DNA of 64,000 bases. It comes from Rhynchonema sp. JSB1_4. Lineage: Eukaryota > Nematoda > Chromadorea > Monhysterida > Xyalidae. Both the position numbers and the translations under genes were made by a program. The notes beneath the pieces are model-generated. The model had not been told where the DNA came from. It saw only the letters and a program-made list of their open reading frames with translations, and did no database searches. This document shows positions 1 through 64,000 of the stretch, piece by piece (the stretch's first letter is position 1; each line of letters opens with the position of its first letter). The stretch lies in the NCBI GenBank assembly GCA_030248065.1, contig JASAMV010009006.1, positions 38,411 to 102,410 of the forward strand, given 5' to 3'.

Positions 1-44
1 CCACTCGTTGGCACTCCTTTTTCACTGCACACGCGCTACTGCCG

Positions 45-2374
45 TTAATCACTGCTCCACCGCCGATCAAGAAGATCTGAATGGTTTTTGGCTTCGGTTG
101 GAAGAAAGAGTTGACGTTTCGGAGGCACAAAGTTTGAAAGCTGACGATTTTTCTTCAAATCAAGACCGGACAAAAACTCGTATTTTTGAAGCCGAAGCAA
201 CATTTTTTGTGAAACCTTAAAAATTGATGCAAGAAGAAAAAATTTGTTTTCGGTTTCGAAATTTCGAAAAAACATTGATTTCCATGCCTTTCGTTCAAAG
301 GTAATTATTTACCACATAACTTTCAAAAAATATTGATTCTCACCTATAGACGTTCAAAATGACCAAATTCTAAAGTTGATGAACCGACCCTTCCATTCAA
401 GTTCACAGCTTTGGCGTGCGTTCGTGCTTGCGGCCACTTGATGTTTGTTTCGGTCAGCTTTTCGCCGTCAAACAGTTGCACAAACGGATAGGCTCGATCG
501 AAAATATAGGCCACCTGCTCCTTCTTCACGCAACGATAGTCACGTCGCTATATTTGAAAAAAGGTGGAATTTTTCGGATTTTTTCCGAAATTTCCAATGA
601 ATTTCATACCGGTTGTGACGCGCATCGTCCGACGCGGCTGGCTCGCTCGATCGGTCTTCTCCTCGCTCCAACGGCAACAGCAGCAGTCCTTCGTAGACCG
701 ACCGTTCTCGCTCGTGCTTGACCGTTGCAATCGTTCTGCTCAGTTTCAGCCACACAACGTTCCCCGATGGCACATGCGTGGTCCTGGCAGGGATCTGCAA
801 GAAAAGCAGCCATACAATAACACGCTGCCAAATGGTTAACGGTTTGACACACCGTTCTTTGGCAAGTCACCCGAGGTCTTCGCTTCGTCCAACTTCTGTC
901 TTTGCAGTCGCTCGACGTGCTCGATTTTCTGTTGCCTGTCGCCATGGTTGCGACGCCTGGCTGATGTTCCACCTGTAAATCGACTATGGTAATTGTATAC
1001 TACTTTGTTCCATTGCCTTTTTTCCCGACTTCCACAAGAAAACACACACACACACATTTATAGATCAACTTGATGCGTTCAATGTCGCCCTGACTGAGAT
1101 GCGACTCCTGCCCGATCGTGCGTTGTGCGCTGATTACGTCCTTTGTCCAGTCCATTGCATTTGATCGTGTGCCCAGGTGCAGCAGTGAGTCATAGTCGTA
1201 CGGTTGGCCGAGATCGGTCACGCCTTGAATGCCGACTTTGGCGTAGTTGTGCCGCAGTACGGTCTGCATTTGAAATTTCATATTGAAACTCTTCAAGTAA
1301 ACTAAATCATCTACACAGTATGACGTCCCACCTCAACATTGTCAACGTGCACTTGAATGTAATCGTCCCTGTCGGGTCTTGACGACTCGTGCCACAGACC
1401 AATGGCATGCAGCAATATGTGTACAATGCGCCATTCACTCTCGTCCTTGAAACATCAGAAGTCTTGAGATTTAATTGACCCAGAAATTTTGAAATATAAA
1501 TTTAAAACTACAGTATGTTACCCGATCTTGCGTGCAGCTCTGCCCGAGCGTGACCACATGTGGAGATTTGGCCGACTCACCGACTTGTGAATGGCACCTG
1601 ACAGCTTATGGAAGTCACTGCATTTAATACACGGAGACAACGACCACATAAACACGTTTGCCGTACCCTTCTGCTGTCACCACTTTCATGACGGCGCATC
1701 TCGCATTTCTGCGTGCTCTCGGACAGATCGGGAACTTGAAACAGGTTTTCTTGCTAATCTCGCGCATCGCTGACCGCAACAGACGACGAATTCGCGATTG
1801 GTCCTCTCTGTAAACGGACTTTTAAATAGATATTGTTCAACATAAATTTTGACAAAACACCGCCGACCTTGACCAGGTGCCCACGAACTCCATTCTGTAC
1901 GGCATTTCGGCGTCGTTCCAGCGACGCGAGCCGCTGTCTGGTGAGACCACGGCCAACAGGTGCTGCGTCAGCTCGTCAGCACTCGATGCGGCTGGTTCGT
2001 TCTCTAAAATAAATGGACGTGAGAATAAGAGTAACTGTTGAAAAGTGGACTAGAAGTTGAAATAAGTCTAGTTCAGACCCGCGTACCAACTCCCACCCCA
2101 AACTCCGAATTTATCTCTGATAAGAGACGAAAGTGGAAACATTTTGAAAGGCTCGCCGAGGGATTTCCCGTTATCGGAGCCGTTTTTGCACAAATTCGAC
2201 TGGACACTGGGAAATGGGAACTCATCAAGAGGTAAGGTGCGTTAAAATGCATGCATTAAAAATATATTCAGCATACACAGACAGCATGGCTCACCAATCA
2301 GTCCGCGATCTCTGACAGTCGCTCCGTGGTCCATCAATACTCGATCTCTCTGGCCACACGTTTCCATCCACCTC
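45..2374 (-). CDS. Astacin-family metalloprotease-like protein with altered active site
   Basis: Spliced gene, read on the minus strand as exons 2295-2374 (least certain), 1868-2003, 1667-1807, 1522-1597, 1332-1445, 1056-1263, 871-972, 610-794, 389-547 and 45-215 (stop TAA at 45-47). All junctions are GT-AG and phases match. Astacin landmarks appear in order: RRWNDAEMPY at the mature N-terminus, AMREISKKTCFKF, GCHSQVG, PHVVTLGQSC, the zinc-binding region, GVTDLGQPYDYDSLLHLG, and LSQGDIERIKLIYKC closing the domain. A basic linker and a Cys-rich DPCQDHACAIGERC segment follow, resembling a follistatin/EGF module. The zinc motif reads HILLHAIGLWHESSRPDRD, so the general-base Glu of HExxH is Ile, and the Met-turn (normally S-x-M-H-Y) reads SLLHL. 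Zinc-ligand His residues remain. Inference: a secreted, catalytically weak or dead pseudoenzyme, or an early pseudogene; the open frames favour the former. The signal-peptide exon was not found. Confidence 0.87.
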
Positions 2375-2385
2375 CTACAGGTTTG

Positions 2386-3640
2386 AATGCGTTCGGTGTA
2401 GGGCACACTCTCTCGCGCCTGCATGCATGCCATGAGGCTGCATCTTAAATTGTGTCACATGTTTATACTTGAAAATTGGATACTTATCCGTATTTGAGCT
2501 AAACTATGTCAGATATCGACCAACTTGTGAGCGGATACGGCTCGACGTCGATCTCCTTGGCTTTTGACTGATAGAAGCGAGTTTGAGATCAACAATAGTG
2601 GCAGCCATAGTAGTTGAATTCGAGACATGGTTACTCTTTTTGCGACGTGCAAACTTTAGAACTTTCTTGTTGACTGTCGACTGACTTTTGTAATAAGAGT
2701 AAAAGTTTATTGCTTATTATAAGTTTTCACTGGAAATTGGCAAATTTGAATTAATTGTAATTGCCAACTTCTACTTTAGTTTGCAAGCTTAAGCACTTTT
2801 TAAACGTTCAGCGGATGGCAAACGTTCGGTTCACCATGTACTTTGGTGCACTAATAGAAACTGTTTTGAACTGCCTGTGCGCGCAGTCCGATAACAAAAA
2901 ATTGGCAAAATTGTCAAACTTCCGTTTAAAACCGAAACGCATTGACGTTGGCAGCAGCAATGCGGGTAACTGAGTAGTTTTAGCTCTCACTTATTATCGT
3001 TGTAAATGCAAACAACCGGCAGGTTTTCTTAATATGGTACAATATTGTGAATTATAGTATGCATGCACCTTGAATGCTTGAATATACATACTTTGGTCAA
3101 ACCAAATTACCCGTAGTATCGAGTCAATTTGCATACTTATTCAGCGTTCCTCGTGACATGCACCGTCAACATACAAAGTGGGGGAAGCAGGCAATACTGC
3201 CCTTTACAGGTGCAATTTTGTGCTTAGAACAAGGTTTATGTCTTTCATGTTTTTAACTGCTTTTGCGAACCTACATACTATGGTAGATCATATGTATGTT
3301 GCTGGCAGGCACAGTACTGTATTATTTAATCTTGCGACAAGTATGTAAGTCGAGTAATATGTAATGACAAAAGCAAAAAATACTGCCCAGGCACGGACGG
3401 TGTCATGCTGAACGTTACATTATCGTGCATAAAGCAGATTAAGCGGCGGAATTCATCCGGCAAAAGCGAGCTGAAGGAACCTGTCATATGTTTGCAATGT
3501 ATCAAATATCCAAACAAAACACCATTTACTTTGATTACCTTTACTTTAAGTGTAAGCTGAACAGGTAAAAATATCAGCATCGCCACTTGAGCTTAACGAC
3601 GGTTAATCCGTTGAATGAGAAGCACTGGGCCACAATAGAC
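2386..3640. other. Non-coding interval upstream of the astacin gene
   Basis: Mixed-composition DNA. The missing first exon (signal peptide) of the minus-strand astacin gene should lie here or beyond, but I could not pick it out. Small open frames of 60-86 codons have no recognisable motif. Confidence 0.4.
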
Positions 3641-4967
3641 ACCACTATGGGTGATATTTTCGAAACGGCGTAAAGGTTAGTTGGGTGTAAAGGTCGTTGG
3701 GAAGCTCGGTGAGAGCTGAACAAGCAGCAGGCGCACGTTTTCAAACGAAAGGGTCAACTATTTGACAGTCTGCTGTGCAAGTGTAAATCAGGGTTGAAAA
3801 AAAAAATTTTTTTATTAACGAGCTTTTTTTTAAAAAAAAAATTTTTTTGATTTTTTTGACGAAAATTTTTTTTATTAGAAAAAGTGTTGCAAACGACGTT
3901 TCAGGACAAATGAAATCGATCCAACATATTTTTCAAAAATTGAAAAATTTTCGCCTGAGACCCAACTTGTGCGGTGACACCCGGTAGTATTGTGCAGATT
4001 CTATGGTCTTCTACCAGTCTGAGGTTGATGTTGACTAACGATGTTACTCTAATGTATTGTAGCATGCCGTACAACGTATTTTAATGCATCTAATGCCGTA
4101 TATCTGACATACGACCATCAAAATATCGATTACAGCCCAAATCTTGCGTGTCAGATCGACTTTGCGCGCCCGGTTTTGCACCAGACCTATGTATATACAT
4201 GTGTAGTAGCATGCAGTAGTACATTATCGGTGCCACATCACTATAAAAGACCAGCCCCGCGCATCCCTGTACGGATTTGGGGACAATACAGGGCGCCGCA
4301 GGCGCGATTTTGGAAAAATTGTCCCGTCCACAGGAAAAAAGTGCCAATTTTTTGGCCTCGAAAAAGGCCATTTTTGGACATTTCAGCCCTTTTTGGGCAA
4401 CTTTTTTTATTAAAAAAAGCAAAATCTGAGTTTCAAAAAAAAATTTTTTTTTTAAATTTTTAATTAACCACTTTTTTTGAAACAACTCTGGTGTAAATCG
4501 TTTGTTTGAAATCTTGCTTGTTTGTTCAGGACAGTTGCACATGCGTTTTTAAACCACATGTATGAATTTCGTGACCTTTTATTGAGCCGTTTTGATTTCG
4601 TGCTGCGATCAGTTGGCGACGTCAAATTTTTTGGCATCGCCATCAATGAATGTTCAATTTCTCAATAAACGGCGAAACATCAGGTAACATCAGGTACCAT
4701 TATATTCCTTCAAAACGTTTGGTTTGTGCAACCGCCTTAAATGAACCAGATTGCAAACAAACAGTGTTTACGCTTGCACAGCACACTGTCAAAGTTGACC
4801 TTTCGTTCAGAAACGCGCGCCTGCTGCTTGGTCAGCGTGCAATGTTGCAAGCATGCGCCCACCTTACACCGAAGTTTTTCGCAACAAACTTACCACCGAC
4901 CTTTATTTACACCCAGCTGATCTTTACACCGTTTCGAAAATGTCACCCCATGTCATTTACTCACACA
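3641..4967. mobile_element. Terminal-inverted-repeat element, about 1.3 kb, no transposase seen
   Basis: The left end from GGGTGATATTTTCGAAACGG onward matches, in reverse complement, the right end around 4795-4967 (GGGGTGACATTTTCGAAACGG class). Similarity continues through GTTGGGTGTAAAG, AAGCAGCAGGCGC and TTTGACAGT...GCTGTGCAAG, giving imperfect inverted arms of about 150-170 bp. The interior has long A/T blocks (3797-3880 and 4380-4460) and no convincing protein frame. Ends of the same kind recur at 44275-44562 and 50922-51257. Target duplication could not be fixed. Likely a non-autonomous DNA transposon. Confidence 0.65.
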
Positions 4968-5294
4968 TCACCAGATCAGTCCAAAAATACATACTGCACA
5001 GTAGCCGCAGTCTTGCGAGGGTATGCACGTGTCTGAACGTGCCCGCATTTGAAATTGCGGTTAATTTAAGAATAGCCCACTTCTCGAAAAAGTCGGGCGT
5101 GAAACTGTGTATAGCTTAACCACGTTTGCCTGTCGTTGTTTGGCCTGGCAATGGAAATAATGACCGAACTATAGTCCGGGCAATAAAATAATTACTGTTG
5201 TTTCTCCGCATTGTAAGATTTGATTCAATCCAGTGTTCCATCATAAAAGATAACACTTGCTCACCTGTGTTAAGCATGCTTTCCAGCTGCATAG

Positions 5295-5500
5295 TACCGG
5301 AGTTTTCCACTTAAAGCCCCCGGATAGTAGAAAATTTTCCACATAAAGCCTCCGGAGGCTCCAGATGGATTTAATTTTTTCTGGAACATCAATTTTTCAT
5401 CCAACAGTAAGCTAGCTTTCTTTTCTTTTTGGTCGGAGGGCCCATTTTCCACCAATTTCCACCTAGAGCCCCGGGGCTTTAAATGGAAAACACACCGGTA
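5295..5500. mobile_element. Short TIR element of the CCGGAGTTTTCCAC family, copy 1
   Basis: Begins TACCGGAGTTTTCCACTTAA and ends with the inverse, GGGGCTTTAAATGGAAAAC..CCGGTA. The interior repeats TTTTCCAC and AAAGCCTCCGGAGGCTC motifs. TA at each end suggests a TA target duplication. Related copies lie at 15214-15533 and 41444-41908, with a fragment at 45307-45366. Too small to code for a transposase. Confidence 0.7.
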
Positions 5501-5659
5501 CACGCACACATATCTCTAGCACCTAGTTTTATATTAAAAATGTGGTACTATTTTACTGTCCAGTGATTTTGTACATACTGTGCGTGTTTCATGCACTGTT
5601 TTGAACTGGCATAACGAAAACGTGGAAAAAACTTGTAACTTATTTCTTATCCTTTTTTG

Positions 5660-5950
5660 ATGGTTGGTTAATTTTATTTTTTTTTTTTCTCTTTTCTCTC
5701 CACCCCCACACAACACACCTTTCTTCTTTCCTCCCCCCAACAGGGGGAGGAGGGAGGAAGAGAAGAGGTGCTACACCCCACCACTCTTTTTTTTTTTTTT
5801 TCTTTCCCCCCCCCCCCCCACCCTCTTTCTTTTTTTTTTTTTTTTTTTTTTTCACGATCACCCACTCCCACCAACCCCCACTTTTTTCTTTTCTCTTTTT
5901 TTTTTTCTTTTTTCCTCCCCCACACCCCCCCCACACCCACAATACACACA
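5660..5950. repeat. Pyrimidine-rich tract
   Basis: About 290 bp made almost entirely of T and C runs on the plus strand, with one purine patch near 5743-5770. Long frames through it encode only Pro/Phe/Ser or Lys/Gly repeats and are not genes. The tract could form triplex DNA. It is also a place where assemblies often go wrong. Confidence 0.85.
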
Positions 5951-8112
5951 TACTATGTGACGTAATAATCTGACACCTCGTAGTCAATACACACTGTCTG
6001 TCACGGTTTTTATGCCTGAGCAAGCTGTTCGTCAGATGGTTCACTCTGATTTCCTGACCGCTGTCAAAGTTTCATTTTCATGAACATAATGTTTTTACTC
6101 TGATTTCGCATCAAGAATGCCACAGTCGTGGCGTTGACATTCAAATTGGGCGTCGCGTTGCACGATATGAGCACATTTGTGTCAAGCAACATCAAACCCG
6201 TCAGAAACAGATGCGCAGGCATTTTGCCACACTTGGCACGCTTTGCACCATATCAACTTTGCGGGCAAGCGCCATGGCAACGACTTGGGTTGGACTAAAC
6301 ATGCACTTGCCTGAGGGATGCCCAGACAAGGTCATGCCAGGCTGTGGCATAGCGCTGGCCCGCGAAGCTGCGACAGCCCTTTATTGTACTCTGTTCGCAC
6401 CGCTGGACTACGACGAATGGTGGTGACTAACAAACTGTCCAGTAATTACTTTGGCAGCCGTTTCATTCTCAGTGCAACGGCTTCGAGGGTAATTCATTCT
6501 GAACCACAAACTGATTTTTTTTTCAAAAAAAGCGTTGAGAAAAGTTTGCACAGGCAGGGGCTTTCAAATTTTTCTGTATATTCATTCTGTATATTGTAAT
6601 ATAATACAAGTAGCTCCTGCTGTTTGCGGGTCATGCTTGGGAGCCCAAAAAGGACACAACTTCATGCGATAAAGAGTAGTGTTTGTACTTTGTTCAACAA
6701 AGACCAAAAACTACATATGTACATACACTTGTTGGATTGTGGCCTAAAGCTCTGTTCTCAAGTCTACCGAAAACGCTTGAACTGTGAGCTGGATCAGAAA
6801 CCAATCTAGTCACCGTTTGGTGCGCCTTGATATAAAGGGGGTCATTTAGCATGTTTGCACAAACGTATATTGTGTAGTACGCACCAGAGGCATATCCTGT
6901 CATTCTGGCATATCCGGTGTCAAACGATTGTCTTGTTGTGTCCCTTTGTCTCTCAATGTCTCTGTCTGTCGGCTGATTTCAAAACAACCACTGCAAACTT
7001 GCTGCACATCTTTTTTCATTGTCGAGCTTGTTTTTTGCAAGCAGCCGGCTTGGCTTAACCCCATGCACTTCGGAGACAGAAACCAGCCGACTTCCGCTTC
7101 GGAAAATGTGGAAACGTATATATATATATATGTATGTACATGTTGTATCTAAAGTGAAACTCATCAAGAAGCAAAATTCGAAGCCCATCTCAGTCGAGAT
7201 CTTAAGGCAAAGAAAATACCCATGGAAGAAAAGTTCGGATGCGGACCCCTTGCGATTGCTTGCGCTTCACTAAGGCTTACACAGAAGTTGAGACACACAA
7301 AGAAGAGACAAGTCAACCAAATGAAGTATCGGCTTAACAACAAGGCCCGTCTATATCTGGCGGAAACCATGTGATGAGCGTTGAAAAGCGTGTCCGTTTG
7401 TTTTCGCAGGAAGTTTGCTCTTCCGCTGATTGGTTCACTGCCCGGCCTACATATACCGAAATGTTCATATTGTTTGCGAGTTTTTGCCAAGTGCTCTGAA
7501 CTTTTCCTGACATGTCCATAAATTTGAGCTCAAATTTAGTTAATAGTGTAATCCGATGTTCTTCTGGGGAAAGGCTTTGTGTTCGTTTATCATCTCAAAC
7601 TGTCTCTGTCCGTCCATCCGTGATCCGGAATGCACATGTTCCTAATGTCAAGCCTTTGTCCAACCTAAACTTAATAAACACAAACACTTGTTTGCTCAGG
7701 CTAAACTTTCACCAAAGTGGCGTGAACCATTGAGCCGAACAGGCAGGCAGGCGAGGGTGTACTGTCTTTTACGTCATCACTGACGCAAGGCGTGTGTCTT
7801 GCACATGGCCGCTTTTGTTGTTTCATTATTTTTCTGACCTTTGTGTATAAGTAATTTATTCGTCACTGAACATTTTCATATCAAGCGTGAAAAAAAATGT
7901 CACGTTTGCACGTCAAAAAACGCTGTGCTGTTCTGCGGGCTTCACTGTTTGCCCAACTGCCGAAGAAACATCCCGCTGCCTCGACAACAGCAGAACAAAA
8001 ACTGCACTTACTGTAGGCTTGAAAATTACTAATTTACAAATAAAACTGGTTCGGAAACTACACGAGAATTGGGTGTAAAGGCCAGTGTAAGCCATGTGTG
8101 TATATACAGTAT
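5951..8112. other. Non-coding interval
   Basis: No supported gene. It holds short frames without motifs and a TA microsatellite near 7118-7131. No inverted-repeat element was recognised. Confidence 0.4.
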
Positions 8113-8773
8113 CAGCTGCAATTTTTGGCTGATTGGCGGCAAAGCCTGCCGCGCCTGCAGGCACAGGCTCATTACAAAAGATGCATAGCAGCCTGCCGCG
8201 TTTGCAGGCTTTGCAGGCTCGGTGCATAAGCGGTCGCATACGAGCCTGCCGCGCCTGCGCAGGCGCGGTGGGTGCACTGCTGCGCTTGCTTGTTTGTGTG
8301 ACGTTTAGGTTTCAACATTTGTTGTCTTTCTGCGATATCTTTCCGCTTGTTTTTTTGTCCGTTCATCATGCCGGTTCGTACTGGACGTGGCATTTCAATT
8401 CGAAAGCTTGAAAGTGTTTGGTCGCTTTTCAGAACATGCATGAATAAAACGTCACAAGTGGTTTGTTTGTCAAAAGCAGCGATGTGGTTAAAATGTGACT
8501 TTGGTTACAGTTTTATTGTTCGTTTTTGCAAGGTATTTGCTCGGACAAGCGGACAAATATCACAGAAAGACATAAAATGTTGAAACCTAAACGTCACACA
8601 AACAAGTAAGCGCAGCAGTGCACCCACCGCGCCAGGCGCGGCAGGCTCGTATGCGACCGCTTATGCACTGAGCCTGCAAAGCCTGCAGGCGCGGCAGTCT
8701 GCTATCTTTTGTATTGAGCCTGCGCCTGCAGGCGCGGCAGGCTTTGCCGCCAATCAGCCAAAAATTGCAGCTG
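8113..8773. mobile_element. Foldback element with about 240-bp inverted arms
   Basis: Starts CAGCTGCAATTTTTGGCTG and ends with its inverse. The left arm 8113 to about 8362 pairs with the right arm from about 8540 to 8773, through GCCTGCCGCGCCTGCAGGC blocks and a segment with TGACGTTTAGGTTTCAACAT. The arms are rich in repeated GCCTGC/GCAGGC words in otherwise AT-rich DNA. The loop (about 180 bp) encodes nothing recognisable. Likely a non-autonomous DNA element; target duplication not determined. Confidence 0.75.
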
Positions 8774-11700
8774 GTACCACTAACATAAACATGGCTGATA
8801 TCCTGAAGCACCCTTCGATGAACATTTTACACTATTATTGATATTACTATCCATTCACATTTGGTCAGGTGCTTAAGTTATGCTCTGAGCAGGTCAGATG
8901 TGTTTTCTATCATGGTCTGCTGCTGTATTGTGCTAATCCAAACTTATCTCACAAGCTCAAGAGCAGTATAAAAGCAGAGCAGCGCGCAACCGCCTGGTGC
9001 CACGTACCTCGCTCTCGTAGACACAAGTTTGGATCTACTGTAGGTAACGCATGAGTAATTTAAGGCGCCGAAAATTGAGATAGATGGGCATTCCAGCCAG
9101 CTGAGCCCAAAGCTCCCTGCGGGTCGCGGGAAATGTAACGGACATAAACATCAGACACCAGAATATACCACATGTGTACTGCAGTTGCTCAAGTTTTCTG
9201 TTAGGTTTTGACTATACTGAAAAGTCTCAAGTTCCTTCCGATCTCACAGTGCATGTATCGGTACGAGATCATAGCACATTCAAGCGGCGCATCTGAGGGT
9301 GAATGGATTGGCACTCTTCCCTCCGCACATACTCGTATCACCAAGCAGCCTGGCAAACATATGTACGCATTATTTTCGGACCAGAAATGTGCAACCAGTG
9401 CACCCCACGCTCATGGCTGCTGCCGCTTGCAAGAGAGCGCGGCTCGCACAAACTGTACATACCCATACTTGCTGCGATACTGAGACTGCTCATATGCGAA
9501 AAAACTCATCCTAGACCAACTTAAGGGTGAAAACAGCGAATTTTAAAAAAGGAATTGAACTACAGTATTTACAAAGCAGTATCCATTTTGTATTTCGATA
9601 TCTGCCATTCAACTGAATTGATTTCAACTGCAGCATTTACATACCGCTATTTGCGTCATGCTATTTTTTAAAACCGCACTTCTCGCTTCTGCTCTTTTTC
9701 GGGCAGAGAAGTTTTTTGTTTATATTTTTTGTTGCAGAGTCTATGTCATCTCGCGGTTGCAAGTGCGCCATAAGTGTCCATCTTGTGCCCGTTTTGTTTT
9801 TGTGCGACAAGTTTTACGAGGTCGGAGCCGGGCGAGTAATTGAGTGCTTCGGTAATTTGTGCGGCTTTTAAATGGCAGGCTGCATGAATTTGGCAAAAAA
9901 ACAAAATGATTATTCCCTGTTTGTGTTGTGTATTTATATATTTGAGTTGGGCATAAATTCCATGTTTGGCAAAATGCATTCCGATCTTATAAAACCGTTT
10001 AGGTGTTGTTCTTTTTGTCCCAGTTTTTGTCGCAACTTTCAGCCGAGTTGCAAAAAGGACCAGAGGACAGCTGTAAAGACCCCCGCTGTTGACCACATAA
10101 TTCAGTGTGCGCATCGCATATAAACGCGTTTCGGAGCGGGTGCGTGCGCGCACTGTGCCGCACTTCTTCTTTTCCTTGTTTGCTGGTCGGGTAATAAAAT
10201 TCATTGCGCTTCCAGTACAAACGCTCTTTTATTGTTCTGCCTGTGTCTATTTTTCGGCAACCAGCAACGATGAGGGTGCAGCCGCGCCGATTTGTGAAAA
10301 AAACGGACTCCATCCGACCGAAGCCGTGTTAACTGGTTTCCTCATTGCCCATGCCTGAATCCCGCAAAAAAAATTGGCCGAACTTTGGCTAAACGCCTAA
10401 CTATGGCCCGATAAGCTTGTCATATTCGAATAAGCTCCGGTCCCCGAGTTTGTTGCCGCGCGCGCCGCATATTTAAAACCGTTTTTCAGTTGTTTCAGTT
10501 TAGTGGGTCGCATTAGTTAAAAAATACCACGCTTCACTTTACCACGGTTTCTTGTGGCTTTCGTGGTAGGACGGTGCTGTTCGCATGTGCCAAGTTGGGC
10601 CAATAAAATATGTCCGTTGCGCTTTGCATTTCGTGGCAGCAAACTTATACCCCTTGCCTCACAAAGTGGCAGTGCATCAGCACTGATGGGCTACGGTAGG
10701 ATAGCAGATAAAGTGTTGAAATGCAGCAACGTCATCGCATCAACAGAGTTGCAAAATCGCCTTTTCAAAAAAAACAGTCCGTGTGAGCTTTTTTGAACGC
10801 TTTTCGGGCGCTGCTGAAATGTTTGATTACCCCGACCAAACAATATCCACCCCAAGTGTGAAGGAGGATAAACACCGTCTTATTGCAATCGTGCTTACTT
10901 TCGTATGACGCAAATTTGTGGTCTGCCCAGGTGTTTGTTTGCAGTATATTTGAAGTTGCATGTCCTGTTTCGCATCGTGTGCATCATGTTCAAAATATTT
11001 GCAGTTCACGTTATCCTCTCAGTATGTTGCGTACATACATGATACATACATATACATATACATACATATGTACCATGGTGGCGCATTCATTTCTGAAGCG
11101 AGCTCCCGAATTTTAAATTCAGCTGATCACTCGGTATAATGTACATTAGTTAGCGAATTTTCGCAGAAACAAAGCCACCCGAAAAATACAGACAACAAGC
11201 GAGCGAAAGCCGCATATTAAGGCTACCCGGTCCCCAGAGCCACATTTTCGCCGCGTGGCGAGCGCGATTCCCATCATTCCGGAACGGAAGGCGGAGCAAA
11301 TAAAAGTTCTTTTGTTGTTTCGTTTTGCTGGGTATATGCAGTGTGGGTGTGCTTTTTTGTCTGAAATGCAGGCCACTCTATTCGCTGGTCTCTCAACTTT
11401 TTTTGCCCAACCCCGACGATTGCTAGCAGATGTAGGAGACTTGCTTTTGTGCAGACAACGTTCTGGCGCTTGTTTAAATGCGGAAATGAACTTCATCTTG
11501 GTATGCGAAATAATACATATTTTCCTCTTGGTTATTTTCACAGCCAGGATAATTTCGCTGTGGTTTTTTATGCCCTCATTAATATGCTGTTCACGTGGGG
11601 GGACAGTGGGATGCGAGACGCATTTCGGGCAAAGCGAAAATTCCTCGATTATTTTCGTCAACAAAATGGTTGGTATGGTTGCAGCACAGCAGCAGCGCAG

Positions 11701-12535
11701 CTGCCGACTGGTCTTTGCTGTACAATCTGTGTCTTCCTGCCTAATTTACGCACATCAATTTTGCCAAATTAGCTGCCCGCCTCCGGTCCATGCATGTATA
11801 AATGTCCATTGATGGGTAATCAGCCGCGAAATTGGGTAATATGCTTGGAAGCGGGCCTAAAATCACAATAGTGCTACATGTAAAAAAGAAAGCAGGAAAA
11901 CTCGGACGTCTGCGAAGGCAAATAATAAAGAAAAATGGAACTGACCTGTTAGTTCATTGTCCCAGTTGATTCGATTCACAATCGGCCGCGCTTTTCGCTG
12001 TTCACTGTGACTTTATGTGGCACCAGAAGTAGTTACAGGATGTTTCAAAAGCTACTGAACTATACGTAGATTATAGATGAGAAATTGACTGACATTATCA
12101 TTGAGCTCAAAAGTCGTCGACAAGGGTTTTCGGTCACGTGGAATCTGTTGGCCGGTCTGATCAGGGCCGAAGAATAATAGCTTTCAGGCGCGTTTTACTT
12201 TTGTTTGGTCCCAAATTAGACCGTGACCCTGTTTCCTGGAACCAAATCTCCGGACCAAAAATTGACCAATGTACAGATTCCCCTGTGTCCGAAACCCACA
12301 GTTAGCCAATTTTTAGCCGCGTATTTATATCCACTTACTGTACATGTACATGATCTCCCACAAAGTACCGTTGGTTTGTAGTAATGTGGTCAAATCATCT
12401 CTTCAAATAAAGTCGTAAACACAGTCACAAAAATAAACACATGTATTACTTTTCGCGCTCATTTGGGGCTCATGTGTTCGACGACTTTCTTTGACGATAT
12501 GATTTGACGATCAAAACCATTAGCCGTATCCTTAA
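8774..12535. other. Non-coding interval
   Basis: No supported gene. The two longest frames (minus 9746-10204, plus 11255-11812) show no domain, no family resemblance and no splice context, and overlap long frames on the other strand, so they are treated as chance. ATACATAC-type simple repeats occur near 11034-11070. Confidence 0.4.
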
Positions 12536-13417
12536 GGCCGCATTCACAATGCAAGCGCGTTAGCGTGTTAGCGCGTTAGCGTGCGAGATGCGCACGCTTT
12601 TGCATTCACAATGGAAAAAGCTGATTAGCGCGTTAGCGTGCGAGCAACTTTTCTCGCACGCTAACGCGCAGATGCGCAACGCGCTTTTGCATTCACAATG
12701 CAAAGCTGATTAGCGCGTTGGCGCGTTAGCGTGGCACGCTAACGCGCTTTTCACGATTAGAACTGGTTCTAATTTTTTTTGCGCGTTAGCACTGGATGCG
12801 CGTGTTCTAAAGCTTATAATTTAATTTGAAAACATTATCAGACCACGAAAAATGTGAAAACGTAGGAAATAAAGCTTGCTGCGTTCACTGAGAATATTTT
12901 TGTTCCATTTTGATGCTCAGAAGCATATCTTTTTACGCTATCAATCGATTGAGGCAAACAGTTTAGCCTGTTATATTAGCTGCAAGCAAACGTTGCGCAG
13001 AACGTTGTTCATCTGCTTATGTGTTGTGTATCCTCTTTGGTGGTGTAATTGTGATGCATGACACGACAAGGAGACTGTATTGCACGCATGGATTGTTCAT
13101 GTCGCGACTAGCTAGATTTTCCACTTGAGGAAAATGTTCCTTTAGAATCAAATTAGTTTGAATGACTCTTGAAAGCGATTGGTTGCCGTTTTCAAAACAA
13201 AGAAATGAAAAAATTCAGCATTTGTCAACAATCAGACCAACGGGCATTGTGAATGCAAACGCGTTTTGCTGATTTGCGCGTTAGCGCATTAGCGTATCAC
13301 TGATAAGCGCGCACGCTAACGCGCTATTTCAATTTTCCATTGTGAATGCAAAAGTGTGCGGAAAAAGCGTGCACGCTAATCAGCAACACGCTAACGCGCT
13401 GCATTGTGAATGCGGCC
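12536..13417. mobile_element. PIF/Harbinger-like MITE with TAA target duplication
   Basis: Terminal inverted repeats GGCCGCATTCACAATGCA...TGCATTGTGAATGCGGCC are flanked by TAA on both sides (12533-12535 and 13418-13420). Known family facts: PIF/Harbinger elements make 3-bp TWA duplications and often have GGS-type ends. Both subterminal regions carry many copies of GCGCGTTAGCG or its inverse; the middle (about 12800-13250) is ordinary AT-rich sequence without a transposase. The GTTAGCG subterminal repeats may be transposase-binding sites (inference). Related GTTAGCGGG arrays occur at 28139-28315. Confidence 0.8.
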
Positions 13418-15213
13418 TAAGCTGGTGCAGTAACTTTTGAAAGACCTTGTGGTATATTTCACGGTCAATGCAGAGCAGCCTCACATGCGTGCGCTACCCA
13501 ATTTCCGAATTTTTTCACGTTGGAAAAAAATTAACGTGCTGACAATATGCATGCACGATTCAATCTCCCGCTGTTATAATCAAGCGTCTTTGGCTGTCAA
13601 TTTACTTCACACACGTGTCAATAGTGGGCCGTTTATGTACCATGTATTTTGTACGTTGCATAGTCGTGTGGCACAGGTTGGTTTAACAACGTTAATTGAT
13701 ATGTAATGAAACATGCTTGTTGCTGTTTCCTATGTAATAAGCAAATAACGTATGTAGAGCACAAAAGTCCGGTGACTCTCAAGGCTTTGCCACCTGCGTA
13801 TGTAGCAAAAACTGAACTTGCAATCTCCTAAGTATAGGCAGGTCTATCGTTTTGCTAAACAAACCAAAGATTATCTCACAGCTCACTGTTTTTACAAAGT
13901 GCAAAAGTTTCCCTTGAAAAAGACCGTTTTCACGTCGAGAGAGATCAGTCATGGTCCGAACTTTTGAGCCGACCATAAACTTCACGGAGCCAAAAAATAA
14001 CACTTCCTAAACGAGCGCACGCCAGTTAATGGCTCAGTATTTCACCTTTTTACCCTCGCCTGCATAGAGGGGCTCGTTATGAGAGTTGAAAAGTGCATCT
14101 AAATGCACCTTGGCGTTGCGCGCGAAAGTCAAAAACCGTTCTGCTGTCTGTCAGCTGCTCGGCCATAAAGTCCATAACGTGACACATTATGTAAAGTCAT
14201 TCGTATTCTTCAAAAATTGTCTTTCGCAGTACTACAGTCTGCGTTCTGTATAATGGTGCGCTCAGTTTCTTTCTCGATTAGGTCTATCCTTCAAAAAGGA
14301 CGGCAGAATCACAATTACATGTACATGCACGTCTGCTATATTAACACCATATTTCTACCATTTCCAGGAATTTTTAATTTGGGATTCCATTACGAAGAGT
14401 GTCACTGTAAAGAGAGTCAACCGCATGTGTTCAGAGATACGGAGCGCCATTGATTTTGCCAAAATAGTATTGATACCTTGTTAACGTGTTGTGCATGCGC
14501 ACATTACAGTGTCTGATCCTTTCTCATTTGCTCTTATTTTTAGCGCAGTTCCCGTGCCGGTGACTCACTTTGTGGGCAATATCATCTGTCAAATATCATC
14601 AATCAGTTCTCTGTGTGTAGGTAATTCGTAATTATAGTAGTCACATCCACGTGCGCGAACGGGATCCAGACCCCGATCCCGAAATCGGGAGAAGGCGCAT
14701 TCCAAGAACACCCCAACCCCCCCCCCCCCCCGAAAATCCGATCCCAATCAAACAGCCGGATCCAGATTCGGTATTGTTACCGGTACTTGTCCATATGTAC
14801 CATACAGTAGACCTCTGTATGATGCAAAAATAAGTGGGACAACAGAAATCTGGAGTAAAATGACCCCAAATTCGAGCAATATCGTAAAGCATATTAAAAG
14901 CATATCGTATAGCATTAGGTAACAATATCGTAAAACGACCCACAGTAGATATCAACCAGGCGTACGAATTATGAAAGTCCATCTGTGGCTGGCACAGAAA
15001 ACTGCAATAGTTAAAAAAACTGTATTCCCGATCCCGATCCGGACGATTACAATCCTGTGAAGAGATCCCGTTGGAGAATATTTCGATTACCTGGTCCGCC
15101 TTCACGCATAACGTTTTCAAATCACAATGCACTGCGAGTATAGCATATAAGTTCACAGCCTCAAACACGAAAAAATTTGCACAAGCAGATCACCTTTGTT
15201 GCCGTGATACATG
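13418..15213. other. Non-coding interval
   Basis: No supported gene. A patch at 14660-14780 is rich in GATCC/GATCCC words and has a C-run. The minus-strand frame 14641-15168 has a Gly/Ser repeat end and no domain. Confidence 0.35.
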
Positions 15214-15533
15214 TACCGGAGTTTTCCATATATACACTCCACCTCCCTGATATGGCCTTCCGAGGGCTCCACTCGGAAACATTTCCGAACAGGGGCTCTA
15301 TTTGGAGTAAAACGTTTTCCAAAACTTTACCAAAAACACCGGTTTTTTACAACAGAAGCACAAACAGGTCATTTTCGCATATTTTTACAGCAGAATCTGC
15401 TCTAAGACCGAATTTTGCTGCGTTCCTTGAAATGCCCTCGTGGGCTCTGTTTGGATAAAATATTTGAAACAAAAAGCCGATTTTCCACGTTTTCCGAATA
15501 GAGAACCGAGGGCTAATGTGGAAACGTCCTGTA
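15214..15533. mobile_element. Short TIR element of the CCGGAGTTTTCCAC family, copy 2
   Basis: Left end TACCGGAGTTTTCCATATA and right end ATGTGGAAACGTCCTGTA are imperfect inverses. Inside are the family words CCGAGGGCTC and GTTTTCC. More diverged than the copy at 41444-41908. Confidence 0.6.
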
Positions 15534-16879
15534 CGTGTATATGTGGGTACAATTGTGCACAGGTATTTGTGTAATGGGTATGCATGTACTTATACTTATT
15601 GACTGTAAATTCTACAAGCAAACACAAATCAAATAACAAAAACAAGTTTGAGACTGCGCAGATTACCCTGTCCTCGCATTTGCGTCATGCGCGTTTTGCA
15701 CTAAACTTTTTGGTGCCCACAGGCCGCCCTGTTGTCAATTGCTGTGCGATGCTGATCCGTCATGATTTGAAATGACGTGCAGCCATGCTCGCTCCATCTG
15801 ATTGTGACAGGAGCAGGGGACCTACACAAGCAAACAAGTCACCTGCATTGGCATATCAGTACTATATTATTACGTAGTCAACACTTTTTTGTAGTTACCG
15901 TACCAAATATGCAAATGGTGTCCTAAGCCCTCATTACACATCGTTCTGTGTGCTCTCGGAGAACGACGCTTTGTATTTCTTAACATTCACATCTCTGTCT
16001 GGGTTGCCTTGACGGCTGCATTGAAGCAAAAGCCTGGTCTTGCGCAAAGGCGTGCCCTCAAAGCACCTTACCGATTCACATCTCTGAAAACACGACCAAA
16101 AAGAATTGGTCGTTTGCAAGCTGATGAGAATGTTACAGTTGTCCTACACCAGTCAGTGGTGTCTTCTTTACCTGATACCGAAAGCCATACGTGTAGTACC
16201 TTTCATACCCTGCCTGCATGCAGAAACATCGAGCATTAAGCATAGGTGCGTAGTACCTGCCCATCTGGCGCTCGTTGTCGCTGACCAGCAAGAAAAAACA
16301 ACCCCCCCCACACCACCCCCTAGGGAAAATGAATAGAAGGAGAAAATCATCATGCTCCACTTTGCAGTCTTCAACGTGTGACATTTCCCAATAAATCAGC
16401 AGCCACGTATGAATGTTTCACCGTTCTGCCAGCTGCGAAATCGAGCTCGTGTTGGCGTAGTTTGCCTATACTCATACCATGATAAAGCATTTTGTCGCCC
16501 TGTTGCCATAACTAACCAGGTACATACCACTCGTCACCAGCTCCAATCATAAAACTAATGAATGAGTTATTTTGGTGGCATTGCCATTGTGCCAGCACTA
16601 AAATGACGGTGGCCCATGGTGTAACTGGACTCAATCATCACACAGAGATTTTTTCTCTTGCGATTGGTTAACGTATAGATAGAGCAGTGTGCCAAGTTTG
16701 TTTGGCGCATTACACAACACACTTGTTTCAGACTCCGACTGTGTCGGAAACGCACGCCAAAATGATCAAGTCTACATTAATTCGCACTGCAATTCAGAAA
16801 ACTGTTTTGAATGGGAACCAACACGCGTCCATAATTTGAATGCAATAAAGCAAATAAAGCGGGCGCGATTTTCTGCAGG
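15534..16879. other. Interval upstream of the GPCR gene
   Basis: No gene supported. It presumably contains the promoter and 5' UTR of the receptor, whose start codon sits two bases after a TTCTGCAG acceptor-like sequence, so a non-coding leader exon (or trans-splice acceptor) is possible. No defined promoter motif was recognised. Confidence 0.35.
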
Positions 16880-19800
16880 ATGGCCAATTCGTCAGAAGAC
16901 CTGTCAAATGAGACGGACTGGTGGGAGAGGTAAGCCAAATTTACGTCTGCAGTTTCGATTTGTGATCTTGAAAGCGAAATAATCGATCGGACACAAAGAT
17001 GTTGAAATATATTGGTTGTATTTTTGATTAACGTCGCCCTAACAATCAGGTACATTCTGCAGAAAGATAACCCTACTGCTTAACTTCATTCAGCGTCAAC
17101 GTGAGCGCGTTCGAGACCAAATGTGAACTTGAATACTACTTTTTGACGGAGCACTCGAAGCGGCACACTGGAATGATGCTGTTCAGGTACTATATTCAAT
17201 GGTGATCAATCACTGTTGAATTTGTGTTGATCGGGTCCCGTATATTTATGGCTCGAAAGATCAGGCAAATTCATGCTTGCTTATTTGGCATTATAGTTTA
17301 AGGGCCAAGATTTGGGCGCGAGGGAACCAAAAACGTGAACTAACAATAACAATAGCAACAAAAACACACAACTACTGTAGCTCTGCATATTTCTAAATTT
17401 TTTTCTCGCTTTCAAGTGTGTGCTGCGCGTGGCTGATGATCACACTGTCCGTGATTGGTGTGCTCGGCAATCTGCTATCGGCGTATGTGTTCACGAGGGA
17501 GAAAATGCGTTCGTCAATCAACACGCTGTTGGCCGCACTGAGCGTTGCTGATCTCGTCTTGCTCATCATGGTTGGTTTTATACGTACAAGCTGTTTAGGT
17601 TATTAGCTTTTATAGTCAGGACCGTAAAATGGTTTTTCGCCAACTCTGGTCGTCAACTCAGCCAAGCACACACCTGCCATGCAACGCGCGAAAACTGTTG
17701 AGGACAGTAAGATCTGATCTGGCCTCATTACCTTTTTTGGGGTCATGTTGCCATCGCGGGTGCGTTCGCAGCGTTAAAGTGTTGTTGAGGTTTCAAAGTC
17801 TTCGTATTGAAATCAAAAGTAACTAGCATGTCAAGCTCAATGCCCTGATCACAAAGGTATCAGAATTACGAGGAAGTGACTTCTGTATCCGCTGCTGCAC
17901 CCGAAAATGTCCGACCCGTAACCCGCACTCGCATGCATTGTGAAACCGGCCACCCCAAAAAGACGTGTGTTTCTTTGAAACACCTCACTGCTATTTTAAA
18001 GCTCCTTTGGCACTGTACTGTACCTACAGACACACTAGCGCCATCGAATAGTAGGCAACAAGTTTAAAAAAACCAACCTTTTAATTTAGGTTGTGCCGAC
18101 TTTCACGTTGACCCCCATCTACACATGGTCACCATCAAAGGTGTTGGTGATCACCTCGAATCTGTTCACCAAATACGGCTACCCGCTCGCGTGTATGGCG
18201 CAAACAGCCAGCGTGTGGTTGTTTCTCATTATATCCATCGAACGATACATTGCCGTATGCTATCCCTTGATGGTACAGGTCGGTCACTGGGTCAAAAGTT
18301 GATTTTGGTTTCAAACAATATAAATTACAATACAATACTTTTGGTTTGATATTGGTGGCAAACAATACCTTTCTGCTGTACGTTGTACCTTTCAAACGGT
18401 ACAGCTTTATCAGTAAGATCTCCAAACATGATGCAAGCGTGCCCCACCCAGTCAAGACCGAACACGAAATCGGCAACGACCATCCATTTTAATGCCAGAC
18501 GCACTTACAACCTGCTTAAAATCATATACTCTCACCACCGGTCAAAAAGTACGATGAAACATCATATCAACAGGTTCACTGTACGATCGAACGATCGCGC
18601 TACGCCGTTCTGGTGGTGGTTGTGACGGCGATTGTGTACAATTTCTGCCGCTTCTGGGACTTCCAGCTGAGCGAACTCGGTCCGCTTTGCGCCCTCACCA
18701 ATGGAATCAGGGTCTATCCTTGGTATCGGCATCTGTGAGTGCACATTTAGTCGATTTAGTGTCGTTATTCGTTAATGTTGTTAATTGAATCTTATTTCCG
18801 TAGAATATTAAAAAATTTGGCAAGCCGGCCACAACTGATTGTACAAAACGGGGTTTTTGCTTGCGTTGACTTCTAATTTTTTCGCCACTGAAAAGCTGAT
18901 TATTCCTAAACAATGTGTGCCATTAATCCCACCCAATACACGAAATGTCTATTATTTCATGCCTGGATTACCATGTAAACGCGAACAGTTACAATCTGTT
19001 GTCATTGATCTCTCGGGGTAAAGTCAGCACAATATTACACGATTACTGATCCCATCTCATAGACATCCGTGACATCCTTGAGAAATGTATGGACACCTTG
19101 CCCTTGAGGATCAAGCCTGCCATGTTTCGTCCCCAGCTCCACCTGCAATTTCGTTCATTCCAGCTATCTGTTCATCGCGTACGTGTCCACCCAATTCATC
19201 ATTCCGTTCATCTCGATCTCAGTGCTCAACAGCAAAGTGGCGAAAACGATATTGAAAGCGCGAAAGCAGCATTCGCAAATGTCCAGATCTCAGGTATGTG
19301 CATTTGGGTGTGGGTGAGGCTCAGTTTCATCGACAGCTCATCATAATAATACTCAGGTCGAACATTTTGTGTGCTTTGATCTTTTGAAGACCCTTGTCCA
19401 GTGTGGTACCACGACCAGCCTCCGATGAAATTACTTGGGATGGATAAGTAGTACACCTCTGGACATGTGAAGTCTTTGCCAAATTCATAAATCCACGGCA
19501 CTCCCGGAATATACGGGACCTAGCCAGAAAACTTCTAAATCGGCAATGAAATGAGATGAAACTTTTCCTGGGGTTTTCTGGGGCCCTGAAAACGATTATG
19601 GAAACCATTTTGACATCGCAGCAAAGCCTAACACCTGAAAACCTGACTGAGCCTGAATAATACTGACACGCTGCTTAACGCTCTTGTCCAGCTGTTTGTA
19701 CCTTATGCCTGGGTTTATGTTCAGGCTTAGGCTTAGGCTTAGGCACCGGCCAGGAAGACCTGCCCATATGAAGCATAAAATCCAAAAAAGTTCAATTTCA

Positions 19801-22800
19801 CACTTCGAGGTGGTGGGCCACGGTGGGATTCGAACCCGCCTGATCACCACCGCCACCGATATTTTGGCAATAATTTGGGACAAAATGGCGCAAGGCATGC
19901 AGATCCAATGATCTGAAAATACTTTCCGTCGTCTTCAGCATCACTGAAAACTCCAGGAAAATATTTATGTCATTGCGGAGCCAATTTAGGCTGTTTTGAT
20001 CAGGTCCCGTATATTCCGGGAGTGCCAAATCCACAGTGGCGGTTCAATCCACAAAACCAAACCAAGCACATACTGCTACTATTCTAAGATAGGCATTCAA
20101 GGCATAGTGCTTGCTGATCACTGTTCTTTTCGTGTTTCTAGGTCCGCAAAGCGCGGGCTAGGCTTAATTTTCCGGTAAGGTTAGATAAGAACAACAAATG
20201 TGTATGCTTAATGTAAAATTCAGTTCACCACTATAATGTATGTACTTACTTCACTATCCCTTTTGCATCAAGGACCACTCTCTCTCTCTCGTCACAGTGC
20301 GTTGCCCCTCAGTGTTTATGGTCATTTGTGAATCTATCAAAGACAAAAAAGGATTGTGTTCAACACCCTTCATACCGAATTTTGTGCAAGTGCAACGTCC
20401 GTGCCCAGTGGTGCCGTTAGAACCTCTACCGTCTTCCCCTCTTCCCAGTTGGAAAGCGAGAAAGGGGCCTTTTTATCGGCAATCCCAAGATTTCACCCCT
20501 GGTATCTGGTAGTCTGACTGGTTGCCCCGGAATAAAACATTCTAGTAAAAACAAAAACTTGATAATTTCGTGTACAGAGTTTTATACTTTCAAACGGCAT
20601 CTTGCAGCCGTTTCAGGGGGCTGTTTCTCTTATGTAGCTTGCTGAAATTTGCTAGCTTCTCTGGCAGAATAACACATTTTTAACATCTTAAGATCGACCC
20701 CTCAAACTTTCATGCATTTGGCACCTGAAAAGGTTGGGTACTCGGTATATCCTGGATTGGACTATTTGCTTTTGCATTGACACCACTGGAATCAGATCCG
20801 ACAGCTCTGTATTCATTTCTGTATCTTTAAATTTGATAAAAATGACTTCTTAATACACGCTCAAAGTCGTACAACAAATATTTTGCAGCGTTCCGAGCAT
20901 CGAACGGCCACCATGATGTTGGTTGTGATTTTGATCTTCGTCGGCTGCTATCTGCTGTCGGGCGCACTCGCCATCATCGGTAAGCTGAATATGATCTTGG
21001 ATTTCTTATTCCTTATTTTTCGCACTTGGTTGGTTAGTGAACTGCAATCTGCAGCTGGGAAACGGACAATCACCTCGGTAACCTATGATGTAAGCTTGAA
21101 GTCCGAAAGTCACTTCAGCCATCGCTCGGGCGATTTTCTCACATCGTAGCAACCTAGCACGAAACACCACCATCAAACATACAGTAACGTAAGCGTATTC
21201 GGTAGATTGCCAGCTGAGCAGAGCAAGTTTGAGCAAAGCAATGCCTGACGTTTCGGGCCTGAAAGTTTACGCAATGCTACAGATAGCGTGTCGACGCGTT
21301 TCTACCGCGAGGAGTCAACAGCGGCGTTGGCGTACGCGTTGACCGACATCAGCAACACACTAATTGTGTTCAACTCAACCTCAACAGCGATCATCTACTT
21401 CATTTTCTCAAAGAACTACCGCACAATCGTCATGTCACTCGTGCTGCTCACGTGTCCGTGCATCAACTGGTGAGTGGTGCAGAAACGCGGTCAGGTCAGA
21501 AAGTGCATGATCTTATACATGTATCTGGTCTTCGTTTGGATGATTTATGCTCGGCTCAGTAAAGCTCATATTTTAGGCCCAGGCTTTTACTTCGGGTGAA
21601 CCTGATTAGTGTCATTGCCGAGAACGCCGGTACCCGACTGCAGATCTCAGGGCGGAATTGGTTACACTGTCGTAAACACAAAATTGAAGCATATGGCCAT
21701 AAGAAAAACTTCCCCTGACGTTCTCAGGAGCATATGCTTCACGCAACTTGATCTCGTGCTCAAGATATAAGACTTAAATACAGTAGATTGGTTACAATCA
21801 TCAAATTGGCTGCAAGAGAAACATAGCCCTCTTTTCGAATATTATAGTTCGTCAGTCCAACCTTGAAATTCAAGTACCAATTACTGTACGTACATGTTTT
21901 GCAGTCCGTTTGAGTTTGTGACATCAACTCTGACATTGACGACTTCAAGGACCGTCGTGTTCAACTTCTTGCCTTTCGCGCAGGTTCGTGACCGAGTCAC
22001 AGATCGATTCGTTCATAAACGACCGTACCACGACGGCATTGGGCTACGCGGCGACGTTGAAAGTGAAGACACACGAACGACGCGCGTACACGATGCGACA
22101 GCAGAAGAAACGGTGGGTGAAAAAAATTTATGGAAGTCACGTTTCGAATTTTTGACACCATGACCACTGATGATGCCGTCCCTGTCTTGCATTACAAGCA
22201 CACCATGCATGAGCGTATAGGCAAAAGCCCAGAGGTTTATCAGGCTGCAAAAACTTTGTCATCTACTGAGTTCATCAGAGGGACGCGCTTTGTCAGGTGC
22301 TCCGCCCGAATCCAGCCCAGTAGTACACTACATCTGTGTGGGGCTTAGGTTCAAACCTTTGATGTGTTTCAGCGAGGGCGAAGAACACCGTCGTCACACC
22401 GATGACCCTGCGATGGGCGGGCGAATATCGCGTGCCGTTAGCGAGACCCCGACGCCTGTTCCCACGACCGAGAAAACGAAGTCCAAACCTAGACACTCAG
22501 CCGATTTGATCCGTGAACCGTTGCTGTATCGAACCACCACACCACCGCACAGCGACAACAGCATCGTCAACGGACACCTGGCACCACCGGAGGAAATCGT
22601 TCATCTTAAGACACTAAATACCACTGAAGGCACTGGTGGACAGAGTAAAGTGTTAAAAACGAGCAGCGACGATGCCAAGGCACCAACTGACGATGATGCA
22701 CCAGATTGTGAAACATCACCCAGCGGCGGCTCAGACGATGCAATACCCTTGACCGAACAAGGCAAAGATCGTGTGAAGCATATTGTGATTGAACCGAATG

Positions 22801-22856
22801 CTTTACACAACAGTAATAAGATATCAGCTTCCTCTTTAACGGCAAGTGATGTTTAG
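16880..22856 (+). CDS. FMRFamide-receptor-like class A GPCR
   Basis: Ten exons: 16880-16929, 17094-17186, 17417-17570, 18090-18272, 18574-18734, 19137-19293, 20889-20979, 21283-21469, 21984-22112, 22373-22856. Junctions are GT-AG and phases close exactly, giving 562 aa. The N-terminus (MANSSEDLSNETDWW) has N-glycosylation sequons. TM1 has LGNLLS; TM2 has LSVADL; TM3 has Cys in PLACMAQT and ends ERYIAVC (the DRY position); TM4 starts SRYAVLVVVV; ECL2 has Cys; TM5 has STQFIIPFISISVLN; TM6 follows EHRTATMML; TM7 is DISNTLIVFNSTSTAIIYF, with NS in place of NPxxY as in FMRFamide-type receptors. The C-tail, about 200 aa, is Ser/Thr/Pro-rich. It probably couples a small neuropeptide to G proteins at the plasma membrane; the ligand is inferred from family only. 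Intron 6 holds an inverted-repeat element. Confidence 0.93.
17735..17780 (+). repeat. Weak match to the GGTGCGTTCGCACTG repeat
   Basis: Within GPCR intron 3, the words GGGGTCATGT and GGGTGCGTTCGCA resemble the left part of the repeat at 25197-25312. Too diverged to be sure. Confidence 0.3.
19497..20026. mobile_element. Inverted-repeat element in GPCR intron 6
   Basis: Left end GGCACTCCCGGAATATACGG and right end CCGTATATTCCGGGAGTGCC are exact inverses, and diverged complementarity continues inward for about 100 bp (TTTTCCTGGGGTTTTC against the inverse of TTTTCCTGGAGTTTTC). The interior includes three tandem TTAGGC units and an RNA polymerase III B-box-like word. The element lies between the receptor's TM5 and TM6 exons and should be spliced out. 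Confidence 0.7.
19724..19744 (+). repeat. Interstitial telomere-like (TTAGGC)3
   Basis: GGC followed by three perfect TTAGGC units. TTAGGC is the telomere unit of nematodes. Three units can arise by chance or by repair, so this is only a hint of lineage. A few looser GGCTTA-like words lie nearby. Confidence 0.6.
20027..20888. other. Rest of GPCR intron 6
   Basis: No exon or repeat recognised. The (CT) run near 20279-20290 is a short microsatellite. Confidence 0.4.
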
Positions 22857-23360
22857 TCTTGGGGAAACACTGTGAACGTTTATTTTGCTTTCTTTCTTTC
22901 AAACCAACCCTGCACAGATTATGCACACAAAGTTTTGTGATGAACGTTGTTGTGAACTTCTTAAAGATTTTGTAGCAAGGCGAATAAACTGCTGTTGCAT
23001 TTCAACACACCACACCGATGTTTATTGTGCTGCTGAAAAACGCTATAGTAAATATTATAATAAATATAGTCGTCAAATGTTTTTATAGGCGCAACCAACG
23101 GCAGTGGGATACAAACGTTTCGATAATTTAAACTTACACAATTTAAAAAAATAATCAGATTTACGCAATGATAAAGCAGGAAACAAGTGACTTGCTTGCA
23201 CAACAGCTATAGCAGAACATGTCTCTTCTGGACAAAGTGATCAAATAAGTGACTGAGACGGGGCATAGACCGTCTCTACAGCAATATAAAGCAAATTTTT
23301 TTAAAAAAAAGTATCTGATAATGAGCATGGCTTAATCAAAAAGAGGTTGAATGCTTGATT
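22857..23360. other. Convergent intergenic space between the GPCR and calexcitin genes
   Basis: The two genes end towards each other about 500 bp apart. This stretch should hold both 3' UTRs. AATAAA-like words occur near 22982 (plus), but I cannot assign cleavage sites. Confidence 0.4.
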
Positions 23361-24657
23361 TTAGACATTCGGACCGAACAGGAAGTTTCCGGGTGCCTTC
23401 TTGTCAGTGGATGTCCAGTACTCCCGCCAACGAGTGACAAACTGACCGTAGTCGATCGCCTTCAACGGCTTGTTATGATCGTCCTGGCAAGAATTGGCAA
23501 GAATTTAACTGTTCTTTTTATAAAATGTCTCAGACATTTTTTTATTTAAATTTAATATTGCTACCGACCACTGCGAATTTGGTAAACGCCGCCTTGGCGT
23601 CAGCCTCCTTAACGCCGTAGATCTTCATCACGTGCACGTACTCTTCGGGATCAATCAGCTTGTCACCTTTAAAAGAGTGAAAGTTTAAACCGGCCCCGCC
23701 GCTATTGTTTTTTGGGTTTTGGACCTCGGTTTTTTTATATTAATCGTTAGTTGGCACTGGGATGAAAAACATTAACCTTCAAGAACTTCACCAAACTGAC
23801 GTTTACCCACCGAAATCGATCCACCAACATGGCCGTACGGGAACAAATCACCCCAATATTGACGCACTATGTGTGCATGGAAATCAGGATGTCCAAAGGA
23901 AAATTCAAATCACAGAGGTGTGGTATAGGCGGCGCGTTACGGTAGGTTGACAAAACATTTATTATTTACAAAAGAGCTAATGTTTTATCGGGCTACCGTA
24001 ACCTGCCGCCTATATCACGCCCCAGTGATTTTGAATTTCTCTTGTCATTCCTGATCATCATGTGCAAATGTGCGTCAATATCGAACAGTTTTGTTCGCGA
24101 TAGACCATCTTGGTGGATCGATTTCGGTGGGTAATCGCCATTTTGGTGAAGTTCGTCAAAACTAATGTTTTTGATCTCGATGCCAACAAACGATATAAGT
24201 GAAAAAACCGAGGTCGAAAACCAAAAAAACAATAGCGGCGGGGCCGCTTTAAAGATTTAAATAATCTTAACAATAACTTTTAACATACTTAAATTCTATG
24301 CCTAACCGGAGCTGTCGAGCAAGAAGAACATGTACTTCAGGTACTCCCACTGCCAGACGGGCATGTGCTTCGGGTCGTAGGACTCCCAGATGTGATCCCA
24401 CTCCTTGATCGTAATCACAACGTCGTCCGGCACTGGCTGCAGACACATAATATTGAAGGGCTAATTGTTTAGTCATGTGAACGACGGTCGGTGGTCAGAC
24501 CAAGCCAGCCCTGAATGACCGCGAGCCCTAAATGTATACGCGACGTTGGGCGGCGTTGACCATGTACATACGTCGACCACGTGGATACACGCACGATTAG
24601 TTGAATACAATTAATGAGCAATATACGGTAGTTCCTGGTTTGCCCGCGCGAAAAGAG

Positions 24658-24695
<38 letters not shown>

Positions 24696-25658
24696 TTCTC
24701 AACAAAAACCCCCTTAATGACTATACTGCAAACTGGGGAAAGAGGCGAATGGTTCTGGTGTAAACCTTGGATTGTTTTATGCGTTTAGAAGCTTCAGGCA
24801 CCCATGATTGCGTTACTAATGAGGCCCTTTCCATGTGTCTCGAACTGTCAACGACAATCAGGGCCATCACCAATAAATTGCCAAATAAGAACTCACTAAA
24901 ACCAAGACACGGTCTCCTTGAACAATATTCTGATCTCGCTTAACATATACGAAGAAATTCTTTCAAGAAATACATAGGTACATAGGTACCTTGAACTCAT
25001 CAAGTCCCTTTGACGCGTTGAGCAGACCCTTCCAGACCATCAGCATTGCCTCCTCGCAGATTCGATATTCGGGCGAGTCCGCACCGCGCTCCTTCTTGAT
25101 CTCCTCGAACAACAGCTCAAAATCGTTCCAGTCAATTTCGCCCGATCGGTTAAGATCTATAAATGGAATGACACTGGGTTCACTCGTGTCTTTTAGGGGT
25201 CATGTGACCATCTGGTGCGTTCGCACTGACGATGCCCGGGTGCACCGCTCGTCTATGAAAGCAGGATGATACGGACAACCAGAAAGCACATTGCTGTACA
25301 ATTCACGTTAATTAAGAGTAGAACTGTGTCGATAGAAACAGGAAACATTCAGCGACAGGTCTCGAACCTGCGGTCGAGAAATCCAACCAAAGTATAAGTA
25401 GCTATGACGCAGCACTGTGCCATATTGCTGCCAATTCTCGTTGTGGCAAGTGTTGCTGGCCCAATTGTGCTGCTACCGCATACACGACATACATTCGTGG
25501 AATTTTTTGATGACGGAGCACTTTTGCGACCGGATAATGTGGTTTTGGCCGAACCGATTGTTTAATATAAACAACACTGAAAGAATAAAGCGCTTACCGA
25601 AGAACGTGTAGAACACACGATCCCATTTCTTCTTCAGGAACGGATCAATGCCAGGCAT
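23361..25658 (-). CDS. Calexcitin / sarcoplasmic calcium-binding-like EF-hand protein
   Basis: Five exons on the minus strand: 25598-25658, 24990-25156, 24307-24436, 23569-23666, 23361-23483; phases close and give 192 aa, the usual length of this family. It starts MPGIDPFLKKKWDRVFYTFF, typical of calexcitins. The first EF-hand loop is DLNRSGEIDWND, split by intron 1 after its first base. A second is LDSSGDKLIDPEEY, split by intron 3. A third, degenerate loop is DDHNKPLKAIDYGQF. It ends APGNFLFGPNV. The likely role is a cytosolic Ca2+ sensor or buffer in neurons or muscle (family knowledge; calexcitin was described as a K+ channel regulator in molluscs). The last donor (GTG|GTCGGT) is the only weak splice site. 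Intron 3 carries a foldback element. Confidence 0.93.
23690..24247. mobile_element. Foldback element in a calexcitin intron
   Basis: Two arms of about 260 bp are inverse copies: CGGCCCCGCCGCTATTGTTT at the left and its complement at the right, continuing through CTTCACCAAA, ACCCACCGAAATCGATCCAC and TATAGGCGGC words. TTTAAA sits immediately outside both ends (23684-23689 and 24248-24253), a probable target duplication. The loop is only about 25-40 bp, so the intron RNA would form a long hairpin. Confidence 0.8.
24658..24693 (+). repeat. Poly(A) run
   Basis: A run of about 36 A in calexcitin intron 2. It may be the tail of an old retroposed copy or simple expansion; no flanking retrogene was recognised. 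Confidence 0.8.
25214..25312 (+). repeat. Dispersed repeat, copy A (GGTGCGTTCGCACTG family)
   Basis: About 99 bp running from GGTGCGTTCGCACTGACGATG through GGTGCACCGCTCG to GTACAATTCACGTTAAT. It matches 27221-27315 over its length with scattered differences. It lies in intron 1 of the calexcitin gene. A GGTGC..GCACC hairpin is possible at the left end. Confidence 0.65.
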
Positions 25659-27220
25659 AATTGATGCTCAAAAATGTCGGCGGTTGATTTGGACGACAGA
25701 TGTGACGTGCTGGGCAGGTAGCAAGCTGGAAACAAAATTTTGTAATTCATAAATTCATATAACAAAAACCATTGGTTCACAATTGCTGGTCCGAAAAACA
25801 ATAATGAGCAAATTCACATTCGATCACAACTTGGGAATCTAAACGAAAGGTTAACCGTCTGGCTGCAGTAAACACAGAGCCTCACTGTTTGTGTTTCCGA
25901 CTGCCTGTCAGGCAAAAAGATTTATAAATACGCAAACAAAACACTTGAAAACGCCTCGGGTGGTATATAAACTGCACATTGCACGCTCAGGTATATGTAA
26001 TTGTGTAAATAGCCGCTCAGTTTCTGGGTCACACACAGGCACCGACAGGTTAAAAAACCGGAATTTCTTCGTCCAAACTTTCTGAATTTCGTCCATCGTA
26101 TATAATTTTGAAGTGTTTCTCGTTTATACCGTTGAATTGCACCGTGATATTTGGTGCTGCGTCCTTCTGTGGTGCTGCTTTTTAACCTTCGTCTGCTTGA
26201 GGCACTTTACGCTGCCTGACACCACGTAAACAAGGTTCGTTGCTAACGGTACGTCATGTACCGTATGTACGGTGCAGTGAAGGTGCACGTAAAGGTACGG
26301 TACCAATGTATGGGTAAAAAAGTTTGGATGCTGATGCGAAAAAGCTTGTGTGATACATTGCTTTGGGGCCAGATCTTAGTTTCCAGAATTAATGCATTTG
26401 CTCATGTGGAAAATTATAATACCTCCAAAAATGTGCGATTATACAGTACTTGTTTTTGTTCGCTGCAGACGCTAAGCACGGTATACTGTATGTGCGCACG
26501 TGGCTAATCTGGATAATCATGATGTTTGGGGTTCCTACTGTGACTATTGCGCAATTGAGAGTGGCCACGCAGACTCGCAAGTTTGAGTTTCTTTCGCTGC
26601 GGGAAATTGGCGTGAAGGAAATATAATTGCCAGGCTGGACAAGCAGATACTGCACAATGTACAGTGGCAATCCAGCTTCTGTCGGTCAATGTTTGAAAAG
26701 CAATGAGCTAAATGTTATCTTCCTTGACGTTAATCTGGGTACGTCTGCTCTATCCCCGTCCGTTAATTAATATTTCTTGTGCACATACATACAACACACT
26801 AAAAAACATGCCACACACGTCAAGCGTTAAGTCTTCGCAGATATGCGCACGCCTTGGTCCAATGGCTATCTGCTGGTAGAATTTTAATCAAACATCCAAA
26901 GACGACCGATTTTATCACATCAGGCTTAAACGAGTACGGTACAATGTTCGCCCAACGTCGCAGCAGTAAGCGAAAGGTTGGTTTTCACTCTTACCTTTTC
27001 ATCAACAAGCCGACAAACTTTTTTCTGCACATTCTACATTCGCTAACCGTCAATTTTGTTGTTTGCGCTTGAGCACTGACACTAATTAAAGATAAACCGT
27101 TGCTGTGCAAGGTTCCCAAAGCTGTGCACCTGCCTGTTCCGTCCCAATTAGCAATGCTGATGTCAAACAAATGCAACAGTATACCGTAGGCTATAGTTTG
27201 CTGCAGCCAGGTGTTTTTAT
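25659..27220. other. Non-coding interval
   Basis: Probable promoter side of the calexcitin gene. No motif-bearing frame. The patch at 26236-26305 repeats GTACGG/ACCGTA words and can fold on itself. Confidence 0.35.
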
Positions 27221-27315
27221 GGTGCATTCGCACTGACGATGACCTGGTGCACCGCTCGCCTGCGAGAGCGTTTCGAAACTGTTGACCAAAAAACATGCTG
27301 CACAATTCACATTAA
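27221..27315 (+). repeat. Dispersed repeat, copy B (GGTGCATTCGCACTG family)
   Basis: Second full-length copy of the repeat at 25214-25312, ending CACAATTCACATTAAT. Its first 24 bp are the exact reverse complement of 43692-43715 at the start of the last exon of the potassium channel gene. Confidence 0.65.
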
Positions 27316-30300
27316 TGTAAACAGAGGCTACTTTATTTCTTCTTGTAGAATCTTCCTTGACTTCTTCCTTGTCAATGTGTTCAAGCCCCAAGCCGCGCAA
27401 TCTATCAACGTCTTTTCAACTTGAGAACAGGAAAGCAGTGCGAAACATGTGCAACAGCACTTCGTCGCCACCTGAGCTGCATGTGGCAGATTCGTTTAGA
27501 TAAGAGAGTTCCTATGATGCACAAACAGTAATGCCACAAAAGTATTACGTCTACGTTGTTTGCGCTAATCAAGTTACTGTAACATAGTCCCCGACTGACG
27601 TAGGTACATTATCACGTACACATATTAACGTACAGTATTAGCTGGCAATCAGGTTGCGCTCGAATAGTCACGAACATTTCATGCACCTAAACACCGACAA
27701 AAAGATGTTGGGTGAAAGGTCGTATAATGAGATGTCTTATCATGATGTCGTCACAGACACGAGCGTCAGGTACATTGTTTAGAGTTTGCAGGGATAATTT
27801 ACGGTCTAGTCACCTGAATGTTCCCATTCTCATGTTGGCGACAGGCACAGTTTGATATCAACGGGTTTGTGAGTTATTTGCATGTCTAAAGAAGTGCCAC
27901 GTGTCCGAACATTCGCATAGCCAAAGCTTCTGTCATAATCACCGGGCTGATCCCTCCAGTATCCGATATCATAAAATTTTTTCAATAATTGCTGTTGTTG
28001 AGAAAATCCGACATCACTGGATATGTTGCCGTCCCGTCCGAGGGAGTACAAACGCCGGAGCACGGTTAGCGGTTCATAGTGATGACAGACATCACCCCCG
28101 AATGCACAAGTGCGAGTCTGGGCAGTGCCCATTTCGGCCGGTCTCACAATGTAGCGTGTTAGCGGGTCAGCGGGTTAGCGGGTTGCGGATTAGCGAATCC
28201 GTTTTTCACTCCCGCTTTCACTCCCGCTCACATGGAAACTTGAAAGAGCTGGTTAGCGGGTATGTCTATCAGCCGCTGGCTAATCCCGCTAACCCGCTAA
28301 TCCGCAACACACAGTTGCTCTCAAAAGGCATGTGCAGGCTGAGTTGCTTATAAAACTCAAATTCATATCGATTTTCTTTAACTTTTTTGTCTTTATTTGT
28401 ATTTATTTGTCGCACCTCTGTGTCAAACACATATGCACACGGTTTATATTGCAAAAGGACTACCTAAATTGACTTCGGATGCGCCGCTCGCCGGACACTC
28501 CGCCCATTTTGGACATCGGATACTCGTGCACAGTGCCGGGTACTGGTGTTAACAACTAATTTGTTATTCGCTATTGAAAACGGATAATCTTATGATTCCT
28601 ATGCTGCAGAAAAGCTTATCAATTTATGAGTTTCTTGCGCGAGCCTCTCCCATAACATCAAGTCATCAACGCTCAATAAACGGTCAGTCAGCCAGTCAGA
28701 TGCTGCATGTCGATTTTAAGACCGCCTTTGTTGTGCTAGACTTCAGTCGCACGGTCATACTGGACTTCAAGACCATTCCGCTCAGTCAAAAACACTCCCG
28801 AACATTTGAACGAGACTTCAGCCTGCGAACGAACCGCAATCAGCTTCAGATTTTTTGTGGACTGTCGGTTTTCGTTGAACGTGATTCGCGGTTTTAATGC
28901 TTTAGTGGCTTCAGTTTTAAAGGGTATACTTGCAGAAAAAGTTCCGCAATGTCTTCCTGTCAGATACTTCCGTCGTCTCCCAAGGGCCTTTGAGCTGAAC
29001 TTGACGGACAAAATTAATCACTTATCATGAATTAGCTCATGTTTGAGCCTGGTATTTACACGTGTTTTTGCCCCCACGAGAGCTCATTTACAATGTCACT
29101 CATCCTGAGTCTCATAACCCATAAAGCACACTGAAGTTATTTGTAAGGACTTCCACATCAACAGCGAGTACCCCGCTCACGAAATTTGCAAATCAAAGAT
29201 CTGCCAGAGAATTGCTTTCCAGCTGGATTCTTAAAATGTGTTTCTCTAAAACTTAAGTCAGTGGCTGAAGTCAGACACAGACAAAAATGTACCGTGTCAT
29301 GCTTTTGGTACGCTCGCGCAGGGCGTCTCAGGAAATTATAGAACACACATGATTATCGCGTGCAGAGAAGTGATTCGATGACCGGACTTTTTATCAGATG
29401 GTCAAAGCAAATACATGAATCCGAATCTTTGGATTCCTTTCCAGCTTTAGTGCCACAATCTGGTTCGTTTTCTGATCAGCACCTCCCACGACCAAATGCG
29501 AGATTTGCGGTTGCGGCATAAGATCGGTGCTTCGTCTCCCGCAATAAGTCACTTGAAACAGCATTAATCCCTTTCCATAATTAAGGACTCCACGCGGATT
29601 CGCATACAGGAACTGTTCTCTGCTTTTCGCATATGTACCTCTAGTGAAACATCAACGTGAAACCAAACCACCAGTGCACAACACAAACAGCAGCCAGTGA
29701 TAAGCATCCAGACCCGATATTTCACATTGACTGTAATGTATGTAACCAGAGAAGAGCTACTACATATGTGTGGAATTCATTAGCTATGGACAGGGATTAA
29801 AATGCCATAGTATACACATGCGGCGCCGCACTGATCTTTATTATTTTTTATTACCTATCACCCTGACTTTACCAGGCAAACATTGATTAGGCAAAATTAC
29901 GGTGCAAAGCCCGACTAACTGACTGTTTTGAGACTAACTAACCAAGCCACGTGCTGCAGACGGAGTGTAGAACCTCGGTGATCGGATCTGATCTGCTTTG
30001 ATCTGAATGCTTCTTAACTCAACACGCATTTCGGTCGAATTTGCTGTAGGGGCATTGTTACATTGTACAAGCATGTAACTAGTGTAAAAGTTGTAATTTG
30101 AATCGCCTATAAACCAGAATAATGCATGGTATTCAATTCAGTCCCATCCCAACAGATCCCTTCAGGATTGCCCAGTTTGACAAGTTACCTACGCGCAGGC
30201 ACCCGCTTGTTTGCTACGTTTGCTGACCTCGTAAAGAGTGTGAAGGCATCGTGCAAAACTCAGAAGCCCCGATCGAGCCACGGCACATTTCTTGTGCCAA

Positions 30301-31065
30301 GAGAGCCGTGCAATGCGACGCAGTTGTGTTTGTCTTAATCAGGCTTCGCCGAGCAGCATGTGAAATAGTGCCATGAAAGGTTATGGTCGGTTGCCAGTAA
30401 ACTTGGGAATATTAGCATGGGTATATAAATAACCATTTTTATGGTCGAAAGTTTTCCGTCTGGACCGAGACAGGCAACCAACTAAGGTACTCCTGCTCCC
30501 ACTCCGGGCTCGCGGCTCACATTAAAGTGCACTTATGTATGTATATAATACCAAAGCAGGCTGCATTTCGTCATAAGCAGTTTGATAATTTTCATAAGCT
30601 GCATGTTTCCAGCAGTTATTTTTCTTTCAATCACAACGCACATTTCATACGGCTGTCTGTCTGTGAAGAAAAAAGTAGAACAATATCAAAGATGGACAGA
30701 CAAGTATCCAGCTGTTGGGAACATTGCCAGCTGCAGTTTTCAATTCTTCAATGTTCTCACTCTGGCACTGTTCGCAACGAAGGCCGCCGTTACAATTTTT
30801 TTGTGCAGATGGTTTGAGGCTCCCTGGTGGGATATGGACATTTTAGGCTTATACTGATGTTGGCAACGGAACCGCTTGGGTTTTTCTCGCAACGCGAGAA
30901 CGCGGCAGGATGTCTGTTGTCGTCAACGCGCCTGCCACTCTATCCAAGTGTATCAAGCTGTAGTTACAATGTACATACTGTATACATACATATGCATTTT
31001 GAGCTTGAAGAAAATGAGGACGAATTTTGTTTGAATCTTGCTTCGTGATTGCGTAGCAGTAATAG
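27316..31065. other. Repeat-poor interval with no supported gene
   Basis: Apart from the GTTAGCGGG array at 28139-28315, nothing is recognised. The minus frame 27830-28147 (about 105 codons) has a balanced composition but no domain or splice partners, and part of it lies beside that array. Confidence 0.35.
28139..28315. repeat. Inverted GTTAGCGGG repeat array
   Basis: The left side has TGTAGCGTGTTAGCGGGTCAG and further GTTAGCGGG units. The right side has the inverse, CCCGCTAACCCGCTAATCCGC. A CTCACAATG word just outside resembles the TTCACAATG end of the element at 12536-13417. Probably a short relative or remnant of that family. Confidence 0.5.
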
Positions 31066-31120
31066 TGACCAGCGTAAAAGTTGTTCATATGGTGCAGGGG
31101 AAAAAGTTTTACGCTGGTCA
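31066..31120. repeat. Short inverted repeat TGACCAGCGTAAAAG...TTTTACGCTGGTCA
   Basis: A near-perfect 14-bp inverted repeat over 55 bp. The same words occur at 49074-49126, with single arms near 49221 and 52115 (diverged). Probably a very small MITE family. It lies 45 bp from the LTR element insertion. Confidence 0.5.
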
Positions 31121-31169
31121 GGTCTGTCAAGCCCATCACAAAATATGATTTCAGGAAAAATTGTCCTAT

Positions 31170-31299
31170 AGTGGGAATCGTAGACTCTGTGCCTTATATT
31201 CTGTATGATTTATGAAGTGGTCGGATTGTATTCGTATTATCATTCTGTTTATATCGAGTGGAAGAATAAAGATCCCGGAAAGTACCTCGATTCGCTACT
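31170..31299 (+). repeat. 5' LTR, 130 bp
   Basis: Identical base for base to 34441-34570. Starts AGTGGGAATCGTAGACTCTG and ends CCTCGATTCGCTACT. An AATAAA signal is present near its 3' part (GAAGAATAAAGATC). It is short for an LTR. Confidence 0.93.
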
Positions 31300-31316
31300 G
31301 GTGTGACCTGTCAGCA
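31299..31316 (+). promoter_or_regulatory. Possible primer-binding site
   Basis: TGGTGTGACCTGTCAG begins at the last base of the 5' LTR; TGG would pair with the CCA end of a tRNA. I could not match it to a particular tRNA. Confidence 0.4.
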
Positions 31317-31370
31317 TGACGACATCGACCAAAATGCGATCTGCTGTTCTGCGTCGCAACGTCGCGTGCT

Positions 31371-33803
31371 ATGGGGATGAGGAAGAAGACGACCCGCACG
31401 GCAATGTGCTGCACGAAATTGGCGATTATGACTAGCATGATCAACGATCTCGCAGATAAGCCAAGCCGCAGCGCTACTATTGAATTATACGCCAATTTGC
31501 AAGCTCTGATCAATTCGGACCCAGATCTCGACTACCTGTCGATCGATCTGCCGGACATTGATTCAGATTGGTGCATCGTCATGAACGGATTCAGTATGAT
31601 TGTCAACGAAATTTTCAAGTTCTATCACAAAATTCAATTCAGGTACACATCCAATCAGATCATCCAACTCGAAGTCGGCCGATTCCGTCCCGTTACCATC
31701 GATCTGCCCGTCTCGAAAATGCCGATGCCAAAGATCGATCCGAGCAAAAAATACGACGACGTGGCACGTGAAGACCAACAGCAGGCCTACCGTAACCCAA
31801 AGATGGCAGATGTGATACCAAGTGAGGATGATTATGCCACATCACAAATGACGTCACAAACCGATCGTGCCAACTCACAGACGTCAGTGGCCTGTATCAC
31901 AATTTGCAACGGTCGACCTCGTATCAAACGAGTGCAGAGCAAAATTACAAAGTCACAAATGACCAATACCAGAATTGACTGTATCCCAAACTGGCCAGTT
32001 CAAGAAACGACTGTGAAAGAACTGATTCCATCTCAGCCAGTTTTGTCGAAGAACTCGAAAGACAAACTGCATTTTGGTATGGATCAGTTCGATGTACCAC
32101 AAAATGAACACAATCCAAACAAGGCCAAGATGGTACATCAGAAATACACAGATAAGAAAGGCAGCAATTTTGATCTATCGACTGCCAACACAAAAACAGG
32201 CCAACATATAAGTCAATCAGTTCAGGATACAGTCAGAACGGAGTCACAGAAAGGGCATGATAACAAACCACAGTACAAGACCAATGTTTTGATTTCACCC
32301 AGCTTGGCACCGAATCATTCAAATTCTAGCGGTGATCTAAATTCACAGCACAAACGTTTTGCAGCTGCAGGTGTTGAGTCTGACGCAGGTCCTGCAGGTT
32401 TACAGCCACCTTCAAGATCAGAAAGGAATGAAACATCAACGAAGACTGTTAAACATCAGCAGCCAGACGAAACAAACGCATTGATCGAGCTGATGAAACA
32501 ACAGAATGAACTGATCTTGAAAATGATTAGAAATTTGAATGATGAACAAAACGCAAATGCCAAGTCTGATGATTTAAGATTGTTGTGCGATGATTTCAAG
32601 TTTGATGGCAAATCTGGCAGTTATTCGACCTGGCGTGACTATGTCAAGATCAAAATCGACAAGACCAGCGCTGACGACAAGGTAGCAATTATGTACGTTC
32701 GATTTTGTCTCACCGGCGAGGCGGCTACGTTGTACGACAAACAGCCCAAATCAGTGAAAGAAAGTTTAGCCGCGACATTCGCGTTCCTGGATGAAAGGTA
32801 TGGGGACAAATTTGCTGAAAGGCGCGCGGCACATGAGCTGTTGATCATTAAGCAGACAAAAGATCAGTCTGTCAGGGAGTATGCTGGTTTGTTAGAAGGA
32901 ACATTAAGGTCGGCAAGTAGCCTTGAGGACCCACTGTCAGATCAGGCGATGGCGAGTTTGATGTGCAAGTTTTTCATAGACGGCCTCTACCATGAATCCA
33001 TCAAACAGAAAATGTATGTTGCCATGGCTGAAAATAAATCATTTCATGAAATGAAGCACGTCGCTCAAATAGAAGACGAGGCCATTCGAATTCGCAGTAG
33101 TATTAGCGACGTGAACGATCAAACCGACCAAAGTGTCCACCAGAATATACAGAATCGTAATTCGTACCAATACAGTGGCAATCGCGGTGCTTATTCGAAC
33201 AACGGTAACCAAGCCTGCAATTATGGTGCTGAGCCACACGACCCGAATGAAACACCGGTGAAGCAATGTGGTGGCATCACTGTTGTGAATCAAGGAATTT
33301 TCTCCGGCTCGACGACAAGTGAAACATCACTGTTGAAAGTGCCAGTTATTGGTGGCAGAAAAGTTAGAAATACACGCTTGGACACCGGTTCTGACGTGAA
33401 TTTGATTCGACCGGAGTTGGTGAAGGCTTTTGGTTGGACAAGCTTGCCAAACAAAGCGCGTATCCAGGTGCAAGGTGCTGGACGGACAAAGTTGAAAGTT
33501 CTTGGTGTAATCAGCAAGAAGTTGGAGTTGTCTGGTGGAAAGATCAAGAATTGTGAGTTTCTGGTGAGCCGAGACACCATGGGTTATGGTTTGATTATTG
33601 GAAACGAGAGTCTGTGCTCTCTGGGAATCGGTCTGATGAATCGTGCAGGTGAACAGTTGTTTGACAGCAGTGCCAAACACACGGTACCACAGAGCAGCAA
33701 AATGAGTCACGTGAAGAAATGCTGCAAAGGCAAGCCTGGCTTGAGGACCGGAATGGCGAATGGAAAGCCGCCCGGTTGTGAAACATCAGAAATGGGCAAA
33801 TGA
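31371..33803 (+). CDS. Gag-protease polyprotein of the LTR element
   Basis: An uninterrupted frame of 810 codons. The first 370 residues or so are hydrophilic and Gln/Ser/Lys-rich, with no recognised domain. About residues 380-560 look like a retrotransposon capsid region: a FKFDGKSGSYSTWRDYV start, then CLTGEAATLYD and YGDKFAERRAAHELL. A Cys/Asn-rich linker follows without a CCHC zinc knuckle. The aspartic protease lies around residues 650-750, with catalytic LDTGSD near 670 and the GLIIGNESL strand. The frame then ends; no polymerase follows, and 33804-34426 is non-coding. The start codon chosen is the first ATG of the frame; an ATG further in cannot be excluded. Three copies of the word TGAAACATCA fall in this frame. 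Confidence 0.9.
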   Translation: MGMRKKTTRTAMCCTKLAIMTSMINDLADKPSRSATIELYANLQALINSDPDLDYLSIDLPDIDSDWCIVMNGFSMIVNEIFKFYHKIQFRYTSNQIIQLEVGRFRPVTIDLPVSKMPMPKIDPSKKYDDVAREDQQQAYRNPKMADVIPSEDDYATSQMTSQTDRANSQTSVACITICNGRPRIKRVQSKITKSQMTNTRIDCIPNWPVQETTVKELIPSQPVLSKNSKDKLHFGMDQFDVPQNEHNPNKAKMVHQKYTDKKGSNFDLSTANTKTGQHISQSVQDTVRTESQKGHDNKPQYKTNVLISPSLAPNHSNSSGDLNSQHKRFAAAGVESDAGPAGLQPPSRSERNETSTKTVKHQQPDETNALIELMKQQNELILKMIRNLNDEQNANAKSDDLRLLCDDFKFDGKSGSYSTWRDYVKIKIDKTSADDKVAIMYVRFCLTGEAATLYDKQPKSVKESLAATFAFLDERYGDKFAERRAAHELLIIKQTKDQSVREYAGLLEGTLRSASSLEDPLSDQAMASLMCKFFIDGLYHESIKQKMYVAMAENKSFHEMKHVAQIEDEAIRIRSSISDVNDQTDQSVHQNIQNRNSYQYSGNRGAYSNNGNQACNYGAEPHDPNETPVKQCGGITVVNQGIFSGSTTSETSLLKVPVIGGRKVRNTRLDTGSDVNLIRPELVKAFGWTSLPNKARIQVQGAGRTKLKVLGVISKKLELSGGKIKNCEFLVSRDTMGYGLIIGNESLCSLGIGLMNRAGEQLFDSSAKHTVPQSSKMSHVKKCCKGKPGLRTGMANGKPPGCETSEMGK

Positions 33804-34426
33804 AGGTGAAGAGAGCTGCTAGTAAAAAATTAAAAAAACACAAAAAAATGTAAAAAAAATAAAAAATACAAAAACATTTTGGTAAAATTAGTATTTGTTG
33901 TTTGGTATGCGGGAAATGACGCTATTTGGTCCCATATCATTGAGAATACGTGAGTTGAACAAATGAAACTGCGTAAATGTGCATGCTTTTTGTAAAAAAT
34001 CTGGATCCAGTAAAAGTATGATGAATAAATGCCAAGTATAAATGTGTAGTGTGATCTTCCAAAATGTTGTGCGTAGATCTGGGACATTATGAAATGTACA
34101 CTTTCCATTGTTGTTTTTCATTCGGGTGTTTTTCTGGCCAGTTTTGTACTCTTCTAGCACCCTTCTGATTATTTTTTGGAACGAAAAGAGAAAGTAGGGA
34201 GTAAGAAGGCTTGGAGTTTGATTTGAGAAAAGGCACAAACGAGTGGAATTTAGAGTTGCTTTGTTGGAAAGAGAAAGGTGCACGGATGTGCAATGTTTGA
34301 GAAAGGATTAATTGATGAGATTAGCAGTTCCAGCCGACATCAATTATGTGCCGAACATGAAGATTTATAGAGAAAGATTTAGTGAAGAGAGTAAAATGCT
34401 GCTGCATTCGGTGGTAATTTCCTTCC

Positions 34427-34440
34427 GAAAAGGGGGAAGA
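34427..34440 (+). promoter_or_regulatory. Polypurine tract
   Basis: GAAAAGGGGGAAGA abuts the 3' LTR, the expected primer for plus-strand synthesis. Confidence 0.8.
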
Positions 34441-34570
34441 AGTGGGAATCGTAGACTCTGTGCCTTATATTCTGTATGATTTATGAAGTGGTCGGATTGT
34501 ATTCGTATTATCATTCTGTTTATATCGAGTGGAAGAATAAAGATCCCGGAAAGTACCTCGATTCGCTACT
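34441..34570 (+). repeat. 3' LTR, 130 bp
   Basis: Identical to the 5' LTR at 31170-31299, followed by the target duplication CTAT. Confidence 0.93.
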
Positions 34571-34574
34571 CTAT

Positions 34575-36128
34575 CATTGGCCTAAATTCTCGAAAGCCCA
34601 ACCGTGACGCACGCGTATGTTTCGGGACTAAAAGGGAATTTACGCACCGAGGTGGAGACCGTCAGATGTATCAAATGCACTCTTGCGCAACCGCCCCCGG
34701 TGGCGGTGGTTCTTTCGAGAATTTGAGCCATTATTGTCTCACAACCCCAAATGGACAAAAAAGCCACCTTAATTCAAGCAATTCTATGATTGTTTCCACG
34801 TCAATGTCGTCTCCCTTACGTATGTACTGTTATAGAGTTTGCACTGATCCCACGTAATGCTGCATCGTAGACGTGTTGCGTTAACTACAATAATTTAAGC
34901 TTCATTTTAAGCCTCGTTTACTGAAATTCCACTTGTCACTTATCACACCGTTTATGCGTCAGAAATCTGAATTTCACAACTGAGATCAATCATGTGATGT
35001 AAAGATCCCGCCGCGATTGCAATTATCTGTACGGTTCAGGGAAATCAGGCTCACAGGCTGCATTTGTGGGCGGCAAGACTGTTACGTATGTTCCATTAAC
35101 GGAATAAAACTCTAATCCCACAAGCGCAGCCCTGCATTATCAAATATGTAGGTTGACTTTAAAATGTGTTGGAAGCTAATATACATAGCTGTGCAGAAAG
35201 GTCCCGAGTATACGGATTAACATAATCACGTTCTGGGTATCATGCGGGACCCAGTATAGCTATTCCACATTTTGTTCGTTTATATCCCACTGTCTTCTGT
35301 TACCGGTCCGTTTTTATCTGTCGTTTATTTGTTTTGCGATATAAACAGCTATTTTTTCACAAGGCAGTGTCTTGGCATGCCTACCATACCACGTGCAACT
35401 CACCCAGAAGGCATCGTTGGTGACATTAAAGCCGCTAGGACAACGACGTCTTTCATGACCGATGATATTAAACTGAGATCAATTAAATTGTCAATAGTAT
35501 GAGAGTCTAAGACATGTATACTTTATATACATCCTTATCTTTTCAATGCAAACGTTCTTCAGAACCCCGACGGCTTGTTTGTACCGCACGAGCAGTTGGC
35601 CCCACTGAAAGGCACACAAAGAAGCACCAGATCAGAGGTATATGTACCTGCATTGTTTTTGTGCTTTTTTTTCGTTACGTGACTGCTGTGGGGACCACTT
35701 TTTTGAAAGGTCAGTCCGTGCAGGTCATAAACTGCACCTAATGCACCCAAAAAGGTTGGTCGGCATTGTGAGGCTGGTAAACTGTGTCAGTATCGTATTA
35801 TGTAATTTCACAAAGCTTGACAGGAAACCTTATGTTCTTTTACACACCGTAGTTTCACGAAGGACCAAAGTGTGGTCTGATTTTGATGCACAAGCGAATC
35901 TGGTATATAAGTAGGATCGGATCAACTAGGAAAGTCATCACAACAACGCCGAAAACCGTGTGAACAGAAATTCCCGTCACACAGTCTTCGTCAAACCGTT
36001 TTCCTGAACTTTGAAACTTGATATGGTGTTGCCCATGGTGTCACTCAACTGAGGCGAGGTAAATCATACAAAACCCCCTCATTGCACACAAACACAAACG
36101 CGCCCCAAAACAGCACCAATCGACAAGC
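34575..36128. other. Non-coding interval upstream of the Kv gene
   Basis: No supported gene. The promoter and 5' UTR of the channel gene are expected in its right part; no specific motif was recognised. Confidence 0.4.
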
Positions 36129-36200
36129 ATGAGCACCAACGTGTATCAACATCAACAACAGTCCACGAATCTGCCGTTGTGTGCTGAACGTTTGGCAAGC

Positions 36201-36255
<55 letters not shown>

Positions 36256-39200
36256 CCAGCAGCAACGACAATGCATCGATGCCATTGCTGTCAGCTGATG
36301 ATTTGCCTGACGACACTGCTCAGGTAGGATTGGGTGGAATTCACAAAACAAAGTCAAGCTCAACGTCAAACTCACCATCAAACTCAGAGTTACGTGAAAA
36401 ATGACGGTGAACTTTCACGAGCACTGTCTTGCAGTGAAACATTGTTGTGTACCAGTGCGAGCGTTCTGTTCAGGTTGACTTTGAAGTTGGCTGACGCTGA
36501 CGGTGAGCTTGACGGTAAACTCGTGATAGTTCACCGTCATTTTATGCGTGACGTTGAGTTTGACGGTGAACTTTGACGTTCAGCCTGACGGTGAGCCTGA
36601 CCAGCTGTTCTAATTCAGCACCCTAACGAACCCACGGATACCAAGCTTGAGCAAAATCGTCAGCTTTGAAAAACTTTAGGGGTCGCTTAACCGAATGGTC
36701 AACGGATTGCGTTCCTTGACCCGAATTGGACCCGAGGTTCTTTTTAAGGAGCTCCGTTGTTGAACCCATTTCACACTGGTCCTACATGACAGAAAACTGA
36801 GATCTGCATTTTGTGCCGCGCTTTACCGATCGTGAAAGTGCACTGATTCGCACGACCAAAAAAGATTTGACCTCACTCCAGAAATGAATGGACAATCCAA
36901 ACACAATACCGCATCTATAATTGTATATTTGCCAGGCCGAAACGACCACGACGACATTATGCAACGGCACGCACAATCGTAAGCACACGGCTAGCGTGAT
37001 CAGGCAGGACGCCGTGGCGGAGGAGAATGTAGAAAGTGTCTTCAATTTGAACATCGGCGGAGCGAAACTGCGCATCAAGGGTGCCTCGCTGCTGCGCGAG
37101 CATGTCGGATTCAGCAAGTGGGTGAAACAGTCACATGTGTTTGTAAAAAATGGCTGATTGTTTTGTCGTCAACGCTGCGGTCGTCAACTCAGCCCAACAC
37201 ACGAGTGCTAGTGCGTGTGGGTTGAGTGCATTTCATAGCCCGACGACATTGGACCAAAGCAGCTGTCCCAAATCAGCGCAAGAAATTATATACGCATATG
37301 TATCATGACATTAGCGGTACACACGCACTGCTATCCTGAGGATCACTGTTGACAGCTCAAGAGCAAGCTGTGTTGAGGATCATAGTCGACGATGTGAATT
37401 GACCACACAAACATACCCCAAGCCGAACAAAGTTATTCACACATATAGGGATGCGTGTGCTTCCAAAATACCTGTGTGTTTACCTCTACATTATTTCTGC
37501 AATTAAACAGCCGAATACATGGAGTTTGACAAAATGGTGGGGAAAGTGTTCCTGACATTCATGTGTCGATTACTACCGATCCCTGCCCAGTTTTACAGAT
37601 GGGGCGCACGAAAACGACAGAGACTGCTCTCAAACCCACGGCATTAAGTATTGCGTCCAATGTATTTCGCATTTTCATGCCTAAACTGCTACCAGGTTAT
37701 CGAACTTTGCGCGATCGCCGACCGAAAAACGAGCGACCATTGCTGACGAGTATATTGACCAAACGAACGAGTACTATTTCGAACGACCACCTGAAGAACT
37801 GCAGATTGTGGCTGATTTTTACATTTTAGGTTGGTGCTTTTATGTTTCGTGACCGCAAAACCTTCAATATGCTTTCTTGTTTTTGTGATTGTTCGTGTTG
37901 TCATGTGTACGTTTCACTGCGATAACCTACCAACTATCGTTTAATATCCATATATTCGCACATTCACGGTATCGACGAAACATTTCTCAGTGAGTAACCC
38001 AAAGGCTGAGACTGTAGAAATAAATTTTGAAATTCCATATTTTTTCAAAATCTTTTCAAATAAAATTTGCAACACAAACAATGTTTCATTGCCTACAGGT
38101 GTGGTGCATCGTCCGTCGCAAATGTGCGCACAAAGATTCCAGCTGGCCCTCACCTATTGGTGCATATCGAACAACGCTGTTGCGCTCTGCTGTCGTTTGC
38201 CGGAACGAATCGGTTAGTTCAGGATAGGGCCTAGCTTTCGGCCTAACTATAAGCTTCAGCTCAGCCGAAGCCTGGGGTCAAGTGTGGAACAACATCGTGA
38301 AATGGAATCAAAAAAGTCATTTTTTGAGAAAAAAATTTGAGCTACAGTTCCGGGTGCAATTCTAGGCTGAAAGTCGAAGTGCTTCTTAGTGCTAAAACAT
38401 AGGGCGCGTGCACGTGCGTGCACGCGAAGTTACTTCGACTTTTGCCTATACTTTGCACTGTTTCGCACGCGCGTGCACGCGACTTCAACTTTCAGCTTAG
38501 AATTGCACCCGGTACTGTATTTTGGCTCCTTTCTAGAAAAAACTCCAAATGGGTATCTTGGCAATTTTTGACAACATTGACCAAAAATTACCTATTTTAG
38601 GCCTAAAAATTGGTCTTAGACTTAGAAATACGTACTTTAGGCAAAAGTTAGGGAAAGTACCAAAGTTTGGTTGTATATCCGGATCCGGAGGGGAAGGCCT
38701 CGCCCCTTAGGAACACTGACAGGGAATGAACTGTACAAGCATCACAGCCATTAAGCCTATACTTCAGCGTCGACCCTGCCCCATCTGCCGCGACAACGGT
38801 CGTCCCTTGTGATCGTTACCGAGGATCAATTCGATAACGTCAGGTGGGCGGCCAGGCAAATGAGTAAAGCAAGCAAGCAAGATTACCTTTAGCAATAGGG
38901 AAAAGCAGAGCCAAAAGATAGAGCAGAGCCCTCATTTTGTTCCAATGGCTGAGGCTAAGGCAAATGCTTGCACCTGGGTGTAGTCTTGTGTTAGAGAGGC
39001 TTTGTCCTGATCGGATTTAGGTTCTGCTCTTTTGGACACGCTGCTTTTTTGCTCAAAGTGGTATATTGCTGAAACCGGCTCTGCTCGTAAGGCATCACAA
39101 TCGACATAAACAGTCGTTATGCGCGTATTCAGGGGTGACATTTTGTTGAATGTTTCACAGATTCGGCAAATGTCGCCAAAAGCTCTGGAAACTAATGGAG

Positions 39201-42200
39201 GAGCCGCAGTCGTCCCCATTCGCCAAAACGTTCGCCCTCATCTCAATGGTTGCGATATTCGCGTCGGTCGGAGGTCGGTTGTTTGATCAATTTTTTTTAA
39301 AAAGTCAACAATTTGTTGTTGCTGCTGTTGTTGAACAATATGTGTTAAAAATTACAGAGAGTGAATAAATTTTAAAACACGATCGAATAAGTTTACAGGT
39401 TTGATCGTTGCGTCAATGCCCGATTACCAAATCAAAATCGACTGTCGTAACGCAACGATCGACGCAAACGACTACTTCGCGGGCTGCTTTCAACAATCGC
39501 CCAAACAACAACGACATCAACCTTGGCCTCAGCCGGATTTCGGGGAAGGTTAAAAACCATACATTACTTCTCTGAACAGAATGCTTATAGTTTCTCTCCA
39601 TTGTCTTTTGAAATTCCTCAACAACATTTGCTTTTAAGTGGTGTGTCCCACCTACAGTTCCGGGTGCAATTCTAGGCTGAAAGTTGAAGTGCTTCTTAGT
39701 GCAAAACCCAACAACATTTGCTTTTAAGTGGTGTGTCCCACCCATGAACGATTTCGAAAATACCCAATGGACGTCAGACACTCTCTTTGAATGTGTGCAA
39801 TCCTGCTTTTCGATCGTAAGCAGCAGGCTTCAGGGTCTTCTATGATGTCGTAATAATGTTGTTTTAGCTTCTGAAGCGTCAGCACGGTTGAAACGTTCCT
39901 TCATAATACCGGAGAGAAGTGCGTGAGAGATTGTAATACACCTATTGTGGCGCACATTTTTTGCGGTCTCCGCTCTGTTATTTGTCACTTCTGGTTCTAT
40001 TCGGTTCATAACATGAAGCAAATATCCCATGTCATCTGCACGGCCTCGCCTGCACACCACATCACCGCATGAGCTGGGCAAAAACTTTCTCAAAAACTGT
40101 TTATTTTAAAGAAATTACAAAACGTTTTTTGCTTCAAAAGCACCCAAAGGAAAAAAATTTACATCAAAAAATGGAAAATGTTTGCAACAGGAAGAAAACG
40201 TCGTTTTACTTCGACGAAGTACAAAACTATCGCAATGTTTTTTTTGAAAATCCTGGGATAGAAATTGGTTCTCCACTCGATTTCAGGAAAATTTCCCTGA
40301 AAGATCAGGAAAACCAGCTAAGTTCGGGATTTTGAAAAAACGAAAAAAATGGCCGACGATTTTTGCCCTACCCTGATCACCAGACACCCGCATATTGTTT
40401 ATTGCAAGCCCGGCAGAAAACTAGAAACATTAAACGCATGGGACCTCGTTTCCAACTCGAACAGTGCTTCCAATGTTCGTGATATTGTTTCAGCGCATAC
40501 GATCACGGTATGTGATGATGAGCCCATTCAACCCCTGGTGATCACCGAATACCTGTGTGTCGCTTGGTGAGTTTAGTGCTGCTTGGACATTGAGCAATCA
40601 GCCTCACCAAGACCACCGTACGCAAATAAAAAAGACGTACGCAAAGAGCCGGCTTGAGACACAGTCCGGGCTCAATCTAACACTGACAGACGCAGATCTA
40701 ATTTGGTTTCAACTTTAGGGGTACCTGGGCGAAAAGCCATTTTTATCAAGTGCTTGTTCCTTTTCTGAAGGGTCATTTAACCGGTGTTTTTGCTCAAATT
40801 CGGAGCCTGTTAAGCCATGTATTAGTCAAAGCATGTACGACGCGAAAATTTTTACCTAATCGCGGAAACACTGCAACCAGTGAACATGAGTGCGATTTTT
40901 TGACAGTTGAAGTGTTCGAGAGTGAAAATTTGGCGATTTATAGCTCTTGCATCTCGTGACTTCTTGGAGGCGTGCGCACCCATTAAATGGTTGAGGGGGT
41001 ACCCGTACCCCAGGTGTCCCTACGCCACTGGAACTAGCACTGACTGTGCTCTAATAGCACCGTTTTGATTCAATCGGTGCTATTAGAGGTACGCTTACGC
41101 ACCCTTTAAACCGCATGACACGCGCAGGTTCACAATGGAGCTATTGGTTCGTTTCGTAATTTGTCCCGAACGTCGAGCGTTCATTCGCAACACGATGAAT
41201 ATAATCGACGCGCTAACGGTCATTCCGTTCTACGTTGAATTATCGCTCAATTTCATCGGCGTCGATTCGCAGAAGCTGCGCAGATTCACCGGTTAGTTTC
41301 GTTGTTCACGTTATTATTTTTGTTTTTTTTCGATTCAGACCCTGACACTTTTATATTTCTGACGAATTTGGGTGCTGAGGCAGTGATCTTGGACAATTTC
41401 CTATTTAGAATGAAGCACCATTCACTCCTCCCTCTCAAAGAACTACCGGAGTTTTCCACTTAAAGCCCCCCCCGAATAGAGCCCTCGGGGGCTCTAAGTG
41501 GAAAATTTTCCACTTAAAGCCCCCGGGGGCTCTAATGGGATTTATTTTTTTATGGACCATTGATTTTACATCGAACAGTAAACTTGCCAAAATAGTTCAA
41601 ACTAGTGTAAGAATGACCAAAATACCGCACTTATCTGTTGTTTTTACCAACGTTTTGCCACGTTTAGATGAAGAGCCTCACAAGCAGGTTGAAATATGGC
41701 ATCAGAATGTCAAAATGCTGGCCTAAAGTACCCCCACTGACAACGATGAAAACACCCAGTTTTCCGCTTAAAGCCCCCGAGGGCTGTAAGTGGAAACGTT
41801 AAATCTAAAAACCCCGGGGGGCTCAAACGATTTTTCCTCCCTGGGGGGGGGGAAATTTTTAACAAAATCCGAATAAAGCCCCGGGGCTTTAAGTGGAAAA
41901 CTCCGGTATGTGAGCCTATCCAAATTGGCAAACGTTCCGGTCCTTTCATTGCGTTGGCGTTTGTATCATTGATACAAATTTCGATATTTGCGAAATCCAC
42001 CAATGTTGATCAGAATTCAAGGTGTGATTACCACAGCGAAATCAACAAGCTGAACTGCCGGCCATAACATTTCAGCTGCGATGTTCGTCATTCGCTGTCT
42101 GCGTGTGCTGCGCGTGGCGCGAATATTCAAATTGGCGCGCTACAGCACCGGCCTGCAGACGATTGGTGACACGTTCAGAAAGAGTGTCAGAGAACTGACC

Positions 42201-43919
42201 ATGTTGATGATGTTCCTGGCGACCGGTTAGCGGCTGTGTATATACTGTACGTGTATGTGTATTGTGCGCATGGAGTTTCTTTGATTTGCTTCGATTTGAT
42301 TTGACATACACACATTAACGTTTTCCGTGTTCGGTACATTGGTGAGCCATGTTGCACTGCCATGCATGAAAGGCGTTGCGCTGCCGATCTTTGCCAACGC
42401 AAGTGGTTTGCCCCACGGTCCAAACTGGCAAGTTATCGTACTTGCCCTGTTCACTTCTGGGTTCAACACCCACCACCGACGGACGATCAGACCTCAACCG
42501 CCCCCTGTGCAGCCCTACCTTCCTGAGAACGTTCGGAATAAATTTGGAGCAGCGTGCTATGATAACGTGCGCTGTCAGCTTGGCAATTTGCCCACATACA
42601 TATACATATATTTGGTGGTGAGTGTGTTGGGCAGAACAATGTACAGATATGGCGTCAAAAGTACTTCTTACATGCAGGTATCGTGTTTTTCTCGACGATT
42701 CTGTATTTTCTCGAGCGGGACATTCCGCACACCGGATTCCACTCAATTCCTGCGGCGTGCTGGTGGTGTGTTGTGACAATGACCACTGTTGGATACGGGG
42801 ACTTGGTGCCACAGACAGCTGGTGAGATTACAGTTTGGCTTCTACCTTTTTTGCTGAGATGGAGTTCTACCAGAGGGGCCGCTCTATTAGGGAGTGACTT
42901 CCATTTTAGGAAATACGGTACACAAACAAAGAACCAACCTGAATAAAAATACACTTTGCTTTCATTTAATGCAACGTCAGCTTCAACAGAAAGCTGACAA
43001 GCACAAAATAAGAAAATGTATCCAACAATACACCAATGCCGGTTGTGGCGCACTACTAGGATTTGATGACCAACTGCTGGATACTGATCTTGTCAAACGC
43101 CAGATCCGAAGCCAATGAAGGCCGGCATTTTCAGGCGGCAAAATCGTGGCCACGGCCGCCTCGATCTGCGGCATTATCGTGTTGGCGTTCCCGATTTCAA
43201 TGATCGTCGAGAAATTCGCCATGTCGCAGGAGGAGATCGCGGCAAAACAAGCGGCCAAGGACGGCGATAAATCGACGTTGGATTCAGGTCTGTGGTAGAG
43301 GGGTCTGTTTCGGGCTTGTGCCACGGGGTGACCACCCATATCCGATCCCCGGGGTGCACACACGCTCAGTCGTGGCAAGATCAAAGTCTGGCTAAGAGAA
43401 CGAATGTTATCGAAAAATAAAACGACCTTTATTCCAAGGCTGGATACTGCCTGCTGCCACGACGACCATGCAAGGCGACGACCAAAGAATCTTTTTTAAC
43501 CTTTGGGTCGCTACCAGAGTTGGTTCACAACCACACCACTAACGAACAAATTCGACGCTGATGAAAGTGTTGCATTGGTGATGATGCCAGCTTTGGTGTG
43601 AATGTAAAATTGCACAAAAGTTGCTATGTACCTGTGTAGCTAACAGCAATGCGCTGTCCGGTTGCCTGCTTTCCAGACGGCCGGCGGATCAGGTCATCGT
43701 CAGTGCGAATGCACCAGAGAAGGCCAGGTGATCCCAAAAATCCATATGGACACACTCACGGCACTCGCAGACCACATACCATCATCACGCCTCGTCTCGA
43801 TCGGTTCGATGCAAAAGCCATCCGTGATCTACGGCGGTGGCAAATTCGGCGCGCGCAGACGCAATCGGCCCAACGCCTTTGCCGGTGCCGGCAGTCAGGT
43901 ACCGTTCATGGACCCTTAA
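36129..43919 (+). CDS. Voltage-gated K+ channel alpha subunit, non-Shaker (Kv2/Shab-like)
   Basis: Thirteen exons: 36129-36323, 36936-37121, 37511-37545, 37696-37829, 38099-38212, 38768-38843, 39161-39273, 40425-40566, 41128-41291, 42076-42225, 42678-42821, 43135-43287, 43693-43919. All junctions are GT-AG, phases close, 610 aa. Order: an 18-Asn run; T1 domain from FNLNIGGAKL to CCRLPERI, with the exact HX5CX20CC zinc motif of Kv2-Kv4 (H in VHRPSQMC); QFDNVRFGKCRQKLW, recalling Kv2; S1 KTFALISMVAIFASVG; S2 ending EYLCVAWF; S3 MNIIDALTVIPFYV; S4 RCLRVLRVARIFKLARYSTG; S5/pore with ERDIPHTGFHSIPAACWW and TMTTVGYGD; S6 GIIVLAFPISMIV, where PIS replaces the usual PxP. It forms tetrameric plasma-membrane delayed-rectifier-type channels (family knowledge). 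Assignment to Kv2 rather than a related invertebrate group is inferred. Confidence 0.95.
36201..36254 (+). repeat. Coding AAC microsatellite (18 Asn)
   Basis: Eighteen AAC triplets in frame in the first channel exon. The number is likely to vary between individuals. Confidence 0.9.
36354..36605. repeat. Imperfect inverted repeat in Kv intron 1
   Basis: The left half has CTCAACGTCAAACTCACC and ATGACGGTGAACTTTCACGAG. The right half has the inverse arrangement (CTCGTGATAGTTCACCGTCAT, GACGTTGAGTTTGACGGTGA). Built from TTGACGGTGA-type words. Probably a decayed foldback element. Confidence 0.5.
38343..38519. mobile_element. 177-bp palindromic MITE in Kv intron 5
   Basis: TACAGTTCCGGGTGCAATTC at the left is the inverse of GAATTGCACCCGGTACTGTA at the right (one mismatch), followed inward by CTGAAAGT(C/T)GAAGT inverses. 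TA lies at both ends. A fragment occurs at 39653-39708. Confidence 0.7.
39619..39742 (+). repeat. 34-bp direct duplication flanking a MITE fragment
   Basis: 39619-39652 and 39709-39742 are identical 34-bp sequences (CAACAACATTTGCTTTTAAG...). Between them are 56 bp matching the left end of the element at 38343. Lies in Kv intron 7. Confidence 0.75.
41049..41088. repeat. Perfect 14-bp-stem hairpin in Kv intron 8
   Basis: CTCTAATAGCACCG, a 12-base loop, then CGGTGCTATTAGAG. It lies 40 bp before the acceptor of the S2-S3 exon, so it could influence splicing (inference), or be a tiny transposon footprint. Confidence 0.6.
41444..41908. mobile_element. Best-preserved TIR element of the CCGGAGTTTTCCAC family
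   Basis: Starts TACCGGAGTTTTCCACTTAA and ends GCTTTAAGTGGAAAACTCCG followed by GTA; the two ends are near-perfect inverses of about 26 bp. Interior copies of TTTTCCACTTAAAGCCCCC and GGGGGCTCTAAGTGG form further palindromes. TA at both ends suggests a TA target site. Lies in Kv intron 9. No coding capacity. Confidence 0.78.
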
Positions 43920-44274
43920 AGCAACCGCGCACCCATTCGAACGATTTCAATTCAGTTCCGTCTTGTGGATAACCCTTGATGGCCCAAATTGACTTTTTGT
44001 CTGCTGGGAGTGGTTGAAAGCTTATATTTGTGAATTTATTATTGATATGTAACATTTAAAAAACAAATATACCCGTGAGATTTCGAATTTTTTTGGGTGT
44101 TTACCATTTTACGGAAATTATGTTGTACATTGTTTCGGAATTATGCGTATTTTCCCAAATCATGACGACTTGTTGGTCTTGTGTAATATTGTGATTTAAT
44201 GTGCTCTTGTGCTTGGCACGTTCTTGTAAAGTGCGAAAAGCCATTACACAAAATCGATAATTATTATACGTAGG

Positions 44275-44562
44275 CGTCAGGGTGGAATTTCTGAAACGGT
44301 ATAAACAAGAGTTTTGCGTGGAGGTCGCTGTGTAAGCTGTGTGTAAGCGAGGAATAAATATGAAACATCAGCGTGGAGTATTCAAGCCTCACCCAACTCT
44401 TCTTTACACCGTTTCGAAAAATTTCTGGCTGGGGGTGCAAACAAAGTTTTGGTGCAAAGTTCGGTGTAAACAAAGCATCACGTGTTGTAGCGCGAAATGT
44501 TTCAAGTTTACACCTAGCTTTACACCCAACTCTTTTCACACAGTTTCGAAAATTCCAGCCTC
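44275..44562. mobile_element. Short TIR element, TTTCGAAACGG family
   Basis: The left AGGGTGGAATTTCTGAAACGG mirrors the right CAGTTTCGAAAATTCCAGCC, with GGGTGTAAAG-type words inside. It looks like a small derivative of the element at 3641-4967. An internal TTTACACCGTTTCGAAAAAT near 44404 suggests a nested second end. Confidence 0.55.
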
Positions 44563-45306
44563 AGTCAGCTTCAAGATTTTGTCACGAAATGAATAGCGAT
44601 ACATTATTTTCTGAAAGTTGCGTCTTTCGGTGCCACTTTGGGCAAAGGCATTGACCTAAAATATACATAAGTGGGCAGTTAATATTGGAAAAGTCAACAC
44701 GAAGTCCTAAGTCCAATAATCAGAAAAAAGTTAAGAATTCCAACACTGCTGATGGTTTCCTGACGTCGCTCGCTGACAAGGCGGACTGACCTGACAAACT
44801 GTACAAAGTTTAGTATTAGCATTGCTGGACACGTGTCGTTTTATCATTTCTTCGCTGCTTTGATAGAATAGGCACGGGTAACTATGGTACGGATTTGTAT
44901 AATGAAAATAATATTGTTGTTTAAAGTACACGATTATCCATAAGGTTCATTAATGATCTCATTTAAATTCATATGAAAACAACCATTGATTATTTCCTGC
45001 AATGAATGATCATTCGATTTTCTTTGAAAATTAACTTCTCCGATTCTCATGGCTGAATTTTGGTCAGGATTTCGGTCACCAGTTCGAAAACTATATTGTG
45101 ATAAAGTTACCTACATGCTGTACATCCAATAGACGCATGTGTGACTATCGACTATAGTGTTGGCCAAAAGAGGTACTTCTTACGTTTGTGTTTAATTGCG
45201 GACACAGTTTTCCGAGCACAATTATGGAAGTACCACTTATTAATGCTAACGTTTTTGTTTTGACTGGGCAAGAAAATCACCTAAATCCAACAAGAACCCA
45301 CGGTGT

Positions 45307-45366
45307 AAAATTTTCCACCTCGGAGGGCTCTACCTTGTTGGGGGTTTATGTGGAAAACTCCGGTTG
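45307..45366. mobile_element. Fragment of the CCGGAGTTTTCCAC element family
   Basis: AAAATTTTCCACCTCGGAGG to TTTATGTGGAAAACTCCGG. Only the right end and part of the interior are present. Confidence 0.55.
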
Positions 45367-45587
45367 CACGAATTCGAAACAAAGATTTTTGTTTTCACTT
45401 GAAGCTGTAACCGGTGGGAGTGCTACGAACGTGCGTTATGGACCAGCGATGTCAATTTTCTATGTGAGAGCAAGCCTGCCTGACAATCTTGGAAAGCTCA
45501 CTGAATCGCAATCCTTCGCAAATTTTTAACAGGCAGTCGTTCTAAATTTGATGCTCATGTTCCTTGAAGTGCTACAGCCAGGGTTGG

Positions 45588-46490
45588 GCAAAAAACAACA
45601 TGCGTTTTTCAAAAAAAAAACATCTTTTAATTACAAAAAAACGCGCTTTTTTCTTATTCTCTTTCCTTTTTCAAAATCCAAAAACGCCAAAGATGGTCAT
45701 CCATAAATGCCAAAAGTCCTACCAAAAACACAAGGTTTCTTCCCAACATGAGCGTTTTCCAATTTTTTGGTGGCATATTTTGGTCATCTGGGCATTTTAA
45801 AAAAAACGTTTTTTTTAAAAAAAAACGTTTTTTTTTAAAAAAAACGATTTTTTGGAAAAAAAACGTTTTTTGCCCAACCCTGGCTACAGCAATTGCAACA
45901 ACATGCGTTAACGCCAAGATGGCATCCATAAATGCCAAAAGTCCTACCACAAGGTTTACCTCGTTGGGCTCTGTTTGAAGCCGATTTTCTACCATTTTTT
46001 CAAATGGAACCCCGTGCAGGGTTGGGCAAAAAACGTTTTTTTCTCAAAGAATTGTTTTTTCAAAAAACGTTTTTTAAAAAAAAACGTTGTTTTTAAAACG
46101 CCCAGATGACCAAAATATGCCCCCAAAAAATTGGAAAACGCTCATGTTGGGAAGAAAACGTGGTTAAATGAAGTAATTCTATGTGTTCTGAGGCAAAATA
46201 AACGGGTTTCAACCCTTTTCGAGCGAGTTGTTAAGATCCCATATCAGACCCGCATCATGGGACCAACTTTGGCCGGGGTCATCATTGAAAGTCAAACTCC
46301 GTATATCGACGTATCTCGACAAAGTAAAAATTGGTCGAAAATTTTTTGAAAAAAAATGGGGCAAAAAAATTGATTTTTCTTGATAATCAGTGTACTTTCC
46401 CTGAAAAATCAGGGAAAATCATGGAAATTCAGGATTTAAAAAAAACGAAAACGACCCAGGCGTTTTTTTGCCCAACCCTGACCCCGGGTG
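45588..46490. repeat. GTTGGGCAAAAAACG repeat cluster
   Basis: The words GGGTTGGGCAAAAAAC (45590, 46018) and the inverse TTTTTTGCCCAACCCTG (45869, 46464) bound blocks of A and T runs with AAAACGTTTTTT palindromes. Internal stretches (ATGAGCGTTTTCCAATTTTT and inverse, near 45748 and 46120) are also repeated in opposite orientation. Possibly two head-to-head copies of a foldback element. Peptides across it are Lys/Phe runs, not genes. Confidence 0.5.
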
Positions 46491-48310
46491 CTTTCCCTGT
46501 TATGGACAAATCAAGCTTGTATTAACTCTCCCTTTTCATTTTTCCAACGATGTAAAGTGTATACCTGTACCCACCGAAACGTCTCGCATGCAGCAGTGGA
46601 ATTTTGGCACAGTTTCTCGTTCATATTTTTAGGAACTAGTTTTTGTCGACTGATCAAGATGGTACAATTGGTTTTCAGAAAAATAGAAATTGTGTATAGT
46701 TTGCGGCCAGCTTGATGACATATTAGGCACTAAATATACACACTGCAACGCAGAGGGCCATTCTGTGGTATACAGTAATGGAATTTTCGACTGTACGGTT
46801 TTGCTGCACAAGGTTTGCTTTATACGAAAAGTAATGAAATCAAACTGTATTTTATTTACGAACTCATCGAATGACCCTGGTGAATTTCGCCTTTCAATAA
46901 TCGCCCGTCAGCACGAATTTACGAACGTAGGGCACATGATGGCTATCAGATCAGATGAAACTGATATGTTTATACTGTACATGTACTGCATGTTGTGATA
47001 TGATTCACGTGTGTCTTGAGGTCCGATGTGCAAATTGCACTTTACAAATTGCCGGTTGAAAAAATTAAACGCGCAAAGAGGTGCAATTGCAATATTCCTG
47101 CTGACAACACATGAAATCCAAACAGCATGCACTATCAATGACAGGTTTCGGTTCTCTGTGGCGAAGCGACACAATGTATACATGTAAAATGTTCATTTCC
47201 AGCAATTTTTTGCATAAAAATTGCGCGTCACAGCTCATCTTTTCTGCGGAAAACTCATGAAACACAGCTTGCTCTCCTTGTATTTATTTTTACGCAAAGC
47301 GCGCGCGTCCACAGCAAATTTATATCGCGCTGCCTTTTTGAAGTTTTGCACACGCACGCAAAGTGGAGGGCGCATTAATACAAAAGTGTACTCATGCAGT
47401 GCTGTAACTTTTGCTTTGAATATTTTAGCAGTATGCCTTACACTGTGGCGTGTTTCATGCGACAGTAAGCGGTTTTGTAGTTTTCTTTTTTTATTCATAA
47501 CTGTAGAATTTGTATAAATAGAAACTGAAGGCATGACACTGACATTACAATACCGCTTGACAGAGCGGCTGTGCATTTGCGCCAGAGAATACTGAAAATC
47601 CATTGGCAGCCAACCACAAGACACATTTTTTCAGTTGTAAGGGTTGCCCAAAAACTTTCCGTTTAATTAAGATATGCACATGAGACGGTTTCATACTCTT
47701 TCCATGTCACTAGTTAAGGGCATGTATGCACATGTATTCTCCACCTATATGTACATAGTTATCAACATTAAGGTATCTTCACTTGGTATACCTGCGGCAG
47801 TAAACGCGTATTTCATTTTCTTTCTTAATATTATATTCATCTGGTTGAAGATTTTGACAAACTTTCATACGCGAATAATCCACGTTTGTGCACACGCGTT
47901 CAATGGAAACACTTTCGGGCCGCACATGCACGAAAACATTCTTGCGGATTCGCAACACATGCAAGGTGCAACGAAGTAAAAGATGCCGAAAATCGCAAGA
48001 AACTGAATAAAACAAATTCAGGCCAAATGTGCGGCATGCACACTCGCGGCATAATATTATGAATTAAGACTTCATGAAGAGACTGTAAAACTACTACATG
48101 TACCAACTTTTCAACACTGCGAAAATCCATTTGAGTGAATATGCATCTCTCCGTCAAGAAATAAGTATATTAAAATTCCTTGCCGTCCATAGATTTATAG
48201 GTGTGTTCCGTTGCCTTTCGCTACACTAAGAGTTGAAGCATTGGTCCAGCAAATTTCATTTATGATTATTTTTGCCAAATTTATCACAGAGTCAATCATA
48301 TAATCAAGCG

Positions 48311-51300
48311 ATGGGTAAAATCTGGTCGAAGTTTCGCGGCGAAACGCCGGAACAAGAGCAGTGGAAGAAAATTTGCGCCAAGAAATCGCCGACCACCGAT
48401 GAGACTCGGTTACATATACCATATTAATTATTATCGTTGATTTTCAACCTTAACCATCCAAGGTTCCTCTATTTGGCCAGCAAGCGCAGTTTCTGTCTTT
48501 CTTGTTTATGGAGCCCACTTTCTGCACTCACTCTATTCCTACATTGTATATGGTTTTCAAAGCCCATACCAAACCCAATCTTACAATAGCTGATGTGTGT
48601 GAGCTGGACTATCCAGAATCCCAGGTCGTCTGGCTCTTTAATATGGGCTTAGAGAACACCTGTGCAGTTGACAATGTGTCGTGAAAGTTGCGCGACCCAG
48701 TCGGTCGTCATCAGCGTGCGAGTCTACTCCATTGTGGCTCAACTTCAAGGAAGACGCATACGCACACAGTGTTCCATTTTGCAGTCACTTGCCCCATTTC
48801 GCCGACCTGCACATCAACGGCTATGGTCTCAACGGTCTATCAGTGGTGCCCGACCCTGCCTGGCCCGATCGCTACCACGCCCGTCTGCCCGTCTCAGAGT
48901 TCTACGACATGCAGCAGAGATTCACTGGTGTGCTTGATTGTAGAAATTATGCTTGGGCCGATCTCATGGATGTCTTCGGGATAACTTAGTGGTCGGATAT
49001 GGTCCTTTTCTATGGTCACGTCAAGTGATCTTTGTATGCTCTTTTGGATATTTCTGGCTTTGCTGATGTCCATACGCAGCGTAAAAGTTGTTCTCAGTCA
49101 ACTCAGACACAATTTTTACGCTGGTCGATACCAGTGGTTTCAGTAAATCTCAAAATACAGCCCTCAGTGTAAAAAATCATGTCAAAAAATCATAAAAACC
49201 GATCCCAATGCGATCAAAGAGTTTTACGCTGGTGGCATATGCCCAGCCCCCTGGAAATGTAGTCGGGTCGGGTCGCAATTCTGATCCTTTGCCATCTTGA
49301 CCAATGTATCCCTTGACCATTGTGCTCCCATTCACTGCAGTTGATCGCATCCGACTGCGAATGGTGCCAGCGGAGGCGTTGAACAATGTGATCGCCCTTT
49401 ACGCATCGATGCCCAGCGCCGAGATCAAAGAGATGCACTTTGTGCGATGCGACACACCGAATTTGAATGTGGACACGTTTGAGGCCATGTTGAAGACCAT
49501 ACACTCGAGGTGCGTATGCAAAATAGGCGAAAGATTATGCAAGCCATCGTACCTGTTTTTAGACAAAAGCACCACTGGAAAGCAATTGATGATCATGATC
49601 GGCTCTGACTTGGTCATCTATAGACCATGTTTGAAGCCCGAAATTTACTTGAACTGTTTTGATTAAGCCTGTTCGGAATTTTTTGGTATAGTCAGAAACT
49701 AAGTCTGGTCGCGTCACGACCCACAACCTTCTTGAGGTGTTTTTGAGATTTGCCTCTTATTGCTGCCAAAGAACAGTGGATAATGAGCAGCAGCAGTATT
49801 GCAATGTTGAAACGTCAGCAATTAATATGTAAAGTATGTTAACGTTCACAATTAGCGAATGTTCCACAGATCGACCGTCTATGACATGTCCGATAGCGAG
49901 GGTGCGATCAGAGTCGATAAATGCCGAAGTCTGGGTGCCGACGGAATGGTATGTGGGCGATGTTTCACAAAATATTGTGTTTTTAATGTATTTATGCTTT
50001 TATTCTTCAAACAATTTTGGCATATTTCTCTAGGTCCATTGTCTGTTCTTCTTCCAAAACGAACTCGTCTACGAACAACGAGTGAATCGGTTTGCGACGT
50101 TGGACCTGCCACCGCGCTACGAACTACCGTTGCAGGTGCCTTGAGTTTTTTGCAGTGTGTAGAATACATCGCGTTGCATCGAGACGCAACGGTGGCTATA
50201 CCGTTTGGCATAAAAAAACTTGCGATATCTTCTTGTTTGCACAAGAGCACCTAATCTTTCTCAAAATAGATACACCAATTCGGGACATCAGACCATAAAT
50301 CACTCATGACCGAAATGCTGCGAACAGCTATAGTTACGGGACATGTGCTTTGTGAACGAGTCACCGCGGGCAGCCACAATAAGGCCTATTCTGATGTAGT
50401 CTACGTGTGTGTGCGCATATTTCGTGCTGGTGCAGCAGAATGTCTGTCTGTTCTCGTCAACGCATTTCGTATAGGCTTTCGTATAAACCGTGTACGCAGT
50501 TCTTTACGCTCATTTAGGGCTCACAAGAAACCAAGTTTACCAATCCATAACTGACATCACGCAGGACCCAAGTGGCAAACGCGGACCGGTCTACGGCGAG
50601 AAAGAGAACTGGTCAAACATCAAACGCGGCCAACAACCACCCTTTCGATTGTACTACCCGGAATTAATTGTGACCATCAAGGGACGAAAGGTTAGGGTTG
50701 GCGTGTTGAGGATTATTTTCCTTGGTATTCTATGGAAAACTATGGTGTCGTGTAAATTAAATGCCTATGTTTGAGTTTATTCCAAAAGTAATCCCTTGAT
50801 ACAGTGAGTTTGAAGATGAGCCGGTTTTCTGCCAGCGATATCAACTGGGTGCTGTCGCTTCATTTCCATCCAAGAAAATAGGGATGTGAGGTGACGTAAT
50901 GTGTGACGCACCTTTGAAGCACGAAATCAGCCAGGGTGGTACTGTATTCACGAAAGGGTGGAGGGGAAGTTGAGAGTTGAGTGGACAGTTGAGTGGAAAG
51001 TTGAGCGGTGTTGTGTTGTGTGTGGGCAAAATGTTCGTGTGATGAACAATAATACAAGAGCGCGTGTTGTGGAAACCTAGTTTTGTTGGGAGACGTGGGC
51101 GTTTCCATTGTTTTTGTGCGGCAAAGTGGAACACGCGTTCCACCCAACTTTCCACTGAAGTTTCAACTCACGGTTGTCCACTGTAAATTACACTCAACTT
51201 TCCGCTCAGCTCTCCACTCCACCGTTTCGTAAAATACCAGCCAGAGTGTGCAAGTAGTACAATGAAACATCGTCCTTCCATCCATTCTATCAGGTCACAG

Positions 51301-52326
51301 TCACACCCGATCGTCGTTGGGGCAAGATGCACGAAGTGAGCACGTCTCCATCGAAAGTGGCCAACTACATTCAATACGTCGATTGTGACCAGATGAGTGT
51401 GTGGTGTCACAAAATAACGCCGGAAACACAGGACACCATGCAGGTGCAGGCAGCTCTGAATTTGAATTCAATTGTTGTGTTGATTGCATCTTCTGTTCAA
51501 ATTTGGGTAGCTTTACGTCAGACGACAGACACCTTATAAAGGTATGGTATGCGCTTAATTTATCACAAGAAGCCACTGTCAATGATTATCTGATCAGATG
51601 GTTGGCACACTGGTCCATAGCTTGGGGGTAGAAAGTGTTTTGGTGCAAGTCTGTGCCTGAACTTGAGCCAAAGCTCAAAATCAGCCTGAGCCTCGCTACC
51701 ACATGACCGGTACCAGCAACTGTTCTGGGCCGAAACCAGCCAAGCACTCACTTATCGCGCAGGCCCTGATCGCAAACATGGCCGTGAGTCGCGCGGCAGT
51801 TCAAACGAAACGCATCACGTTTGCGAGCGGCGATTTCTGCAAAGTCAATCAGACGCTGTTCGCACAGTTTCTCGAGCCGAGGAAACAGTACCTGGAGATG
51901 ATCGGCTTTGATGCCGGATGCATAAATGTTGAACAGGTATACAAATGATGTTTCAGTTAATTAAGGATCGATTGTTGAAGACCACTTACCGAACGGGTCC
52001 CAAATTGTGCTGAACTATATTCCTATTATTTCGAGACGTGTTTGTACGCACCTTACAAAAACAAACAAAAAATGCATGTCGTCCAGCGCAATGGCCGTTC
52101 ATGAGATATGGGACCAACTTTTACACTGGTCAAAAACACGGTAAACATGTGCTGTCAAGTGAGTATAAGCGGTTTGTTTAATTTCGTTCTGATTTCTTTC
52201 AAATTCCAGGTGCGCGCTGCCCTGAATCAGGTTTATGAGGAAGAGAAATACCGTCCGGACCGCGACCAGGACTTTGACGGCTACAACGATGGAATGCTCG
52301 AACAACCGGACCCGTACTGGAGTTAA
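48311..52326 (+). CDS. Unrecognised 413-aa intracellular protein
   Basis: Nine exons with GT-AG junctions and continuous phase: 48311-48408, 48701-48927, 49341-49509, 49870-49948, 50034-50135, 50565-50690, 51294-51443, 51763-51936, 52210-52326. The exons are richer in G/C at third positions than the introns, which supports real coding. The protein starts MGKIWSKFRGETPEQEQW; the Gly after Met could permit N-myristoylation (inference). No signal peptide or membrane segment is seen. Notable segments: LHINGYGLNGLSVVPDPAW, PAEALNNVIALYASMPSAEI, VHCLFFFQNELVYEQRVNRF, PPFRLYYPELIVTIKGRK, NYIQYVDCDQMSVWCHKI, and an acidic end DRDQDFDGYNDGMLEQPDPY. I do not recognise the family and assign no function. 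Intron 6 carries an inverted-repeat element. Confidence 0.85.
49074..49126. repeat. Short inverted repeat AGCGTAAAAGTTGT...ACGCTGGTC
   Basis: Second copy of the 31066-31120 type, in intron 2 of the unrecognised gene. A further arm, GTTTTACGCTGGT, follows near 49221. Confidence 0.45.
50922..51257. mobile_element. TIR element in intron 6 of the unrecognised gene
   Basis: The left CAGCCAGGGTGGTACTGTAT and TTCACGAAAGGGTGGAG mirror the right CTCCACCGTTTCGTAAAATA and CCAGCCAGAGTG. Several AGTTGAGTGGA words (or inverses) are arranged symmetrically inside, like subterminal repeats. Confidence 0.6.
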
Positions 52327-53760
52327 TCGTCGTACTTTTATCCTCGTTTGTAAATAAAAAATTTATTTTTTGATTCTTGACCGCAATTCTTACGTCCACG
52401 TACACAGTTTTTTTTATCACTAATTGAAAATCAATTTTAGTACTGCAGCCAGTTGATCTACATATACAGTATAAAGCTTGGCACTTTTCTTGTCTTCACC
52501 CCATCTAATCTAAACACTATTTGGCTTGTTGTGCATACATACACTTGCCATTCAAGTATTTTAAATACTGCGCTATAAAGCTGCTTCCGATGCCTGCGAA
52601 GTTTATTGCAAAATTTTGTGTCCGTTTATCGACATATAACATAGATACTGTACATGTTTTCTGCTGATCACCAAGATAAAAATGATGCTGCTCTGAACTA
52701 ACCGTGGTGGATAAGATCTGTGGTTTAATTGCCTGCCCCCGTGCTTTTTTAATCAATATGAGCGCTTTCGTTGCTCAAACAATATACTGTGGTCGACATC
52801 AAACTTGGCGATCGGAACGGATCTGACTCCATAGTCACATCACATCAACGTGATCGAATGTGACTTAATAGTTGATGTGATCGGACGAGAATCGGTCACA
52901 TGCCGTATTATGTAAGGCACATGCAAGCGAACCACAATTCTGATTGTCGTTCAATGTTGTCGGACTCGTCCGTCAGACCACCAGAACGGTTTCGCAAGCA
53001 GGTTATACGCTGCAAAATATGGTTGCCCGAGTGTGACTTTTAGGGTAGATACCGTGTATTATCGCTCTAGGCCCTGTTCTCCTATATTTTTTCAGAGACA
53101 CTTTTAGGGGGTTCTATTAGAGGGGGCTTCTATTAGGGGGAGTCCTATTTTTTTCAGGTGTGTTTCTTGAAAAAAATTGCCTGGTGGTTATTTGCAGTAA
53201 CCATAGCTAATGTGGAAAATACTGCATGAACGAGTACTTAGTGACCAAGAAATGTTCTAAAACAGACTCAAATTACAATCAGTGAACATAAATGTCACAA
53301 AAAACGAGAATTTGGCCTATGTTTGCCCTTTAATTTGAATTTTCCATGACTGTCTATTTGGTCTCCTCAAAATGTCCCTTTAGGTAAAACGTTGAAAAAC
53401 CCAAACGTCGGTTCACTTGCTATTTACCAGGCGTGCGGACCTGTGTTACCATCAGCGTTTGCATGCCCTAAATTTGGACCCCATGATTTATCGCCGGATC
53501 GTGGATGATATTGTGCTTGTGTACAAAGGTACTCAGGTCACATAATAAGTGTGAGCAGGGAGGTACACTAATTTTCCCTCCGAAAAGGTGGCGAGGTATT
53601 TCCTCAGTTGATGCGACCATAGATCCCCAGGCAGCTCCGGCTTCAGAACGGGGGCCGGCCAGGTAAAGAAAGAGAAATCGCTCCGTTTCCATTCTTCTCT
53701 CAGTTTTTTCATTCTGGACAAACATTTTCAAGGAAAGTCAAATCATCAAGATAGAAAACG
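52327..53760. other. Intergenic interval
   Basis: AATAAA occurs at about 52355, suitable as the 3' signal of the unrecognised gene. No other gene is seen. GGGGGTTCTATTAGAGGGGG words at 53105-53150 resemble repeats found again at 54500-54650 and 56270-56390. Confidence 0.45.
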
Positions 53761-53908
53761 ATGTCTGCAACTGCAACTGCATCTGCAAAGAAAATCAAAA
53801 TTGACAAAGCTGAGGCCGAACGACTGCTTTTTCTGGCGAAACGACGAGAAGAGGAGAGGGAAGCACAGCAGCGCCTGAAACGAGAACGTGAGGCTGAAAA
53901 ACGAGACG
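53761..53908 (+). CDS. First coding exon of a charged coiled-coil protein (partial)
   Basis: ATG to a GAC-G|GTTTGT donor. It encodes MSATATASAKKIKIDKAEAE, then a Leu-poor, Arg/Glu-rich helix (REEEREAQQRLKREREAEKR), a strong coiled-coil or RNA-processing-factor type N-terminus. The next exon is not found in the window; the intron would span the whole repeat cluster to the right. The family is not identifiable from 49 residues. Confidence 0.6.
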
Positions 53909-53975
53909 GTTTGTTGGTTTGTGTTTGTTTGGGCCCGACCCAGGGTAGGAGGGTAGTACCTGGGGGGGGTGGCGG

Positions 53976-54463
53976 CAGGGTAGTACTGGGGGGGGCCGGG
54001 GGGGGGGCGGGGGGGGGCCCCCCCAAATTCATCTATCTATCGTCAACACTTTTTGATTTCATCTATCTATCGTCAACACATATGGGCAAAGCTATCTATC
54101 GTCAACAAATTTTGGGAACAATCTATCTATCGTCAACACATTTCGAACCCAAAATTGACATTTTTGCCTCAAAATGGCTCAAAATCGGTATTTTTCACCA
54201 TCACCACAAATAGGCAAAAATCGCGCGCTGCGCGCGCATTTAGTACATCTGTATACATTTTCATTAATATTTACACATTATTACCTACTTAATGCACTAT
54301 ACTATACGTTGATTTTTGGCGACCCCCCCCCCACCATCTATCTATCGTCAACAAGTTTGGGTCGACCCCCCCCCAGATTTCGGACTTTGGTCATCTATCT
54401 ATCGTCAACACATTTCGGGTCCCAATCTATCTATCGTCAACACCCTGACCAAGTACTACACTG
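53976..54463. mobile_element. hAT-like MITE, tag CTATCTATCGTCAACA
   Basis: Ends CAGGGTAGTACTGGG and CCAAGTACTACACTG, flanked by perfect 8-bp duplications GGTGGCGG (53968-53975 and 54464-54471). Four copies of ATCTATCTATCGTCAACA lie on the left and three on the right, all in the same orientation. The core has TTTTTGCCTCAAAATGG and CGCGCGCTGCGCGCG words shared in style with neighbouring elements. Non-coding. Inserted in the intron after 53908. Confidence 0.85.
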
Positions 54464-55021
54464 GGTGGCGGTGGCGGAGGATATAACGTGAAAGCCTAAA
54501 TAGAAGGGGAGGGGGCTCTATTAATTCAGTGACCCCATTTTGGGGGCTCTACCGTAAAAACCTAAATACAGCCCCCCCCCGGAATAGAGCCCCCCCCCGT
54601 AATACAGCCCCCCCAAAAAGGGGTCAGTGAATTAATAGAGCCCCCCCCCGGAATAGAGCCCCCCCCCTAAGTAACATCCCCTATACAGTAGTGTATTAAG
54701 GCTTGATAGTTGTGGACAGGTACATTTATGCACGTTTCTTGTTCGTTCAGAGCACGTAATACGCCTCTTATTGACCAATAGACACGAATAAATGCGATTA
54801 CAAGCGAAAAAACATCCTTTCAAACCCCTTTTTAGGGGTTTTTGGGGGTATTTCTGGGAACAATTTTTTCAGGTTCGGGTCAGTGAATTAATAGAGTCCC
54901 CCCCCCGGAATTATGGGTGGGCACAATACCCAATACCCAATATGGGTGGGCACAATACCCAATACCCAATACCAATACATACATACCACCCAATACCAAT
55001 ACCAATACCAGTGTTTGGTAT

Positions 55022-55415
55022 CAGTGTAGTTCCTGGTCCGGCGCGGCGGTTAGTGTACCTACCCCTTTTTTCCGTGCGGCGGTTAGTGTACCTCCATGGG
55101 GGGGAAGGGGGGGGGGAAGACCCAAATCCAGGAAAAAGTCACTTTTTGGGGTAGAAAATTTGACCGATTTTTGCCCCTTTTTGGAAAAAATTCTTCATAA
55201 AAAGGGTATTTTGGCGACTTTTGACATCATTGACCTAAAAATCACTCATTTTAGGCCTAAAAATGCCCATTTTAGGCCTAAAAATGCCAATTTTAGGCAA
55301 AAATTGAGGCGGTTAGTGTACCTGGCGCGGCGGTTAGTGTACTAGTGTACCTTGGTCGCGGCGGTTAGTGTACCTTAGGGGGGGGACCCCCCCTCCCCCC
55401 CCAGGAACTACACTG
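55022..55415. mobile_element. hAT-like MITE E1, tag GGCGGTTAGTGTACC
   Basis: Perfect 15-bp inverted ends CAGTGTAGTTCCTGG / CCAGGAACTACACTG and perfect 8-bp duplications TTTGGTAT (55014-55021 and 55416-55423). The tag GCGGCGGTTAGTGTACC occurs twice near the left and three to four times near the right, all in one orientation. The core (about 55130-55305) contains TTTTAGGCCTAAAAATGCCC repeats, called core I here. Confidence 0.92.
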
Positions 55416-55430
55416 TTTGGTATTGGTATT

Positions 55431-56110
55431 GGGTCTAATTCTGGTATTGGGTATTGGGTATTGGTATTGAAGATGGCCTGGTATTGGTATTGGGTATTGG
55501 TATTGGGTTTGTCCAGGTATTGGGTCAAAACCAATACCCAATACTAATCCAGAAAAACCCAATACCAAACCAATACCAAACCCAATACCTGACTCAAAAC
55601 CCAATACCAAACCAATGCCAAACCCAATACCAACCCAATACCAGACCAAAAACCCAATACCAAACCAATACTAAGACCAATACCCAATACCCAATACCAA
55701 TACCAACCCAATACCCAATACTCAATACCAATACCAACCCAATACCAAACCCAATACCAGGCACTTCAGTAGTATTGATCTGGTATTGGGTATTGGTATT
55801 GGTATTGAAGATGGCCTGGTATTGGTATTGGGTATTGGTATTGGGTTTGTCCAGGTATTGGGTCAAAACCAATACCCAATACTAATCCAGAAAACCCAAT
55901 ACCAAACCAATACCAAACCCAATACCTGACTCAAAACCCAATACCAAACCAATGCCAAACCCAATACCAACCCAATACCAGACCAAAAACCCAATACCAA
56001 ACCAATACTAAGACAATACCCAATACCCAATACCAATACCAACCCAATACCCAATACTCAATACCAATACCAACCCAATACCAAACCCAATACCAGGCAC
56101 TTCAGTAGTA
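55431..56110. repeat. Two tandem 337-bp units of CAATACC/GGTATTG satellite
   Basis: The unit runs from GGTATTGAAGATGGCCTGG through GTATTGGGTCAAAACCAATA to ACCAGGCACTTCAGTAGTA and is repeated with a spacing of 336-338 bp and few differences. Each unit is itself a loose palindrome of GGTATTGGGTATTGG against CCAATACCCAATACC. Confidence 0.85.
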
Positions 56111-56645
56111 TTGATCTGGTATTGGGTATTGGTATTGGTATTGGGTCTCACCCGGTATTGGTATTGGGTCACCAATTTGGTATTGGTATTGGGTATTGGG
56201 TATTGGTACAGGGCCGGTATTGGTATTGGGTATTGGTATTGGGTGTCAAAAGTGGTATTGTGCCCAGGCCTACCCGGAATAGAGCCCCCCCGTAATAGAG
56301 CCCCCCAAAATGGGGTCAGTGAGTTAATAGAGCCCCCCCTTCTATTTAGGTTTTTACGGTATTCATTCCGGGGGCTCTATAATTTCGCCACTCACCCAAA
56401 TCCGAAAAATTGTTCCCAGAAATATCCCCAAAAACCCCGAAAAGATCTTTGAAAGGATGTTTTTTCGCTTACAATCGCATTTATTCGTGTCTATTTGTCA
56501 ATATGAGGCGTATTATGTGCTCTGAGTCTGAACGAACAACAAACGTGCACAAATGTACCGGTGCAGTGCACAACTATCAAGCCTTAATGCACTACTGTAT
56601 GGGGGATGTTATTTAGGGGGGGGTGCTCTACAGTGTAGTTCCTGG

Positions 56646-57486
56646 CAGTGTAGTGGCAGGCCCATGTGTGGGAGGTAAGTATGATGCGGGGTTGGGACAG
56701 GAAGCGTGAGAGGTATGATTTTGGTCACCCAAAAACGCGAAAAAACACCGTTTTTGTGATACAATTTTGGCCAAAAAATGAGGTAAAAATAGTACTTTTT
56801 CCAAATTTTCGCCGAAAATCGCCTAAAAATAGGTATTATGGGTGGGTTTGCGCGCGGAGCGCGCGATTTTTGGGAAAATAAGGTCGAAAAACACCGATTT
56901 TTGCCTTAAAAAGGTATAAAATTGCTTGTGAGAGGTATGATTTGGAGTTGTGAGAGGTAAGTACTCAACCGCCCCCACTGTAGTGGCTGGGGGGGGGGAT
57001 TCCCCCCTAAGGGGTATCTATCTCGAGTCAACCCTTAGGGGGGGGATGGGGGGAAGGGTATCTATCTCGAGCCGACCCCAAAGGGTATCTCGAGTAAGTA
57101 GATTTATGGTTTTCAAAGGCAAAAATAGGTGTTTTTCGACCTCGGGACCCCCAAAAATCGCGCGCTCCGCGCGCAAACACCCAAAAATGGTCATTTTAGG
57201 CCAATTTTCGGCAAAAATGTCAAAAAATACCCATTTTTAGGCCAATTTTGCAGTAAAATTGCATGCAAAAAACGGCCTTTTTTCGCCTTTTGACGGACCA
57301 TAGGGGTATCTTGGGTAGCCTCTGGGGGGTATCTCGAGTAAGTCCGAAACCTTCCCCCCCTAGGGTATCTTGGGTCGATTGGCCTGCCACCACACTGCCC
57401 CCCAACCCCCCTCGGGTTTTGTGGTAGGTAAGTACTGAGAGGGGGGGTAACCCCCCCAACCCCCCCCCCCCCCAGCCACTACTATG
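56646..57486. mobile_element. hAT-like element E9, tag GAGAGGTATGATT, inserted in E2L
   Basis: Left end CAGTGTAGTGGCAGGCC; right end AGCCACTACTATG (diverged CACTG). Both sides have GTTCCTGG (56638-56645 and 57487-57494), a perfect 8-bp duplication that splits the E2L end. The core is of the CCTAAAAATAGGTATTATGG type (core II). E10 sits inside. Confidence 0.75.
56976..57397. mobile_element. hAT-like element E10, tag GGGTATCTCGAGT
   Basis: Left end CACTGTAGTGGCTGGGG, right end GGCCTGCCACCACACTG. Tag words GGGTATCTATCTCGAGTC, GGGTATCTCGAGTAAG and GGGTATCTTGGGT occur at both ends around a core II copy (57105-57297). The flanks are C-rich and the duplication could not be read. Confidence 0.6.
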
Positions 57487-57555
57487 GTTCCTGGTCCGGA
57501 GGGGGAGATAGCGGACCCTCCGTTTTTTCGGAGGGGGAGATAGTGTACCCCCGAG

Positions 57556-57957
57556 CAGTGTAGTTCCTGGTCCGGAGGGGGAACAGGCGGTATCCCACTT
57601 TTTTCGGAGGGGGAACAGACGTACCCACTTTGGGGGGAAGGGGGGGACGGACCCGGAAGGGGGGGAGGACCCAAATTTGGAGAAAAGTCATTTTTTGAGG
57701 TCGAAAATTTGGCTCATTTTTGCCCCTTTTAGGAAAAAAATCTCAATAAAAAGGGTATTTTGGCGATTTTTGACGACATTGACCTAAAAATCACTCATTT
57801 TATGCCTAAAAATGCCTATTTTAGGCCAAAATTTGCCTATGTTAGGTAAAAATTGGGGGAGCAGACGTACCCGGAGGGGGAACAGTGGGGCAGGCGTACC
57901 ATGGAGGGGGAACAGACGTACCCGAGGTGGGGGACCCTCCCCCCAGGAACTACACTG
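57556..57957. mobile_element. hAT-like MITE E3, tag GGGGGAACAGACGTACCC
   Basis: Perfect 15-bp ends CAGTGTAGTTCCTGG / CCAGGAACTACACTG; flanks CCCCCGAG and CCCGCGAG (7 of 8 match). The tag is present twice at left and three times at right; core I in the middle. Inserted in E2L, whose uninterrupted twin E2R shows the empty site. Confidence 0.88.
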
Positions 57958-57984
57958 CCCGCGAGGGGGGAAGGGGGGGGGGAA

Positions 57985-58412
57985 TATACTTGCGTATTTT
58001 TCCGCAAAATATATTTTTGGAAAAAAAACCGTTTTTTTTCCGAAAAAAAACCGTTTTTTTTTCAAACATTTTTCCAGTACTTAAGGATACCCATGGTCCA
58101 AAAACGCGTATTTTGGAGAAAATTTTATCGGGAAATGGCCTGAAACAGGCTAAAAATGCACTTGCAGATTAAAAAGTGCTCATTTTGAACTGTTTAGCAC
58201 CGATTTACATTGGTTTTGACAACATCCTTTCGCAACCTTTGAAAATATCTCGAAAATTTTTGGAAAAAAAACCGTTTTTTTTCCAAAAGTTGCCACTTGG
58301 AAAAATTTCCGGAAAAATAAAAACGTATTTTTCCGGGCCTCGGAAAAAAAACGGTTTTTTTTCGGTTTTTTTTCCGAAAAAAAAACGGTTTTTTTTCCGG
58401 CCCGCAAGTATA
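57985..58412. mobile_element. TIR element E4 of a different family (TATACTTGCG ends)
   Basis: TATACTTGCG at left and CGCAAGTATA at right. The interior is made of CCGTTTTTTTTCCG/CGGAAAAAAAACGG palindromes around a unique 150-bp middle. The flanks share GGGGGAA (57978-57984 and 58413-58419). The E2R copy lacks it, giving an empty-site comparison. Confidence 0.75.
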
Positions 58413-59458
58413 GGGGGAAGACCCAAATTCGGGAAAAAGTCACTTTTTGGGGTAGAAAATTTGACCTATTTTTGCCCCTTTTGGAAAAAATTCTTCAGAA
58501 AAAGGGTATTTTGGCGACTTTTGAGAACATTGACCTGAAAATCACTCATTTTTGGCCTAAAAATGCCCATTTTACGCCTAAAAATGCCTATTTTAGGCAA
58601 AAATTGGGGGGAGATAGTGTACCCGGAGGGGGAGATAGGGGGATAGTGTACCACCTGAGGGGGAGATAGTGTACCCGAGGGGGGGGGGGCCCCCCCCCCC
58701 CCCCCCCACCAGGAACTACACTGCCTTGCAACCATCTGGGTCCATCCCCCCCAAGGGTACCTTGCAACCATTTGCCTGCCACTACACTGCCCTAAGGTAC
58801 ACTAATTTCCCCGACCAAGGCACACTCCGGGTACATTAATTTCCCCAATTTTTGCCCAAAATGGGCATTTTTAGGCCTAAAATGTGTGATTTTTAGGTCA
58901 ATGTTCTCAAAAGTCAAAATACCCTTTTTATGAAGAATTTTTTTCAAAAAGGAGCAAAAATAGGTCAAATTTTCTACCTCAAAAAGTGACTTTTCCCTGA
59001 TTTTGGGTCTCCCCCCTTCCCCCAGGGAGGTACACTACTTTCCCCTCCGAAAAAAGTAAGGAGGTACACTAATTTCCCCGCCGGACCAGGAACTACGCTG
59101 GCAGGCAGATGGTTGCAAGGCACCCTTGGGGGGATGATCCAGATGGTTGCAAGGTACCCCCTACCCAGGCTCCGGAAGGTTGCAAGGTATCCCTAGGGTC
59201 TGAAAAAAACGTGTTTTTTGCATGCATTATACTGCAAAATTGGCCAAAAAATTGGTACTTTTTTGTATTTTGGTCGAAAATTTGCCTAAAATAGCTATTA
59301 TATGGAGGTTTGCGCGATCTTTGGGGTTTTGAGGTCGAAAAATACCCATTTTTGCCTATGAAAACCATAAATTGATGGTTGCAAGGTACCCTTCGGGATG
59401 GTTGCAAGGTACCTACCCCTTAGGGGGGAATCCCCCTCCCATCCACTACACTGCCTCC

Positions 59459-59810
59459 CAGTGCAGTTCCTGGGGGAAAGGGGGTCTCCCCCTAGCCCCT
59501 AAGGTATACTAACCGCCGCGACCAAGGTACACTAGTACACTAACCGCCGCGCCAGGTACACTAACCGCCTCAATTTTTGCCTAGAATCGGCACTTTTAGG
59601 CCTAAAATGGGCATTTTTAGGCCTAAAATGGGTGATTTTTAGGTCAATGATGTCAAAAGTCGCCAAAATACCCTTTTTATGGAAAATGTTTTCCAAAAAG
59701 GGGCAAAAATCGGTCAAATTTTCGACCTCAAAGTCTTTTTCCTGAATTTGGGTCTTCCCCTTCCCCCAGGGAGGGACACTAACCGCCGCGCCGGACCAGG
59801 AACCACACTG
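59459..59810. mobile_element. hAT-like MITE E13, tag TACACTAACCGCCGCG
   Basis: Ends CAGTGCAGTTCCTGG and CCAGGAACCACACTG with perfect 8-bp duplications CTGCCTCC (59451-59458 and 59811-59818). Core I and tag as in E1, with the opposite tag orientation. Its mirror partner (59919-60214) has lost one end at the palindrome centre. Confidence 0.88.
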
Positions 59811-60884
59811 CTGCCTCCCACACATGGGCCTGCCACTACACTGATATATAGTGTGTTATTTTCCCCAAAAAAGCGTTTTTTTGCGAATTTGGGTCGCTTT
59901 TTCCCCAAAAAAGCGACCCAAATTCGGGAAAAAGTCACTTTTTGAGGTCGAAAATTTGACCGATTTTTGCCCCTTTTTGGAAAACATTCTCCATAAAAAG
60001 GGTATTTTGGCGACTTTTGACATCATTGACCTAAAAATCACCCATTTTAGGCCTAAAAATGCCCATTTTAGGCCTAAAAGTGCCGATTCTAGGCAAAAAT
60101 TGAGGCGGTTAGTGTACCTGGCGCGGCGGTTAGTGTACTAGTGTACCTTGGTCGCGGCGGTTAGTATACCTTAGGGGCTAGGGGGAGACCCCCTTTCCCC
60201 CAGGAACTGCACTGGGAGGCAGTGTAGTGGATGGGAGGGGGATTCCCCCCTAAGGGGTAGGTACCTTGCAACCATCCCGAAGGGTACCTTGCAACCATCA
60301 ATTTATGGTTTTCATAGGCAAAAATGGGTATTTTTCGACCTCAAAACCCCAAAGATCGCGCAAACCTCCATATAATAGCTATTTTAGGCAAATTTTCGAC
60401 CAAAATACAAAAAAGTACCAATTTTTTTGGCCAATTTTGCAGTATAATGCATGCAAAAAACACGTTTTTTTCAGACCCTAGGGATACCTTGCAACCTTCC
60501 GGAGCCTGGGTAGCGGGTACCTTGCAACCATCTGGATCATCCCCCCAAGGGTGCCTTGCAACCATCTGCCTGCCAGTGTAGTTCCTGGTCCGGCGGGGAA
60601 ATTAGTGTACCTCCTTACTTTTTTCGGAGGGGAAAGTAGTGTACCTCCCTGGGGGAAGGGGGGAGACCCAAAATCAGGGAAAAGTAACTTTTTGAGGTAG
60701 AAAATTTGACCTATTTTTGCTCCTTTTTGAAAAAAATTCTTCATAAAAAGGGTATTTTGACTTTTGAGAACATTGACCTAAAAATCACACATTTTAGGCC
60801 TAAAAATGCCCATTTTGGGCAAAAATTGGGGAAATTAATGTACCCGGAGTGTGCCTTGGTCGGGGAAATTAGTGTACCTTAGGG

Positions 60885-61693
60885 CAGTGTAGTGGCAGGC
60901 AAATGGTTGCAAGGTACCCTTGGGGGGGATGGACCCAGATGGTTGCAAGGCAGTGTAGTTCCTGGTGGGGGGGGAGGGGGGTCCCCCCCCCTCGGGTACA
61001 CTATCTCCCCCTCAGGTGGTACACTATCCCCCTATCTCCCCCTCCGGGTACACTATCTCCCCTAATTTTTGCCTAAAATAGGCATTTTTAGGCGTAAAAT
61101 GGGCATTTTTAGGCCAAAAATGAGTGATTTTCAGGTCAATGTTCTCAAAAGTCGCCAAAATACCCTTTTTCTGAAGAATTTTTTCCAAAAAGGGGCAAAA
61201 ATAGGTCAAATTTTCTACCTCAAAAAGTGACTTTTTCCAGAATTTGGGTCTTCCCCCCCCCTTCCCCCCCCTCGGGGGTACACTGTCTCCCCCTCCGAAA
61301 AAAACGGAGGGTCCGCTATCTCCCCCTCCGGACCAGGAACTACACTGTTGCAAGGTACCCCCTACCCAGCCTCCGGGAGGTTGCAAGGTACCCCTGAGGT
61401 CCGAAAAAAGGGTGTTTTTTGCATGCATTACACTGCAAATTTGGCCGAAAAAATGGTACTTTTTTGCATTTTGGCCGAAAATTTGCCTAAAATACCTATT
61501 ATATGGAAGTGTTCGAAAAACACCCATTCCCATTTTTACCTATAAAAACCATAAATTGATGGTTGCAAGGTACCCTCCGGGGTGGTTGCAAGGTACCTAC
61601 CCGGCCCCCCCCCATCCCCCCCAAGGGGTGGTTGCAAGGTACCTACTCCTTAGGGGGGGGAAATCCCCCCAGCCACTACACTGCCTTAGGGGG
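60885..61693. mobile_element. hAT-like element E6, tag GGTTGCAAGGTACC, host of E2R
   Basis: Left end CAGTGTAGTGGCAGGC, right end CAGCCACTACACTG; perfect 8-bp duplications CCTTAGGG (60877-60884 and 61694-61701). Tag copies on both sides of core II (61395-61555). E2R is inserted in a tag copy. Confidence 0.87.
60951..61347. mobile_element. hAT-like MITE E2R, tag GGGGGAGATAGTGTACCC
   Basis: 397 bp; perfect 15-bp inverted ends and perfect 8-bp duplications TTGCAAGG (60943-60950 and 61348-61355). The tag (here as GGGTACACTATCTCCCCC) occurs three times at left and twice, diverged, at right; core I in the middle. Uninterrupted twin of E2L. Confidence 0.92.
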
Positions 61694-62100
61694 TCCCCCC
61701 CCCCCCCCCCCCCCCGGAACTACACTGCTGCCTTGCCTGCCACTATACTGGTGGGAGGCAAGTATGATGCGGGGTTGGGACCGGAAGCATGAGAGGTATG
61801 ATTTTGGACACCCAAAAAGGCAAAAAACACCGTTTTGTGATACAATTTTGGCCAAAAGAATGAGGTAAAAATAGTACTCTGTTCGAATTTTCGCAGAAAA
61901 TCGCCTAAAAATAGGTATTATGGGCGGGTTCGCTCAATTTTTGGGAAAAGAAGGTCGAAAAACACCGATTTTTGCCTTAAAACGTAACAGTGACATCTAA
62001 GTTTCTAAGTAACATTCCCTGTACAGTAGTGTATTAAGGCTTGATAGTGGTGCACAGGTACATTTATGCACGTTTGTTGTTCGTTCAGAGCACATAATAC

Positions 62101-62506
62101 CAGTGGTGTCGTTGGGAAATCAAAAAGTCAGGATACCGGATACCCAAAATCCAAAATTTTCGGATACCGGATACCAAAAATGAAAAATCTCTGATACCAG
62201 GGGGGTTGCCTCCCAAAATAAAAAATCTCGGATACCCAGGGGGTTGTTCAAAAAAGGTCAATTTTTTAGAGGAAAATTGAGCAAAATTGGTGTTGGAAGC
62301 GCAAAAAATGGTCATTTTTGGGGTTATTCTTGCGCTAGCAAGCGATTTTGAGCATTTTAGAGATAAAAATGGGCGATTTTTACGGTTTTCGGAAAAGTTT
62401 AGGGTAAGGTACCCCTGGACTAAAAGTCAGGATACCGGATACCCCTGGGTGAAAAAATCAAGATACCGGATACTATGGTAACCCCCCCCCCCCAACGACA
62501 CCACTG
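62101..62506. mobile_element. hAT-like MITE E7, tag GGATACCGGATACC
   Basis: Perfect 16-bp ends CAGTGGTGTCGTTGGG / CCCAACGACACCACTG; flanks CATAATAC and CATAATCA (6 of 8). Tag words GGATACCGGATACC occur twice at left and twice or more at right. The core has AAAATGGGCGATTTTTACGG. Same plan as E1-E13 with a diverged end and its own tag. Confidence 0.85.
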
Positions 62507-63129
62507 CATAATCACGGGGTTAACGGCCGTTAACCTCCGTATACCTTGGTTGGGAACCGAACGATCGCGGTTTTGCGTTGCGGGGTTAGTAATATGTCTA
62601 TCGGAAGGACAGTTCGATAGGATGAGAGACCGCGAAAATTTTTTTTCGAAATTCTCAAGTGAAACATCACCAGGCTGGATTTAGTGATTTTTGCCTATAC
62701 CTCGTGTGTTAAAAACGGGGGTTCTGGCGTGGTGACGTGTGATTGGTTTTTAATGATGTTTTGATTGTTTTGGAGTGGGAGTCCAGCCGTTACAAAACGC
62801 TGAAAATTTCAGCTCGATCCACCCAGTAGAAAGGTGTTTTTCAGCCACCCGAAAATTTGTGTGTCCGGCGGCCACATAAAGTGGGACAGATGACAAACGC
62901 GCAAAGGATCCTGAATCAGGCCGGGCAAGTCGTATATCGTTCGATTCGTCTAGTGGTGGGGACGATGGCGAAAGATGTACAAAAAAATAATATCTCTTCT
63001 ATCGCGAGAAAACGGCCGGTGATGTTTCACTTAGTTTTTGGTGGTTAGTCGCACAACTAGTGTTTTTGTGAGCATTATTCTGACCGTGTGTGACTTGTTT
63101 TGGTTGATATTTTGGTTGGTTTGGAGAGC

Positions 63130-63610
63130 CTGTCTGCGGGTTTGAAAGTGATGAAAACTTCAGATTGGTCCACCCTGTAAAAACGGGTTTTTGGGTCACC
63201 CAAAAAGCGGTGAAATTTGTGTTCGAGTTCAGGTTTGCGAGGTTGGCGCGGTTTAATGTGGTTCGAGTTGAGCAATGTTTTTACCGTTTTTCAGAGTCCG
63301 TCTGGAGGTCAAAGAAGTGTGAAAAGTTCAGATCGGTCCACCCTGTAAAAACCGGTTTTTTGGGTCACCCAAAAAGCGGTGAAATTTGTGTTCGAGTTCA
63401 GGTTCGCGAGGTTGGCGCGGTTTAACGTGGTTTGTGTTGAGGGGTGTTTTGATTGTTTTTGTGAGTCCGTCTGGAGGTTAGTGAAGTGTGAAAAGTTCAG
63501 ATCGGTCCACCCTGTAAAAACCGGTTTTTTGGGTCACCCAAAAGTGGTAAAATTTGTATGCGAGTTTGGGTTCGCGAGGTGTGGTTTGTGGTAAATGTGG
63601 TTTGATTGAT
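63130..63610 (+). repeat. Tandem repeat, period 168-169 bp
   Basis: Units start with GGTCCACCCTGTAAAAAC at 63167, 63335 and 63504 and include GGGTCACCCAAAA, GAAATTTGTGTTCGAGTTC and GAGTCCGTCTGGAGGT. A diverged relative lies at about 62815. Units are 85-95% alike by eye. Confidence 0.85.
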
Positions 63611-63636
63611 TTGCGATGTTTTGATTGTTTTTGAGG

Positions 63637-63682
63637 CAACAACAACAACAATTGTTTTTGAGGCAACAACAACAACAACAAA
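63637..63682 (+). repeat. AAC microsatellite pair
   Basis: Two CAACAACAACAA runs separated by ATTGTTTTTGAGG, the latter being part of a tandem copy of TGTTTTTGAGGCAACAACAA. Confidence 0.85.
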
Positions 63683-64000
63683 ATTGCATCAATGCAGGCT
63701 TTCAAGGCAATACAGGCAATGGTCTTTCACTTTGCATGTGTTAATTTTGAATTCGCGCGCGTGTGCCTTGCGGGCAGCGCTTATGTAGCTGCTGATTGGT
63801 TGTCCGTTCGCGCGCTTTCTTTGCTCCGTTACTTTTCTACTTCTTTTCTTTTTCTTTTTTATTTTTTCACGCAAGACTCAGGTGAGGTAAATAGGCCCGC
63901 ACCCACTGCAGTGGCTTGGGGGAACCACCCCAAGGAGGACAGTGTCGGACATTCCCACCACAAAGAGGTATTGGTCGCACAATGACTTTATAAGAATTGG

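Follow-up and report, generated by a model that had tools for sequence, protein, structure and literature searches.

Subterminal tags differ between subfamilies on a near-constant scaffold in a nest of hAT-like MITEs of Rhynchonema

The window, by which we mean the whole 64,000-nucleotide stretch analysed, holds at positions 53976-62506 a nest of small CAGTG...CACTG elements flanked by 8-bp target-site duplications (TSDs). With up to one mismatch allowed, the window contains 24 copies of the motif CAGTGNAGTKNCNGG, where shuffling predicts 0.37. Nesting is three deep at 60574-61727, where T3 contains T5 and T5 contains T2. The mapped features are as follows:

53976..54463, minus strand: T9 element, own family; ends CAGKGTAGTACTKGG, tag TGTTGACGATAGATAG, exact TSD GGTGGCGG; relatives L119, L002 and L014
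55022..55415, plus strand: T1 element, class A; tag GGCGGTTAGTGTACC at slots L1, L2, R1 and R3, extended copy at R2; exact TSD TTTGGTAT
56631..58723, plus strand: T2 element, class A, read from the sequence; tag GGGGGAGATAGTGTACCC; flanks GTGCTCTA/CCTTGCAA, no TSD; split by T7 (with T6 inside it), T4a and one further element
56646..57486, plus strand: T7 element, class B core; tag GAGAGGTATGATT, exact TSD GTTCCTGG; split by T6
56976..57397, plus strand: T6 element, class B core, from the sequence and alignment to T5; tag GGGTATCTCGAGT; TSD blurred by a C-run
57556..57957, plus strand: T4a element, class A; tag GGGGGAACAGACGTACCC; TSD CCCCCGAG/CCCGCGAG with 1 mismatch
58683..60991, no strand: inverted duplication of nested elements; arms 58683-59264/60410-60991 (98%) and 59236-59732/59941-60437 (99% complementary)
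58790..59100, minus strand: T3 element, class A, mirror copy minus one end, from the sequence, tag-word search and arm comparison
59459..59810, minus strand: further T1 copy; exact TSD CTGCCTCC
60220..60573, plus strand: T5 element, class B core; tag GGTTGCAAGGTACC on the opposite strand; right end cut by T3
60574..61727, plus strand: T3 element, class A; tag GGGGAAATTAGTGTACC; flanks CTGCCTGC/CTGCCTTG with 2 mismatches; split by T5
60885..61683, minus strand: T5 element within T3; exact TSD CCTTAGGG
60951..61347, minus strand: T2 element within the T5 tag; exact TSD TTGCAAGG
62101..62506, plus strand: T8 element, own family; ends CAGTGGTGTCGTTGG, tag GGATACCGGATACC; imperfect TSD CATAATAC/CATAATCA

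The T7 element lies in the left tip of T2, and an intact relative is found at L009:1100-1515. A Pfam scan of eight window ORFs yielded a match in the aspartic-protease ORF only, and two mechanically called ORFs (169 and 182 aa) run across nested elements at 61024-61792.

T1 to T4 have in common a class A scaffold of constant tips and a core of about 170 bp, and T5 to T7 carry a second, class B core with the same tag pattern. T4 consists of two subfamilies, T4a and T4b, with a single tag and two cores. The class A elements are short (consensus length 363–405 bp), bear TIRs and are abundant, as expected of MITEs: at least 4259 class A left ends are present genome-wide, and the tip motif CAGTGTAGTKNCNGG occurs 6697 + 6715 times (13,412), against 10 + 8 (18) for its reversed control. 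Among 3326 candidate T1 places, the best 40, which were scored and include the window copy at 55022..55415, are 97–100% identical over their full length. The 20-bp class A tip had no match in viral contigs. Of the 58 class A elements left after deduplication, 48 have an 8-bp TSD with 0–1 mismatch. The first-pass annotation had proposed at least nine small elements with these ends and duplications, built on a constant scaffold with two cores. The ends, the duplications and the two cores were borne out, but nine independent elements are not supported, since the inverted duplication at 58683-60991 makes mirror pairs of several T1, T3 and T5 copies, and T8 (CAGTGGTGTCGTTGG) and T9 (CAGTGTAGTACTTGG) have other inner tips and form separate families off the T1–T4 scaffold. 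The T8 tip family is itself present genome-wide.

The class A tag occupies five matching slots (L1, L2, R1, R2 and R3), so that subterminal repeats lie at both ends, as in hAT elements; they are direct repeats, read on the same strand at left and right rather than inverted. The T1 tag word occurs 3335 + 3286 times genome-wide (6621), against 0 for its reversed control, alongside 1270 left ends and 1201 right markers counted as exact T1 words. For 51 of 100 listed T1 left ends, a right marker lies 200–360 bp away on the same strand, and for none on the opposite strand. As the first-pass annotation had anticipated, the tags do not behave as ordinary satellite in the window, where the nine tag words (up to two mismatches) occur only at or after 54033 and are thus confined to the element cluster, and the two ends agree: left and right tags matched in all 58 complete deduplicated class A elements, 55 called by rule and 3 by eye (L070, L081 and L096). 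Within a subfamily this agreement is partly trivial because the copies are young.

Unlike-ended copies are rare among those inspected. Three were found (L160, L161 and L064), all T1-left/T2-right recombinants and none with a target duplication; L064, at C32, is interrupted. Recombinants lack a TSD in any case, which limits the weight of these three. Searches with hybrid queries scored the best 40 of 4051 and the best 40 of 3352 candidates and are no census, since the known recombinant L064 was absent from the scored 40. For the reverse hybrid, T2-left/T1-right, the top match among the best 40 of 3352 reached 93% and 584 bits and the next 573 bits, with no clear outlier.

Tags and cores diverge separately, as seen when subfamily consensus sequences were compared over four of the five slots, with L1 aligned manually and R2 omitted. 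T1 and T2 differ at 18/48 positions in the tag slots, 6/172 in the core and 0/35 in the tips, with a nearly identical change in every slot (5, 4, 4 and 5 differences), as the first-pass annotation had claimed in describing tags that differ together at both ends. Between T4a and T4b, the slots differ at 1/48 positions and the core at 33/172. Tag slots are not independent of each other; with each tag change counted once, tag and core still differ for T1–T2 (p 0.0018), and the T4a–T4b comparison is not significant (p 0.13). The consensus tips are identical across all five class A subfamilies. Neighbouring subfamily tags differ at 3–6 of 12 letters and retain GTACC, which suggests partial, concerted divergence of one tag rather than the exchangeable tags of the first-pass annotation or a swapping of unrelated cassettes. 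T1, T2 and T3 tags are nearly equidistant (3–5/12) and T4 alone is clearly nearest to T2, so a strict linear order T1–T3–T2–T4, which we weighed, remains a guess. In the core tree, the clade that takes in 17 of 18 T2 rows (98/92) also includes the T3 rows and a single T1 row, L118. That element combines a T2/T3-type core with T1 tags left and right, and its TSD is exact.

The TSD length is that of hAT elements, whose TIRs start with the consensus YARNG and whose TSDs follow nTnnnnAn. The CAGTG tips of both classes conform to YARNG; on the right, some class B elements have CATAG instead. The class A TSDs match only half of the hAT consensus, with A at position 7 in 27/51 and T at position 2 in 13/51 before deduplication. 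In the same genome, a family designated H combines a hAT domain with CAGTG tips, same-strand tags and 8-bp TSDs that have T at position 2 in 15/20 and A at position 7 in 13/20. The paralogous transposases that, on the first-pass annotation, might match the tags did not emerge: at 50 inspected loci with the hAT domain PF05699 (from 150 scored of 330 candidates, 20 of the 50 viewed on the 3' side only), no class A or B tip was found as the locus's own end, 47 having an H or TAGGG end, which mark two other hAT families, and 3 no intact end. The profile PF14372, the catalytic hAT domain, had no match here, and this search is uninformative because control genomes were equally silent. L159, a small hAT element, encodes a BED finger and a dimerisation domain and no catalytic part, in a single frame still open where the retrieved sequence ends; in L037 both domains are present, not necessarily in one frame. 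Neither the BED-dimer ORF nor the window's 810-aa ORF had a match in protein searches at E ≤ 0.001.

From sequence comparison, we lean modestly towards hAT MITEs in which the putative addresses for transposase binding diversified while the scaffold stayed constant. Of the radiation proposed by the first-pass annotation, this keeps the concerted tag difference; exchangeability, T8 and T9 on the scaffold, and matching paralogous transposases are not supported. Short hAT-type MITEs would be moved in trans, their constant 20/15-bp tips holding the cut sites and the tags in five fixed same-strand slots serving as putative subterminal sites by which the transposase recognises its element. A single lineage would have undergone several tag changes, each in slots at both ends, with tips and core nearly constant. 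The direct-repeat layout may let one slot be copied onto others during post-excision repair, and half-changed copies would be removed by selection for two matching ends.

Alternatively, the core rather than the tag may have moved: the ends of each subfamily would belong with a separate autonomous element, and gene conversion or nested-copy recombination would have spread a favoured core between them. We consider this possible, if unlikely: one core type is common to T2, T3 and a single T1 element, the three T1-left/T2-right recombinants exist and nesting is heavy, but the identical consensus tips argue that the ends are not independent families, the tags differ only in part and retain GTACC, and T4a and T4b combine a single tag with different cores. 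Plain descent, with bursts from one master, agreement owing to youth and tag change as neutral homogenisation with no role in specificity, seems to us improbable; it would suit the near-identity of the scored T1 places, and direct repeats homogenise readily, yet T1–T2 slots are about ten times as divergent as the core, and T4a–T4b slots hardly differ, although this is not significant with slots collapsed. Most improbable of all is membership of a superfamily other than hAT whose insertions also duplicate 8 bp, P elements for instance. P elements and their MITEs make 8-bp TSDs, in the available text of PMC1562414, and the agreement of class A TSDs with the hAT consensus is only partial, but the hAT-domain H elements likewise have CAGTG tips, tags on one strand and TSDs of this length, and their own TSDs mostly show T at position 2 and A at position 7.

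A further and very doubtful extension of the favoured reading, in which addresses radiated on the scaffold, is a split transposase: BED-dimer proteins would pair with a common catalytic transposase and direct it towards tag-matched MITEs, in which case constant tips and scaffold would serve many tag codes. How a transposase can come to recognise different DNA while keeping hold of its own element is an open question. This genome has at least four tag codes on a single scaffold, in thousands of copies, the recombinants could act as natural mismatched controls and T5–T7 offer a second, parallel case; the co-change of binding sites at both ends is therefore directly testable.

In Hermes, BED domains bind the subterminal repeats, and the short repeats lie inside the tips in a fixed pattern, apparently mostly on one strand across both ends, with an 8-bp target, to judge from the portion of PMC10368747 available; the effective Hermes site there is AAGT beside an AT-rich stretch, whereas here tags of 12–17 bases vary between subfamilies on one scaffold. 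Maize Ac/Ds likewise offers non-autonomous elements with common tips, an 8-bp TSD and subterminal transposase-binding repeats, but the Ac transposase binds a single family repeat, AAACGG, and the accessible part of PMC3260210 describes no concerted tag change on a constant scaffold. The P-MITEs of Anopheles resemble the present elements in forming several subfamilies per genome with 8-bp TSDs; according to the same excerpted PMC1562414, they keep the 5' and 3' parts of the P element around an unrelated interior, whereas in the present elements it is the tags that vary, with tips and interior conserved.

The nested short elements of the studied stretch start with CAGTG and end with CACTG, and their tip motif CAGTGTAGTKNCNGG occurs 13,412 times in the assembly holding the window (positions 38411-102410 of contig C5524; 204 Mb and 5747 contigs in all), compared with 18 occurrences of its reversed control. 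The nine tag words, short subterminal repeats searched with ≤2 mismatches, are confined to window positions ≥54033; none occurs as ordinary satellite before that point, in keeping with their assignment to the elements by the first-pass annotation. A typical copy of class A, the scaffold of subfamilies T1–T4, is ~390 bp long and is laid out as follows:

Left half: 20-bp left tip CAGTGTAGTTCCTGGTCCGG, tag L1, spacer, tag L2, G-run
Remainder: ~170-bp core, tags R1, R2 and R3, G/C-run, 15-bp right tip

Because the tags at both ends read on the same strand, class A ends are not mirror images. The R2 slot holds an extended tag, with TAGTGTAC repeated in T1 and T3 and G-rich letters inserted in T2 and T4, and in L1 of T2 and T4a (T4a and T4b carry one tag on two cores) the sequence departs from the tag past the slot. 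Pairing 100 listed T1 left ends with 94 listed right markers placed a marker at 200–360 bp on the same strand for 51 of the left ends, farther off (up to 3000 bp) for 10, and at 200–360 bp on the opposite strand for none.

Agreement between left and right tags was assessed in a sample of 100 of the 4259 class A left ends, of which 96 were covered by the stretches obtained (four were left out), supplemented with pairs seen in the genome-wide tip-motif search. Only complete rows were scored by script, leaving out many of the 96 that were interrupted or cut. The 64 complete rows comprised T1/T1 (19), T2/T2 (19), T4/T4 (18), T3/T3 (3) and five others. Inspection by eye assigned three of these five to T3 (L081, L096) and T2 (L070); of the other two, L076 is T4-like but decayed, and L134 runs from an outer T1 tip to a nested T4's right tip. 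Among the 59 like-ended rows, L114 (436 bp) reads from an outer T1 tip across a whole nested T2. Removing L114, L134 (400 bp), L076 and three repeats of one site left 58 elements, typed by right tags as T1 (19), T2 (18), T4b (9), T4a (7) and T3 (5); in a few cases (L014/L026, L115/L129) two of these may stem from duplication of a single site. An 8-bp duplication with 0–1 mismatch flanks 48 of the 58. As the first-pass annotation had proposed, left and right tags agree within the element across these 58, including the three typed by eye.

Copies with unlike ends were sought with a hybrid query joining a T1-left half to a T2-right half. Among 40 scored hits, two outliers, L160 and L161 (627 and 604 bits; other full-length hits ≤567 bits), carry T1 tags on the left and T2 tags on the right, and comparison of their flanks revealed no matching 8-bp pair. 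In a third case, L064:4524-5155, a T2 right end and its tip precede the last right tags of a T1 element; the target site duplication (TSD) lies at the outer T1 ends, with none for the T1-left/T2-right pair. None of the three is thus a transposed copy with unlike ends, which weakly suggests that such ends arise through recombination; the absence of TSDs compared with 48/58 gives p = 0.008, a weak contrast given only three cases and the fact that recombinants inherently lack TSDs.

The tags differ in concert on a constant scaffold. Over four slots (R2 left out), T1 and T2 consensuses differ at 18/48 slot positions (4–5 changes per slot), 6/172 core positions and 0/35 tip positions; T1 and T3 at 16/48 slot and 11/151 core positions; and T2 and T3 at 14/48 and 7/151. 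With each tag change counted once, as slots are non-independent, p values were 0.002, 0.015 and 0.028, respectively. T4a and T4b show the reverse pattern, with 33/172 core and 1/48 slot differences (p = 0.13). Tag differences are partial steps: distances per 12-letter slot are 4 for T1–T3, 3–4 for T2–T3, 4–5 for T1–T2, 4–6 for T2–T4a, 5–7 for T3–T4a and 8–9 for T1–T4a, T4 being closest to T2. In a tree of 57 cores with tags excluded (L096, too short, was dropped), one clade (98/92) united 17/18 T2, 4/4 T3 and one T1 row, its T3 rows falling in three places. The five subfamily labels required 9 changes on this tree (minimum possible 4; shuffled mean 31). The T1 row in the T2/T3 clade, L118, has a core of T2/T3 type with T1 tags in its slots, and its TSD is exact.

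T5, T6 and T7 (class B; one copy each compared) share a second core under different tags, with identities of 0.87 over 181 columns (T5–T6), 0.76 (T5–T7) and 0.78 (T6–T7) and pairwise scores of 132–228 versus shuffled maxima of 22–30. Because its scores with the T1 consensus are 31–33, where shuffling gives 25 at most, this core appears at best distantly like the first. T8–T13 are further families, each with its own tips and tags. GTACC or ATACC was found by eye on one strand of 11/13 tags, being absent from T9 and T13. A mid-core GCGCG..CGCGC hairpin is present in five of eight elements scanned (T5, T6, T7, T9 and T12, with different tags) and was not found in T1, T11 and T13. Two elements (L045:442-856 and L058:about 600-1000) have the T8 tip CAGTGGTGTCGTTGG with the repeated word GGTATGGG replacing GGATACC and may be a third instance in which one tip family bears two tags. 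A larger element of CAATACC repeats (window about 54914-56270), recalling in style the tags of other elements, hosts a T1 insertion at 55022.

The elements seem to land in one another's tags: another family's tag or tip was present in 18/48 joined 40-bp empty sites of class A insertions, versus 265/2000 random 40-mers from four dense 10-kb stretches and 2/2000 from window 1-53000. Window 58683-60991 is a near-perfect (98–99%) inverted duplication of nested elements centred near 59837, which could reflect the hairpin chemistry of hAT elements or a fold in the assembly; judging from element places and equal flanks, a comparable mirror arrangement seems to occur on contig C9. Elsewhere, an 810-aa ORF with an aspartic-protease domain (window 31371-33803) is probably a retroelement, and a protein search returned no relative at E ≤ 0.001.

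The first-pass annotation had also envisaged paralogous transposases matched to the tags. A profile of the hAT domain (PF05699) gave 330 candidates, of which 150 were scored and 50 inspected (the best 30, plus 20 on the 3' flank only); no transposase with class A or B ends was found among these 50, class A/B tips lying near some loci solely as hosts or neighbours. At 21 of the best 30 loci we found complete elements of another hAT family (H; 1.1–1.5 kb, with TSD), with tip CAGTGTTCGAAC and tag ATCCCGATCCCG, whose copies at the two ends read on one strand. Of the other loci, L032 and L052 had both H tips without TSD, L048 had one H tip and L038 none, and five of the 30 held TAGGGATCGG elements with GTGTCGG tags. 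On the 3' flank of the 20 further loci, the H tip was at the expected place in 16 and a TAGGG tip in two; L140 and L143 had neither. A zf-BED search gave 32 matches, 23 with one identical score. Among the latter, L159 encodes BED (27-59) and dimerisation (136-184) domains in one 188-aa frame that is still open where the retrieved sequence stops, and no catalytic domain was reported between them. Among small hAT elements that carry a BED finger and in which no catalytic domain was seen, L159:238-801 and L037 also have the dimerisation domain (in one frame in L159), and L157 and L158 have BED alone; they are possible transposition repressors.

A radiation of matching transposases is unproved. 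Among titles and abstract beginnings, in a search with most subscription journals outside its reach, we found no description of MITE tags changing in concert on a constant scaffold, and by the same parts of the records none of the seven papers containing one of four tip or tag strings concerned transposons. By analogy with Hermes and Ac, as described in excerpts of the respective literature (PMC10368747, PMC3260210), the best-supported reading is that the tags would serve as transposase addresses.
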